NCBI GenBank assembly: GCA_944548615.1
Contig: OX155980.1
Coordinates: 64,126,874-64,190,873, forward strand
Source of the DNA: Micropterix aruncella
Lineage: Eukaryota > Arthropoda > Insecta > Lepidoptera > Micropterigidae
DNA: 64,000 nucleotides
Reading direction: 5' to 3'
Every line of letters begins with the position of its first letter. Positions within the stretch are counted from its first letter, which is position 1. Positions 1-64,000 of this stretch are shown here, piece after piece. The translations under genes and the position numbers were made by a program. The notes beneath the pieces are model-generated. The model did not search any database, had not been told where the DNA came from, and saw only the letters and a list, made by a program, of their open reading frames with translations.

Positions 1-32
<32 letters not shown>
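1..32. repeat. TA microsatellite (left edge)
   Basis: Uninterrupted TA dinucleotides run from the window edge to the left arm of the adjoining MITE. Its true length cannot be seen because it continues off the window. Confidence 0.95.
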
Positions 33-38
<6 letters not shown>

Positions 39-477
39 AATATATAAAATTAGATTCATGAAAAGTTACTTATCTGGGGTCCTGGTGGACCAGAAACATT
101 TAAACGATAGTTAATGTCCTCTTTAAATACTTAGGGCAGCGGCACCTGTTTCCGCAATTGATAACTTATGATGTTCTTAGTTATTGCAGCCGAATTACTG
201 TATGCCCTTGGATGTAATAAGTATAGGAGGATGGTTTCTGTAACAGAAATGGATGTTAGTAACTTATTTTAGAAGAAATTATATGACTGAGAATATTTCG
301 ACACTAGTCGTATTCATCTCTATGACATTTCTCTATGAGAAATGTCAAACAGGGTCGGAAACAGGTGCCGCTGCCCTAAGTATTTAAAGAGGACATTAAC
401 TATCGTTTAAATGTTTCTGGTCCACCAGGACCCCAGATAAGTAACTTTTCATGAATCTAATTTTATATATTATTGAA
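33..477. mobile_element. MITE with perfect 122-bp terminal inverted repeats
   Basis: Positions 33-154 and 356-477 are exact reverse complements over 122 bp by eye; they diverge at the next base inside. The 201-bp interior (155-355) has no ORF. The arms begin TTCAATAATATA. A TA tract lies on the left and an A-rich stretch followed by a longer TA tract on the right, so no target-site duplication can be identified. The size and lack of coding fit a non-autonomous DNA transposon; the superfamily is not assigned. The perfect arms suggest recent insertion or arm-to-arm conversion. Confidence 0.85.
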
Positions 478-510
478 AATAATTTAAAAAAATTTACACC
501 CTTAAAATAT

Positions 511-2637
<2,127 letters not shown>

Positions 2638-2960
2638 TCATCATCATCATCAGCCGGTATACGTCCACTGTTAGACATAGGTCCCCCACATAGAATGTCA
2701 TGACAAGCGGCTTTGAGCCGCCTCCACCCACCTAATTCCTGCGACCGCGACAATGCCATCAGTCCATCTTATGTAGGGCCGTCTCACGCCGCGTCTGCCG
2801 ATTCGTGGTCGCCATTCGAGAACATTTTCCCATCAACGGTTGTCGGTTCTGCGAGTTCTGTCCCATTTCAAGTTGTTAATTTTACGTGCTACCTCAGTGA
2901 CCTTGGCTCTTCTGTGGATTATACGCCGCAGAGTCAAATAGAGTTGGTCACGTTATAAAC
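2638..2960 (-). mobile_element. RTE-type LINE 3' end, degenerate
   Basis: On the minus strand this ends in a short TGATGA-repeat tail (2638-2651), the usual 3' terminus of the lepidopteran RTE-like family. Upstream of the tail the translated minus strand gives fragments resembling that family's C-terminal region (for example SNGDHESADAA and DGLMALSRSQELGGWRRL), broken by stop codons. Only the last roughly 300 bp survive, so it is a 5'-truncated dead copy. The family call rests on remembered pattern, not on a search. Confidence 0.7.
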
Positions 2961-3129
2961 CTCGGCTGCAATTTGAACATCATCTTAGATTATTTTACAT
3001 TTACATCTTAGGTATTTTCCGGAAGAAACATAAACTGAATAAGACTTTTAGAATGCTACGTATTGTCAAACATATTACATGAAATGGAAAGATAGACACA
3101 TATACAGAGACAAACAAATAAGATTGTTC

Positions 3130-3400
3130 GAAACCTTCGAAATCTCGAAGATATTTTGTATAATCTGGGTTTACAGAGTCAGGAATGGAGATCATTTAAA
3201 CGTAGAAATATCGAGGACAATACATACCCACTAACACGAATACTTTGCTTATTTCATGTCCCATCCAGGCAAAAAACCGGAAGGAAAGGTCAGGGAAGAA
3301 TAAGAGCTTCTTGGCTCCGCAATCTACACAGTTGTTTTCAGAAATCAACCGAATCCTTGATTCGAGCGGCGGCCCATAATATTTGTAATAGACGATATAA
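3130..3400 (+). pseudogene. LINE reverse-transcriptase ORF, C-terminal remnant
   Basis: One plus frame reads RIRASWLRNLHSCFQKSTES followed by LIRAAAHNI. This is the SWLRNL...ELFRAA signature near the C-terminus of a common insect LINE ORF2 family. Upstream sequence in the same frame (NLEDILYNLGLQSQEWRSF) is compatible but weaker. No RT catalytic motifs are present. It sits between two minus-strand LINE fragments, as expected in a nested graveyard. Confidence 0.5.
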
Positions 3401-3584
3401 TTTTATTTTTTTATTTACATAAACATCATTAACCTTATAGACATCCAAAGTCGTTTATTATAATAAACGTATCCTAATAAATATACACATATCCTATTAT
3501 TATCTAATCTTTCTTGTTATTACTAATTACTACTTTTTCAAGAGCTTTTATGCTACATATTTACCTAATTCCTTGATTGCTAAG

Positions 3585-3599
3585 AAATGCCATTACCGT
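3585..3599. repeat. Target-site duplication, left copy (15 bp)
   Basis: AAATGCCATTACCGT is repeated exactly at 4313-4327. The two copies bracket the LINE insertion 3600-4312. Confidence 0.85.
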
Positions 3600-4312
3600 T
3601 ATTTATTTTATTATTATTATTTATTCCGTAGCCGGCGATTGGGGAGGGGGTCGCCCTCGCAGCCAATACGCTGCTGTCGGTGCCGCTGGATCTCGTACTC
3701 CATTCACGATTCGCTTCCATTCTTGACGATTTTTTGCCACGTCTCGAGCATCCCTAGCCGACAATCGTTGATTTTTAAGGTCGCCTTTGATGGTATTTAA
3801 CCAGGTTTTCTTCGGTGCCGATCGCTGAATTCTCCATTCTGTCGGACGGTCTCGCCAAAGAAGTTTACGTGGCAAGCGATTGTCGTTCATTCGGCAAACA
3901 TGGCCGAACCATCGTAGTCGACGTTTTTGTACTTCTTCTTCGATCGTTGTTACTAGATCGCATCTTTCTCTAATGGTCTCGTTTCGAATTCGGTCGCGGA
4001 GTGAGACACCGAGAATCTGCCTCAAGCATCGCATTTGGAAGACTTCGAACTTTTTGAGGTCCGATTGTAGTAACGTCCACGTTTCCGATCCATAAAGAAG
4101 AATGGGAAGAACCAACGTTCGGTATAGTCGTACTTTGGTTTTGATGGTAATATTCATTCGCTTCCATATGCACCACTTGAGCGAGGCGAATGTTGCTGTT
4201 GCCTGACCGATCCGGCTATGGACATCGGCCGTCGAAGCCACTTTCTTTTCCGTAACCAACGATCCTAAATACTTGAATTGTGGGACCTGTTCGATTTGGG
4301 TTCCATCGAGGT
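3600..4312 (-). mobile_element. 5'-truncated LINE insertion with TSD (copy 1)
   Basis: Minus-strand LINE whose 3' tail is an AAT-rich repeat (plus strand TTATTATTATT, 3606-3625) and whose body encodes the C-terminal part of an endonuclease-reverse transcriptase. Exact 15-bp direct repeats flank it (3585-3599 and 4313-4327), marking a complete target-primed insertion truncated at its 5' end. A second copy of the same 3' end lies at 40965-41471 with few substitutions, so the family was recently active in this genome. Confidence 0.85.
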
Positions 4313-4463
4313 AAATGCCATTACCGTACATTCTAGCTGTGCTAAATTCGCTGTCCAAGTAATAAAATAGCTCAGCAGAACATAGTGCATTTAGGGTACG
4401 AAGCATCTGCGCCGTGAAGCAGTGTTGAACGATGCTAGTTTTAGCTTGCGGTAATGCGAACAA
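3621..4463 (-). pseudogene. Chimeric ORF: flanking DNA fused to LINE RT C-terminus
   Basis: A 280-codon open frame. From about residue 51 it matches the C-terminal region of LINE reverse transcriptases: FKYLGSLVTE, then TLVLPILLYGSETWTL, MRCLRQILGVSLRDRIRNE, and RRLRWFGHVCRMNDNRLPRK. Residues 1-45 are encoded by DNA outside the insertion, and residues 46-50 (YGNGI) are the target-site duplication. The long frame is therefore an accident of insertion, not a gene. The catalytic RT core (FADD box) is absent because the copy is 5' truncated, so no function is expected. Confidence 0.8.
4313..4327. repeat. Target-site duplication, right copy (15 bp)
   Basis: Exact repeat of 3585-3599 at the 5' end of the minus-strand LINE. 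Confidence 0.85.
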
Positions 4464-4499
4464 TACGTGCTACTAGCACGGCAGTAATTGGCGGGTATA

Positions 4500-5080
4500 A
4501 ACAGACCGATTCTTCTAAGGATGATCGGATTATCAAAGAACCCTCAAAACAGTTTATATGTGGTATATTGGAAGTCAATCTGTTATTAAGCTTAGTTAGT
4601 TGTACCAAACCATCCCTAGAATAAATGTCGTATGATACATGTAAGGATAATAACCATACTGTTTAAAGTACACGAATCCCATAAAGCGATTCTGTACACT
4701 CTTCAGTCCGGATATGTAACTATTTTTATAAGCACTCTATATTGCCGAGTTGACGTTGCTCCGTATTAGGCAGTTGAATAGGAGGCACATGACAAATGTG
4801 TCGATAAACTGTCTCATGTTCCTCATTACAAAACCTAGCAATTTGTATAAATTATCAACTGGATTGTAGATGTGATGTCTGCATGTTAACCGTGAGTCAA
4901 AGATCACTCCTAGGTCCTTTGTTTGATTCACTTGCGATAATGGCTTTCCATCAATGGCATAACTATATACACACGGGGAGTCACCCCGCGAGTACTTCAT
5001 GATTGAACTTTCTCCGTATTGAAGTATAGCATGTGGTTTATGCTCCATAGGTACACCTGTCATCCTGCAGTAATGCAAAG
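4500..5080 (-). pseudogene. Jockey-like RT C-terminal remnant
   Basis: The minus strand encodes YSYAIDGKPLSQVNQTKDLG, then VIFDSRLTCRHHI and NLYKLLGFVMRNMRQF. This is the motif series (DLGV.FD..L....HI, .LGF..RN...F) of Jockey-clade reverse transcriptases just after the RT core. Downstream, another frame continues SGLKSVQNRFMGFVYFK and YYPYMY before stop codons. The part up to 4737 lies in a 140-aa open frame (4737-5159), whose first 40-odd residues I do not recognise. A frameshift and stops show the copy is dead. Confidence 0.7.
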
Positions 5081-5159
5081 TTATGTCAGCTAACGTTCGG
5101 TTGCGGAGATGGCACCATAAGAAGAAGACGATCGTAGCTATAATAAAATTGCGGGTCAT

Positions 5160-7724
5160 TGTAATGTAGCCGTGGGCCTAGCAATAGACACTTATCAGTA
5201 GTGCCTAACGAACGCAGCAATGTCATCTAGACGGATAAGATGGTCGTTTGGGTTGATGACCGATAGAATGTCGACCGCTGCGATAAATGCAGGACGCCCG
5301 TAGCGACTTTCGATCTTCACAATTCTTTACTCCCGCCTGCGACTCTTCGCCACACTCAGGCCCGTCCTTATCAATGGCATATCAGCACTTATCATTCAAT
5401 TGATATCTTTGAGTATTTGATTGAAATGTAATTCAAAAATTCGGGAAAACCAACTACGACAGATCAATTCAAGTGAAATCCAGTAGTAAACTATGAAAAA
5501 AGCATATTTTAAGTCGCAAGCGTCGAGCTAGAATTCGTATCTCATGTAAATTTGATCTTAAGAGTGGAATCTGGCTTAAGGGCCAGTAACAGGCATAAGG
5601 CACTTCCCGTCACGGAGATATTAGCATTCTTACAAATGATTCTGTTATAAATCAAAAATAGATTAAGCACTAAAGACCAAAGGTAGAATGTAAACACATA
5701 TTTATAAATCAATATTCTTTATATAGTGCTAAATCTATGGACGAATTTCAGTAAAAACACTCAAAAATGCTTTCCTGTAAGTAAAATAATAATCGCTTTA
5801 GAGATAAATCCTTCTTCTTAGAGTTTCAGAACAATCTAAACAAATTGAAAAACTTTCAAAGTCTACTGTTTGTTTACTAAAATTCGGTAAAAAGTCAATT
5901 AATTGACTTTTTACGAGGTCCATTTTTTGGGAAATTTTACTGAAGTTATAACACTAATAACTTAAAAGATTTCCATCCCCTTTAAAGGACTCATTAGCTA
6001 ATTTATTTATAAATAAACACTGCGATATGGTATTTAGGAATTCCAAGTTAATAATTATAATCTATTTTGTCCGTTTTTATCAATATTTCTCTGCGTATTT
6101 TTGAAAAGACATAAAATTATTTAATTAAACTTGTTTCCCATAAAACTTTAGACCTAACAAATCTTAGGTATCACATCCAACTAATATCAGCTACAAATTG
6201 GAGTTAAAGTAATTGACAGTTATGTGATGTTTATCTTAACCACTGAAGCTTGTTTCGGAAATATGGTGGGAATTGAGGCACTCGTATTCATGTTTTTTTA
6301 TGTTATATTGTTTTGCAACGGATTCTATGAGTTATATTACTAGAAATAATCGCCAAAGGAAATCAGTAACTACCTATTACCAATAAAAAAATATATACAT
6401 ACCAATAAATAGTTTAATCTTATTTCAGCTATTAGTTGCCTCCGTCTGTCCAGGTAGTAGTTGCCGACTATCAAAATGTCGACATCCATGATTTTCTGGC
6501 CATTGAACAAATGAAGCAGAAAACAGAAAAAGGCGGAAAAACGATAGGGGAAATTATAGCATTGATCAAAAATAAGTATATCGATTAACAACATGCATGT
6601 TTATAAATTAGGGAATCTCAAGTTTATGATATGCCTTTTGCACAATAATCGAATCTTACTAGTAAATTATATCCCTGTCAAGTTAAAAAAAGTTCTAATT
6701 TATTATAAACGTGAATTCACTCCCATAAAAGATGATCCCACTTTCTTATTCCAAACTTAGGAAATGAAAGCTTAATTCTATTTCTTTTGCATTTAGGTTG
6801 TGCCGATTACTTAATTTTGTGACCTGGGTTAAGTTTTTGGGGACATATATTATAGTTTTATAAATAAATAGAGAAGCCACAATGAGGATATTATTGATCT
6901 TATTTTTTTAATAGTTCACGCAGTGTGTTCCTAGATCCTAGACCATATGTTGACCATTAGCCATAATGTACAGCACAAAGACAAATACTTCGCCAGCAGC
7001 CCTTCCCCATAGCAGTATATCATAAGACATAATAGTATGTAAATAGCTGAGGTGACCAGTTGCGCCGTTTCCACATAAGTCATCTGGCTATGATATATGC
7101 GGATTGCAGCTTATAGGCTATGGGTATACCAAAAAAAGATAGTTTCATCCACAAATTCGAGTTTATCTCTTCTTAACATCAAATTTGTGTCAAATTGTTT
7201 AATATTGCGGCCTAGGCCGCATGCTCGCACATCATTTACCTTAGCTCGTCATCTGAACGCTATGCAAGCGGTAGACCCGCACTTCGATTTATCTATGCGA
7301 TTAATATACTCGGTAATTGTATAAAGTTCGTTCATTCAAGTTATTGTATAAGGTTCCAATAAATCTTTTAAAACATATTCTCACTTCTCTGTAAGATTCT
7401 GCTAAGAAGTGGAAATATAGAAATAAGTAAGTATACAATCTAATTGCAGCTGACGCGAAAATTCCCCGTAGATGATTAAGTTAAATATTTGACGGGGTAG
7501 GTCCGCAGTACCCCACTGGCCTGCCAATTACCCCGATTTCAGTGTCAACTAAATATTGGACAAGTCCCTCGGCAGGCTGCACTCAATGGGATTGTCAACC
7601 CTTGAAAGCCAGTGTCAAGAACCGACTGGCGCGGCGATATCTTTTACGTGTAGATAATTACTATTAGGCTAATTAACTGGAGATCCGCTACCAGCGCTGG
7701 GTCATTTTGTAAACGACTGCCCAC
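5160..7724. other. AT-rich region, no gene seen
   Basis: No ORF with recognisable content. A perfect 28-bp palindrome lies at 5887-5914 (arms GTAAAAAGTCAATT with no loop). The sequence around 7500-7690 is moderately GC-richer but not recognised. Confidence 0.5.
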
Positions 7725-7880
7725 AAAAGAGGAGTGTAATGTGTTTAGGGTTCATTGATGTATGTTTTACGTTTCTTTAACTTCTATATGATTGAACCGA
7801 TTTAGAAGTGGGTGGTAATGTGAGATTCGCTATGTCATCCTCAGTGCTATAGAGTATGTGCGAGGATCCCTTGCTATAAT
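7725..7880 (+). repeat. Dispersed repeat, related to 37165-37310
   Basis: Shares the segments GGAGTGTAATGT, ACTTCTATATG and TTGAACCGATTTAGAAGTG, in the same order and spacing, with 37160-37280. This resembles an abundant lepidopteran interspersed repeat containing an AACCGATTT motif. It is non-coding. Confidence 0.65.
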
Positions 7881-8116
7881 ATAAGGAGAACATACTTCGA
7901 TATAATTCGCCGTGGATTGCGTTATTGCTTCGCGTGATTGCTTCGTAGCCGCTAGGAGTGAAATCTATAGGGCCAGTAACGAATACAAGTTTTTGGAATA
8001 ATTAATTAACAAAATAGATTTTTCATTTTTATTTTATTTTCATTTATTTTTACATATACCTACATTCAAATGCATGAGCACAGCAGAAAATGAAATGACA
8101 ATTTAGACAATACCGT

Positions 8117-8140
8117 TGTATGCGTTACATAACGCATACA
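8117..8140. repeat. Short perfect hairpin
   Basis: Arms GTATGCGTTA and TAACGCATAC flank a short CA-containing loop. No flanking element is evident. Confidence 0.6.
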
Positions 8141-8439
8141 TTAAACGCAAATGAGTATCTTTTAATTGTGCTAAGCAAAGAGCAGCCGAGCCCGCCTTGT
8201 AATTGAACTGAAAGAATAAATTAATATAGTGGTATTGGAGATATTAGTCATAAATGCGACTGCATTTAGGGGTTAAGTCGCCTGGCCAACTCTTCGCTCG
8301 TTATTCGAAGCAAAAAAAGAATGATATGCTCACCTAATTGGATAGGGGTAGCTTGAACTGTGTGTTTCTTTTAGCAAAGTCCTCAAGTGCTGATTATTGT
8401 ATCAATATGCCTGCTTAATATAAGAATATGCATTGATTA

Positions 8440-8990
8440 TTAGCAGCTAATGGGATCTAATGGGCCTTGCTGAGTTGGCCACGTAGACCCATTTGTTCAG
8501 GGCTGGTCACACTCTCGGTTTAACACCCATCCGGCGGCCTCCACGCATGAAGTGCGAGCCCGGGTAGAACTCTGGCCTTGGGCTAGTTTCCCCTAGGAGT
8601 CAATCTTCTGGCGCTCCTGGACGGTTTGCGCACCGTGCGGCGTAAGCCAATCGGTTGTGCATTCTGACTAACAGTCGGGGGAGTCTACTGTTTCCTATAT
8701 AGAGGGAGTGGTTGCTGACCTTACGGCGATTGCTCTTGAAACGACCATCGGCTACCCGATCCCGGGTGAACAGCCGGGCAAAGGACGCCGTGGTCCGCGA
8801 TAGATTCGGTTTACACCGTTTCACCGTTTCGTAGGGTAGATGACCGCGCAAGCGACCTCGAACTCATAACCAGTCGAGAGACCGGAGTAATCTGATCGCG
8901 ATTGGAAGTAAGGGCGTGAGTGTAAGCCCGCTGGGTAACAAACCTGGTTATCTCGCGGTTAAGGCGTTAGCCACTGACCTCAAGTAAAAT
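8440..8990. repeat. GC-rich degenerate dispersed repeat
   Basis: Its GC content is clearly higher than the surroundings. Part of it (8745-8965) matches 35765-35955 in order: GGCTACCCGAT, TGGTCCGC, TAGATTCG-like, GCGCAAGCGA, AACT. It also shares the ending TCGCGGTTAAGGCGTTAG-like with the second copy. The 83-codon minus ORF here has no recognised content. Class unknown; possibly a retrotransposon untranslated region. Confidence 0.5.
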
Positions 8991-11900
8991 GAGCATATAA
9001 TTGCCATTGTGAAAACAGCCAATTTCACGACATATCTTATTAGAAAAGTCTTTCAGATACTAACCGCCTGAGCTCTTTGTACTAGTCTACGAGGGCTTTG
9101 GATAACGACTAACCTAACCAACAAAAAAGCTATAATTACAAATGTTTCAACTATGAATGTTGTACGAATAGTTAGGTGAAGGGCCAAAATTTTCATGCAT
9201 GTCTTTATGCAATCTTATAAGCAATTAGCCAAAATGGCTTTATTAATTTTAGATTACGATTTTCAATTTGAATTCAATAAATTGATAAACCCTTTCTTTC
9301 AGATTCATTAGATAATGTTAGTTAGTTAAAATAATTAAATTTCGCTGAATTTTATTAAAAAACTGATAATAAAATGAAAAATATGGAATTTATTCAAAAC
9401 ATTCTTCGACTTATCGATTTTGAGTTTTTTTTAAAGGGGTGAGGATATGTCAGGTGGAGATAATTTTAAAATTTTTCGCTAACATTTTTATTTACTTAAG
9501 TTTTTTAAAATAATTTAAATTGAATTATTAAAGTTTTTTTATGACTGTATAAAAAAAACTTAAATAATTCGTAATATTGCCGCAAATTTGAAACTATTAA
9601 GTGATGTTGTTTCGGGTGTACATGGTGCAGCCCCTTTAGTAATAATATTCTACAATGCAGCTGAACTTCCAATAAGACAACACCTTTGATCTATTGGTAA
9701 TACCTACCGCTGCTGTCAACCGTCTAGTTAGGGATGGTCCTTTCCAGCGGGGATTAGGTATAGATATTATTTGTAAACTGGTTCAATCGCTTAAAAAGCT
9801 CGCCTTATTTGACACGCGAAAATTAAAATGCTCAAAATGCGAAAACAAAAGACTCCACAACGCACAAAAAACCCCGATTTACCGTCCCGCTCATCGCTCC
9901 CCACCTTACGCCCTAAGTGAGAACGTTTTTTAGCACACTTGTAGTTGCTAAAAAGTTTATGTTTTTATGTGTAGGTCTTTTTGCTTATAAATCGAGAATA
10001 AAGAAACTACAATCCAAAATCGACCCCTGCATTCTTCATATGTCTTCTTATTTTTCTTGTTGTACCACATTTGTTACCGAACATTGGCTGTCTATAACTT
10101 TGTTAGTTGGAACTCGAAACAAGGATACAGTAAATTTTTGAAGCTATTTTCAGAAAGATTCCGCAAGTTCTTGATCTTTGACATGAACCCTTTTTCTCTG
10201 TTGCCAATGCTCACATCCCAATCAATTATTTTACGTGGATACAGAGCCCAAAATTCTTTTTTTTATATATTACCGGTTAATTATTTCATTCTTTTATTAT
10301 ATTATTTTTAATTGTAAATGCAATCTCCTAAATATGGGTCATAAGAATATACTTGAGTTTTGCGTAAAACATTTAAAATTAATTAAATTGTCCATCTAAA
10401 AGGAAAAAATAAATATTTCCCTAAGGTCATGCCACCATCCCTTTTTTTAAGCGTGTCTGTATCGTTAGAACATGTAAAAAAAACAAATATATATCTTTAC
10501 TAGAACAAGATATTCAGTGAACCGGAAACATCAACATTAATTTCTAAATTATAAATATAACTTAAAAATTAAACAATAAACAAAACTAAGACCCATACAA
10601 TGTTTTATCACAATTAGAAACTAATAAAAACTTGGAAAAACGCAAATTTTATACCAAATTTAACTGTTTATATTTCTTATTTTACCACCACATTTATTAA
10701 CGACTTCTTGGTTGCCTAAATGGACACTGCTGATTCCTGTTCTGTTCTATAACAAGCAGTATAAGTTGCTTTTCGTCTTTATCCGTGATGAGTAACTTAT
10801 TATAATTTTCAAATTTAACGCCCCTTCCGCTTTATCGTTTACGACTCGGTCTATGCCTTGAAAGTAATCAAAATTGTCGACCCAATTCTCCTGACATAAC
10901 ACCGCGAATGTCTATTGTATGTTGAGAAGATGTGAGAAGATGAGTGCTTGCGATGTTCTCTTTAATGTAATTTCTCCCAAAAGTATTTGATTAGTTAAAA
11001 TTGAATGGTTGCCTCTAACAAAAGAGACCAAGATTCAAATTTTATTCTCTCCATAATCGCTTCTAGTTCATTACAACTTAATTTGTCGGAAAAAAACGGT
11101 AAAACCTACGAGTCCACCAGACAAGTACCACGAGTAATATTCTAAGACCATTCTTGTAGAATTTTCAATTTCCGGTTATAATATACAGGTACATTGACAA
11201 TTATTTGAGTAACAAATATTATATAAATTTATAAATCTGGAAAAGGAAGACAGGTTAGTTATGTTATAAAATATACCTGTAATATGTATATTATGTATAT
11301 AAATACTTATTTGTATATATATATATATATATATATGTATTATGTATGTACATTATAGTATGTATTATTTATCTACTTCGCCATCACAATTTCACGCAAC
11401 ACAATTTCAGTACTAATTGGCATATTTCAATATTCATAAACTTTAAACCGTAATGCTTTATGTTTTCCACATTATTTATTTTATTATATAAACATAAATA
11501 GACAATTTTTATGTAATTTATTTAAAAATCAATTTCATTTCTGAATGACGTGAGTCAATTTTTTTTTGTTTGTTAGTACTTCTTAAGTATTGAGTAATTT
11601 TGATAGTTTTCGATCAATACCAGTATAATAAAATTCGATCAATATATAAGTCTCACAATATATATGAATTTCGATCAATATAATATATTTGTATTGTATA
11701 TCTGTGTAACAATATGTATATTATGCAGTTTCTTGTTGACTAGTCAAATTGTTTTTTTAACATTATCAAATATTATTTTTAAAAAAATATTTGAAGTAAA
11801 TATTTACATGAGACGTGGCTCACGTTATTTATAATTGAATATGTAATTATAGAAAATTGATATTTTATATTTATTTAATAAAATTAATAATGTGAACACC

Positions 11901-12224
11901 AGAGAATACTGCAGTTTAAACGTATAGAAATATTGAAAGAAAAGTCAATTCGTAGTGAAATGGCAAGGTATACCTACCTAATATGATGGCCACCATTGTT
12001 AATAAGTAGATACGTAAAGAGTTTAATCATTTTTTCATATATTTTTTTTTTAGTTTACTAGTTTCTGATGAAATTCACTTCTACATCGATAATATAGTTG
12101 TATGTTTCAAGAATCTTGAATATTTTGAATTTTTTAGATGATTATTGTTTACACAGTGGAAGTGTGGATTTGTTACGATAAATGTATTGTAATACTTAGT
12201 GACTCCTCTAGAAAATATGGCCAT
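8991..12224. other. AT-rich intergenic DNA
   Basis: No supportable gene. A short TA microsatellite lies at about 11313-11336. Around 11580-11690 the motif TTCGATCAATA recurs three or four times. Several short ORFs (9694-10311) lack recognisable domains. Confidence 0.5.
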
Positions 12225-12805
12225 TTATTAACCGACTTCAAAAATAAGGAGAAGGTAATCAATTCGGTTATATTTTTTTTTAAATGTTTCATCTCAGAAT
12301 ATTTTTGTTTCTCTCAGATGTTTTATCTCAGAAATTCGTCATTTATGAACCGATTTGGAAAATTCTTTTTTTTAGTTGAAAGGATATTTACTTCTAGATT
12401 GGTCCCATTTTTATCAAAATCATGATAGGAACCATGAGGAACCATTCTGATGATAGGAACCATGAGATATTGAGGGAACTCCTCAAATATTATCATATGA
12501 AGTTGAAAATTTGCATGTTGGATCAGCTCCGATGACAATGCATGTTTAATGGTAAGCATGGCCTGATTCTACACCCAGGGTTGGCTCCTGACGAGTGCAC
12601 TCCTCATCGGTCAACAGCACAGACACGAAATTTTGTATACATTTTCAGTTATGATAGCCCGTTGTAAGTTCTCTCGTTGGAAGCAGGGTTGGCTTCCAAC
12701 GAGAGAACTCCTCAACGGTCAACAGCACAGACACGACATTGTATATACGTTCTCAATTATAATAGCCCGTTCTAAGTTTCACCATGACACGGCTGTTGCA
12801 CTTGT
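12225..12805. repeat. Lepidopteran dispersed repeat with internal duplication
   Basis: Begins with ACCGACTTCAAAAATAAGGA and GGTAATCAATTCGG, the start of a very common lepidopteran repeat. It continues with ATGAGATATTGAGGGAACTC and GTTGGATCAGCTCCGATGAC. Positions about 12590-12665 and 12688-12777 are two diverged tandem copies sharing GGTCAACAGCACAGACACGA and TAATAGCCCGTT-like segments. Non-coding; the short ORFs within it are shadows. Confidence 0.65.
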
Positions 12806-13843
12806 AAAAAAATGAAGTGGGTTTTTATTTGTTAAAATTTAGTATTATTCTCAGACCTCTCGCTAATATATGGCAAATTTAGTACGAGTTTTTTTCAAAT
12901 AGTTTATATATTTAGGTGCTATTTTTGTTGCGGTGAAAATAAAGTCAAATTCGCCCTCCCAAAAAAACTGTTTAATTTCATCCAGTCGAGTTCGCCGAAT
13001 TAATTTGCATTTATTCACCTCGAATTCGCTTAGCGATATTATTCAATTAAAAGTTTCGATCGCCGACTCTGACAAAGCATTAACAGCATTATCGGTGCGA
13101 AACTCCTTGATCTTTTTTAAATTTCTCACAAGACGCCGAACCTCGCCGGTGGTTAATTAAAAAGTTAAGTCAACTTTGCTACAGCGCGCAATCGAACAAA
13201 AAAATGAATCTAACTCTATCCCTCGTCCAAACAAAATGGAGTGAGGAGGTAACTCTTAAGAGGGAGGAGGTAACTCTTAAGCACAAAAAAATATTACCTA
13301 AAATATTAAAATATAAAATTGAATATTATTAGATTACAATATTAACCTACAATATTATTATAACCTATAGTAAAACCAACCAAAATCATGTAAAAGTAAT
13401 TCACAATATTCTTTGGATAACATATAAACAGGTGCAATCTTATATGGCATTTCACCTATCAGTCTATAATTTCTTCATTCGATAACTTCCTTAAAATAGT
13501 GATTAATTCAAAAAGTATATCTAATCCAGCTTGTGCTAATGTTTTCTTTATGTATTATTATTTAATGATACAATGACGTTTATTGTATATAGTTTATTGC
13601 ACTATACATAATAATTCCTAAAGGTACTGTTATTAATAAATAATAAGTGCCTATATAATAAGTACTATATAATAAGAAGGGTGAGTGTATCTTTCGTCAA
13701 ACACAACTTTATTTTTTATTTATTTATCTAAGAATTAATTACTATAAAACATTGATTTGCTTACAAAAATAACAGGAACCGAATGGCAAAACCTTACCCT
13801 TTTGCATATTTGATTATGTCACCCAACTGGGACTAGCCCATTC
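12806..13843. other. AT-rich intergenic DNA before the large transposon
   Basis: No gene recognised. A 20-bp unit GGAGGTAACTCTTAAG-like is repeated twice around 13241-13282. The TA at 13844-13845 abuts the transposon terminus. Confidence 0.5.
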
Positions 13844-13845
13844 TA

Positions 13846-13860
13846 CACTCAGAGAAATTT
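13846..13860 (+). repeat. Left terminal inverted repeat of the CACTA element
   Basis: CACTCAGAGAAATTT matches the reverse complement of the right end (CACTCAGAAAAAAAC) with one mismatch over the first 12 bases, then becomes imperfect. Confidence 0.75.
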
Positions 13861-13919
13861 TTACTAGACAACGCTGCATTTTTACATTGCGAGCGAAAAA
13901 TTGCGAAATTAACCATAGA

Positions 13920-14470
13920 ATATTGTGGCAATGACAAATTACCCTTTGCGGGGTCAGCAACGCTTACTTTGTCGAATGCAAAAATTGCGGAATCAACAAT
14001 ATAAAATTGTGGCGCTAACAATTTTTTTCGACATTGTTATTACCTCAATGCTCTAAACTGCGGGGTTAACAATTTTACAGCTTGTGAGTTTAACAATGTA
14101 AACGTAACATTGATTTTATACGTTGCGGCGATAGCAATGTTCCGCTACTTTGATAAATTGACAACGTGCTAATCTGCGGAATTCACATAGTTAAAGATTG
14201 TGATTTTCACAATGTAAGCAGAATATTGATTTTATACATTGCGACGATGGCAACTTTACGGTACTTTGATAAATTAGCAATGTGCTAATCTGTGGAATTC
14301 ACATAGGTGAGTATTGTGAGTTTCACAATGTAAGCGGAACATTGCTTTTTTAATGTTGTGGATAAATTAGCAATGTCCATGATTAACATAGTTGGTTTGT
14401 CAGTTCCACAATGTAAGCGAGACATTGATTTTATACGTTGCCGCGCTAGCAACTTTTACTAGCAACGCTA
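13920..14470. repeat. Left subterminal repeat array (116-bp units)
   Basis: The ATTGATTTTATAC-like anchor recurs at 14109, 14225, 14341 and 14424. This gives two 116-bp periods and a shortened 83-bp one. Each unit holds ACAATGTAAGC, ACATTG, GATAAATT and AGCAATGT in order. Similar CAATGT and TTGCGR words continue toward the terminus. Such arrays are expected binding sites for the element's own DNA-binding protein; binding itself is inferred. Confidence 0.75.
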
Positions 14471-14619
14471 GCTAGTAACTACGTAAGTTGTGAATAAGGC
14501 AATGTTTTCATAATTCCTCAATGTTTTTAAATTGATATTAACACAACTTTGACGTAGATTTTTTCTCAATGGCAGATAGGTTTGAGAAAAACTCAAACTA
14601 TAATTGTCAAAACCGCAAC

Positions 14620-14878
14620 GTTTATTTTCTACAAAGTTGGGGGCTTTCCTAAACGTTGTCAAAATCCCGCCGCGCGCGCAAGTCGCGACACGCTCGCCGC
14701 TCGGCTGTTTGTTTGCGACGCTATTCCAGTTGATTCCAGTCTGTAACAAGGGCGCGGGCGGAGCGCTCGCTCTGATCAAGTGCATTTTACGGCGTCGTAT
14801 TTTCAAGAAAGAATTAAAAGCACAACTCCGAACTGTTCAAAAGTGCAATCAGTGATTAAGTGGCGACATCTCAGAAAA
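14620..14878 (+). promoter_or_regulatory. Probable 5' region of transposon gene 1
   Basis: A GC-rich patch (CGCCGCGCGCGCAAGTCGCG at 14669-14688 and GGGCGCGGGCGGAGCGCTCG near 14751) lies just upstream of the first ATG, in otherwise AT-rich DNA. No convincing TATA box is visible. The position makes it the likely promoter and 5' untranslated region; the transcription start is not determined. Confidence 0.4.
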
Positions 14879-17800
14879 ATGGAGAAAGAACAGCAGCTAC
14901 TGTTTGACTTCTTAATATCGAACAACCTCGTACACCTGTTTTCCACACTACAAGGTAAGTTTTTTGAAAAAAATATTTATCGAGTCAGCGTGGTGAATAT
15001 AGTCGAATGATATTGAAAGATCAATAATCTAGAATAATAATAAAATCAGGTCTTCTTAATATGATCAGTAGTTTCGGAATAAAGGGTGAACACATCGAAC
15101 GCGTCGGCTGCCGCGGCCATGTGTCGGGCGCGATCTGTGTAATGAATTTCTATTGAGCCGTCCTATATTATCGCGTCCTATTATCGTCCTATATAGAAAT
15201 CGTCCTATTATCGCGACCTTGAGGCTTCGGACGACTGTACATACTGTCCTAAGCCACGGCAGCAAACGCGTCCGATAGTGCAATGTGTTCGCCCCTTAAT
15301 CGTCGTTTTTCTGAAACGCTATCTTTTTATTGTGATTTATTCTTCTTCTCGTTCTCTAAGAGACACTACAATTCAAACGTTAGCGCTCGAGGAGTTAACG
15401 GACTCAATAAATGAGATATAGGTATTTAAAAAGTGTCAACTCTATACATTTCGGTAGGTTAAGTTAGTTTTTTAAAACAATTTATTAACACCTATGTGAC
15501 AGTAGGTTAGGTTAGTTTTTTTTAAGAACCATGATAAAACTAATTTACAAAATAAAAATAAATTAAATTTAAAAAAACCGACCTTATTTTTTAACAGATT
15601 TAGCACTGCAATGATTGAATTTAGTAGTGTGTATTTTTTTTTTGAAAACTAGACGAGGTACCAAAAGTAGAATAATTCCGACTTAACGGAGTGGCTATAA
15701 TAGATTGTTTTTTTTCTAGATCAGGGTGCAGATTTAGACTTTCTGCTGCACGCTAACGATCACGAGCTTTACAGCTTGGTTCCACAGGTCGTAGATAAAG
15801 GAAAGCTTCGCATAGCACTGGACCGCGTGAGTAGTTCTGATGGTTGCTCCTTGCATGCCTGTTGCAATAAAATTCAGATAAAAGTCAGTTCGCATCAAAC
15901 TTGTCTTTTCGACGGTTTGTAAAGTTTTAAATCATAAAACACTTTGCGACACTCCGATGTACACTTGTGCCATAATGTTCGTGACATTATCGGTTTTCGT
16001 TCCGATTGCACTCCCACGCACATTGCGGTCGGCAAGACGTCCGGTTGGCTATCCGAAGTCTACGTAATTATGTTATTTACAGATATTATAGTAATTTCCT
16101 TTATTTACAGAAGAAGGAAAGTGACCTATGCAAGGTTAGCGTTCTTAATGAAAGAACCGTTCGCACTTCTGTCGCTGCTCCATTTAGGCAAAAGTCGTTC
16201 GTGTCGACATCGCGCACTTCCTCACCGTCATCTTGCACTCCCTCACCGTCATCATGGTGTATGACTCCACATGAGGTTTGTGTAGATTTCATGCACCATT
16301 TTAAATAAATAAATTAAAATTTTCACAGTAATTTAAAAATAACAAATTTTGCTTGTATCGAATATAATTGAATGTCTCTTGGTAAAATAAACTGAATTAA
16401 TTGCAATTTAGTTTTAACTGTAGTATATTTCCTGTCATAGCATAATATGATATTGAACCTTCAATAAGGCTGGATATTTTTTTGTTACAGGAGGGTCCTC
16501 AACACACTGTCTCTTCGTTTAATACTCAGATTGATGCTACAGAGAAGTTTTTGTCACCTGCTGTAGCCGGTTCATCATCTGCCAGGGCGGCGGTGAGTTA
16601 GAAAAATTATAAAACTGGCTTTAAATAAAAACTGTTATTGGATGGAACAGAATGTGATCTCGTGCAGTCTCGTGGACTACGGCCGCTTTTGAATACTATA
16701 AAATGACGAGAAATAAAATAAGTAGAGAATTATATAAATTTTTTTAATTTCAGGAAAGGGAACTCACACATTTTGATGAAGAAGTGTCAATTATCGACTT
16801 TACTACAATCCTGGTAGGAACAACACTCCGATCAATGTTGGAGTCCACCACAGCAGGAAAGCCGCTTCTTAAAAAACAAGTTTTAACGACACGGGACCGA
16901 AAAATCATCACTGCTGTCATCGTGGAGTCAGAAGTACGCAAACTAAAAAAAGTTACGGACCCGATACGAAAAGAAGTATGGGAAAACTGGACCAAAGAGA
17001 TTGTATCTCTATTTCCGGAAGAAACAAACTCCGTATATTACAGCCCCTTTCGAATAGTTGAAGGTCGGGCTATACAGGCCAGTGGCCTCATTATCAACCG
17101 ACTAATCACAGTTAGAAGAAACCTGTCAACTCCATCAGAACCCCGCCGCAGCGAGAGCCGCAGTAGTGAATACAGCAGCGACAGCGAAAATAAAAAGAAG
17201 AAAAGGCGTACAAGCGACACGCCTGGTAGAACACGACCTTTGCCTGAAAACTTCAACTTGCTTCAACAACTTCAGAATGAGGAGGCCTCGTCTCAAGATG
17301 ACGTGCAGTGGCTCAAAGTCTCCTCATCACCCCGAGATCTCGCTAAATCTAAATGGCATAATACTCTGCGCGAGCGGGTAGCCATCCTAGAGGGAAGCGA
17401 CTATATAGCTTACTGCAAAACATTCCCAGCGATACAATCTCCATGGGGCTATGAATTGGTGAGTAATTTTGTAAGCTTATCAACATGCGACATTTCTCAC
17501 TTGTTGCAAATTTAATACAGTGGCTACATTTTGCGGATCTAACCGCTAAGACATCGATCACGCGGCATCGATGCAATTCTGCTGAACGCGCTTTTTCTAT
17601 TTTGTCTTTTTTGAGATTATTTTCAAAGAGTATCATGTTATTATATTCGTAATTATTTTCGATTTCCATGTTGTGTTCAAAAACGTTGTAAACAATCCGA
17701 ATGACAGCTACGTTTGACAGCTTGCTACTAACCGCTGCTAATCGAAATTCAATTAAGTTCAATTAAGTCATTGCGTTTTTGTGGGCTTTCAGCAGATAAT

Positions 17801-19399
17801 GTGCAATCGATGACTCATCGATGTGTTCTGCAAAATGTAGCCAGTGTCACTATTATATAGAATAAAAAAAAGAAATAAAACGCACATTGGAATATGCTCC
17901 TGTAGCGTCATTGTAAGCATTTGAGTGTATTATGTATTATTTTTTTATTTACTTATTTAATGCTTGCACAATTAAAAAGTAATTACAATGTCACTCAGCA
18001 AATAATAGAACATTGAAAAACAACAGCTTAGGATCAACACAGCTCAGGCGCTATGCACATCTAACGGGGCCTCTAATGCCTGTATCTAGATGCAGAATTG
18101 TTGTGTAAAACATAACGCAATAGTAAATATATTAGTATGATGTAAGTTTATATAAGTAAATACAACATTTTTTTTTGTGCAGTTCGCCAGTGACTTCAAT
18201 TCAATATATGGAGAAGCAAAAAGGAAATTCGAAGAAAGATTCCCAACAGTGAAGACTCGCCTACTAACATTATTGGACGAGAAGGCCCAAGAGTTCATAC
18301 GCAGAGTTGATATTCAATCTGTCTTGGATCTTGCAACCTGTAAGTAATGTTTAGTTCTAAATAATACCTTAACTTAAGTCCTGGCCATTTAATTGTTCTA
18401 TTAAAATCTGTCTTCTTCTTCTTCTTCTTTAACAGCCCTTATCTATACTAATATTATAAAGAGGTAAAGTTTGTGACGTTGTAGGAAGTAATCTCTGGAT
18501 CTACTGAACTGATTTTGAAAGTTATTTTACCAATAGAAAGCCACGTTATTTGTGAGTGTCATAGGCTATATATTAATCCGAGAAATGAGAAGACTTTTTC
18601 GTGGTAGTCGGATTTTCAAAGTAAGTCGGAAAAAACGGTCGAACGAAAACGTTTCTAACGAACGCTGCCTTAACGATGAGAGATATATGATTAAGTTCTA
18701 GAGAAAAGTTGTAGATCTTAATAATGCTTACAAAAAAGTCTTACTTATTAAAAATATTTATCAAATTAAATCTCCTCAACTACTTCTAGAGTTACGGCAG
18801 TCATGGCCGAATAATCCGGTATATTTTGAGTGCGAGACGAACAGACGAGTGATGATATATTTTATTTATTTGTAAAATTTATATTTGCAGTGGGAGAAGA
18901 ACCAGCGAACGTTGCGGCCTTCCTGTCAATTCCGCTGCTGCTCAAGCAGATGCATACGATACCGGTGAAAGGTGTCAAGAAACAGTGGAACCCCTCGCGT
19001 ACAGAAGTAAGCAGCGCCTTCATAAGTTTAGTACCGTCTGTATCAGACCTCGAAACCCATTGTTCTGAGAGAGAAGCTAAACTTACAGAGAAAAACATAC
19101 ATGTGCTTCCGTATATTATTGCTGTTGGCCCCAGTTGGAAGGATGTTGCGCAGTACGATTTAATTATATCAAAAGACATTCGGTACACCTTCTCCAATGT
19201 GTGTGATGTTATTACGAATGCTTTTAAAATATTGTGGGCATTAGATTTACCTTACCCGAAAGAATGTGCACCTATTTGGATGTTCGTTCAAAGAAGTATA
19301 TATCTCATGAAAAGCAAGTATGACACGGAAGGTACTCCGATGTTAGATTTACTCGCATCTGTTTTAAATAGACACGATGGTGCAATGCGTGTTATGTAA
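14879..19399 (+). CDS. CACTA accessory protein gene, 7 exons, 606 aa
   Basis: Exons by eye: 14879-14954, 15720-15826, 16111-16275, 16491-16592, 16754-17458, 18183-18339, 18891-19399. All six introns are GT-AG, and the joined 1821 nt read through without a stop, ending TAA at 19397-19399. The ATG has A at -3 and G at +4. Residues 1-61 (exons 1-2: LFDFLISNNLVHLFSTLQ, then LLHANDHELYSLVPQ and GKLRIAL) look like a SAM domain. Exons 3-4 are Ser/Thr/Pro-rich. Exon 5 (235 codons) includes RKEVWENWTKEIVSLFPEE, a Ser/Arg/Lys-rich stretch with a likely nuclear signal (NKKKKRR), and CKTFPAIQSPWGYEL. Exon 6 has FNSIYGEAKRKFEERFPTVK; exon 7 continues with AAFLSIPLLLKQMHTIPVKG. I remember proteins of this layout as unnamed partners of zinc-finger CACTA-like transposases in other animals. 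Role (DNA binding or assembly of transposase) is inferred. Confidence 0.8.
17518..17846. mobile_element. MITE inside intron 5
   Basis: Starts CAGTGGCTACATTTTGC and ends GCAAAATGTAGCCAGTG, inverted repeats with one mismatch. Further in, ATCGATGNNTCATCGAT-like words continue the pairing. The CAGTGG start suggests hAT affinity, but no clear 8-bp target duplication is visible. The 243-aa open frame running off exon 5 ends at 17515, just before it. Confidence 0.6.
17935..18100 (-). repeat. LINE 3'-tail-like repeat in intron 5
   Basis: Shares GCCTGTATCTAGATG and the general layout with 25890-26110, including an A/T-rich tail at its plus-strand left (TTTATTTACTTATTTA). Probably a 5'-truncated LINE untranslated region on the minus strand. 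Confidence 0.45.
18442..18640 (+). mobile_element. Lep1-like Helitron 5' fragment in intron 6
   Basis: Begins TCTATACTAATATTATAAAG, the well-known 5' end of lepidopteran Helitron-type repeats, after a run of CTT triplets. It continues with CTACTGAACTGATTTTGAAA, also typical. The 3' end (hairpin plus CTRR) was not located. Confidence 0.65.
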
Positions 19400-21782
19400 A
19401 CGGTCTCTTCTTAATTTAAGACAATTTAAAAACCACTACACTATTTATCATCCTGGCCAGGTCTATTTCTGTCCAACTATTGGTTGCGGAAGAAGGTATC
19501 AACTTTACAACTCGTTTAGACGTCATTATTTGAAAGACCATTCAGAGGCCCAAGCCCCTGAAGCAATTTCATCCAATATGGACACTTCACATATGCGCAC
19601 TACACCAGCTGGGTTACAAAATGATGATAAAATAGTTTCTAAACTAGAAAATGAAGCTATCAAAGCAAAATATGTAAACATTAATTTGAATACTGTTTCA
19701 CTGAGCAAAACCATGGCTCAACTGTTTTCATCCCTTTATAGTAATCCTCAATTGCCGATAAATGTGTCAGATACAGTTTATAACGGTATTGAAAACATTT
19801 TCAACTTATCTATCAAGCCTTTATTACCGATGACGCCCGGCTCTGCTACGGAAAACATTATAAGTGATTTAAAAATGTTTAATTCAATGCACCATAGATT
19901 GAAGTACTTTGAAGGAAAAGGGTCCTTAATTAATCCTGAGCCTTATGTGGTGGGTCGCAGATTTGATTTTGTAAAAAAAAATGGAAGCAGTTTTTATCAA
20001 GCAGTAGATTGCGTGGCGCATAAAATACAAATGAAAGCGGTTTTGCACAAATTTTTTTCTTTGCCTCGGTTGCTATGTCAGACGATAGATAATATGAAAA
20101 AACTAATGAACCATGACGCATCAGTCAGTGTGGAACATTTTATGCATGGTTCATTTTGGAGACAGAGATTTCATGGAGAAAAATTAGTCATGCCAGTAGT
20201 TTTGCAAATAGATGATTTTGAGACTTTGAACCCTTTGGGGAGTCATAGTGGCATACATAAATTGGGGGCAGCCTACATTTCTCTTCCTTGTCTGCCTTAC
20301 TATTATGCCTCCCAATTGTCTAACATTTTTTTGACTTTATTATATCATTCTAATGACAGAGTCGAATTTGGAAATAAAATAATATTCCAGCCTCTAATTG
20401 ATCAGTTCAATGACTTAATTCGAAACGGAATATCATTCGATCTACCAAATTTTAAAGGAACCGTTTACTTTGAATTGGCACTCATTTTGGGAGATAATTT
20501 AGGTTTGCACAGTGTTTTAGGCTTTGTTGAAAGCTTCTCGGGCAACTTCCCTTGTCGTACTTGTAAAGTAGAAAAGAAACTAATGCAAAAGCAATTCTAT
20601 GAAAATACATCTCTTCTAAGAACGGACTCTAACTATCAGGAAGATTTAAATACGAACAATCCATCTCTGACAGGCGTGAAAGAGAATTGTACATGGCTTC
20701 AGATAGAAAATTTTAGTTTATTTTCACAAATGGGTTTTGATGTAATGCACGACTTACACGAAGGTTGTTCAAAGTATATCATGTGTTCACTGCTTGTAGT
20801 TTTTGTAGATAAACTGAAATATTTTTCAATCGATATTGTTAATAGCAAAATTTCTTCATTTTCCTATGGCCCTGATAAAAAAGATAAACCGGTCACGCTA
20901 GCAATGCCTAATATACGAAAGGGCAATATACGTTTAAACGCTGCCGAAATGTACACATTTTGCAAGTATTTTGGGGTGATGTTCGGCAATTTCGTTCCGA
21001 GGTACGATAAGTATTGGGAACTATATATTCAATTGATGAAAGTTATAGATTTTGTCTTATCTCCCGCCTTTGCACCTGATCAAATTGACTTTTTTAAGTT
21101 TTTAGTAGCTGACCTTTGCGAAATGTTTACCACATTGTTCGAACAATCTCTTAAACCCAAGTTTCACAATTTATTGCATTACCACTCCGCAATGTTACGA
21201 TTTGGTCCCTTACGGCATCTGTCTTCTATGCGCTTTGAAGCTAAACATCGACCGAACAAGTTAGCCGCAAAAACCTCAAATAATCGAATGAACATGACAT
21301 TCACAATAGCTCGAAGACATCAGTTGATCTTAAATGATATTTTTCTAAAGGGAAGTATAGGTTCGTCTTTTTCATTCGGAGGCCAAAAAGAAATTGCCGA
21401 TAGTAAAGTTAAAAAAATTCTAAATAAAATTAAGCTGTCTAATATAAGCAAATTGTATAAAGTCAAATGGGCAGAAAAGTGTTCTGAGCGGTATAAAGCA
21501 AATGACATAATTATTTCTGCAATTGAGGAGGAAAATGTTACCTTTGCTAAAATAAAAGATGTATATGTTGATGGTGTATGTAAAATAATAATTAAGGCAA
21601 AGCTTTTTGAAACAATAGGTTTAGATGATCATTATCATGCTTATTATCTACGAAACTCGTGTCAGACGTCAGTATTCATTGATCAGGAATTGATGCAACA
21701 TCCGTTCATATGCAATGGTGTAGTTATCGGATATGACATCAATCTACCTGAGCTCCATGTTGTACTTAGCAAGCCTATTTAA
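19377..21782 (+). CDS. CACTA-type transposase with N-terminal zinc fingers, 801 aa
   Basis: Single exon. The ATG has A at -3 and G at +4, and an in-frame TAA at 19365-19367 fixes this as the start unless splicing intervenes. Two C2H2-like fingers open the protein: C4-C7-H20-H25 (CVLCKRSL...FKNHYTIYH), then CPTIGCGRR...FRRHYLKDH. The core carries QIDDFETLNPLGSHSGIHKL (D279/D280), LGDNLGLHSVLGFVESFSG (D373), a CRTC knuckle after it, and DVMHDLHEGC (E462). These are my candidate metal-binding D, D and E residues. HNLLHYHSAML...FEAKHRPNK follows. It presumably cuts at the CACTC termini. The start lies inside the last exon of gene 1, 23 nt before that gene's stop. The frame is undamaged, so activity is possible. 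Confidence 0.85.
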   Translation: MVQCVLCKRSLLNLRQFKNHYTIYHPGQVYFCPTIGCGRRYQLYNSFRRHYLKDHSEAQAPEAISSNMDTSHMRTTPAGLQNDDKIVSKLENEAIKAKYVNINLNTVSLSKTMAQLFSSLYSNPQLPINVSDTVYNGIENIFNLSIKPLLPMTPGSATENIISDLKMFNSMHHRLKYFEGKGSLINPEPYVVGRRFDFVKKNGSSFYQAVDCVAHKIQMKAVLHKFFSLPRLLCQTIDNMKKLMNHDASVSVEHFMHGSFWRQRFHGEKLVMPVVLQIDDFETLNPLGSHSGIHKLGAAYISLPCLPYYYASQLSNIFLTLLYHSNDRVEFGNKIIFQPLIDQFNDLIRNGISFDLPNFKGTVYFELALILGDNLGLHSVLGFVESFSGNFPCRTCKVEKKLMQKQFYENTSLLRTDSNYQEDLNTNNPSLTGVKENCTWLQIENFSLFSQMGFDVMHDLHEGCSKYIMCSLLVVFVDKLKYFSIDIVNSKISSFSYGPDKKDKPVTLAMPNIRKGNIRLNAAEMYTFCKYFGVMFGNFVPRYDKYWELYIQLMKVIDFVLSPAFAPDQIDFFKFLVADLCEMFTTLFEQSLKPKFHNLLHYHSAMLRFGPLRHLSSMRFEAKHRPNKLAAKTSNNRMNMTFTIARRHQLILNDIFLKGSIGSSFSFGGQKEIADSKVKKILNKIKLSNISKLYKVKWAEKCSERYKANDIIISAIEEENVTFAKIKDVYVDGVCKIIIKAKLFETIGLDDHYHAYYLRNSCQTSVFIDQELMQHPFICNGVVIGYDINLPELHVVLSKPI

Positions 21783-21854
21783 TTGAAATGAATGAAAATC
21801 TTAAAAGTTGAATAGTTAAATATTATAATGATCAAAATAGTTTATACATGTATG

Positions 21855-21860
21855 AATAAA
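21855..21860 (+). terminator. Polyadenylation signal after the transposase
   Basis: AATAAA lies 73 bases after the stop codon and is the first canonical signal in the 3' region. It is repeated in the duplicated copy downstream. Confidence 0.6.
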
Positions 21861-21978
21861 ACTGTAATCTGTAAATTTATGGCTTCTTATGTTTGTTAAT
21901 CTTAGTTAAGAGGAGACAGAGTTTCTAGAGCATACGTTTCTATACAAAATATTACAGAAACGTCTTTCAAGTTCTTAG

Positions 21979-22235
21979 CCCTTCAAGCCCCGCGACTTCG
22001 ATATCGAAGTCAACTTAACGCGTCCAGGAAAAGTGATTTGATTGGGTTTTTCGTGTCATTCCGTATGCAGTTGTATTTTATTTAAATGCACGATGATACA
22101 AATATCATCGTGCATTTAAATAAAATACAACTGAATACGGAATGACACGAAAAACCCAATCAAATCACTTTTCCTGGACGCGTTCAGTTGACTTCGATAT
22201 AGAAGTCGCGGGGCTTAGTCGCGGGGCTTGAAGGG
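21979..22235. mobile_element. 257-bp piggyBac-type foldback MITE
   Basis: Near-palindromic: arms starting CCCTTCAAGCCCCGCGACTT and ending GGGGCTTGAAGGG pair almost throughout, around a centre near 22103. It is flanked by TTAG (21975-21978, a decayed TTAA) and TTAA (22236-22239). CCC/GGG ends at TTAA are the piggyBac signature. The duplicated copy downstream (22805-22813) has a single TTAA at the same point and shows the empty site. Non-autonomous; no coding. Confidence 0.88.
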
Positions 22236-22320
22236 TTAAAGACTATTTTGTATGGAAATTTTCTATTTCCGACCTAAACTCTGTCTCCACATAAAATTAT
22301 TCGAGTAAAATTAAAATTAA

Positions 22321-22609
22321 TAAAGCAAATGACATAATTATTTCTGCAATTGAGGAGGAAAATGTTACCTTTGCTAAAATAAAAGATGTATATGTTGATG
22401 GTGTATGTAAAATAATAATTAAGGCAAAGCTTTTTGAAACAATAGGTTTAGATGATCATTATCATGCTTATTATCTACGAAACTCGTGTCAGACGTCAGT
22501 ATTCATTGATCAGGAATTGATGCAACATCCGTTCATATGCAATGGTGTAGTTATCGGATGTGACATCAATCTACCTGAGCTCCATGTTGTACTTAGCAAG
22601 CCTATTTAA
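22321..22609 (+). pseudogene. Duplicated C-terminus of the transposase gene
   Basis: Repeats the last 95 or so codons of the transposase, with stop at 22607-22609, and has no start of its own. It is the product of the tandem duplication. At least one coding difference from copy 1 is visible (Tyr to Cys in GYDINL). Confidence 0.9.
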
Positions 22610-22989
22610 TTGAAATGAATGAAAATCTTAAAAGTTGAAAAGTTAAATATTATAATGATCAAAATAGTTTATACATGTATGAATAAAACTGTAATCTGTA
22701 AATTTATGGCTTCTTATGTTTGTTAATCTTAGTTAAGAGGAGACAGAGTTTCTAGAGCATACGTTTCTATACAAAATATTACAGAAACGTCTTTCAAGTT
22801 CTTAATGACTATTTTGTATGGAAATTTTCTATTTCCGACCTAAACTCTGTCTCCACATAAAATTATTCGAGTAAAATTAAAATTAAACACTCCTTTTGTT
22901 ATAACATGTATGTCAGTTGTAAATAAATAAATGTTTTATTTTGTGTAACTGTTGTTTATGTTTTAGGTTATTGGATACACAAACACGCA

Positions 22990-23243
22990 CAAGTAATGCA
23001 ACATAGGCTTCAGATCTTCTTCAGGTTTTATTTGCAATGCTGTTCCTGGTCAACCGCAGTGTAAATATTGCAGGAATAGCAATAATGGATTTCTTTTTCC
23101 CTGCAATTAATATTTACACAGCGGTTGTACAGTATACAGCAGTACAAATAAAATATGCTGAAGATCTGAAGCAATGCGTACGTTGCTTTATTAGCAACTT
23201 TCAAGTTGTTAGAAACACAACTTGAAAGTTGCTAATAAAGCAA
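22990..23243. repeat. Two inverted repeats in the transposon 3' region
   Basis: Imperfect arms around 22995-23075 and 23095-23175 share GCTTCAGATCTTC, AATATTTACAC and CAACCGC in inverse order. Immediately after, 23183-23207 pairs with 23219-23243 (TTGCTTTATTAGCAACTTTC and its complement) around a short loop. No coding. Confidence 0.7.
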
Positions 23244-23500
23244 AGTGCGCATTGCTAAACCCACAAGGTTGAACCACAACTCTGTTAGAAACACAACTTG
23301 AAAGTTGCTAATAAAGCAAAGTGCGCATTGCTAAACCCACAAGGTTGAACCACAACTCTGTTAGAAACACAACTTGAAAGTTGCTAATAAAGCAAAGTGC
23401 GCATTGCTAAACCCACAAGGTCGAACCACAACTCTGTTAGAAACACAACTTGAAAGTTGCTAATGAAGCAAAGTGCGCATTGCTAAACCCACAAGGTTGA
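23208..23500. repeat. 76-bp tandem repeat, nearly four copies
   Basis: GTTAGAAACACAACTTG recurs at 23208, 23284, 23360 and 23436, an exact 76-bp period; the last copy stops near 23500. Copies differ by one or two bases. It lies just inside the right subterminal region of the CACTA element. Confidence 0.95.
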
Positions 23501-23766
23501 AAGGCGGAATTGATTGCGAATCAACAGAGTAAAGTTGTGAAATTCGCAATGTGTTAACATTGCGAATTTCACAAAGTAAAATTGTGAAATATGAGCCATC
23601 AAAGTAAAGTTGTGAAAGCGCGCCTTTGTGAAATTAACAATGCTATGCTCTGTCATATAAGCAATGTTTTTCGACAATTTTGGCGTTGTGGCTCCCACTA
23701 TTTTACCTTGATGGCTCATATTTAACAACTTTTTGTTGTCAAATTCACCATGTTTTTTTCTGAGTG
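23501..23766. repeat. Right subterminal region and right terminus
   Basis: Contains CGCAATGTG, AACATTGCG, AACAATGC, AGCAATGTT and other CAATGT-type words in both orientations, as in the left end. GAGCCATCAA and its complement TTGATGGCTC form a further inverted pair (about 23592 and 23708). It ends TTTTTTTCTGAGTG at 23766, followed by TA. Confidence 0.75.
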
Positions 23767-23768
23767 TA

Positions 23769-25889
23769 GGGTGGTCAGGACTCTAATATTACAATCAATT
23801 ATATACAAGTTTTAGTAAAATGCTAATAACACTAAATTGCTCTAAAATGTGGTCTTCAATAATAATAATAATAATAATAATAAAAAATATTAAAAGATAA
23901 TATAATAAATGAAATACAAATTACCTTCGGACGTATTGTGAAAAAAACCAAGATGGAATTGTATATGATTAATCAAAACGATGATTTTTAACTAATATTC
24001 ATTAGTATATTTTCCTAATTACCTATTAATATATTAGCAAAATAATTGTGTTATGGTCTTTCTAGAATTTTGACGAACTTTTGGAAACGAGATAAATATA
24101 TAGTATTTCATGTTGCAGCTGAGTTATAAACATTATAAACTGATATTTTCAGCTATTAAAACTTAGGAAGTCATTTAACGCGTCGGCCCAAAGTTTACGG
24201 TTGGCAACGTCCAACAAAATTCTCAAAATAGAATAGACTCTACTGCTTAAGAAGTTTTGTCTGTAGAAATAAAATGTATAATTACCGCATAAAATGTATT
24301 TTATCCGCAAATCCGCATACACATTTTGTCCTCATAAAATGTATAATTACCAATATTTTAAGCGTAAATATTCTACGAATAGTTAGGTAAATGTCTAAAG
24401 TTTCAAAGGTAATATACATATAATGTGAATTGTATGATTTCTGTACAGCTATTGCTAACCATTCTCTCTAAACTATTCATTTTTAATTATATAAAAATTT
24501 GAATAATAATATCGCTACACCACCGTATTCGTTTTTGCGTAAAAATGTCTTTCGTGGACAACGTTTAAGCACAAATTTTTACTCGACGATTTTGTTTTTT
24601 TTCTGCTCAGCTCATATTTTAGAATACCTTAAGATCTACCCGACGACGTTGTGTAATTATGATTGAATCTTTGTTAGCTCTGAGTGAATTTCAGGACTCG
24701 CGCAGTCTTATCCGGACCTTTCCTTAGACAAGTAACGTATACAACATGTAGGTAAGTTGAGCGATAGTCTATGTTTAGAATATACACGCCTGTTCGCGCT
24801 GCAACCCTCGGACCATGAGATATGCTAAAATATTTGCCGACAAAACAGCGATCGTCGCTATTTCTGATATTGGAGTTGTTTTAATATTTCTTCAGATGAA
24901 GAAATACAGAAAACTTTACAGGCGACTTAGTAACTAGGAATACCTATACCAATACCTGTTTTATAGTACACGCGCTGTCTCTGATGGTGGTTCCTAATCT
25001 TTAAATGTAGCTTTAATTGAACCCTTTATGTTAACTATCAACCTTCAAAAGCTTAATCCAATACTGGGTATATTATACTATATGGTATAAGTAATAAGGA
25101 AAACCACAATATCCTGCTCGGTCACTCGTTGGACGGCGTGGCGTATTAGGCTTGCTCTCTCATATGGATTAGTGCACAGTGGGCGGGTAGCCAACGCATA
25201 GCGTGGCATACACAGATACGAGATACATCGGTGCGGGTACACTGTTCGGTACAGTACGTTATACCCGCACGTTTTACTGTCTACGTTTTGGTTATTGACT
25301 GTTTACAGCGCGCCTGCGCCACCCATTGCAGCCGTCTCGCTCTTTCGCGAGCGAGACCGGTGCGTGCCGGGGCAGCCGTCTTGCTCGCACTCGACAATAC
25401 CGCCACCATTCCAGATACGCGTGGCGTCGAGGCGCACCGCTGCAAGGCGACGCGACGCCTCGTCCTTTCTGTTAACACTCCTTAGTGGGTTTAAACGAAA
25501 TGCCATGCCGAAACGCCAAAATAAGTATTTTAACGCTGGCGGATATACCATGCGATGTCACGCCAATATAACGCATTTTTTACTGATTACATAGGTACTA
25601 GCTGTTGGCCAGCGCCTTCGGCACATCCTCTGCTTAGTACTCGGGCCTGCGGCCCTCGTGGACGAATTCTTTGGAGCAATATCCGCCCAGTGAGCGTTTG
25701 TACATTTCTTGAATACCTACCTACTGATTCAAATCAAATTTACTTCATAAATGCAATAAACAGAATTAAACGTTAATATTAATTTATTAAACTTAACTAG
25801 GCAAATGCTTGTACTGAGGTAAACCTACCAATGTATACAGGATTACGGTTGCAAGATTTCCAAATTTTTGAATTTGAAAATCTCGAAAA
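23769..25889. other. Intergenic DNA with AAT microsatellite and a GC-rich patch
   Basis: An AAT/ATA microsatellite lies at about 23857-23884. A GC-rich stretch (25130-25490) holds an inverted repeat, GTGCGGGTACACTG with its near complement (about 25231-25271), and overlapping short ORFs on both strands that I do not recognise. No gene is supported. Confidence 0.45.
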
Positions 25890-27200
<1,311 letters not shown>

Positions 27201-27265
27201 CGCGCACAGCCTGTAACCAGGCCCGAGAACTTTGGCGACTAACACCGTTTTTACAAATTTTTACG

Positions 27266-28408
27266 TTTAGAGTCTGGGAGGAGTCACGAGATGTAGTAGG
27301 CATATTTTGTGACCTTTCCAAGGCCTTTGACTGCGTACAGCACGACACATTGGTTAGGAAACTTGAACACTACGGCATTACAGGTAGCTCATTAGCCCTT
27401 CTTAAAAACTATTTAAATGATAGGGTTCAGAAGGTTGATGTTGGCGGAGAGAGATCATCCGGCTCGTTAGTATACATGGGAGTACCGCAAGGTTCAATAC
27501 TTGGACCGTTCCTTTTTCTTATTTATATAAATGATTTACCTTACACAGTAAAACCAAATTGTGAGATAGTTTTATTCGCAGATGATACCTCTTTGCTATT
27601 CAAAGTAGGTAGACAACAAAATAATTATGACGATGTGAATGATTCTATCTCGAATGTTGTGGAATGGTTCACAGCAAACAATCTGCTACTAAATGAAAAG
27701 AAAACAAAATGTATAAAATTCTCACTTCCAAACGTAAAGCAAATAGGGCCAAATATTATAATAAAAAATGAGCGCCTAGAACTGGTCGATTCCACTGTAT
27801 TCCTTGGTATCACTTTAGATAAAAAGCTACAATGGGGCCCACACATTAAGAAATTGGCCGACAGGCTAAGTTCTGCGGCATATGCTGTAAAAAAAATTCG
27901 TAATTTAACAGATATAGACACCGCGAGGCTGGTTTACTTCAGCTATTTTCACAGCTTGATGTCGTATGGCATCTTGCTGTGGGGTCATGCTGCTGACGCT
28001 GATAAAATATTTATACTACAGAAACGAGCCATCCGCGCTATTTATAAATTGGGTGCTAGACAGTCGTTACGCGGAAAATTTAAAGAAATCAATATTTTGA
28101 CACTTGCATCTCATTACATCTATGAAAACTTAATGTATGTGCATACAAATAAAGAACTGTTTTTAAAAAACTCTGATAGGCATGGTGTCAATACTAGAAA
28201 TAAAAATAAACTTGCTGACCATAAAAGTCGACTCTCCAAAACCACAAAATCATTCAAAGGGCAATGTATACGCTTCTACAATAAAGTCCCAGTAAAAATG
28301 CAAAATTTATCTGTGATACAATTTAAGTCATTTATTAAGAAGAAGCTGTACTCAAAGGGCTACTATAAAATAAATGATTATCTAGACGACAAAGACCCTT
28401 GGAAATAA
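27266..28408 (+). pseudogene. 5'-truncated LINE reverse transcriptase, open frame
   Basis: The open frame carries RT motif A (CDLSKAFDCVQHDTL), motif B (GVPQGSILGP) and catalytic motif C (FADDTSLL near 27575). After the core it continues through LGITLDKKLQWGPHIKKLAD, SLMSYGILLWGH and QKRAIRAIYKLGARQS to a natural C-terminus (FIKKKLYSKGYYKINDYL). The endonuclease and the first RT motifs are missing, and there is no start codon before residue L27350. It is a truncated Jockey/CR1-like copy. The frame has no stop, so it is young or recently arrived. Confidence 0.85.
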
Positions 28409-28585
28409 AATGGTTACCTCGATTATTAATATCACGTTATATATCACAATAATTTGTTATAATGTCACAATATCTTAATTTTTTATCATTTATGTATGTT
28501 TGTACCTATGCATTATTGACGTCAAAAAGTTACGATTTCGTACTATTTTGAATAAAAAACTTATGATTATGATTATAGTCAAGAC
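28409..28585 (+). mobile_element. 3' untranslated region and tail of the LINE
   Basis: AT-rich sequence ending GAATAAAAAACTTATGATTA with ATTATG-type repeats, a plausible LINE 3' terminus. No target-site duplication was found. Confidence 0.55.
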
Positions 28586-29369
28586 TATTCAGTTCAGTTG
28601 GCGCGCAGACCACGGTCAGCGCCTGTGCGCGAAACCAATGAAGCATCTCATTGATTTTGTAAATGAGGGAAGAGCTTTGCTACGATTTGAAAAAATTGGC
28701 AAAAATAAAAGTAATTTTTACTTAACAATTTGTTTTGTTATTAGGTAGCTAATAATTTACGTTAGATAAATATATCCTTAAGTATAAGTAACTAAATGTT
28801 CTTGCTATTTCCCCACGTTTTATGTTTATCGGTTATCGCTATTTGTCTCGGTTTTGATATTTATGACATTAGTAAAAATTAAGATTCAATCAACTCAAGC
28901 TGTTTAAAAATTTGAACAGAGTTGTAAAACGTTAACCCTTCTAGCATTTGTATTTAAAAATTCTTTAATAGTGTCCTGAGTATGTATGTGTTCTAAGATG
29001 TTCTTTTCTATTTATATTACAGCCAAATTAGATAATCTTTCCTGACATAAAGCAATTAATTTTTAGTTACTTTTATTTTGAATTTGATTTTGACATTGTT
29101 GTCGAAATTCGTAATGATATTGTGTTTCTTGGGTATAGATATTCGGGCATATGACTGTTAAATTATATAAAAAATATTTTTTTTTTATCATATCATGGTC
29201 GAAATCATAAAATAGATATAACTCAAAATAAATAAAAAACACGACTGACAATACAAAAAGTAAACTACCAAGAACTAAAAGCAGTCAGGGGACTGTTCGA
29301 AATAAGTTTTATTAAGAAAACTGTCCCACAACTACAGTATAAATTGAACGTTGAAAAAAAAATCACTTT
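28586..29369. other. Intergenic DNA, nothing recognised
   Basis: An 82-codon plus ORF (28500-28748) begins in the LINE tail and has no recognisable domain. Confidence 0.4.
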
Positions 29370-29830
29370 ACAGAAGCTCCGTTAAGGCAAAATTGACGCG
29401 TGTTATAAATCTGTAGATATTTACAGCGTATTATTTATATTTATAACGATAAACATTCGCGTGTTATATATTTATAGCGATAAACATTCAGTGCTTGTAG
29501 ACCATCGCGCATTCGTTGAATCAATCGATGGGCCTTATCCAAGGCCCGGGACGTCTTTCTCCATGCGATTGCCCTTTAGCGGGGATTCGCTTGAGCCGGG
29601 CCCATTGACCCGGCTTTCTGGGTGTGACGACTCAGGGCTGCCCGTCCGCGCCGAGAATCTCGTGACGATCGCGCGCCCCTCGTGACGCTCGATATAGCCT
29701 CGCAGCGGGCGCTGCCGTCGCCGTGGCCGCACGCAGTTTTTCGCCTTCGCTACTCAAGTAATAAAGCATTTTTTAAAATATAATCATATCAGGCTTTTCA
29801 TTTGATACTAAACGCGATGTATTTATCTTA
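29370..29830 (-). repeat. Dispersed repeat, inverse copy of 37345-37760
   Basis: Reverse-complement matches in collinear order: ATCAAATGAAA, AGGCTATAT, CGCGCGATCGTCACGAGA, a CACTCTGA/CACACCCAGA block, CAATGGGCCCGGCTCA, then ACACGCGTCAA and GGAG...CC near 29380-29405. The GC-rich core (29490-29740) has overlapping short ORFs on both strands and is not a gene. Confidence 0.7.
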
Positions 29831-29900
29831 TTTTTTTAGTTACTCGACATTTGGGCAGTTTATAATACATCAGACCTCTTTTCACACACATTAGAGATTG

Positions 29901-30363
29901 ATCTAAAACAGTGGTTCTCAAAGTGGTCGATAACGCTCCCTTGTGGGTGCTGGTGGCCTAGAGAGGGGCGGTAAGGGGCCCAGAAAAAAACTGCTTACTA
30001 AAAAGAGAAATCGTTTGCATGTTACCGAACGCGGCGACTTGCGACTGTTTTTGATTAAATTCGATCCTGATATCAACAAACTTGTTAAAATTCATCAGAT
30101 CCATCCTTCAAATTAGGTAAGTTTAAAAATTAAAAATTGATTATATTTGTTTTAATTTGAAGAAAAGATACTCTTAATATTATAAACTTATAAATAAACG
30201 CGTTTTAATTGCTCCCACTGGTAAAAAGTCTTGTTTAAAATGTCATGAATGTTATTGTGGTTTTTAAGATGTTGTAAAGTAAAATAAAATGGGGGCACTG
30301 AAAAATAATTGTTTTTTAATGTGGGCGGTAGACGAAATAAATTCGAGACCCACTGATCTAAAC
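29901..30363. mobile_element. hAT-type MITE with 8-bp target duplication
   Basis: The element is 29909-30355. It starts CAGTGGTTCTCAAAGTGG and ends GAGACCCACTG. ATCTAAAA (29901-29908) and ATCTAAAC (30356-30363) flank it, seven of eight matching. The CAGTGGTTCTCAA end and 8-bp duplication are diagnostic of hAT transposons. The 447-bp interior has no transposase, so it is non-autonomous. Confidence 0.9.
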
Positions 30364-30429
30364 TATAAATATAGCCTTGAAAGAGGTTTCCGAGTCAATT
30401 TGAGCTGCCCGGTCTTCATGTTCATAGTC

Positions 30430-31070
30430 CAACAGGCAGCGACAAAAAAGTAGGAGAGTTTTGTAAAAGCTGATACTTTTAGAACATACAGTATTTTGGC
30501 CATAGAATTCTGGGGTAGAGTCAGCAGGCCAGAATCCGGGACACCTGGCGCAGGCGAACTAGGAAAGGTGTAATTTTAATTAGTACCCCAAAAGTGCTTT
30601 GGAAAAGCTGAAAAATCATCAGTAGACAATGGATGCAATACAGAATTCGAAGCAAATGGTCAGACTGCATAACAATTAAATGCGCGGCGTTAGCATTACT
30701 CCATACATGTCACGAAAATGAAGTCCATTAAATTGCGCGGCACATTAGACCGAAGCGCAATAGTTACTGACAAATACGTACCGGCGTATTTGCAGGGAAT
30801 TCATTTCTATGACATGTAGTACGGAGTAATTCTGACGCCACGCGTTCTATTGTATCGAGTTATTTATTGCATCTACTGTCTACTGATGCAGCTTTTCCAA
30901 AACACTTTGGGGGTACTAATTAAAATTACACAATTCTTAGTACGCCAGCGGCAGGTGCCCCGGAATCTGGCCTGCTGACTCTACCCAGGCATTCTATGGT
31001 CAAAATACTGTCTGATCTAAAAGTATCAGCTTTTACAAGACTCTTGCACTTTTTTGTCTCTGTCTCCCCA
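30430..31070. mobile_element. Foldback element, about 640 bp
   Basis: Left arm from about 30433 and right arm ending about 31067 pair over roughly 300 bp each with scattered mismatches: GTAAAAGCTGATACTTTTAG, GGTAGAGTCAGCAGGCCAGA and TTTTAATTAGTACCCC recur inverted. The centre is near 30745. No ORF. The superfamily cannot be assigned. Confidence 0.85.
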
Positions 31071-31115
31071 ACTATCATAATCGATATAAAATCGAAGACT
31101 ATAGCGGTTGTTTGA

Positions 31116-32565
31116 CATTATAAATAGGATAGAAAACGAATTTACCGCGTGAAATTTGTAGGACCCGACGTTTCGGTGACGTTGCAGCCGCCGTTGTCTA
31201 GGGTAGACTGAAGCATGTCGGCGTAGCTATTAGCTACGCCGACATGCTTCAACATTGCCTGACATCCTGCTACTTTCTATGGAACGGCGATTATTACAAA
31301 CAAATCGACGGAGTAGCAATGGGATGCCCCGTATCGCCGATAGTTAGTGAAATATATATGGAATATTTTGAGGAATTAGCCATAAAAACCTCCAAAATTA
31401 AACCCATTCTCTATCTTCGCTACGTGGATGATACCTTCTGCATCCTGAAAGGCAACATTCAAACGGTGAAAGAATTCCTGGGTCATCTAAACTCCATACA
31501 CCCAAAAATCAGTTTCACCTATGAAGTAGAGAAGGACGGCTCCTTACCATTTTTGGATGTCAAAGTGACGAGGAGAAGTGACAATACTCTCGGACATACG
31601 GTATATCGGAAGCCCACACATACGGACAGATATTTGCATGCAAGCTCACACCATCATCCCTACCATCTACGTTCAGTGCAAAATTCGCTCGTGAATCGAG
31701 CACGCGATCTATGCGACAATGAGCATTTTCCGAAGGAGATGGAACATGTCAATGATGTCCTTAGGAAAAATGGATACGGAATATATCACGAGACACGCAC
31801 ACGATCTAATACAGACGAAACTCAAAAACCGAGCAGATCAAGAGCATTCTTACCATACGTCAAGGGCGTGACTGATCGAATAAGTAAGATGCTAAACAGA
31901 TTCGATATAAAAACGATCTTCAAGCCGACCCAAAATATAGCTCGATTTTTGAGGCCTGTAAAGGATGTAATACCACTGCAAACCCCGGGTGTGTATAAAG
32001 TCGAATGCAGCTGCGGTCTAGCCTACGTTGGACAAACGAAACGGCCCATAGCCACGCGACTGACAGAACACATCAAAGCTGATAAAAACGTTCACCGAGA
32101 AAAATCGGCGATCTGCGAACATATATTGGATAGCGGAAGTAACCACTGGATGCAGTTTCAAAATCCCATTGTTCTATCCAAGGAACAATTCTACTTTCCT
32201 CGCATGATCCGGGAAGCAATTGAAATAAGAAGAACCCCGAACTTCAATAGAGACGACGGCTACAAACTCTCTTCTACGTGGAACCCTCTTCTTAAAATGT
32301 TCCCGCCGCCGAACGCCGAACGCAAAGACGTAAAACAGGATACAGTGAGTGTTGTGTGCAAGACGGATTTTAAAAATTCCCGCGCTCCGAGCCCGGCCCC
32401 CCACCACCGTTATAACCTACGCAGTGGCGGCAGCGGTTTGCGGCCTACCCGCAAAACAACGGACAGCTCTTCAGTCTACCCTAGACAACGGCGGCTGCAA
32501 CGTCACCGAAACGTCCGGTCCTACAAATTTCACGCGGTAAATTCGTTTTCTATCCTATTTATAAT
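31116..32565 (+). mobile_element. Penelope-like retroelement with inverted terminal repeats
   Basis: A YVDD reverse transcriptase followed by a GIY-YIG endonuclease in one ORF is diagnostic of Penelope-like elements. Sequence 31116-31213 is the near-perfect reverse complement of 32469-32565 (about 98 bp, including GACGTTTCGGTGACGTTGCA). Inverted copies of the terminal repeat are a known Penelope oddity. Between the left repeat and the ORF is a perfect hairpin (arms about 31212-31229 and 31233-31250), so the first bases of the truncated ORF are themselves duplicated in inverse orientation. Confidence 0.88.
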
Positions 32566-32572
32566 ATCATAA
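31244..32572 (+). CDS. Penelope-like RT/GIY-YIG endonuclease, N-terminally truncated
   Basis: 442 codons from the first ATG. RT part: DGVAMGCPVSPIVSEIYME (motif with GxPxSP), then ILYLRYVDDTFCIL, catalytic YVDD at residues 60-63, and PFLDVKVTRR. Linker: VYRKPTHTDRYLHASSHH. C-terminal endonuclease from about residue 249: GVYKVECSCGLAYVGQTKRP (the GIY...YVG pair), TRLTEHI and AICEHI. The enzyme would nick target DNA and reverse-transcribe the element RNA. Complete family members carry roughly 200 or more residues before the GxPxSP motif that are missing here, cut at the hairpin. The final 35 or so residues are read through the terminal inverted repeat. There is no stop within the frame. Confidence 0.85.
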   Translation: MLQHCLTSCYFLWNGDYYKQIDGVAMGCPVSPIVSEIYMEYFEELAIKTSKIKPILYLRYVDDTFCILKGNIQTVKEFLGHLNSIHPKISFTYEVEKDGSLPFLDVKVTRRSDNTLGHTVYRKPTHTDRYLHASSHHHPYHLRSVQNSLVNRARDLCDNEHFPKEMEHVNDVLRKNGYGIYHETRTRSNTDETQKPSRSRAFLPYVKGVTDRISKMLNRFDIKTIFKPTQNIARFLRPVKDVIPLQTPGVYKVECSCGLAYVGQTKRPIATRLTEHIKADKNVHREKSAICEHILDSGSNHWMQFQNPIVLSKEQFYFPRMIREAIEIRRTPNFNRDDGYKLSSTWNPLLKMFPPPNAERKDVKQDTVSVVCKTDFKNSRAPSPAPHHRYNLRSGGSGLRPTRKTTDSSSVYPRQRRLQRHRNVRSYKFHAVNSFSILFIIS

Positions 32573-32639
32573 TCGAGTTCCACTAATTAATAAACATCCC
32601 TTCTATTATTATTAATCGGGAATATTAATAGCGTCCGCA

Positions 32640-33210
32640 CCTACATACATGCGTTAGCTGCTTTCGTGAGCAACTTCATTGGCTTCCTATTCGCGATCGA
32701 AGAAATTTGCACACATTGTCGCTACTCTACAGCATACTCAATAACCCTACTTCACCCTCCTATCTCAAGGAGAATTTCCACCCTGGGAGGCCACGGTCTT
32801 CCATTTCGATCAAGCCAGAATAACACGCTCGCAATTCCGATACATCATTCTTCTGTTTACACGCACTCTTTTACGGTCCATTCTGCTAGTTTATGGAATC
32901 AGCTCCCCCACTCTATCAGACATGCACCTTCGTTAGACACTTTCCAAAAGTTGTTAAAGAAACATTTATTTTCACACAGCCACTAACCAAATACCTCACC
33001 TCGGCTATTTTATTTTAGTTTTTTTTAATTTAACTTTACTACTTCTGTGTGCATTGCACGGTGACAATTATAATTAGTTTATCAAATGGTTGACTGTAAG
33101 ATATCGCTATAGCGATAAGTCTGGCATTTGTGTATAAATTGGCTTTTTCTATAAAACCACTGTAATATTCATAAAGTAATGTTTTTATAGCACAATAAAG
33201 TTATTCTATT
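32640..33210 (+). pseudogene. LINE 3' end (C-terminal remnant and 3' UTR)
   Basis: The plus frame encodes FTVHSASLWNQLPHSIRHAP and LDTFQKLLKKHLFSHSH then stop at about 32984. This is the LWN.LP..IR....L..F...LK.HLF tail of Jockey/CR1-like LINEs. The following UTR contains GTAAGATATCGCTATAGCGA and TTTGTGTATAAATTGGC, a typical lepidopteran LINE 3' sequence. The RT core is absent. Confidence 0.7.
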
Positions 33211-34691
33211 ATATTATTCTATACTTGACCCGGGTGAAGAGTGATGTGACAATAATCCGAATGGCCAATTTTAAAGGGAACGACTTACAAAAAAAGACGT
33301 TTGCTTCGGCGGATAAAAACGACTCATGGCTCGGCTCGGAGCGACGAGCGACGGCGCCTGTGTGCGCTGCACACATTGCACACAGGGGCAGTGCGTTATA
33401 TTAAAATCTGATTTTAAAGCTATACATCCTTGCCGATTTACATACCAATTCAGTTTCCGATATTTCCTTTTATTTATCACGAAAACAGGTTAAACCTGAA
33501 GGATTTAATTTTATCTTTCGGTCGATTTTACGCGGAAATGGAACTTTTGACAAAAACATAAAAAGAGTAGATATTTGCGATGTTTTATTAGGTATTAGAT
33601 TTTAGATATTTTGAATCATCTTTCCGTAAAAAAAATAAAAACCTTTTTTTTTGTCATTCGCGAGGGGCAAGTCCGAGCGAGAAATCCTAGGTTAAGCCAC
33701 GGAAAGGAGAGAGATAAAAAACATCAAAAGTGTATGGGCTTATCTATCAATAGAAAAAAAAACTACCAAAATCGGTTGATTCTTATCTAGGATTTTAAAG
33801 GACAGAAATAAGCAAAACCGACAGAAACACGTTTTTATAAACTCCTTTTTTGATTAGTAGATATTTCGTCTGCGCATGATCCGCAGAAATCGCGACACCA
33901 TTTTTATGTCAATACCGCATCAAATCCCAAAGCCGACGAGCAAGAGAAACCATAGTCTGTCTAACAAACTCCGTACATCCAGTTAATGTTTGTGAACCAT
34001 TTGACTTGAACCTATAACATTATCAAAAATAATTTCACGAATATTTCTTTTCTCAGACTTATAGAACAGTGTATGTGTAACAATGGCAAGAACCTCTTTT
34101 GAAACGTACGGAACCCTCGATACAAGAGTAAAACTCGCTCTTAACCGGTTTTATTTCGATCCTAAATTTTTGTATACCAAATTTGTATTCGAATGTAGAT
34201 AACCTAAAGCATTTAGCCTATAATTTTTATTTTTATTATTTTATTTAAAAAAAAAAAAAATACAGTCCGTAAGTCCTAAGATTTGGGTCATCCGAATTGA
34301 TGCTCCACCATCCTCAATTCCTTGTATAAAGGAATGTTTATTATACTGGCTGAATATTTTGGTACTTTCTCTAATTCTCTTCTGCTTCTTGTTTTTAGTC
34401 TATGTGGATGTTCACGATTGGTTTATAACATACCTGCGTAGTGTAATATTTGTCTGTATTCTATCTACGTAATGTTTCTTTGTATTCATTTGTCCATAAT
34501 TTGGACAACATTCAATGAATAACATACAGTTTCCTTTTGGGTATTGTGTTACTCTACCTAATGAGCATTTATATAACAAAATACTCGCTAACGCATTAAA
34601 TATAACACTTGACCGTAACAATTGTCATGTAGAAATGTTGCTTTGTGAGTTTGATACCTCATTTTAAAATCGAGACGTGGCTTTCTTACAG
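33211..34691. other. Intergenic DNA
   Basis: No gene recognised. A small GC-rich block lies at 33320-33400 and a 15-base or so A run near 34247-34261. Confidence 0.4.
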
Positions 34692-34824
34692 TCTCGATGG
34701 AAATTGGAGGGTTGGTGCACCTCAAGCGGCATTTATTTGAACCAATATTTTGCGTGGATTTTTTCCATATATTGCATTTTGTACTTATGTATTTCCATCT
34801 ATGTACTCTCAATTTTACCTACAG
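34692..34824 (+). other. Candidate orphan internal exon, hydrophobic
   Basis: A pyrimidine-rich acceptor (CTTTCTTACAG) precedes and a consensus donor (CAG|GTGAGT) follows a 133-base segment open in one frame: SRWKLEGWCTSSGIYLNQYF, then AWIFSIYCILYLCISIYVLS and ILPT. The second half is hydrophobic enough for a membrane helix. No neighbouring exon could be joined and no family is assigned, so it may be a chance ORF between chance splice sites. Confidence 0.25.
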
Positions 34825-34963
34825 GTGAGTTTTTTCTTAGTGACGTCTTTATAGTAGGTGAATCAGTACGACGAAATAGGCAAAATTTATTTTAAAAAAA
34901 TGGAAAAAAATATAGAGTATTTCTATTGAAGAAAAGTTTAAGAAGCGTTGAGCGCGCTGCGTT

Positions 34964-35025
34964 ATCTAGCGGTAAGTAAAATATCGCTAATAAACAATAT
35001 TAGCGATATATTACCTACCGCTAGA
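34964..35025. repeat. Hairpin-forming inverted repeat
   Basis: TCTAGCGGTAAGTAAAATAT then CGCTAAT pairs with ATTAGCGATATATTACCTAC then CGCTAGA across a 7-base loop, with few mismatches. It could be a tiny foldback element. Confidence 0.75.
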
Positions 35026-35759
35026 TTGCTTTATATAGGTACTATTTTTCAACGATATATATATTTTTTAAATTATAAGGTTTATAGTTTGTCGTATCGA
35101 TTCACCCACTAAATGGATATCACTAAATAAAAACTCACCATGTATATCTTTACATATAACCTACGCATTAGAATGTCAAAACAACGCATTAGGTTGCACA
35201 CAGTCTGGAAATAAACAGAAATTGTTTTGGAAATAAACAGAAATTGAAATTGCCATAGACATGAGTTTCTAGATATACTGTACGTCGCCCGCGTCAGTGA
35301 GCGATTCGCTTGGCTCCCACTGCGGGGGAGGGTACTTCTGTTTGCTCAGCTCGCATTTAGTGTAAGTATTTATGTTGACATCTATACAAAGCTGTACAAG
35401 TAGGCATACCAGGGCATACTAATGCCGCATGCCTGCCGATGTTGGTACCTACTTTGCATCTCGTGCATATACTCGTATGTAGATATCAACATCTATCTAT
35501 GCTATGCAGCCGGCCGACGTTTTGATAGGTCCTGTAGCAATTTCCATGACTTTTATTATCTCTGGACACTACCACATCATTAAAGTCACAATGGTGAAAC
35601 AAAAAATGTCAGACTAAATGTATTACACACTTAAATCGGTATGATGCGCCTCGATTACATCAGAAAACACAATTAAATGCAATGATATGACAGTAATACC
35701 ATTGCGACGAATCTCAAGAAATTCTCAAGTTGAAATGCCATAAGTGAAAATAGGATACG
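35026..35759. other. Intergenic DNA
   Basis: GGAAATAAACAGAAATTG is repeated in tandem at about 35209-35245. Otherwise nothing recognised. Confidence 0.4.
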
Positions 35760-35955
35760 ATCCGTTGGCTACCCGATGCCATGTGATGGTAGCGTGTGAA
35801 GGGCTCTATGGTCCGCTATAAATTCGAACTGAATTACCGCTAACATCAGGTGTAGGCCGCGCAAGCGATTTAGAACTGCGATGAAAGGACGGAGGGCGGA
35901 TGGGGGATCTTCCCGCTTGGCTCACTTCCTATTGCCTCGCGTTAAGGCATTTAAT
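35760..35955. repeat. Diverged copy of the GC-rich repeat at 8745-8965
   Basis: Collinear matches include TTGGCTACCCGATG, TGGTCCGCTATA, CGCGCAAGCGAT, and CCTCGCGTTAAGGCATTTA against TCTCGCGGTTAAGGCGTTA. Confidence 0.55.
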
Positions 35956-37159
35956 TCTCACGGGCATGTTAGCGTAGTTTGACGGTGAACTATGTTGTCC
36001 CTAGTCCCTGCTTTCATCCCATAGTTGAAATAATGATCCAATATAGTTATAACTTCCTGCGGCGGTTCCGTACGTAGTAGTTGACAACTCTAACGCACTT
36101 CAGTATGACTTGGACAACTGCGGTTGAAACATCGCTGAAACGTCGAGTGCTTAAAATTTCACTCTGTAAAATTACTCGTTTTCGTTTCAGTTATTTATTG
36201 GCTAACAACCGTGATAGTCATCGATTTCAGGCCAGTCCATATAGACAAGGAAATCAGGATCGAAGTCGACACATCGGTTGTACAGTGAATATTCAGGACA
36301 ATTTTATGACTATACATTATATGCACATAGCTACCTAGAGAATCGGCATATTTAAATAGTTGCCTAATATTGACAGACTCTTCAATGGACACTCAATCTT
36401 GAATAAAAAATCACAAGGACAACATTAACTATTCTGTTCTCTAAATCTTCAGCTAATGGAACCACTAGTCCACTTTTTTTATAAGCCACTTAGTGCTTCA
36501 AGTGATAAATATTTAAACTTCATTTATCTGCATGTGAACAAATATTGTTCCTCGCGGTATTCATAATAATAATAATATAATATCTGCATTCTCTTATGTA
36601 TAATACTTTATACTTTTAGTTTCTACAAAGATACGAGTATATACCTACCTAATAAAAAAAACCATTCACGCACAGAAATCTATCAAATATCATGTTGATA
36701 TCGAGACATATTAACTTTCACAATAGGCTTAATGTTTAATAATACAATGATATTGATTTTACCGTAGTTTCACCATATCGCATGAACTATAAAGTATTTA
36801 CGTAAGTATGTATAAGTTGCATGACGTCATAGAATATAGTCATTATTTGTTATGTGTTTTTTTTCTGTAATGAAATTCATTAGATATTTAGATTTTAGGT
36901 CTTTAAAGATTCTCTTTCATTAGTTCACTTTTATATTGTATTTACGCAGAATAGGAACAATGTTATGAATTCATAGAAAAATACAGTGATCCCATCTAAT
37001 CGTACAATAGATGATTTCTCTCGTTGCTGTTTGTAGTTTGTCGCTGGGATTGGTTAGTAGGACCGAATTTCGATTTTGTTTTCGGTTCTCGGTAATATTC
37101 GGCAAAAAAGTGGGTTTTCGGGATTCAGGTAGAAAAATAGTTATTTTAGGACTGCCAAA
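35956..37159. other. AT-rich intergenic DNA
   Basis: Short ORFs near 36081-36392 overlap on both strands without recognisable content. No RNA gene or element is seen. Confidence 0.4.
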
Positions 37160-37785
37160 AAAAGGAGTGTAATGTTACAAGGTTTCGTATATGTAGGTAT
37201 GTGTGTTGTCCGTTTCTTTATTCCACCATAACTTCTATATGCTTGAACCGATTTAGAAGTGTGTGGTTTTGTTAAAATAGTGATGTCATTACTGGTGCCA
37301 CAAGGTTCCTAAAGTGTCCATATATCAAATAAAGAATCGTCCAAATGCCAACGAAATAAAATAAATACATCTTGTTTAGTATCAAATGAAAGGTCTGATT
37401 GAGTGGATTTCGAAAATGTATAGATATGTATGAAGATACATTAAAAAATCACAAGGATTTAATAAAAAAAATATTGCTTGAGCATCGTAGGCAACCGACT
37501 GCAAGCGTGCGGCGGCAGTCGGCACAAGGCTATATAAAACGCGCGATCGTCACGAGATACCTGCCGCAGGTCTGAAGCCCTGCGACGCCACACTCTGACA
37601 GTCGGGCCAATGGGCCCGGCTCACGTGAAGTTTAGGAATTTATTTCATCCCCTTAAATGACAGTTTCCCAGCGGAAGACGGCTACATTTTGAAGACTGGA
37701 TGTTTACAGAGATAACACGCGTCAACAGAGCCGTAACGGAGGTTCCCTAAATTAAAATTTGCGTCATTAAGAAGTATAGTTTTTG
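37160..37785 (+). repeat. Composite dispersed repeat (copies at 7.7 kb and 29.4 kb)
   Basis: The first part (37160-37310) matches 7725-7870. The second (37345-37760) is the inverse of 29370-29830. The two parts occur together only here, so this copy probably shows the longer unit. Non-coding. Confidence 0.65.
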
Positions 37786-38149
37786 ATACTTATAAGTACA
37801 TTAGTTCACTTATTGTAACGGAAGTATTTTTTTATTTTTTTTATTGTTGTCCTTGTTTACTAGAAGTTCGTTAGTTCACCTATAGTTGTCTACCTATTGC
37901 TGTACACAACATATTAACAGACGACGTCCGTTTTGATTCAAGCCTTTTTGAAATTCCACATTTCGAACGACGCCTATTATTATTCTATTTTTGTTCAAAT
38001 ATAAAATGTAATTCGGCTACTTTTCCAGTATTATTATTTGTTATGTGGGGCTTTTCTAAGGCCTTTATGAGCCTTGTAATACTGCAACCATTGCTAATCT
38101 ATTGTGTTCGCCACCTACTATAGTTCTGCGCTAAGCCTCGTGTCATTTA
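37786..38149. other. Intergenic DNA, nothing recognised
   Basis: AT-rich and without ORFs of note. Confidence 0.4.
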
Positions 38150-38700
38150 AGAACTACAACAGGCGTTTGGCGCCAGATTGTTTTACCTCCTCTAGTTGGA
38201 GGTAATGACCCCCCGAGTAGGTGTATCTTTTACGCATCAGCGGGCCACACTCGCACATGATGTACAGGGGAATTTTCCTCGGCCCCTTGGCAGAACCTGT
38301 ACATTTTCGTATCCCGGAGCTTGAGGCTGTACCTACATGTGTTTGTTTAAGCCACAATGCCCCGTTAAAGCCTCACCAGTATGCGTAGATTGTTCCTATT
38401 TAGAGATAAGGCCTTACGGGCAGTCTTACGGTCGTAAGCCTTAATTAGCGCTTTGGAATTATTCAAACCTGGCGAGTTGTTTCAGTGGTTGACGAATTGT
38501 GCTAAACATATTTTTTGAGCATTAGGTTTTGCAAGGCTTTTTGGTACGCCACAGCAAGGTTCAGGGCCGTATAACGTTCCCTTGGCTCCCGTCTTAGCAA
38601 TTTCATCGGCTTTTCCATTTCCCTCAATTCCTGCATGGCCGGGAACCCATCTTAGAATAACCCTGTTATTTTCGCCCAGGGAATTCAGTGGTGAATAATA
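38150..38700 (-). pseudogene. RNase H-bearing LINE (I/R1-like group) C-terminal remnant
   Basis: The minus strand reads RVILRWVPGHAGIEGNGKAD followed by EIAKTGAKGT and GPEPCCGVPKS, the end of a LINE RNase H domain (WVPGHxGIxGNxxAD). Further on, another frame gives RKCTGSAKGPRKIPLYIMCE and CGPLMRKR, the cysteine-rich tail usually written CRxC...EtxxHILCxC..L...R, with some cysteines lost. Stops and frameshifts make it a pseudogene. Confidence 0.75.
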
Positions 38701-38874
38701 ACTTTTCCAGTAACAACAGCATCATTCGAGAGAAGCTTTTCAACAATGAAGAGAATTATGTCATTTCTAAGAAACCAAATATCAACTGAACGGCATACTA
38801 AATTCGAACTAATGCCTAATTCGCCGAAATATCCCTGTCGATGTTAAAGCTGTTATAGGTTGTTTTTCAATATA

Positions 38875-38985
38875 CAGGTTTCAATATACACTAAGGTTAG
38901 CTGTAAGATATTGCCTTTAGGCAATAAGCTCGCCTTTTTGTTTAAGCAAATAAAGCGTTTAATCATTATTATTATTATACACGTC
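38875..38985 (+). mobile_element. LINE 3' UTR with ATT-repeat tail
   Basis: CTGTAAGATATTGCCTTTAG then GCAATAAGCTCGCC and AATAAAGCG, with an ATT tail ending about 38978. It resembles the UTR at 33090-33130 but belongs to a different copy or subfamily. No linked ORF. Confidence 0.55.
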
Positions 38986-38989
38986 CCGG

Positions 38990-39568
38990 AGAAATAATTA
39001 AAGATATACATTTTAAAATACCTAGTTTAAATTTACTTGAAATATTATATTTACCTTTCGGAAGCCAGCCTTCGCCCGCAAAAATGTCGCGGCACATTTT
39101 TGGTCAATTTTGAATGTAAATACTAAAAATATATATTTTTTTGTTTTATCTCTTGTTAGCTAATAATTAATCTTGTTAGTCATGTATATCATATATTTCT
39201 ATATTATACATGGAGGCCAGCAGAAATGACTACACGCGTATCTGTTAACCACCGCAACCGCCGATTGGCGGTTTTAACCCCCAGGGGTTTATCTAAGTAA
39301 TAAAACCTAAGCAATAGCAATAAAACCGTCTTTAAATAATACATTTATATAATCGCAGAGGGTCGAATTTACGATTGTATTGTATTTTGTATTTTATCTA
39401 GTGCAACACCCCCCCCCCCCCCCCCCCCAACCTCCTTTCCCTTACCTAACGCTCTAATAATAGGTTTCGGCCCCCTCCGACGCTGAATCCTGGTTACTTC
39501 ACTGGTATTAAGAAGACATCACTACATTTAATACCATGGAAGCAACAGTGTTGTTGATATGGTTTAAG
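38990..39568. other. Intergenic DNA with poly-C run
   Basis: A run of 20 C bases lies at 39409-39428. No gene is seen. Confidence 0.6.
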
Positions 39569-39888
39569 GGGCTCTCTACACGGTCAGGCATGCTTGTCAA
39601 GCATTGGGTCGCGGGCTGGGAAGGGATTGTAAACCACAGGAAATATACAAAAATGTTTTTTAAATATTTACCAAAAATGCCTTATTTTGTAGTTTATACC
39701 AGGGAGTCACGTTAATTAATCGTAATTGATTGATGAATGACGTGACTCCCAGGTATAAAACTACAAAATGAGGCATTTTTGGAAAATATTTTTAAAAATA
39801 TTTGCACTTTTCCTGCGGTTTACGATCCCCTCCCAGCCTGTGACGCGATGCTTAACAAGCATGCTTGATCGTCTAGAGAGCCCTAAAG
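39569..39888. mobile_element. Foldback MITE, about 320 bp
   Basis: Arms of about 150 bp: GGGGCTCTCTACACGGTCAG and AGGCATGCTTGTCAAGCAT at left pair with ATGCTTAACAAGCATGCTTG and GAGAGCCC at right. GGGAGTCACGT and ACGTGACTCCC flank the loop near 39720. TTAA precedes the left arm and TAAA follows the right, possibly a decayed TTAA duplication (piggyBac type). Confidence 0.85.
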
Positions 39889-40390
39889 TATGCCGCCCGA
39901 TTCTTCTCTAGCTGCAGCGAGCTCTCGCACTGACGGCGGCCATTGTCGAATTTAATTTTTATGTAGAGACGCAAATATAGGTAGTAATAAGCGATTCGAG
40001 CGGCCTCGGCATCCGCCCGCGTCGGGCCGGCTGAGACACACTGGGAGGGGCCAACCGACATTTGATACTTCTCCGTCCGTAATAGCGCTAATGCGTTCGA
40101 GATGAGTCCGAGGGAGGGAGGGAGGGAGCGAGGGAGGAGGTCTGATCACCGACTCTCTGCCTGTTTCGCTCACGCTGCATAGAGAATGCTCAACTAGACC
40201 TTGTCGACCTAGCGCATACACTCGTACACAGTACGATCACACATTGGCGGGCCTACGATCGGTTGGACAGGCAATCCGAGGATTTTATTTTCGTCAAATA
40301 AATAATCAGAAACATTCTCCATTTTGCCAGCACTAGCATTGATTATTTTCCATAGCACTGGTTATTTCCATAGTTTTATATTTATATTTT
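39889..40390. other. GC-rich patch, no gene recognised
   Basis: The region 39990-40260 is CpG-rich with a GAGG repeat (about 40108-40140). Short ORFs on the minus strand are unrecognised. It could be a host regulatory island, but nothing proves it. Confidence 0.3.
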
Positions 40391-40393
40391 CCA

Positions 40394-40918
40394 TAGTTAC
40401 GCCATTGAGTGCAGTGGCGTAACTAAGCCGGTGCAGCCCCAGAATTACCGTGGGCCCGGGGCCCAGTTCGGTAGTTCTGGGGCCTAAAATGGAACTTCCG
40501 TTATGATCCATGTTCCATCCAACTCAACTAGGAAGCTAAGGAAGCCGAAAAAATAGATGCCTCAAAACTAATCGATGATTTTGCATAGTTCAAAGTAAGA
40601 CAAAAAATCATTCTCAAAATGTAATTGTAATTTTTTTTATGATACATTAAGTAGTTAATTTAAATATGCTATACACCCCAAAAAAATCAATGTTAACCCG
40701 CGTGTCCCGCTGAAGTTCTTAGAAACTTGTTCAGCAAAATGACCGAGACAGTGCCCCCAAATGAATACGCCGATTTATAATGTAGCCATAATATAAATAT
40801 GTAATGTAGGTAGGTATACATTAATTACAACCTATATGCCACAATGAATGTAAGTAAGTAGGGGCAGGGGCCTATTGTTCATATTTGCACCGGGCCCTTT
40901 TTTTTAGTTACGCCGCTG
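40394..40918. mobile_element. hAT-like non-autonomous element with a second adjoining end
   Basis: CAGTGGCGTAACTA at 40412 and TAGTTACGCCGCTG ending at 40918 are inverted termini with one mismatch; both ends adjoin GGGCCC-rich blocks. Immediately left, TAGTTACGCCATTG (40394-40407) is another right-hand terminus, so two copies abut or one is broken. No clear 8-bp target duplication. Confidence 0.65.
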
Positions 40919-40952
40919 AGCACACTGGAAGAATAGTGTCTCTGGCAGATAT

Positions 40953-40964
40953 AATTGTATTAAT
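40953..40964. repeat. Target-site duplication, left copy (12 bp)
   Basis: AATTGTATTAAT is repeated exactly at 41472-41483, around the LINE insertion. Confidence 0.85.
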
Positions 40965-41471
40965 TATTATTATTATTATTTATTCCGTAGCCGGCGATTG
41001 GGGAGGGGGTCGCCCTCGCAGCCAATATGCTGCTGTCGGTGCCGCTGGATCCCGTACTCCATTCACGATTCGCTTCCATTCTTGACGATTTTTTGCCACG
41101 TCTCGAGCGTCCCTAGCCGACAATCGTTGATTTTTAAGGTCGTCTTTGATGTTATTTAGCCAGGTTTTCTTCGGTGCCGATCGCTGAATTCTTCATTCTG
41201 TCGGACGGTCTCGCCAAAGAAGTTTACGTGGCAAGCGATTGTCGTTCATTCGGCAAACATGGCCGAACTATCGTAGTCGACGTTTTCGTACTTCTTCTTC
41301 GATCGTTGTTACTAGATCGCATCTTTTTCTAATGGTCTCGTTTCGAATTCGGTCGCGGAGTGAGACACCGAGAATCTGCCTCAAGCATCGCATTTGGAAG
41401 ACTTCGAACTTTTTGAGGTCCGATTGTAGTAACGTCCACGTTTCCGACCCATAAAGAAGAATGGGAAGAAG
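40965..41471 (-). mobile_element. 5'-truncated LINE insertion with TSD (copy 2)
   Basis: Same 3' end and orientation as 3600-4312. Both start, on the plus strand, with TTATTATTATTATTTATTCC-like tails and run collinearly to CATAAAGAAGAATGGGAAGA, where this copy is truncated. Differences are scattered single bases, including a few that alter codons of the C-terminal RT region. Exact 12-bp direct repeats bracket it. Confidence 0.9.
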
Positions 41472-41483
41472 AATTGTATTAAT
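41472..41483. repeat. Target-site duplication, right copy (12 bp)
   Basis: Exact repeat of 40953-40964. Confidence 0.85.
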
Positions 41484-41910
41484 AATAGATGTAACAAATA
41501 AAATTATGTTATAATTATAATATAAGCCCGACGCCGCGGTGCATTGACTTATTATATCGATCTAAACCTAGGCAGTTGCGCCCGAGGTAATTTCAATAAT
41601 GTTTTATACTGAGAGCCTACTCGTACTGACTGACATCTGTGCATTTGTCTTGAATTTCTTTCTCGTAATTGTGCGGTCGTCTGTTGCCGTGCAGAAGAAG
41701 TGGCGTAAAACGATTGATCAGATTCAATTGTTTAATCTAGTGCTTCTCCATCATTGTTTGTAATTCTTGAAAGGAAATATTTACGTTTACTGTCGCTCTA
41801 GAACGCACGGAGCTGTAATGCATAACACCGGCGCAGCATTTCGTTTTCGAAAAAACCGCGAATTTTTAGCTTTCCATCATTCCGGCACAACAAAATATCC
41901 CAGCAAAAAG

Positions 41911-42005
41911 ATGAAGGTTTATTTTCAGACCATATTATATTGTGTTATTGGCATATTATTTCTGTTTTCGACGGTTACCTACCAGTCTGTTTCGGACGGT
42001 TCAAA
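41911..42005 (+). other. Candidate first coding exon with signal peptide
   Basis: An ATG with A at -3 opens MKVYFQTILYCVIGILFLFS followed by TVTYQSVSDGS, then a donor-like AAA|GTGAGA at 42006. The n-region, a 16-residue hydrophobic core and a polar stretch look like a secretion signal or a type II membrane anchor. The frame is open upstream to 41767, but the upstream residues do not look protein-like. No second exon was found in the window. It could be the start of a host gene whose remaining exons lie beyond large introns, or it could be chance. Confidence 0.3.
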
Positions 42006-42085
42006 GTGAGATCCATAATATCTTTATTTAGTGTTAAAAATAGCCAAAATGATAAAGACTGAAGTATTATAATTTGCTTTTTTAG

Positions 42086-42099
42086 CCCCCCCCCCCCCC
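42086..42099. repeat. Poly-C run
   Basis: Fourteen C bases, followed by T and CCCC. Confidence 0.9.
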
Positions 42100-44339
42100 T
42101 CCCCATGCTGTAATGTGAAATATGAAAAATACAGCTACGTCCGCGCGAGGGGTAATATAGTTAAAAACCAATAGATTTTAGGATAAACCCCAAAAACACA
42201 TCGGCTCCATTTCTACACTCTTCTATTCCGCACAGTCAATGTCAAAAAATATGCATTTATTAGTTTGATGCAGAAATGGCACTTCTGTGCTTATGTAAAT
42301 TATGATTTTTCTTATGATGCTTTTTTGCTATACCTTTGTTTTCTTATAGATTCTATCAGATCATATAATATTAACAATAAAAAAGGAAAGTTTGTATGTC
42401 TATATTTTTATAATTTCTAAGTTAAAAGCATGTCTTAAAATTAGAGAGATTTAGATTTATTACAATTGCTATTGTTGAATTATGACGGGATATATTAGGT
42501 AAAGCATGAATTTATTTAGATAAAATTTAACATAGATAAGTATACAGGGTCCCTCTTTCACTTTCCAAAAAGAGGACCATGAGGAATAGTCACCTATTTA
42601 AAAAATATACCTACCCCTTTTTGCATATATTTAAAAATAAACGATTTTATGGAACTGAAAGCTACTATCCGAATGAAAGTTTAATAAATCGTTGGCAAAA
42701 CAGTTTAAAAAAATATGTCATGTTTACTCTACTGGTACCCAAATACGTTCACTTCCACGAAGGTTGGCTTTAAGATATAGTAATGTTGGCTAAGTGCTCG
42801 TGCTGTATGTTTTGTCTTAAAATGTGCAATAAAGAATTTTTGTCTATCTGGGTATCTATCAATAAAATAAAGCCTTCTTAGACTAATTATGTAACACTCG
42901 CAAATCTGTATATAACGCCATGTTTACATAAGAAACGTTCAACATGCCGACAATTGGCGGCAACGGTCTTAAACCATTATGCTTGATACATTATCAAATA
43001 TGGCGTGGCGTCTTTATGAAACCGTGTCATTGTTTAGCCATTATTGCAATTAGAGAGGTTGTCATTTAAGAAGCCCATCTACATAGTATTTTTTCAGTAG
43101 CCATGACGTGACCATGGGCAGATAGGTCGTGACCAGCAAAAGTCTCAGTTCGGACCGTACCCCAAGTTCCGAGGGTTTGAACTGCCTCTGCCGCTGTTGT
43201 CCCGTTTGAATCGCTTTCGCACTTGATAGTTTCTATTCTTAAATGCGCCAACCGTATCGATGAGAAAGAATCGACGGGGATTCACTTGAGATTCCAATTT
43301 TAAGTATGGGGAAGCTCATACAAAAGGTCATTTGTTAATAAGCCACTACCTCTTATACCTACCCTTCTCACAGCGGTATCGAGGAACTACACTGCGTTAA
43401 TGACGACGTGTAGTTCAATTATTATATTCAATTATTAATTTATTATTCATCCAATAATAATTTTCATTATTGGATGAATAATGAAAATTTTCAAATGTTA
43501 ATATTTCTAATATTTATTTTTGTCAATTATACAATTTGGACAATATTCGTATCCATTTTTAAAGCATATTGCTGTACCCGTGCGAATAATAGGATAACAA
43601 AATCTTCTTAATGTGAATTGTGTGAAAAATCGAAGCTCGGTAGAATCACTGGAGACAAAAGTGGTTATTGTTATATATTTCCAAAAATTTGTATTTTTGT
43701 TAATTTATATATTTGCTTTAACTCTATTAGAATACATTTGATTGTATACTTTTTATGTACGATTGTACATATATGTCGTTATTAAAAGTAGATGATTTGA
43801 ATTCAGTATTAGACAAGAATATTACACCTAGCCGGTGTAAAACCTAGAGAACGCTCTAAATTTGGCGGTTACGGGAAAAACACGTTTCCAATAAATATAT
43901 AGATTTTTTTATTTTTCTCTTTTGATGCCCTTTTATTTTTTTTTCTTTTGAACAAGAACACACCCAGAGCTTTTTTTAAACACCTTACCCAAATTTTTAC
44001 ACATAGGTAGCCGTTATCTCAATTTATCGGTTACAGGAAAAACAGGTATCAAATTACCTTTGGGTTATTATCAAAAAAGTAGTTAAAAAAACGTTTTTTT
44101 TAATTAGATTTCTCAATAACAATACTTGTTTACAATATGCCAGAAAACCTTTTACACAATACAGCCATTGATGACACTTTTTGTATTTAGAATCGTAGGA
44201 AAAATTTGACGTATCACGTACGCGTGGTATACTAGCGTCGCGTTTTAACGACGCGTACTTTGGATGTAACACTGAAATCGACTAGATATTGACGCACACA
44301 GAGCGTACCGCATATCGATGGCAGTCTTTGGAAAGTTTC
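42100..44339. other. Intergenic DNA with a perfect hairpin
   Basis: ATTATTCATCCAATAAT at 43442-43458 pairs perfectly with 43466-43482 across 7 bases. The remainder is AT-rich with no supported gene. The part after about 43860 may belong to the Harbinger element that follows, but no terminal repeats were found. Confidence 0.45.
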
Positions 44340-44845
44340 TTTGTTGTTGAGATGTCAAGGGATTTAATTGATTCAGATGTGGAAGATTATTAATTACTTT
44401 TGTTCGATTTATCACGATCGCAGATAAAAAGAGTATGGGTACACGACATTACTAAAAAGAGAAAGGAATTAGGAGAATATCACCGTTCGTGTCAGGAGCT
44501 TTCATAACATGAAGATCGTTTTTTTAAATATACTTTCGTATATTTGGTTGTGGTGGGCACGTCCTGTGGTTGGAAAAGCCTGTGAGATATTAGCACAAAA
44601 ATGGCGCATTTTTTAAAGACCCATTGACTGTAATGTAGACACGGTAACTGATGTTATTAAAGCTGCATGTTGTTTACAGAACTACTTAAGAGCATAAAAA
44701 GAAACAACGGGTTCAGAATGTGCATAGTCAGAAAAAGAAAACGAACCCATGCGTGCCCTAACTCCTTATCGCCCAACAAACAGAAGATCCACGAATGCAG
44801 CATTTGAAATTCATGAAAAAATTGTAACTTATTTTAATAATCAAT
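44340..44845 (+). pseudogene. PIF/Harbinger transposase, internally deleted
   Basis: N-terminal part in one frame: MSRDLIDSDVEDYY-like, then KRVWVHDITKKRKELGEYHR and SCQEL, the (R/K)xxWVHxxxxKRxxxGEyhxL block of Harbinger transposases. Downstream, another frame reads QKWRIF, a stop, RPIDCNVDTVTDVIKAACCL then QNYLRA, the family's WRIF...ACCLHNfL C-terminal block, and STNAAFEIHEKIVTYFN. The middle of the catalytic domain is missing and stops interrupt the remainder, so it is non-functional. Confidence 0.8.
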
Positions 44846-44860
44846 AAACAGATTAATAAA

Positions 44861-45055
44861 TTACCTAGTTATAATAATATTTTTTTCAATTTGTTGCCAC
44901 AATTTTGATTTTATCGTCATGTTTTTATTTGAATTATCATTCGTATTATACAGGCAGAGGTGTCTCCGAACATATTCTATCAGTTTTTCAGTCATAATGC
45001 TTGTATTTTCACGCGTACAATGAAATTTGTAAACAAATACAACGCCCGGCGTCAA
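44861..45055 (-). pseudogene. Harbinger MADF/Myb-like protein remnant
   Basis: 64 codons on the opposite strand to the transposase remnant. MTEKLIEYVRRHLCLYNTND followed by NMTIKSKLWQQIE matches the start of a MADF domain (LIxxVRxxPxLYDxxxxxYKNxxxKxxxWxxIA). Harbinger elements carry such a second gene, divergent or convergent to the transposase, whose product helps the transposase bind DNA. Convergent placement here fits one element. Only the first half of the domain survives. Confidence 0.65.
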
Positions 45056-47761
45056 AGCGTCCTAGCGCGACGTCAGAAGCCGCATTGTGCCAGCGCCCGC
45101 GCTCTGTTTGACAGTATAATTCCGTCACAGTACAACACAACTCGTCAGTATTAGCGCTGTAGCGCTCTGACGCGGCGCTAGGTAAGCGTTTTGTTTGGTG
45201 AGCCCTTTATGGGATTTTTTTCCCTATTTTTGTACTTAAACGTACGGGTATACGTTTTGTTGCATACGGGCGATAATATAGCGGACGTATCGCGTGCGTT
45301 CGTATAAGTAGGGCGGTTAATAAATAGATAGCAATTCATTTAAATTTCTCTCAAACGTTAAGTAATTTTAGAAATGTATTGTGCTAAATTTATGTGTAAA
45401 TGTAAATTCTTATGGAAACGCTAGTCCTGGAACGGGTATATACCACTTGGGCGGCGATGAACAGAAATAGGTAAGAAGAGTACACTCAGCTAATATTTCG
45501 CCGTTGCTTATCGTTTACATAATGTAGCATAAAAATAGTTTTCGATAGTGACGATTAAATAATAATAATAATAGTACCACCAATCACTAGTGGTTGTTTT
45601 ATCGTAGTAGAATGTCATTTTATATGTATGCGCATATGTATAATCGCACCGACACCCTTTTAGGAAACCCTTGAGTGAGCGTTGTGTGCGACAAGGTAGG
45701 TAAAAATAAGCGTCTGGGCGACGCGATCTACCTAAGTCTGACCCTATCAACGCAGCGCCACTCTGCTGACCGACTATAAAATTATGTCCCCATTAGGGCA
45801 ATAACTAATTGCTGTGTTTCGACATTTCAGATAATTTAGAATATTTCAGTGCATTAATATTTTGCAACAGGATAGAATATCCGTTTTAATTTCGCAATTC
45901 TTTCTGGATTTGTTATTAAAGCCGGGTTTTGATGATAATAGTCGACTTTAATAGTTTTATTGTATGTAATCATCGATATAAGAATCAATCGATATCGATA
46001 GCCTGGCACCATGCGCCACATCTCTTGTAGAGCGAGAACGCTGATGTGCTGTCGTGCTCGCACGTTTTACGACCCGGAATGTCAGGAGCGATTGCGACCA
46101 GTTTAACTGACTTGAATGGCGAAGTATTGTGCTACCGTGTACCGAAAACATACGAACGTTACCAACTTTTAATTTCCACTTGATGAAGTCGACGAAGCCT
46201 CCATATATTTTAATCCCTGAATGTGTTGGCATCCCTGAATATCCTTGTTAATGTTACTAACTAAGCCGTCGACAGAGCGACGCCGGTGTATACACGGAAA
46301 CCATTTTGTCTCTTTCATGCGCATACGCACCTTATTATGTTAGAGAGGAATACGCCCCTATTATAGCATTATAGTTTGATCCCGCATTGAGAAAATCACT
46401 AAACGTTGCCAACCGTAAAATTTATATAAACGTTAAAGGTGACTCGACAGTCACTTATAATTCATTAGGATTATTTAATTTTATTTTTTTTATTAGATTT
46501 TTTAGACAATGTCCACATTTTCACATTTAACTTTACCTATGTGGTTTCTTAAAGATACGTCATAGTGTGATCGAGTTTTACCTACGTTTATCGAGTTTAT
46601 AATTAAAGAAATTTCTTAAAACAGGTGTATTAAAACATTTCCCAGATTAGACGCCATTCAGTTTAGAATGATCTATATTCAAACTTTCTTAAATTAGCCC
46701 GAACAAGGTCATTTTAGCAACATCTGCCATGACAGCGCAGGAATATACCTAATATGAAAATCTGCCTAAATTGCGAGTAAGGCAATTTTCGATACCTGAT
46801 AAAGAAGCTAAGAAGACCCATGGAAGAGAATACCAAAATGTCGGTTGATTATGAGGCACCACAATCTGTATAGTGGCGGGACCTATTATATAACAGATAC
46901 CTACTTCTAGTACCTAGTGGACTTGGTACTGAGAAATAGGCCATTGGGTATTATTTCAATCCCAATAATGATGGTATTGAGTGTAGCAGTATTTGCTATA
47001 TTTATGAAAGCTACCTATTATTTCAATATAACATAAAACTATATTGTTGCATTAATTTTTATCACCCATCATCATCGAAGACAGCATATATTCAGAACTG
47101 AATTATCGTAGAGCACGGAGTAAGTAGGAAATCTTACGAAGTCCCGACTATAGCTCACTTCCTTTCTACAATCAACATAAATAAAACTTCTGTTTATATT
47201 AATTATCGTATATTTATTAGTCAAATAAAATTATAAAATAATTATTTGTAAAATAAATATTTATGTTATAAATAAATTTAAGATGATTCCATTGTGCTGC
47301 GCTCGTGTTTAGCGCCATTTGCAGAATCCGATCGCTGGAGACCTGTCGATAAAATACAATATGTTAGAACTGATATACTGTATTGTATTTTAATATGTTT
47401 ACATTGCAAATAAGGAGTATCGATACAAATTCTACGAAATGTATTTTGCTGAAGGTTTCAGTAAATGTATACTTTTTCCGGTTATGTTTTAACAAAAATT
47501 TAATACCATCACGAAAGTTAAAGTAAGACATATATTGTGGTTTATTGAAAACACATCTAATTAGGGTAAGTAGGTAATACAACGTTTAAGCTCTTCAATG
47601 ATATTGTCCTGTAGTTTATAGGGGACAGACTTATAATATTTCCTTTTTGATAGTTTTTAAACAAATAAGAATGTAAAGAAGGGCTGTAAACAAACCTACT
47701 GTCATTGATGATAATACCATATATAATATATTCAATTTTATTATTCACCAGCGTGCTTCTG
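45056..47761. other. Intergenic DNA, no gene recognised
   Basis: A GC-richer patch at 45040-45190 may be the remaining end of the Harbinger element. An ATA-rich run lies near 45558-45575. Overlapping minus ORFs at 45854-46232 have no recognised domain. Confidence 0.4.
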
Positions 47762-48410
47762 CATTGCCTGCCTTTTAAATTTAGGAAATGATTCTTGAGA
47801 TTAGGTACTTAATCAAGCAAAATCCGACAATATTTCTGGGTTGAATTTTTTGCCCGAATGCATGTTTTTGAATATTAAGGGAATTTTAATTACACAAAAT
47901 TATTTAACATGAATAAGTGGGTTGAAAAGCATATACTCTTTTTGGTTTTGGCCTTGGTTAACGAGGAAAAAACTCCGAATATCCGAAAGTTGAACATAAA
48001 TAATGAGGGTTGATCCCATTTGTAGCAAAATAATATTTTAAATTTCTGACTACTCTTAAACGAGCCCACGAGCAAAAACACAGCTTAGATAGCTATTGAG
48101 GTTTTGAAAGAAAGTATCTATGTAAATTTTCATATAATTTATATGTGCACTACTATGGGCGTCACAAAGAATAGAATATCACACAAGTTAGCAAGCTATA
48201 AAGCGAATAGATCCAAATGTTTTTCGTTAATAAGAGAGGCATAAAACGAATATAGTTAAATATTATTTTCAGCTGAGTTTTTCGTAATATGTGTATCTTC
48301 AAATCTCTTAATTACCAAACAAAAAAATCAGGAAAAAAATGTGTCATTCCTTTTATTTTATTTGACCTAAGGAATCATTTCCTAAATGTAAGGCAAACCT
48401 TGCATAAGTA
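47762..48410. mobile_element. Probable MITE with about 45-bp inverted ends
   Basis: GCCTTTTAAATTTAGGAAAT followed by GATTCTTGAGATTAGG (about 47768-47806) recurs inverted at 48365-48405 (CCTAAGGAATCATTTCCTAA then ATGTAAGGCAAACC) with mismatches. The interior is AT-rich and non-coding. Confidence 0.6.
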
Positions 48411-49416
48411 CAGTGTATAGTTTATATATATACTTAGAGCCCATGTATAGAAAGGGGCTGGTAGGTATACGGGCTGGTTGCCGCAACACATATGTATATA
48501 CCACAATTTAGCATGTTAGTACCTGGTCTATATTACACCATTTGACGATGTTCTATTGGTTATTATGAGAGCATGTCCCTTCTGTGATATCGGATATCGA
48601 ATTAGATTTTTTACTTATTGCAATTTCAAGCACACACGACCAGACCGACTTTAAACTGTGTGTAGTATATGTCACAACACGACTTTAAACTGTGTTGTAG
48701 TACCTATAGGAAATAATCTAGGCTAGAGGGGACTTTAAGCCTCGCTGTTTGTATTGTACTATGGTTTTTATAAATAAAAATAGACATTCGAGGTAGATAG
48801 GTGCTTCCTTGTCGAGGTTAGTTAGCGCAGGCGATTATAAACTAAACTTCATACATGTATATAATAAAATCAGAAACTGGAAATATCAATTCAATAGTAA
48901 ATAGTCATTTTATAATTCAGAAAAAATCTACTTACAATTATATTACAATAATGACAAAAATGTCAATGCAAAATAGCAAAAATCGTCATAAAAAATAGAT
49001 AAAAAAGAGAAGTTTGCAATGAATAGAAAAAAATATTTTTATTTTAGGCAGAAAGTGTACTAGATAGCTATATAATCTTCCTTAACTAATAAAAAATTAA
49101 ATCAAAATAAGAATGTTACTCACTGTTTTCGAATATTTTACAAAAAATATAGGAATGAAATCATTAATTATTGTATTATTATATTATTATATATTTACAT
49201 ATTTGTATATATATAATAATATATCTTATATCTTATATGTATTATATTATTATATATTTACATATTTATAATATACTTAATTGCTGCTCTGGTTGAGCAA
49301 ACTAATAATAATAAAAACAATAATAATAAGACAAAAATAATCAAAGGCTATACATAATTATTCTAATTATTAATAGTCATTAAACATTAATTATTAATAG
49401 TCATTAAAGATTTTTT
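48411..49416. other. AT-rich DNA with small local duplications
   Basis: CGACTTTAAACTGTGT occurs twice (about 48645 and 48680). A TATTATATATTTACATATTT unit is repeated around 49178 and 49246, and AATAGTCATTAAA is repeated near 49372 and 49397. No gene. Confidence 0.55.
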
Positions 49417-52400
49417 AATCCTTATTCAGCAATTCAATAATATCTTTGATGTCATCATCCTCACGGAATGCTGGATAAACGAACTTTATGTCCCCAGAAC
49501 TGTTCAAGGCTTCGAAACTTATCACACTAACAACGCCAGACTACAAAACGATGGGGTTGTGGTCTACGTAAAGTCACATTTCCACGTAAGCAGCACTGAA
49601 GTATCCGTCAATGATGCAAATTGCTTACATTTAGTAATAGATGATTCCCTAAACTTATTTGCTATCTATAAGTCTCCGAGCAAGTCCAATTTAACAAGTT
49701 TTCTTGAGTCATTGGATAATCTGCTAGAGGCCTATAGATACGAGTCTAATATAATATTAACTGGAGACATCAACATTAACATCTTAAATGATAAAAATAC
49801 TCAATCGGAAAACTATCTTAACCTTCTGGCGCATTATGGACTGGAGGTCGGAATTAATAGACCTACTAGAGTTGATGAGAATACTAAGAGCTGCATAGAT
49901 CATTTTATGATCAAAACTAAATTTCATAGTCAAACGTTCATTTACCAATCCACCATCACCGACCACTATGCAATTGGTCTATGCCTATCTAAAAAAATAA
50001 TTAAGAACAGCCCTAAACAGACGTATTCCAAAAAAACAGTCGATTACGCATCAATATCAGAAAACCTCAAAAAGACGGACTGGACTCCAATATTACAATG
50101 TAAAGATAGTAACATTGCTGCCAACCAATTCCATGATATTCTTGCAAATTGCATTAAAATGGCTACAATCGAAAAGGCATGTACTATACCCAGGTCTCGA
50201 AATAAACTATCTCCTTGGATAACCGATGGCCTGATTTTCAGCATAAGAAAGCGAGACATTATACATAAGCAGATTAAACAATGCCCTAATGATATTCAAC
50301 TCTTAATGTACTACAAAAGGTATAGAAATATATGTAAAAAACTTATAACAAAAACTAGAGATAAGTATTATAGAAACAAAATAGATAGAGTAAATGGGGA
50401 CAAAAAAAAAACTTGGGAAATTATCAAAGGGTTAGTGAACAACAGAAATAATAGCTCAGATATAAAAGAGATGTATGTACATAAGGAATTAAAAAAAATG
50501 GACTTACACTCTAACGATATATTGAATTACATTAATGACTACTTCACTGGTATAGGACAAGACCTAGCTAACTCTATACTGCATAAAAAGGGTATGTCTG
50601 AGAGGGAGCTAGCCTTATCAATGCATAAGCAACCGAAATTAAATGAAAAATTCGAATTATTGCAAACGAATAAAGAAGAGGTCTTAAAGACTGTAAAAAG
50701 TATCAGAGACGACTGTGCTCCAGGAAAAGATGGGATCCAGGCAAAGATAATCAAACAATCTGCAGAAACATTATCCGAGCCCCTTGCTCATCTAATAAAC
50801 CTCAGTTTCTTGACTGGTATATTTCCAACATGGCTGAAAAAAGCGATAATAAAACCAATATTTAAAAGTGGTAAAAAAGAAGATATAGGAAATTATCGCC
50901 CTATCTCCCTCCTCAGTGTGGTTTCTAAAGTGTATGAAAAAATATTCAAACATAGACTAACACAATATCTAGAGACACAGAAGCTGCTATCTAATAATCA
51001 GTATGGCTTTAGACAGGGTCGGGGAACCAGTGAGGCCATCAATGCTGTCATACAATATATAGTGGAAAACATAGACAAAGGAAAAAAGGTAATTGCCACT
51101 TTCCTTGACCTGTCAAAGGCTTTTGACACAGTTTCCCATGTAAACCTCGAAAAAAAACTAACTGACTACGGAATCGATGGGGTGGCCTTAAAATGGGTTC
51201 GGAGTTACCTAGACGGGAGGACTCAGAGCACAGTAATTGGTCGACAAATAAGCGAAGCGACTAACGTGTCATTCGGTGTCCCTCAAGGTAGTGTTTTGGG
51301 TCCAATTCTCTTTTTAATCTACATCAACGAATTGTGCGAATTACCTGTTAATGGTAGAATTGTATCCTTCGCGGACGACACTGTCCTTCTTACTGCGACT
51401 AATAATTGGAATGATACATTCTTCAAAGCTCAAAGTAACTTGGAACTGGCTAAAACTTGGATCGACAACCATATTTTAACGCTAAATGCTGCGAAATCAA
51501 AATTTATCACTTTCAGCTTGCGGGGAAATCCCAGCCAGGTTCTCAACCAAACACTTGGCATTCATACTGACAAATGCTTGGATAAGAATAGATGTGTATG
51601 TACTAAATTAAGCAAATCTGCAACAGTCTCCTACTTAGGCATAACGGTAGATGAGAAGCTATGTTGGGAAAATCAGATTGCAAATTTGAGTTCGAGAATT
51701 AGAAAGCTGGTTTATGTATTTCTTCGGCTGCGCAACATTCTGTCCAAAACAACCATAAGAATGGTATACATGGCCTTGTGTCAGAGTATTTTGTCCTACG
51801 GAGTCGCGGCATGGGGCGCTACTACTAATGATAATCTGGATAGATTGACAAAAGCGCAGAAATTATTATTGAGAGTAATTCACAGGAAAAACCGACGTCA
51901 TCCATCTGCCTTGTTATTTTCCCAATCCCATGTGCTATCAGCTAAACAGTTATTCATTAAGCAAGCGCTTCTTGCATTCTACAAATCTAGAGATGACCAC
52001 GCCCGAACTCAAAACAATCTGAACACAAGAATGTCCGCGAGTATCAATTATATAATTCCGTCAGTCAGGACAACATTTGCCCAGAGACATATATTCTACA
52101 TAGCCCCAAAATTATATAATTCCCTTAGTGAAGACATGAAAAATTATCCTAACATAAAAATATTTAAAGCAAACCTTAATAGATGGCTACTTAACCAGGG
52201 ATATGTAAAATCTGATCAACTTCTTTGCAACGCACGACAATTTATTTAGTATCACTTATCTATTTTTCTTAATTAAATTTTATTAAATTACAACTATAAA
52301 TATATATATATACATTTATTACATAGCTACATTTTTTATAAAATTGGTATATTTATGTATACATAAATATATACCTGGTGGTGGGTCCAAATAATTTATT

Positions 52401-52630
52401 TTAAAAAAAAACACTTCATTTCTTAAAATTGCATAAAAATATGCACATCTAGAGACGTGCCAAATTATCGCCTAGTTAGATGTGCTATTGGCAGTAAAGG
52501 TCATGTAAGATGTGTTAAACCTCCCTATATTAATTATTAAATAATTTATATAATTATTATATGATTACATGACCTATGAATGAACTGTATACCTAATCCT
52601 ATGTACCTAAATAAATAAAATAAATAAAAA
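49417..52630 (+). mobile_element. LINE, nearly full-length ORF2, 5' truncated
   Basis: Begins inside the apurinic-type endonuclease at about 49417, and continues through RT and C-terminus to a roughly 380-bp 3' UTR ending in AAATA-type repeats (about 52605-52630). A second copy of the same 3' UTR lies at 56155-56390 on the minus strand. ORF1 and the first part of the endonuclease are absent. No certain target-site duplication was found. Confidence 0.85.
49418..52249 (+). CDS. LINE endonuclease/reverse transcriptase (ORF2)
   Basis: One uninterrupted frame of about 943 codons. There is no true start: the frame enters from the truncated 5' end (IFDVIILTECWI...), and GTG at 49559 is only the first alternative codon. 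Counting from 49559, the APE-type endonuclease has ILTGDININI (residues 65-74) and TDHYAIGL (about 133-140), with catalytic E upstream in LTE. The RT core carries NYRPISLLSV, FLDLSKAFDTVSH (about 515), FGVPQGSVLGP (about 572) and FADDTVLL (604-611). The C-terminal domain has YLGITVDEKLCWENQI, LRVIHRKNRRHPS and a final RWLLNQGYV. Jockey/CR1-like by motif style; exact clade not fixed. An unbroken frame of this length implies a young copy. Related to, but distinct from, the LINE at 27.3 kb. Confidence 0.88.
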   Translation: MLIQQFNNIFDVIILTECWINELYVPRTVQGFETYHTNNARLQNDGVVVYVKSHFHVSSTEVSVNDANCLHLVIDDSLNLFAIYKSPSKSNLTSFLESLDNLLEAYRYESNIILTGDININILNDKNTQSENYLNLLAHYGLEVGINRPTRVDENTKSCIDHFMIKTKFHSQTFIYQSTITDHYAIGLCLSKKIIKNSPKQTYSKKTVDYASISENLKKTDWTPILQCKDSNIAANQFHDILANCIKMATIEKACTIPRSRNKLSPWITDGLIFSIRKRDIIHKQIKQCPNDIQLLMYYKRYRNICKKLITKTRDKYYRNKIDRVNGDKKKTWEIIKGLVNNRNNSSDIKEMYVHKELKKMDLHSNDILNYINDYFTGIGQDLANSILHKKGMSERELALSMHKQPKLNEKFELLQTNKEEVLKTVKSIRDDCAPGKDGIQAKIIKQSAETLSEPLAHLINLSFLTGIFPTWLKKAIIKPIFKSGKKEDIGNYRPISLLSVVSKVYEKIFKHRLTQYLETQKLLSNNQYGFRQGRGTSEAINAVIQYIVENIDKGKKVIATFLDLSKAFDTVSHVNLEKKLTDYGIDGVALKWVRSYLDGRTQSTVIGRQISEATNVSFGVPQGSVLGPILFLIYINELCELPVNGRIVSFADDTVLLTATNNWNDTFFKAQSNLELAKTWIDNHILTLNAAKSKFITFSLRGNPSQVLNQTLGIHTDKCLDKNRCVCTKLSKSATVSYLGITVDEKLCWENQIANLSSRIRKLVYVFLRLRNILSKTTIRMVYMALCQSILSYGVAAWGATTNDNLDRLTKAQKLLLRVIHRKNRRHPSALLFSQSHVLSAKQLFIKQALLAFYKSRDDHARTQNNLNTRMSASINYIIPSVRTTFAQRHIFYIAPKLYNSLSEDMKNYPNIKIFKANLNRWLLNQGYVKSDQLLCNARQFI

Positions 52631-52945
52631 CATTCATAATAAATTATATTAACATATAATTTTTGATAAAGTAAGAAGTTTAAATGTAGGTATTAAAAAA
52701 AACCAACACAATATAAAATATTAAATAATCAGATGAACTTATAGCTGTGAAGAAAGTTAAAAATTATCAAGACTATCATAATACATACCTATAAGATATC
52801 AACTATGAGAAAACAATACATGAAAAAAAGTTTTTTTTTTATAATTAGGCAAAAAAATAAACAACGGGACAAAATCATCATAATTACTTATGTATTTTAA
52901 GATAGAGTTAAAGATGATATTACAAATCTGTGTCATCTACATACC
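52631..52945. other. AT-rich DNA, nothing recognised
   Basis: No ORF or repeat of note. Confidence 0.5.
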
Positions 52946-53400
52946 TACACTGAGAAAAAGGTTTGACTACCGATAACTATAATTCAGGTAATCAGCTACT
53001 AATATTTTAACTGCCTCGGTGACTGCTATAATTATCTAGTCACTAGCAGCTAAGCGGTTTTTAGTAAAGGAGTTTAAGAAAAGTGCCAAGTAATCTGATT
53101 ACTATAATTATGATTTAGCATTCAACAACAAAATTTTAGCTACCCCTAGCATATTTTTAGTAATAACTCACTGAATTGTTTATTTGTGCCTTACTAATCT
53201 GTTTACCAATAAATAAGCAAGCTGTTGGTTTACCATTTACTCAACTGCTTAGCAACAAATAAACAAACTATTTAGCTACCCTACACTGAACTGCACATTA
53301 TTAATTTACTAAACCTTTCGGTTGCCCTTTCTTAAACTTTTTAGTAGTAAAAATGCACTAAATCCTTTATCTACCCTTTACTAAAATTTTCAGTGATAAA
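52946..53400 (+). repeat. Possible left end of a second CACTA-type element
   Basis: TA followed by CACTGAGAAAAAGG at 52948 resembles the terminus of the large transposon (TA then CACTCAGAGAAA). The next 450 bp is packed with short words such as TTTAGTA, TACTAA, CTACCC and GCTTAGCAAC in both orientations, like a subterminal array. TACACTGAACTG recurs at about 53282. No matching right end was found nearby. Confidence 0.4.
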
Positions 53401-53845
53401 TTGCTGAAACAACCCCGGTCACACAGTACGAAAGGTCGGCTCGCAAACAGAAACTTACTTAATGCTTAGCGTAAGGTACGATCTCCGCTGTTCCAAACTA
53501 TTATGTCGGACCATAACCAAAACAAATAAGCTATGGCTATCCAGGAAATCCAGATATCTAGATCTGTGGATATCCAGGAAAGTATTCGAATGCCTTGATT
53601 TAAAGATGCACATCGAATTATTGAACTATTATATCTGCAATATTCACGACCCTTCATGGGAGTCCCAAACAATAAAATTGATTTCCAGCTTGCTTCTGAC
53701 ATGGGCATATCGTAAATAATTCGAAAATGGTATGTTTTAGAGAAATTTCGCGTGTGTACATGGCGTATGTACACATCTGCGTAATTTCAACGCTAATTTG
53801 TATATAACAACAATGTGTCGGATGGCCACGGCCACGGCCCTAAGA
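53401..53845. other. Intergenic DNA
   Basis: Overlapping ORFs at 53462-53774 on both strands lack recognisable content. A CCAGGAAA(T/G) unit and TCTAGATCTGTGGATATCCA-type small inverted repeats occur near 53540-53582. Confidence 0.4.
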
Positions 53846-54325
53846 CATAGCGGTCAGGTCGCCAGATCTTACATTGTAAGATTCCGGGTTCGATTCCCGG
53901 CTGGGTTATCATTTTCCGTTGGGATAAAATTAACGGAAATGCATTTCATTTCTGTCGATCGAATGCAATAACAAGACACACACTTGTACACGTTACACAC
54001 ACACATGATGCATATATATACTTCATAGTTGGGTTGGTATAAGCTACAAAAGCTATAGCTTAGGGCCTCCACTTTCTCGGGGCCCCCAAAAAAAATGTCC
54101 TAGAGAGGGTTTGTCATATAAACGTAATATACTGCAGCTATAGGTCAAATAGCTTATGGCCTCATCAAGTCTAAATCCGGCGCTGGTTGCTTGTAAGATA
54201 TTGTAACATATTGACTAAACATATTGGGAAGAGTAGCTAAAGTTTGTTATAAAATGCTAAAAAACAATTATGATATTATATTAAACCCGCCCATCGTTAA
54301 ATTTCATAATAATGAGTAGAAACAT
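53846..54325 (+). mobile_element. tRNA-derived SINE (copy A), interrupted
   Basis: The tRNA-like head has a polymerase III B box (GGTTCGATTCC at 53888-53898) in a CCGGGTTCGATTCCCGGCTG stem. Its body matches copy B at 59475-59735: ATTTTCCGTTGGGATAAAAT, GCATTTCATTTCTGTCG, ACACACAC, CTTCATAGTTGGGTTGG, and the tail AACCCGCCCATCGTTAAATT. About 240 bp of extra sequence between 54036 and 54280, including a hAT-like end, separates body and tail. Confidence 0.8.
54036..54184. mobile_element. Fragment of hAT-like element inside the SINE
   Basis: Contains GGGCCTCC and CGGGGCCCCC blocks and ends CTAAATCCGGCGCTG, the usual right end of CAGNGCCGGATTTAG-type elements. The left terminus is missing. Confidence 0.45.
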
Positions 54326-54432
54326 AAAGATTTGAAATAGATCCTTAATTAGCTCCTCCCTTTCAAGCAAATGACCTGCGATTTCGTGAGCGAAAAAGAT
54401 GGGGTTTCCCATTCGCTTATAGAAAACTATTT

Positions 54433-54452
54433 GTGCGGCGTCACGCTGCTAC
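54433..54452. repeat. 20-bp direct repeat, copy 1
   Basis: GTGCGGCGTCACGCTGCTAC recurs exactly at 55695-55714, bracketing 1.24 kb that includes the TA tract and assembly gap. Confidence 0.85.
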
Positions 54453-54639
54453 ATTTGTGATATCTTCTTGGAGAGTTTCACAAATGATGATATTCTCTAC
54501 TTTGGCAATGAGCTTGTAATACACAGTATACTCTCGCACTAAAGTGTTTCTATTGAATGAAGCCCGAGCCGCGGGCTTGCCGGTGGCAGCTGAAGGAAAT
54601 CTGTAACCGGATAATAGTCTAAAAGGGCTAATCGCACCC

Positions 54640-54925
54640 CTCACTTACGGTGAGCGTCTACTGGCCGAAGGGCGAGGAGGCTGCTCGGCGATTGGTCGAC
54701 GCGGAGGCGCGCCGCTTCCCCATTGGCTGAGAATTCCGAAGCGCACGCGAGGTTCCCATGCAACGACCGTCATCCGATATCTCTCAATAATCAACCCTAA
54801 TCGCCGCTAAGCCAACGTCCCCTTCGTCCGTGGAGTGAGTGATGTTCGTTGAAGCGGCTGCGGAAAGCATACCTGCGGAGGAGAAGCTCACTGTATAAAA
54901 GTGCATTGGGGAAATGTAAGTCGCT
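54640..54925. promoter_or_regulatory. CpG-rich patch, possible host promoter
   Basis: Strongly CpG-rich against AT-rich surroundings, with two CCAAT-type boxes (GATTGGTC near 54690, CATTGGCTG near 54721) and TATAAAA at 54894-54900. GTAAGTC at 54915 looks like a splice donor but is too close to the TATA motif to belong to it. No coding exon is attached. It could equally be part of the inserted sequence bracketed by the 20-bp direct repeats. Confidence 0.25.
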
Positions 54926-54944
54926 CATAGGACAATGGAGCGAG

Positions 54945-55010
54945 CAGGGCCGTATTTAGAATCCATAGCGGTAGGCCCCAAACCTGTGGTACGGGCCCTA
55001 CCACTTTTAT
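54945..55010 (+). repeat. hAT-like left end, truncated
   Basis: CAGGGCCGTATTTAG followed by GGCCCC and GGGCCC blocks is the usual left end of a lepidopteran hAT-type repeat. It runs into the TA tract and gap, so no right end is seen. Confidence 0.45.
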
Positions 55011-55060
55011 TTTTATTATTTTATTTTTATTTATTTTATTTTATTTGGTTAACAAACAGC

Positions 55061-55355
<295 letters not shown>

Positions 55356-55555
55356 NNNNNNNNNNNNNNNNNNNNNNNNNNNNNNNNNNNNNNNNNNNNN
55401 NNNNNNNNNNNNNNNNNNNNNNNNNNNNNNNNNNNNNNNNNNNNNNNNNNNNNNNNNNNNNNNNNNNNNNNNNNNNNNNNNNNNNNNNNNNNNNNNNNNN
55501 NNNNNNNNNNNNNNNNNNNNNNNNNNNNNNNNNNNNNNNNNNNNNNNNNNNNNNN
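55356..55555. other. Assembly gap, 200 N
   Basis: Exactly 200 N bases, a conventional size for a gap of unknown length. The preceding TA tract probably caused it. Confidence 0.99.
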
Positions 55556-56154
55556 TAAAGCTCTCTTTTTAATGTATTTATACAAAAATACATTTTTTCC
55601 TAAATCAAAATCCAGAAATATTTCAACAAAAATATGATTCCGCTGAATATTTCTGGAAATATTCAGAATGATTTTTTTTACAATAACCTAAAAAGTGCGG
55701 CGTCACGCTGCTACCAATAAGTCATATTATTCTTTAAATATCCATGAGGTATGTATGAAATGTTTTGGTTTAAAAATATCAGAGTAAGCATTAAATACTT
55801 ATCTACTGTAGTAATATTAAAATTTTTTACTTTAAAAAAGACATGACACCCAAATTTAAGACCATTATTTTCAAAATGTACCATATAATACTACTTTTAC
55901 AAAAATAATATATAAAATGGCTATAAATACGGCTACCTTGCGCTCCATGCGTGAGTGATTCTGGCGTTTCAGTGTTTGTTGCCAGATTTTTAATTCATTG
56001 CACTTACAAGAAAGCCAACAACTCTGTTCGATTTTGTTGACAGAACCGCAATAGCTGTTTTAATTGTATGCAGTAATCCTAGTTATGTTCAAAGCAACTT
56101 AATCTTTACCCAAAAGAAACGCAATAGTACCTACTGATTATTATTTTTTTATTT
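55556..56154. other. AT-rich DNA after the gap
   Basis: A small inverted repeat (CCAGAAATATTTC with GAATATTTCTGG, 55610-55652) and the second 20-bp direct repeat (55695-55714) are the only structure seen. Confidence 0.5.
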
Positions 56155-56390
56155 TATTTTATTTATTTAGGTACATAGGATTAGGTATACAGTTTATTCG
56201 TAGGTCATGTAATCATATAATCATATAATAATTATATAAATTATTTAATAATTAATATAGGGAGGTTTAACACATCTTACATGACCTATGCTGCCAATAG
56301 CACACCTATCTAGGCGATAATTTGGCCCGTCTCTAGATGTGCATATTTTTATGCAATTTTAAGAAATGAAGTGTTTTTTTTTAAATATTG
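56155..56390 (-). mobile_element. 5'-truncated LINE, 3' UTR only
   Basis: The reverse complement matches 52408-52620 of the LINE at 49.4 kb nearly throughout: AACACTTCATTTCTTAAAAT, TATGCACATCTAGAGACG, AACCTCCCTATATTAATTAT, then CCTATGTACCTAAATAAATA. An ATTTT tail lies at its plus-strand left. Similarity ends near 56390. No target duplication was identified. Confidence 0.85.
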
Positions 56391-59300
56391 CTATTGGTAT
56401 ATTGTAAATATTACATAGCATCGACGGCAGACCATATCTATATCGCGGCTAGTTTGCCACTCGAGACTAATTAGTTGTTAAAATTCAAAAATCCTCGAGT
56501 AAATTTGAGTGGTAAACACTGTGTCTTCTTTGCTCTTTCTCCAATCGCAGCCGGCGCGCGGCTCGTGCGGTGTCTAATATTTGTTGCACTAAAATAACTC
56601 CTCTCTGTCGAGTGTATACTTGATTCAATTTGGCCAACATACCATTCACGCCACCATAGTGTCAATATGTACTCGATTCTTTGTTCGCTTGTTGACTCAC
56701 TACACGCAATCTTCAAGTCTCGTCACACAGATCACCACTAATGGTGCAAATATTTCCTTTTCCTCAGTTTTAATCGACCCGCGCGTCGGCAACATTGTAG
56801 CCTACCACAAACATCTGCTTAAATCTGTTCTGGGCGTAATTCTTGTCTAATTTACTTAGCCCTAGAATGCAGGGTGTCCCATAGTAAATTATAATTTCAA
56901 AAATAAAATTGAAAAAATGCAGTAATTTATATCATAATAACAGTCTTCATATTGCTTGATGTTGTCGAAAATATGCCCTATCTTCAAATATGCCCTATAT
57001 TCATAAAAATTGCCGACAACTTTAATTAGCTCTTGTTATATAAAGCTTATTGTTACATGTAGTCTGTACAGAAATATCCTTTGGTCTGTGTTCTTATTGT
57101 TAGTCACAATAATGTAAATTAGACTGTAGTTACTTGTTGTAATTTAATTAAATAAATAAACTATTAAATTTGTTGGACTGCATGCTGTGTTGCCAATATC
57201 TATACGCAGCTTTAGATTTAGTATTAATAGGGCCAACTACAAGATTAATAGTATTAATAGGCTAAATGCCAACATTATATTTGCAACGAACATTCCGTTT
57301 ATGTACATTATTTTAAAATTAATTTAACTGTTAAATAAATCATTAAATCAAAAATTTACACTGTTAAATCAGACTGTGTTTTTTTGTTGCAAGAAAGTGT
57401 TTCTTAGTATTTATTATGTTGTATGTAGTCGCGAATCAGTGCGTCCATTTAAGTTTTCAAAATTTCATGATTGTTAAGAAAATGGGTCGTACTAGTTAGG
57501 TTAATCAGTAGAATTTACAATACAAAATGAACAGACATAATTTGCAAAACAGACTTTTAGGGGACGAATCGCCATATTTTGACTAGCTCTCCTAGTGCTA
57601 ACTATTTTGACTAGCACTATAGTCATTAATAAATTAGATGACTATTTATAAAAGGGTTTAACACCTCGATTTCATCCGGATTCATTATTACTAACGGGTT
57701 GAGAGGTATAATTTGTAAAATTGCATTTTTGTAGATTTTCAGCTTAATTTTTTTTTAATTTATTTAAAAAATGCTCACCAATTTGTCGCCTGTTGAGTCC
57801 ATGCAACTCCTACTGGATGTGCCCTTCTCCGTAAATCCTTTCGTCAATGCATCCACACTCAGCAGCTTCAGAACCGTGATCACTTCACTTGTCATTTAAT
57901 TATCGCATTGCATCATTTCGCATAAGCATATTACGGAATCTACGCCAGCATTAGTGAGGGAAAAGTGTTACAATCATAAAAGCCCGTTATACTTTATAAT
58001 ATTTTTTATTTATTATTTCTCAAATTTCACATGTAGTAATTAATTATCCGTAAGTAAAAATGAAATGATAGATATACTGAAATCAAAATCGGATGAATAC
58101 ATTTATCGGCTTTACGGATTCGGAACGTGAGCCATTTTAAATCTAATATTTCTTAAACTCTTATATGAATACCCTAAATCTATCCATCCACTTTGTACAC
58201 CTAGTAATAGATTAGGTAATAATATATTCAAATAATAAAATAATGTAGAAGTGCCTAGGATTATTTATTAATTAATAATAATATTATGAGTGTAATTTGC
58301 TAGTATGAAATATTACGTCTAAACGTATATACAATATTGTAGGAGTGTGTTTAAAATATTTGATCGCATATTGATTTAAATGGATGAGAGTTTAGTTCGA
58401 GAGCTCACTGCAGGCATCTCATTCTCAGCGTGCAGTGGTCTCTCTTACTAAAGTGTTTTCAATGACGCCAGCGTTCGCTTGCTTATTTTACTATTTCATA
58501 TTCGCAATGCAATTGTATCTTAGCCTAAGACGGAAACACACTACTTATTATATACACGTACATCATTCGCAAAACGCAGTGACTTTTAGGGTGTACAAAG
58601 AAAAACATTTTTATTCTTATTTCTCAGACACCTATATCCATTTCGTTTTTTTTAATTAAATATAGGCACCTGGTTAATTTATTTAATTCATATTTAAAGG
58701 TAATTATTTTACATCTATCATAATATTTACAATATCAATAGTACACAATTGAAGTTGATCATTCAAGCAGTCCAGTCGCCTATCTAAAGATTTACAAATG
58801 TAATAAAAACACTTAAAATAATTTAAATATTACTATCTACATTTCTATATAGTAAATCTATACACACCTCCCGGTTAGGCCGATTCGAGATTTGATATAA
58901 ACTAGATACAAAAATATAAAAAAGAGATTTCGAAAAATGAGACTGCAATTGACTTAAGAAATTTCGAGAAATTATAATTTTATAAAACGAAAAAATGCAG
59001 ATTAAAGATTCTTACAATTTCATCACAATTTCATCTCGAAAGGACAACGAGTTTATTTATTTCACTGGACTGCCCAACAACACAACTCGATCACATTCCT
59101 TTAGATTTATAATATATTATTACTAGAAATATTTTTATTTTAAATCGTAGGTAAATATACAAAATATAACTTAAAGATTTTTTGAATTCACAACAATGAT
59201 AAGTGCGTAGAACGGTAATATTATATAAATCGTTTTTTTCTAGTAACGTATTTAACAGTGGCTGATATTATAAACAATGGAGTGGACGCCCAAAATATTA

Positions 59301-59474
59301 TATTGTTTTATTTTTTAATTTCCGCGTCTGAAGGATAATAGTAAATTTCAGATGGCCGTTGAAATAAATGTCGACTGATATAAGTCAAGATTTCATGAAA
59401 TAAGTTGTTTCTTCTCTATGGCTGCTATTTATGGAGTTTTTATATTATTCTTCTTCTCCGAATAGACACACATA
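56391..59474. other. Intergenic DNA, no gene recognised
   Basis: Short ORFs at 56471-56850 and 58435-58659 show no recognised domain. AT-rich otherwise. Confidence 0.4.
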
Positions 59475-59735
59475 GTACCTATAGTGGTTAAGTCGCCTTA
59501 TCTTACTTTGTAAGGTCCCGGGTTGGATTCCCGGCTGGGTTACCATTTTCCGTTAGGATAAAATTTACGGAATTGCATTTCAATTCTATCGGCAAGACAC
59601 ACACTAAACACATGTTACACGCACGCATACATATAAACACTTCATAGTAGGGTTGGTTGGAAGAGATTGTCGTATGACTAACCCGCCCATTGTGAAATTT
59701 CACAATAAAGAGTATAAATAAACAAAAAAAAAGCA
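59475..59735 (+). mobile_element. tRNA-derived SINE (copy B)
   Basis: A-box-like TAGTGGTTAAGTCG and B-box GGTTGGATTCC (about 59520-59530, one base off consensus) form the tRNA-like head. The body CATTTTCCGTTAGGATAAAA and CTTCATAGTAGGGTTGGTTG leads to the tail ACTAACCCGCCCATTGTGAA then ATTTCACAATAAAGAG, ending A-rich. It is the uninterrupted reference for copy A. Confidence 0.82.
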
Positions 59736-60349
59736 AATAATTGACGACCATGCCTGTCATCTCTAGCATAGAAAGCCGCACATGGTGCGACTAAGTATAA
59801 CAGGAACTATTTTTTGCTATTCTATAACGCTAAACAGAAGAATTCGCTGTGCCCAAATCAGCCTACAAATAATACCCTTGAATGTACAAGTATACTTGAC
59901 TTCAAATGCTTTCAAGTAGTCTTGTTTATGTAATTGTTTGTTTGTTGTTTCACCTAACAGCGTTAAAAAGCAAATCGCCTGTTTGCCTCATAAATAGCAG
60001 TAATTATGGTAGTTTATTTTGTTCTTCACACCGCTGTTGTGGGAATTTAATGCCACAACTGTGTCCGTTTCACCCGGTATCGGCAAGCCAGCAGACACTT
60101 CGCAGGATGGGATTTAGTGGGATTTAATCCACTAAGGTCGATCACCTTTCCACGGGTAGCTCCTCCGTCGTTAACGGACATTGGCTCCCCGAGGGGTGCC
60201 AGGTTAGCAGCCGCCTGGCGTTCGGCTTCAAGTCGCTGGCAGTATGGTCTACTTTATTACCATAGCAAGATAAACTGGCCAGACTTTGGCTCTACCCACC
60301 AATTCAAATTTGAGTGGCGGCTATATATTATGTTACATTGCTACTTTTT
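59736..60349. other. Intergenic DNA with GC-rich segment
   Basis: The segment 60050-60250 is GC-rich, with a TGGGATTTAGTGGGATTTAA repeat. Overlapping ORFs (59906-60356) are unrecognised; it could be a retroelement 5' region. Confidence 0.35.
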
Positions 60350-60450
60350 ATCGTGAAGTTTCACAACGAGCGGGTTATTGTCATGCGACAATCTCCTGCG
60401 ACCAAAGCTACTATGCTTATATGTATGTGCGCGTGTAGCATCTATGAGGT
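60350..60450 (-). mobile_element. SINE 3' fragment (copy C)
   Basis: The reverse complement reads GGAGATTGTCGCATGACAAT, AACCCGCTCGTTGTGAAACT and TCACGATAAAAAGTAG, matching the tail of copy B. The tRNA-like head is absent. Confidence 0.65.
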
Positions 60451-63400
60451 TCTACGCCGGTGTTTTGACACAATAGTCTAAGTAAACGTGTACTCTCAAT
60501 AACTATACAAAAATGATAGAGAAGCTAGTGATTAAACTACCGCGCCTGGTCAACCGCTCTGAGTTACTGCTTCTGCATTGGATAATGACCGATGAGCATT
60601 CACCCAAGGTAGTCGTTAGATATTGCTCTACTTTTTTCTGAATTAGGATAACTTTGACAGGATGAACAATCATGATGACTCCGAAGTGTTAAACGCATTT
60701 TATATATTTATATGTTCTTGTCTATGCGGGGTTTTACAGCAGATGCAGTAGCCACTTCTAATTAAAATGTCAAACCAAATAATAACGTACATCTTTCGTT
60801 CAATTTAATATATATTTAAAGAATTACTTTTATCCTAAATAGAACCAAAACTTCATAACTAGGTAAGTACCAGATATGAATCATATTTGACGGCTTCAAA
60901 GAGATCAAGGAAGACCATGTGATCTCACTGTTCTTGGCATAGAACGGGAGGATAAACGGTCAAAGAGACTTTCTGAAATTACTGATACATTTTAAATATA
61001 AATACTGTATATATATTATATAAAATATTTTTTTTTAATATAATACATTTTAAGTTAAATACCGACATTTTACTGAAATTATCAATGTACCTAGAGTGTA
61101 GAAGATAAGACCAGACTCTAAGCCACGGTCGCAGCTACATAATGCCAGAATTAGATGGAGAATATTACTTTACTAGTCCTAAGTAAGAAACGAAAATTGC
61201 TAGACCAATTAAGCTGTACTCGTAAATCTATGTATTACGACATTTTTACGTAAGAAAACCACGTATCGTCAAATTTTCGATTGAACATAACGCCATTACA
61301 TGTAATGTTATAACAGTATTGAACTAAATCCCAACGCATTGCAAAGTGGAAACGCCAGTATTAATGATGCCACTGCAGGCCGAAATGTCTGTCTTGAATA
61401 GTATCACAATCGTTTATTATAGGTACGTCGAAATGTGAAAAGTAGTTTAAACTGTACAGTGTACATACTTACATAATGGTCGATGATGACGCCTCATACA
61501 ATTAATAAGGATACGGCTAAATTCTAGCAGGAGAATTGACGGCTTTTGGCGTTTTGGAAGCAAGACTGCTCCAGACATGCAGCGCATATATCATTGCCAG
61601 AAACGCAAATTCGCCATCGAAGTTTGACACGCCGGCAATGGCATCACACCATTGCGCTTCAGATATTATCGAGCACCAACCGTGTCCTTGTTTGGCCATT
61701 ATTTCCGTCAGGAAGATCGTTATTTAAGGGTTGCCTCTCAAAAAACTGGAATGCAATATCACCGCTTGCCAAGGGCGTCATTCCATCTAGAGGCACGGTT
61801 CTCAAAATTCGGTTAAAGACAAAGTAAACGTAATTGATAAACTGGCAAAAGCATGTTTTATAGTAGATTTTACAGTTGCTTTACCTGTAACTACTGCTGC
61901 GCAACGGCCCGTAAAATTATGGTAAAATTTTAAGTGTCATGGCAGCCTGTTATCCGCTGTTTCGTCTGACAGCTCCGACAATTCGTTCATCTTTAGATGT
62001 ACTATTTCCATAACTGAAATTTCAAATTCAGGTAAAAGTGAAAAATTTGACTATATAATCAACGTTACGGAACATCGAAGAAAATGTAATCTCCGAAAGA
62101 CGTGACACACTGTAATAACAGCACTGACTGACAGCTGTAGGAGCGCTTGGTTGTCGGTAGGTACACTGAACAAAATGCTCCTATTAGATAATATAAAAAT
62201 ATGGTTAATTCATCATGTGAAACCATCATCCAAAATTGAGAATTAATCAAGTGGATAGAGAAAAACTAAACGGAATTACGATGTCACGTAAAGTAGAGAA
62301 CAGTAGGAAGTCACTATAATTACAGTAGAAATATTGCAAATTTTAGATGACCGCTGACCAAAAAAATCTGACTATTACACAAACAAATAATGAAATCATA
62401 TCATATCATACGAGGATTCCTCATGATATGGGAGTTATCATACATAAATTACGTGGTCAATATATTTTGGGTGAATTTCTATTGCTTCTTACTCTAAATG
62501 AATTCAGCCTATACTTGGAATAGTTTTCTCATAGTTTGTATGAATCTTACGAATCTTTAAAGAAATCGTACCTCATAGCCACAATTTGCTTGTGAAAATA
62601 TATTGTTATGCCTTGGGAACAATAAATTTGTCAATGTATATCTGTACCCGTTGTATATCAGAAACTACAGCACTAATTAGGACCAAATTATGGACAAAAA
62701 ATTATTTCAATGTATATCAACCATATCAGTTAGCACCGGTCCTAGATGAATAAAGATATGAGGCTTAGAAGTCAGAGTGCATTGCCGTCATTTATTGCTT
62801 ACTTCACCTTTCGACATCTTCGGCGGATTTTTAATTAAAAATGTTGTAATCTGAAAAATGATTACTTCATAACTCTGTTACTATTAGCGCTAGAATAGAA
62901 AGAATCCTGAGAATAACACCTCTGACTTTACTGTAAGTAATCAAAATAAGGAATTTGAAAATCCAACCTGAAAATCGCGATTATTATAAACGGTTAAAAA
63001 ATCAGTTGAGTCTAGGGGAAGCTACATCGAGAAATTTGAGAAAGTATATGAGATCGTGTATCAGCCAGGTTTGTAACTAGTGATTCATGAAACTCGGCGA
63101 ATTTACTTTTGTAAAATAATACCGTCATATTTTCAGCATGCGACTATAAATCTATGTCTCAAAGGCACCGTGCTCTACTATTGACATTCAATATTCTTGG
63201 AAGACTTGGCACTTGAAGAAAAAGACGTAGCAGTTACAGCGGGGTCGTGACGTGGAACAAATCCGCGCAGTTTCGTCGCGCTGATTCGTCCGTGTGTTTG
63301 CGTTTGATTTATGAAGAAAAGATCCATTAGGAATGAACAAACATAGCGTCTGGGAGTTTGTGGCCTCGGAGGTGTCAAATTGATTATGCATATGAGCCCA

Positions 63401-64000
63401 CCGCCGCGCGGACACGCAGCGCAGTGGCGATCTTTATTGACGCGAAGGCTCTCTTCTACTAAAATTAATTAGCGGATAACGATCCTCTATTCATCTCTGT
63501 GAAACTGCTACCGGATACTGTATCTATTTAACTTTAACTTAGGCACGTACTACACCTCGCCGTAAGCTAAAGCGGCTAAACGTCATGGCGCTTTATCAAA
63601 ATAAAAGCATATGATGATGATGATAATATAAGGGGTATAGTCGATCACACAGCTACCCGAATTATACTCTATTGACCGCCAGTCCTTATTGTAGACACCA
63701 GCTCTCTGCAACCAGCTCACTTGGGAGATTAGTCGAAGAATCCACGACGGACAGAGACGAATATGAAAATTCGACAAAATTATTTGGATTCTATTAACAA
63801 ATATCCAAAATTCACCATAATGATCCACAGGACCGAATACATCAAAATAGAATGTCGATTTTATCGACTGACAGCGATGGGGTGTCAACTAATTTGTTCA
63901 TGCCTCAGTGCACTATATCCCGAAATATGCGGATTCTCACTTTGACAAACGGCCCCTCGACCAATCAGGTAGTTTTATTAAGTATCGATATTATCCACTT
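60451..64000. other. Intergenic DNA to the right edge
   Basis: No gene supported. Overlapping short ORFs at 61517-61827, 63178-63415 and 63583-63945 occur on both strands without recognised content. A TGATGATGATGAT run lies near 63611. Confidence 0.4.

Follow-up and report, generated by a model that had tools for sequence, protein, structure and literature searches.

The interval 13846-23766 of the 64,000-nucleotide stretch of Micropterix aruncella DNA analysed here (hereafter the window) is a complete DNA transposon of 9,921 bp, as judged from its sequence and its genomic copies. We are highly confident that it is one complete copy belonging to a high-copy, recently active family of cut-and-paste elements, which is of the CACTA type and falls within the CMCT clade. 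The element carries an accessory gene with a predicted SAM domain and an intronless transposase gene, and all its stranded features given below lie on the plus strand. An earlier note on this DNA had described a complete, two-gene element, and both parts of that description held when tested on genomic copies.

Ends, genomic copies and age of the family

The element begins with the terminal inverted repeat CACTCAGA (13846-13853) and finishes with TCTGAGTG (23759-23766), and the dinucleotide TA flanks it as a target site duplication on the left (13844-13845) and on the right (23767-23768). We searched the host genome (1.08 Gb in 742 contigs) for the 29-bp left end and obtained 188 exact matches, 126 of which are preceded by TA, while the reversed control pattern yielded none. 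Forty matches, taken from 320 first-look candidates, were scored over the first 600 bp, and identity was 100% in all 40. These 40 copies, to which the window copy is additional, were examined as 10-kb stretches in 20 cases (L009-L028, with L026 at a wrong offset) and likewise for L029; for the remaining 19, we read short stretches around the left end and around each of the two positions where a right end was expected. The earlier note had suggested looking for further copies that share both ends; these exist, and they stop at the same bases within different flanks, so the termini with flanking TA that it had reported are real ends. The terminal repeat is 8 bp long, and its 11-bp appearance is confined to the window copy, because a C/G pair adjoins the TA duplication there and other copies carry other bases at these positions. 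A longer terminal repeat, CTACACTCAGA, was rejected, as other copies vary beyond CACT.

The flanks were readable on both sides for 34 insertions including the window copy, and 33 of them bear identical 2-bp flanks (23 TA, five TG, four CA and one AA), so that 32 of the 33 duplications are pyrimidine-purine steps; the sole mismatch was L038 (CG/CT). A 3-bp duplication can be discarded since the third bases disagree (e.g., TTA/TAC in L009). The extreme identity of the copies is what an assembly artefact or segmental duplication would also produce, but the flanks that were read vary among the copies, and 33 of 34 insertions possess their own matching duplication, leaving such an origin extremely improbable.

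Thirty-four of the 40 copies could be classified, and six (L012, L021, L035, L041, L043 and L045) fell outside the classes. Eighteen are of the long kind: 17 have the right end at 9,660-9,921 bp, and in L011 foreign sequence starts at a TTAA close to the expected right end. The lengths of the 11 long copies in the second set are end-to-end distances and not those of whole sequences. Fifteen copies are a short derivative with the right end at 4,313-4,632 bp, and L029 is a rearranged copy of ~7 kb.

The short derivative (L017, 41-4361, and 14 others) is a non-coding form of 4.3 kb that retains element bases 1-1141 and about 8825-9921. Its middle 2.1 kb comprises a second copy of some of the 5' subterminal region together with a piece of intron 3 and exon 4, and its longest stop-to-stop frame has 122 codons; judging from a 90-codon frame, the middle also contains what looks like a captured LINE 3' end. 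Relative to L017, the other ten derivatives of the first set show 99.4-100% identity in the main alignments, and the one in L010 has ~300 extra bases. The 4.3-kb derivative showed no part of the transposase ORF and would thus have to be moved in trans.

The window copy and six long copies that are free of indels over the first 8.1 kb (L011, L015, L018, L020, L023 and L028) differ at 15 positions there; L024, which has an indel in this region, was omitted. Each change is confined to one copy, and L020 has no private change. The divergence, 15 changes in 56,700 bases or about 2.6 x 10^-4 per site, indicates a very recent spread. At a butterfly mutation rate of about 3 x 10^-9 per site per generation, the spread would date back some 90,000 generations, as an order of magnitude. 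The star phylogeny is imperfect, with I681N common to L047 and L048, and the length of 9,660 bp is common to L024, L033, L047 and L048. The 188 left ends, the identity over 600 bp and the few differences among long copies bear out the earlier view that the element has been recently active.

Among the 17 long copies read, 16 have an open transposase ORF. In the window copy and the six compared copies both genes are open and all splice signals are kept; L024 has identical accessory exons and a late frameshift in the transposase. In the second set, reading was confined to the transposase and covered nine of the 11 long copies, and each of these nine has an open ORF. Residue 275 is V in the window copy versus F in all 16 others (15 open copies and L024); across the family alignment, F occupies this position in 34 of 49 sequences and V in two, the window among them. 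The element may be autonomous, as the earlier note had inferred. Intact ORFs would equally be expected if both genes had been domesticated and now served the host. Against this stand the 188 exact left ends, which do not fit a single domesticated locus, the matching duplications of 33 of 34 insertions and the amino-acid changes scattered among copies. A single host locus without ends is not what we found, and domestication has a negligible probability.

As the earlier note had stated, both ends carry subterminal arrays. The 5' region (13890-14520, limits approximate) comprises words of the TAGCAATG type, which are putative protein-binding sites, and 116-bp units spanning 14075-14349. The 3' array (23207-23501) consists of 3.9 copies of a 76-bp unit; an array shorter by one unit would explain why L018 measures 9,845 bp. 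The top 8-mers shared by the two end regions, CATTGCTA and AACATTGC, are enriched 43- and 51-fold relative to the remaining window, these two having been chosen post hoc as the best scorers. CATTGCTA occurs three times in the first 750 bp and four times in the last 700, where 0.07 is expected from the remaining window.

A 567-bp tandem duplication covers the 3' end of the transposase gene. Its first copy (21493-22320) is interrupted by a 261-bp insert, and the second (22320-22886) repeats the transposase 3' end downstream of the stop codon; the six long copies compared above share this layout. The insert (21975-22235) is a near-palindromic, piggyBac-like MITE with CCCTTCAAG ends and a TTAA-type site. 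It is present in the first duplication copy only, and its site is an uninterrupted TTAA in the second. L024 lacks the insert in the first duplication copy (element base 8132), which accounts for its 9,660 bp; forms with and without the insert thus both exist, and the bases left at the L024 site fit either excision or a form that never received it. With the element read on the plus strand, L011 near 9,921 and L012 near 2,499 change at TTAA into sequence starting with CCCTTCAA or CCCCTCAGG. These junctions suggest that piggyBac-like elements insert into this transposon family. The duplication with its insert, as well as the overlap of the two ORFs described below, are additions to what had been observed earlier.

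Elsewhere in the window, long TA-type simple repeats, visible as YIYI frames, lie at 26155-26965 and 54935-55593, the latter adjoining a stretch of unreadable bases. The ORFs at 27350-28408, 31244-32572 and 49559-52249 appear to resemble reverse transcriptases. The ORF at 31244 contains a GIY-YIG-like motif, presumably as in Penelope elements.

The transposase and its placement

The frame noted earlier as uninterrupted is an ORF of 801 aa (19377-21782), supported by the family alignment and a predicted structure. It comprises two C2H2 zinc fingers (aa 1-56) and a RAG1-like DDE core (about 108-663), and aa about 664-801 are possibly a BAH-like domain according to the predicted model. D279, D373, C393, C396, H597, H601 and E621 are kept in 48 or 49 of the 49 aligned sequences, and the core adopts a RAG1/Transib-type fold in the predicted model, RAG1 being the enzyme that rearranges antibody genes. 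Its identification as a DDE transposase whose core is RAG1-like is well supported.

Database searches gave the following picture. No Pfam transposase family, Transposase_21/tnp2 included, matched the window protein at E 1. Among the 49 aligned members, 12 match Transposase_21 weakly at E 0.1 (best 9.3e-5) and eight have a weak match to the Plavaka family of Pfam. When the whole-protein profile was compared with PDB sequences, the best 60 of 128 matches all fell on the N-terminal finger region, and the C-terminal domain had no match of any kind to PDB sequences at E 10. BAH was not among the 25 of 39 families listed for A1, and the titles and opening abstract lines of the papers retrieved revealed no BAH domain in a DNA-transposon transposase. 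Relatives were also sought in viral contigs, where none of 67 pattern-matching stretches was confirmed.

According to the available part of its defining paper, the CMCT clade unites CACTA/EnSpm, Mirage, Chapaev, Transib and their kin, is defined by the DDE residues, C(2)C and H(3-4)H, and has mostly 5'-CA..TG-3' ends with 2-5-bp duplications (PMC12730594). In the transposase, C(2)C and H(3-4)H lie between the second D and the E of the DDE residues, and these motifs together with the predicted fold place it in the clade. The ends, CACTCAGA..TCTGAGTG, and the 2-bp duplication in 33 of 34 insertions are likewise those of CMCT elements, and CAC ends, a duplication of the 2-3-bp class and subterminal repeats are those of CACTA/EnSpm. 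The element is thus of the CACTA type and within the CMCT clade. The earlier assignment to CMC/EnSpm stands at the level of the clade; its narrower part would place the family inside EnSpm.

It is possible, though we judge it the less probable placement, that the lineage sits beside CACTA/EnSpm within CMCT, as distinct as Plavaka, ESTA or Lanisha, with nothing but its CACT ends being CACTA-like. The lack of a Pfam transposase match for the window protein and the weak matches of so few aligned members to Transposase_21 and Plavaka point in this direction, and the consulted passages of the defining paper leave the inner order of CMCT open (PMC12730594). The animal TRC CACTA elements, namely SmTRC1 of Schistosoma, a 9.2-kb element of Aedes, those of Tribolium and Spongebob, begin with CCC in the accessible portions of their descriptions, unlike the element studied here (PMC1636069, PMC4298943). 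Every left end read in the present family has CAC, and the family is set apart from TRC CACTA by published descriptions rather than sequences. Those same portions mention neither a SAM gene nor a BAH-like domain. The TRC elements share with ours the CACTA type, the 2-bp duplication and short inverted ends, and the Aedes element is of similar size. Weighing against a position beside CACTA/EnSpm, the CACT ends, 2-bp duplications, subterminal repeats and two-gene layout are all CACTA-like. Fungal Plavaka elements have the same clade motifs, and their ends are described, in the part of the source seen, as TGT..ACA or CATCA..TGATG (PMC12730594). The ends of our element fit neither of these types as described, and membership in Plavaka was rejected.

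With plant En/Spm the CACTA-type element shares CACT ends, subterminal repeats and two genes including one for a transposase. The plant genes are TnpA and TnpD and the duplication is 3 bp, as opposed to 2 bp here, and the accessory protein of our element has a SAM domain. Transib and RAG1-type systems generate a 5-bp duplication; the 2-bp duplication rules out membership in Transib and distinguishes the element from RAG1, BbRAGL (ProtoRAG) and HzTransib. In comparison with these three, its transposase chain also holds the zinc fingers and possibly a BAH-like domain. The lineage has possibly been entered in Repbase already.

The accessory gene and the frame overlap

The accessory gene encodes 606 aa in seven exons separated by six in-frame GT-AG introns, which upholds the structure given in the earlier note. 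Exon 1 (14879-14954) contains the start of the SAM domain and exon 2 (15720-15826) the remainder; they are followed by exons 3 (16111-16275), 4 (16491-16592), 5 (16754-17458), 6 (18183-18339) and 7 (18891-19399), the last of which includes the stop codon (19397-19399). Exons 1, 2, 5, 6 and 7 align to Cydia proteins, and exons 3 and 4 come from the splice model, which also underlies the other five. Homologues in Cydia pomonella, C. strobilella and Scirpophaga (P0121-P0124), with 53-55% identity over 98% of the length, provide independent support for the exon model. Support is weaker for the exon 3/4 and 4/5 joints, which fall within a variable linker, and the Scirpophaga homologue has a different annotated N-terminus. 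By eye, the protein P0129 resembles exon 5 and runs into the apparent start of the same intron, a hint that some other species may harbour a closely related element.

Residues 1-65 of the C. strobilella homologue (P0123) are predicted to form a five-helix SAM fold. In a fold comparison the top 37 matches were all SAM domains (ANKS3 10.0, tankyrase-2 9.9, BICC1 9.8), the score then dropping to 6.2, and several of the matched SAM proteins polymerise. Past residue 65 the accessory model is unreliable and too poor to use. Comparison of the SAM region with PDB sequences gave seven low-grade matches to designed or cell-surface proteins, which we took as chance. A literature search combining SAM domain, transposase and CACTA found nothing, and one combining sterile alpha motif and EnSpm returned, by title, none about such an element.

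The transposase ATG lies 20 nt upstream of the accessory stop codon, and the two frames overlap by 23 nt (19377-19399). All four homologous accessory C-termini read (P0121, P0122, P0123 and P0125) finish with ...HDGAVCNM. Read in the shifted frame, such an ending can give M-x-x-C-x-x-C, where the second cysteine needs L, M or V as the last residue. The Scirpophaga gene model P0128 continues from the accessory C-terminus into a transposase, which it enters at the second zinc finger, and fused gene models occur in Brenthis and Aphis as well. Together with the shared C-termini, these fusions make the order of the two genes appear conserved. Such models, P0054 of Brenthis (1,136 aa, SAM_1 E 0.0015), P0055 of Aphis (partial, named SAM domain-containing) and P0128, might alternatively mean that the transposase is normally a fusion, splicing joining the SAM accessory part to the transposase past the overlap. 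We find this unlikely, as gene finders force frames together and the first zinc finger is missing from the fusion models; C4 and C7 of this finger are conserved in 42 and 43 of the 49 aligned sequences, respectively.

Proposed mechanism and implications

We infer that the N-terminal zinc fingers and the SAM accessory protein recognise the words that recur close to both ends of the element. SAM-SAM polymerisation would then line accessory molecules along the two arrays and pair the ends, and the transposase would cut at CACT and join the ends across a 2-bp stagger, with the putative BAH-like domain perhaps contacting chromatin. The transposase itself is probably made by termination and reinitiation on an RNA in which its start overlaps the accessory stop codon, or else from a second transcript. 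The proteins of the element may also move the 4.3-kb non-coding derivative. A more far-reaching proposal, which we advance with considerable doubt, is that in this insect CACTA lineage one chain unites sequence-reading zinc fingers, a RAG1-like core and a chromatin-reading BAH domain, as a cis counterpart of the way RAG1 and the PHD of RAG2 divide their tasks. In this proposal the end-pairing complex would be built by a SAM protein that polymerises, whose frame overlaps that of the transposase and whose translation is coupled to it by termination and reinitiation.

CACTA elements have been studied mainly in plants, according to the part of the literature consulted (PMC4298943). With its many full-length, nearly identical copies and its open genes, the present animal family offers a practical basis for building a test system, in which end recognition by a RAG1-type transposase, the choice of 2-bp targets and the need for the accessory protein would be directly assayable. 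The predicted SAM accessory protein and the possible BAH-like domain lead to concrete hypotheses on how the ends are paired and how targets are chosen.
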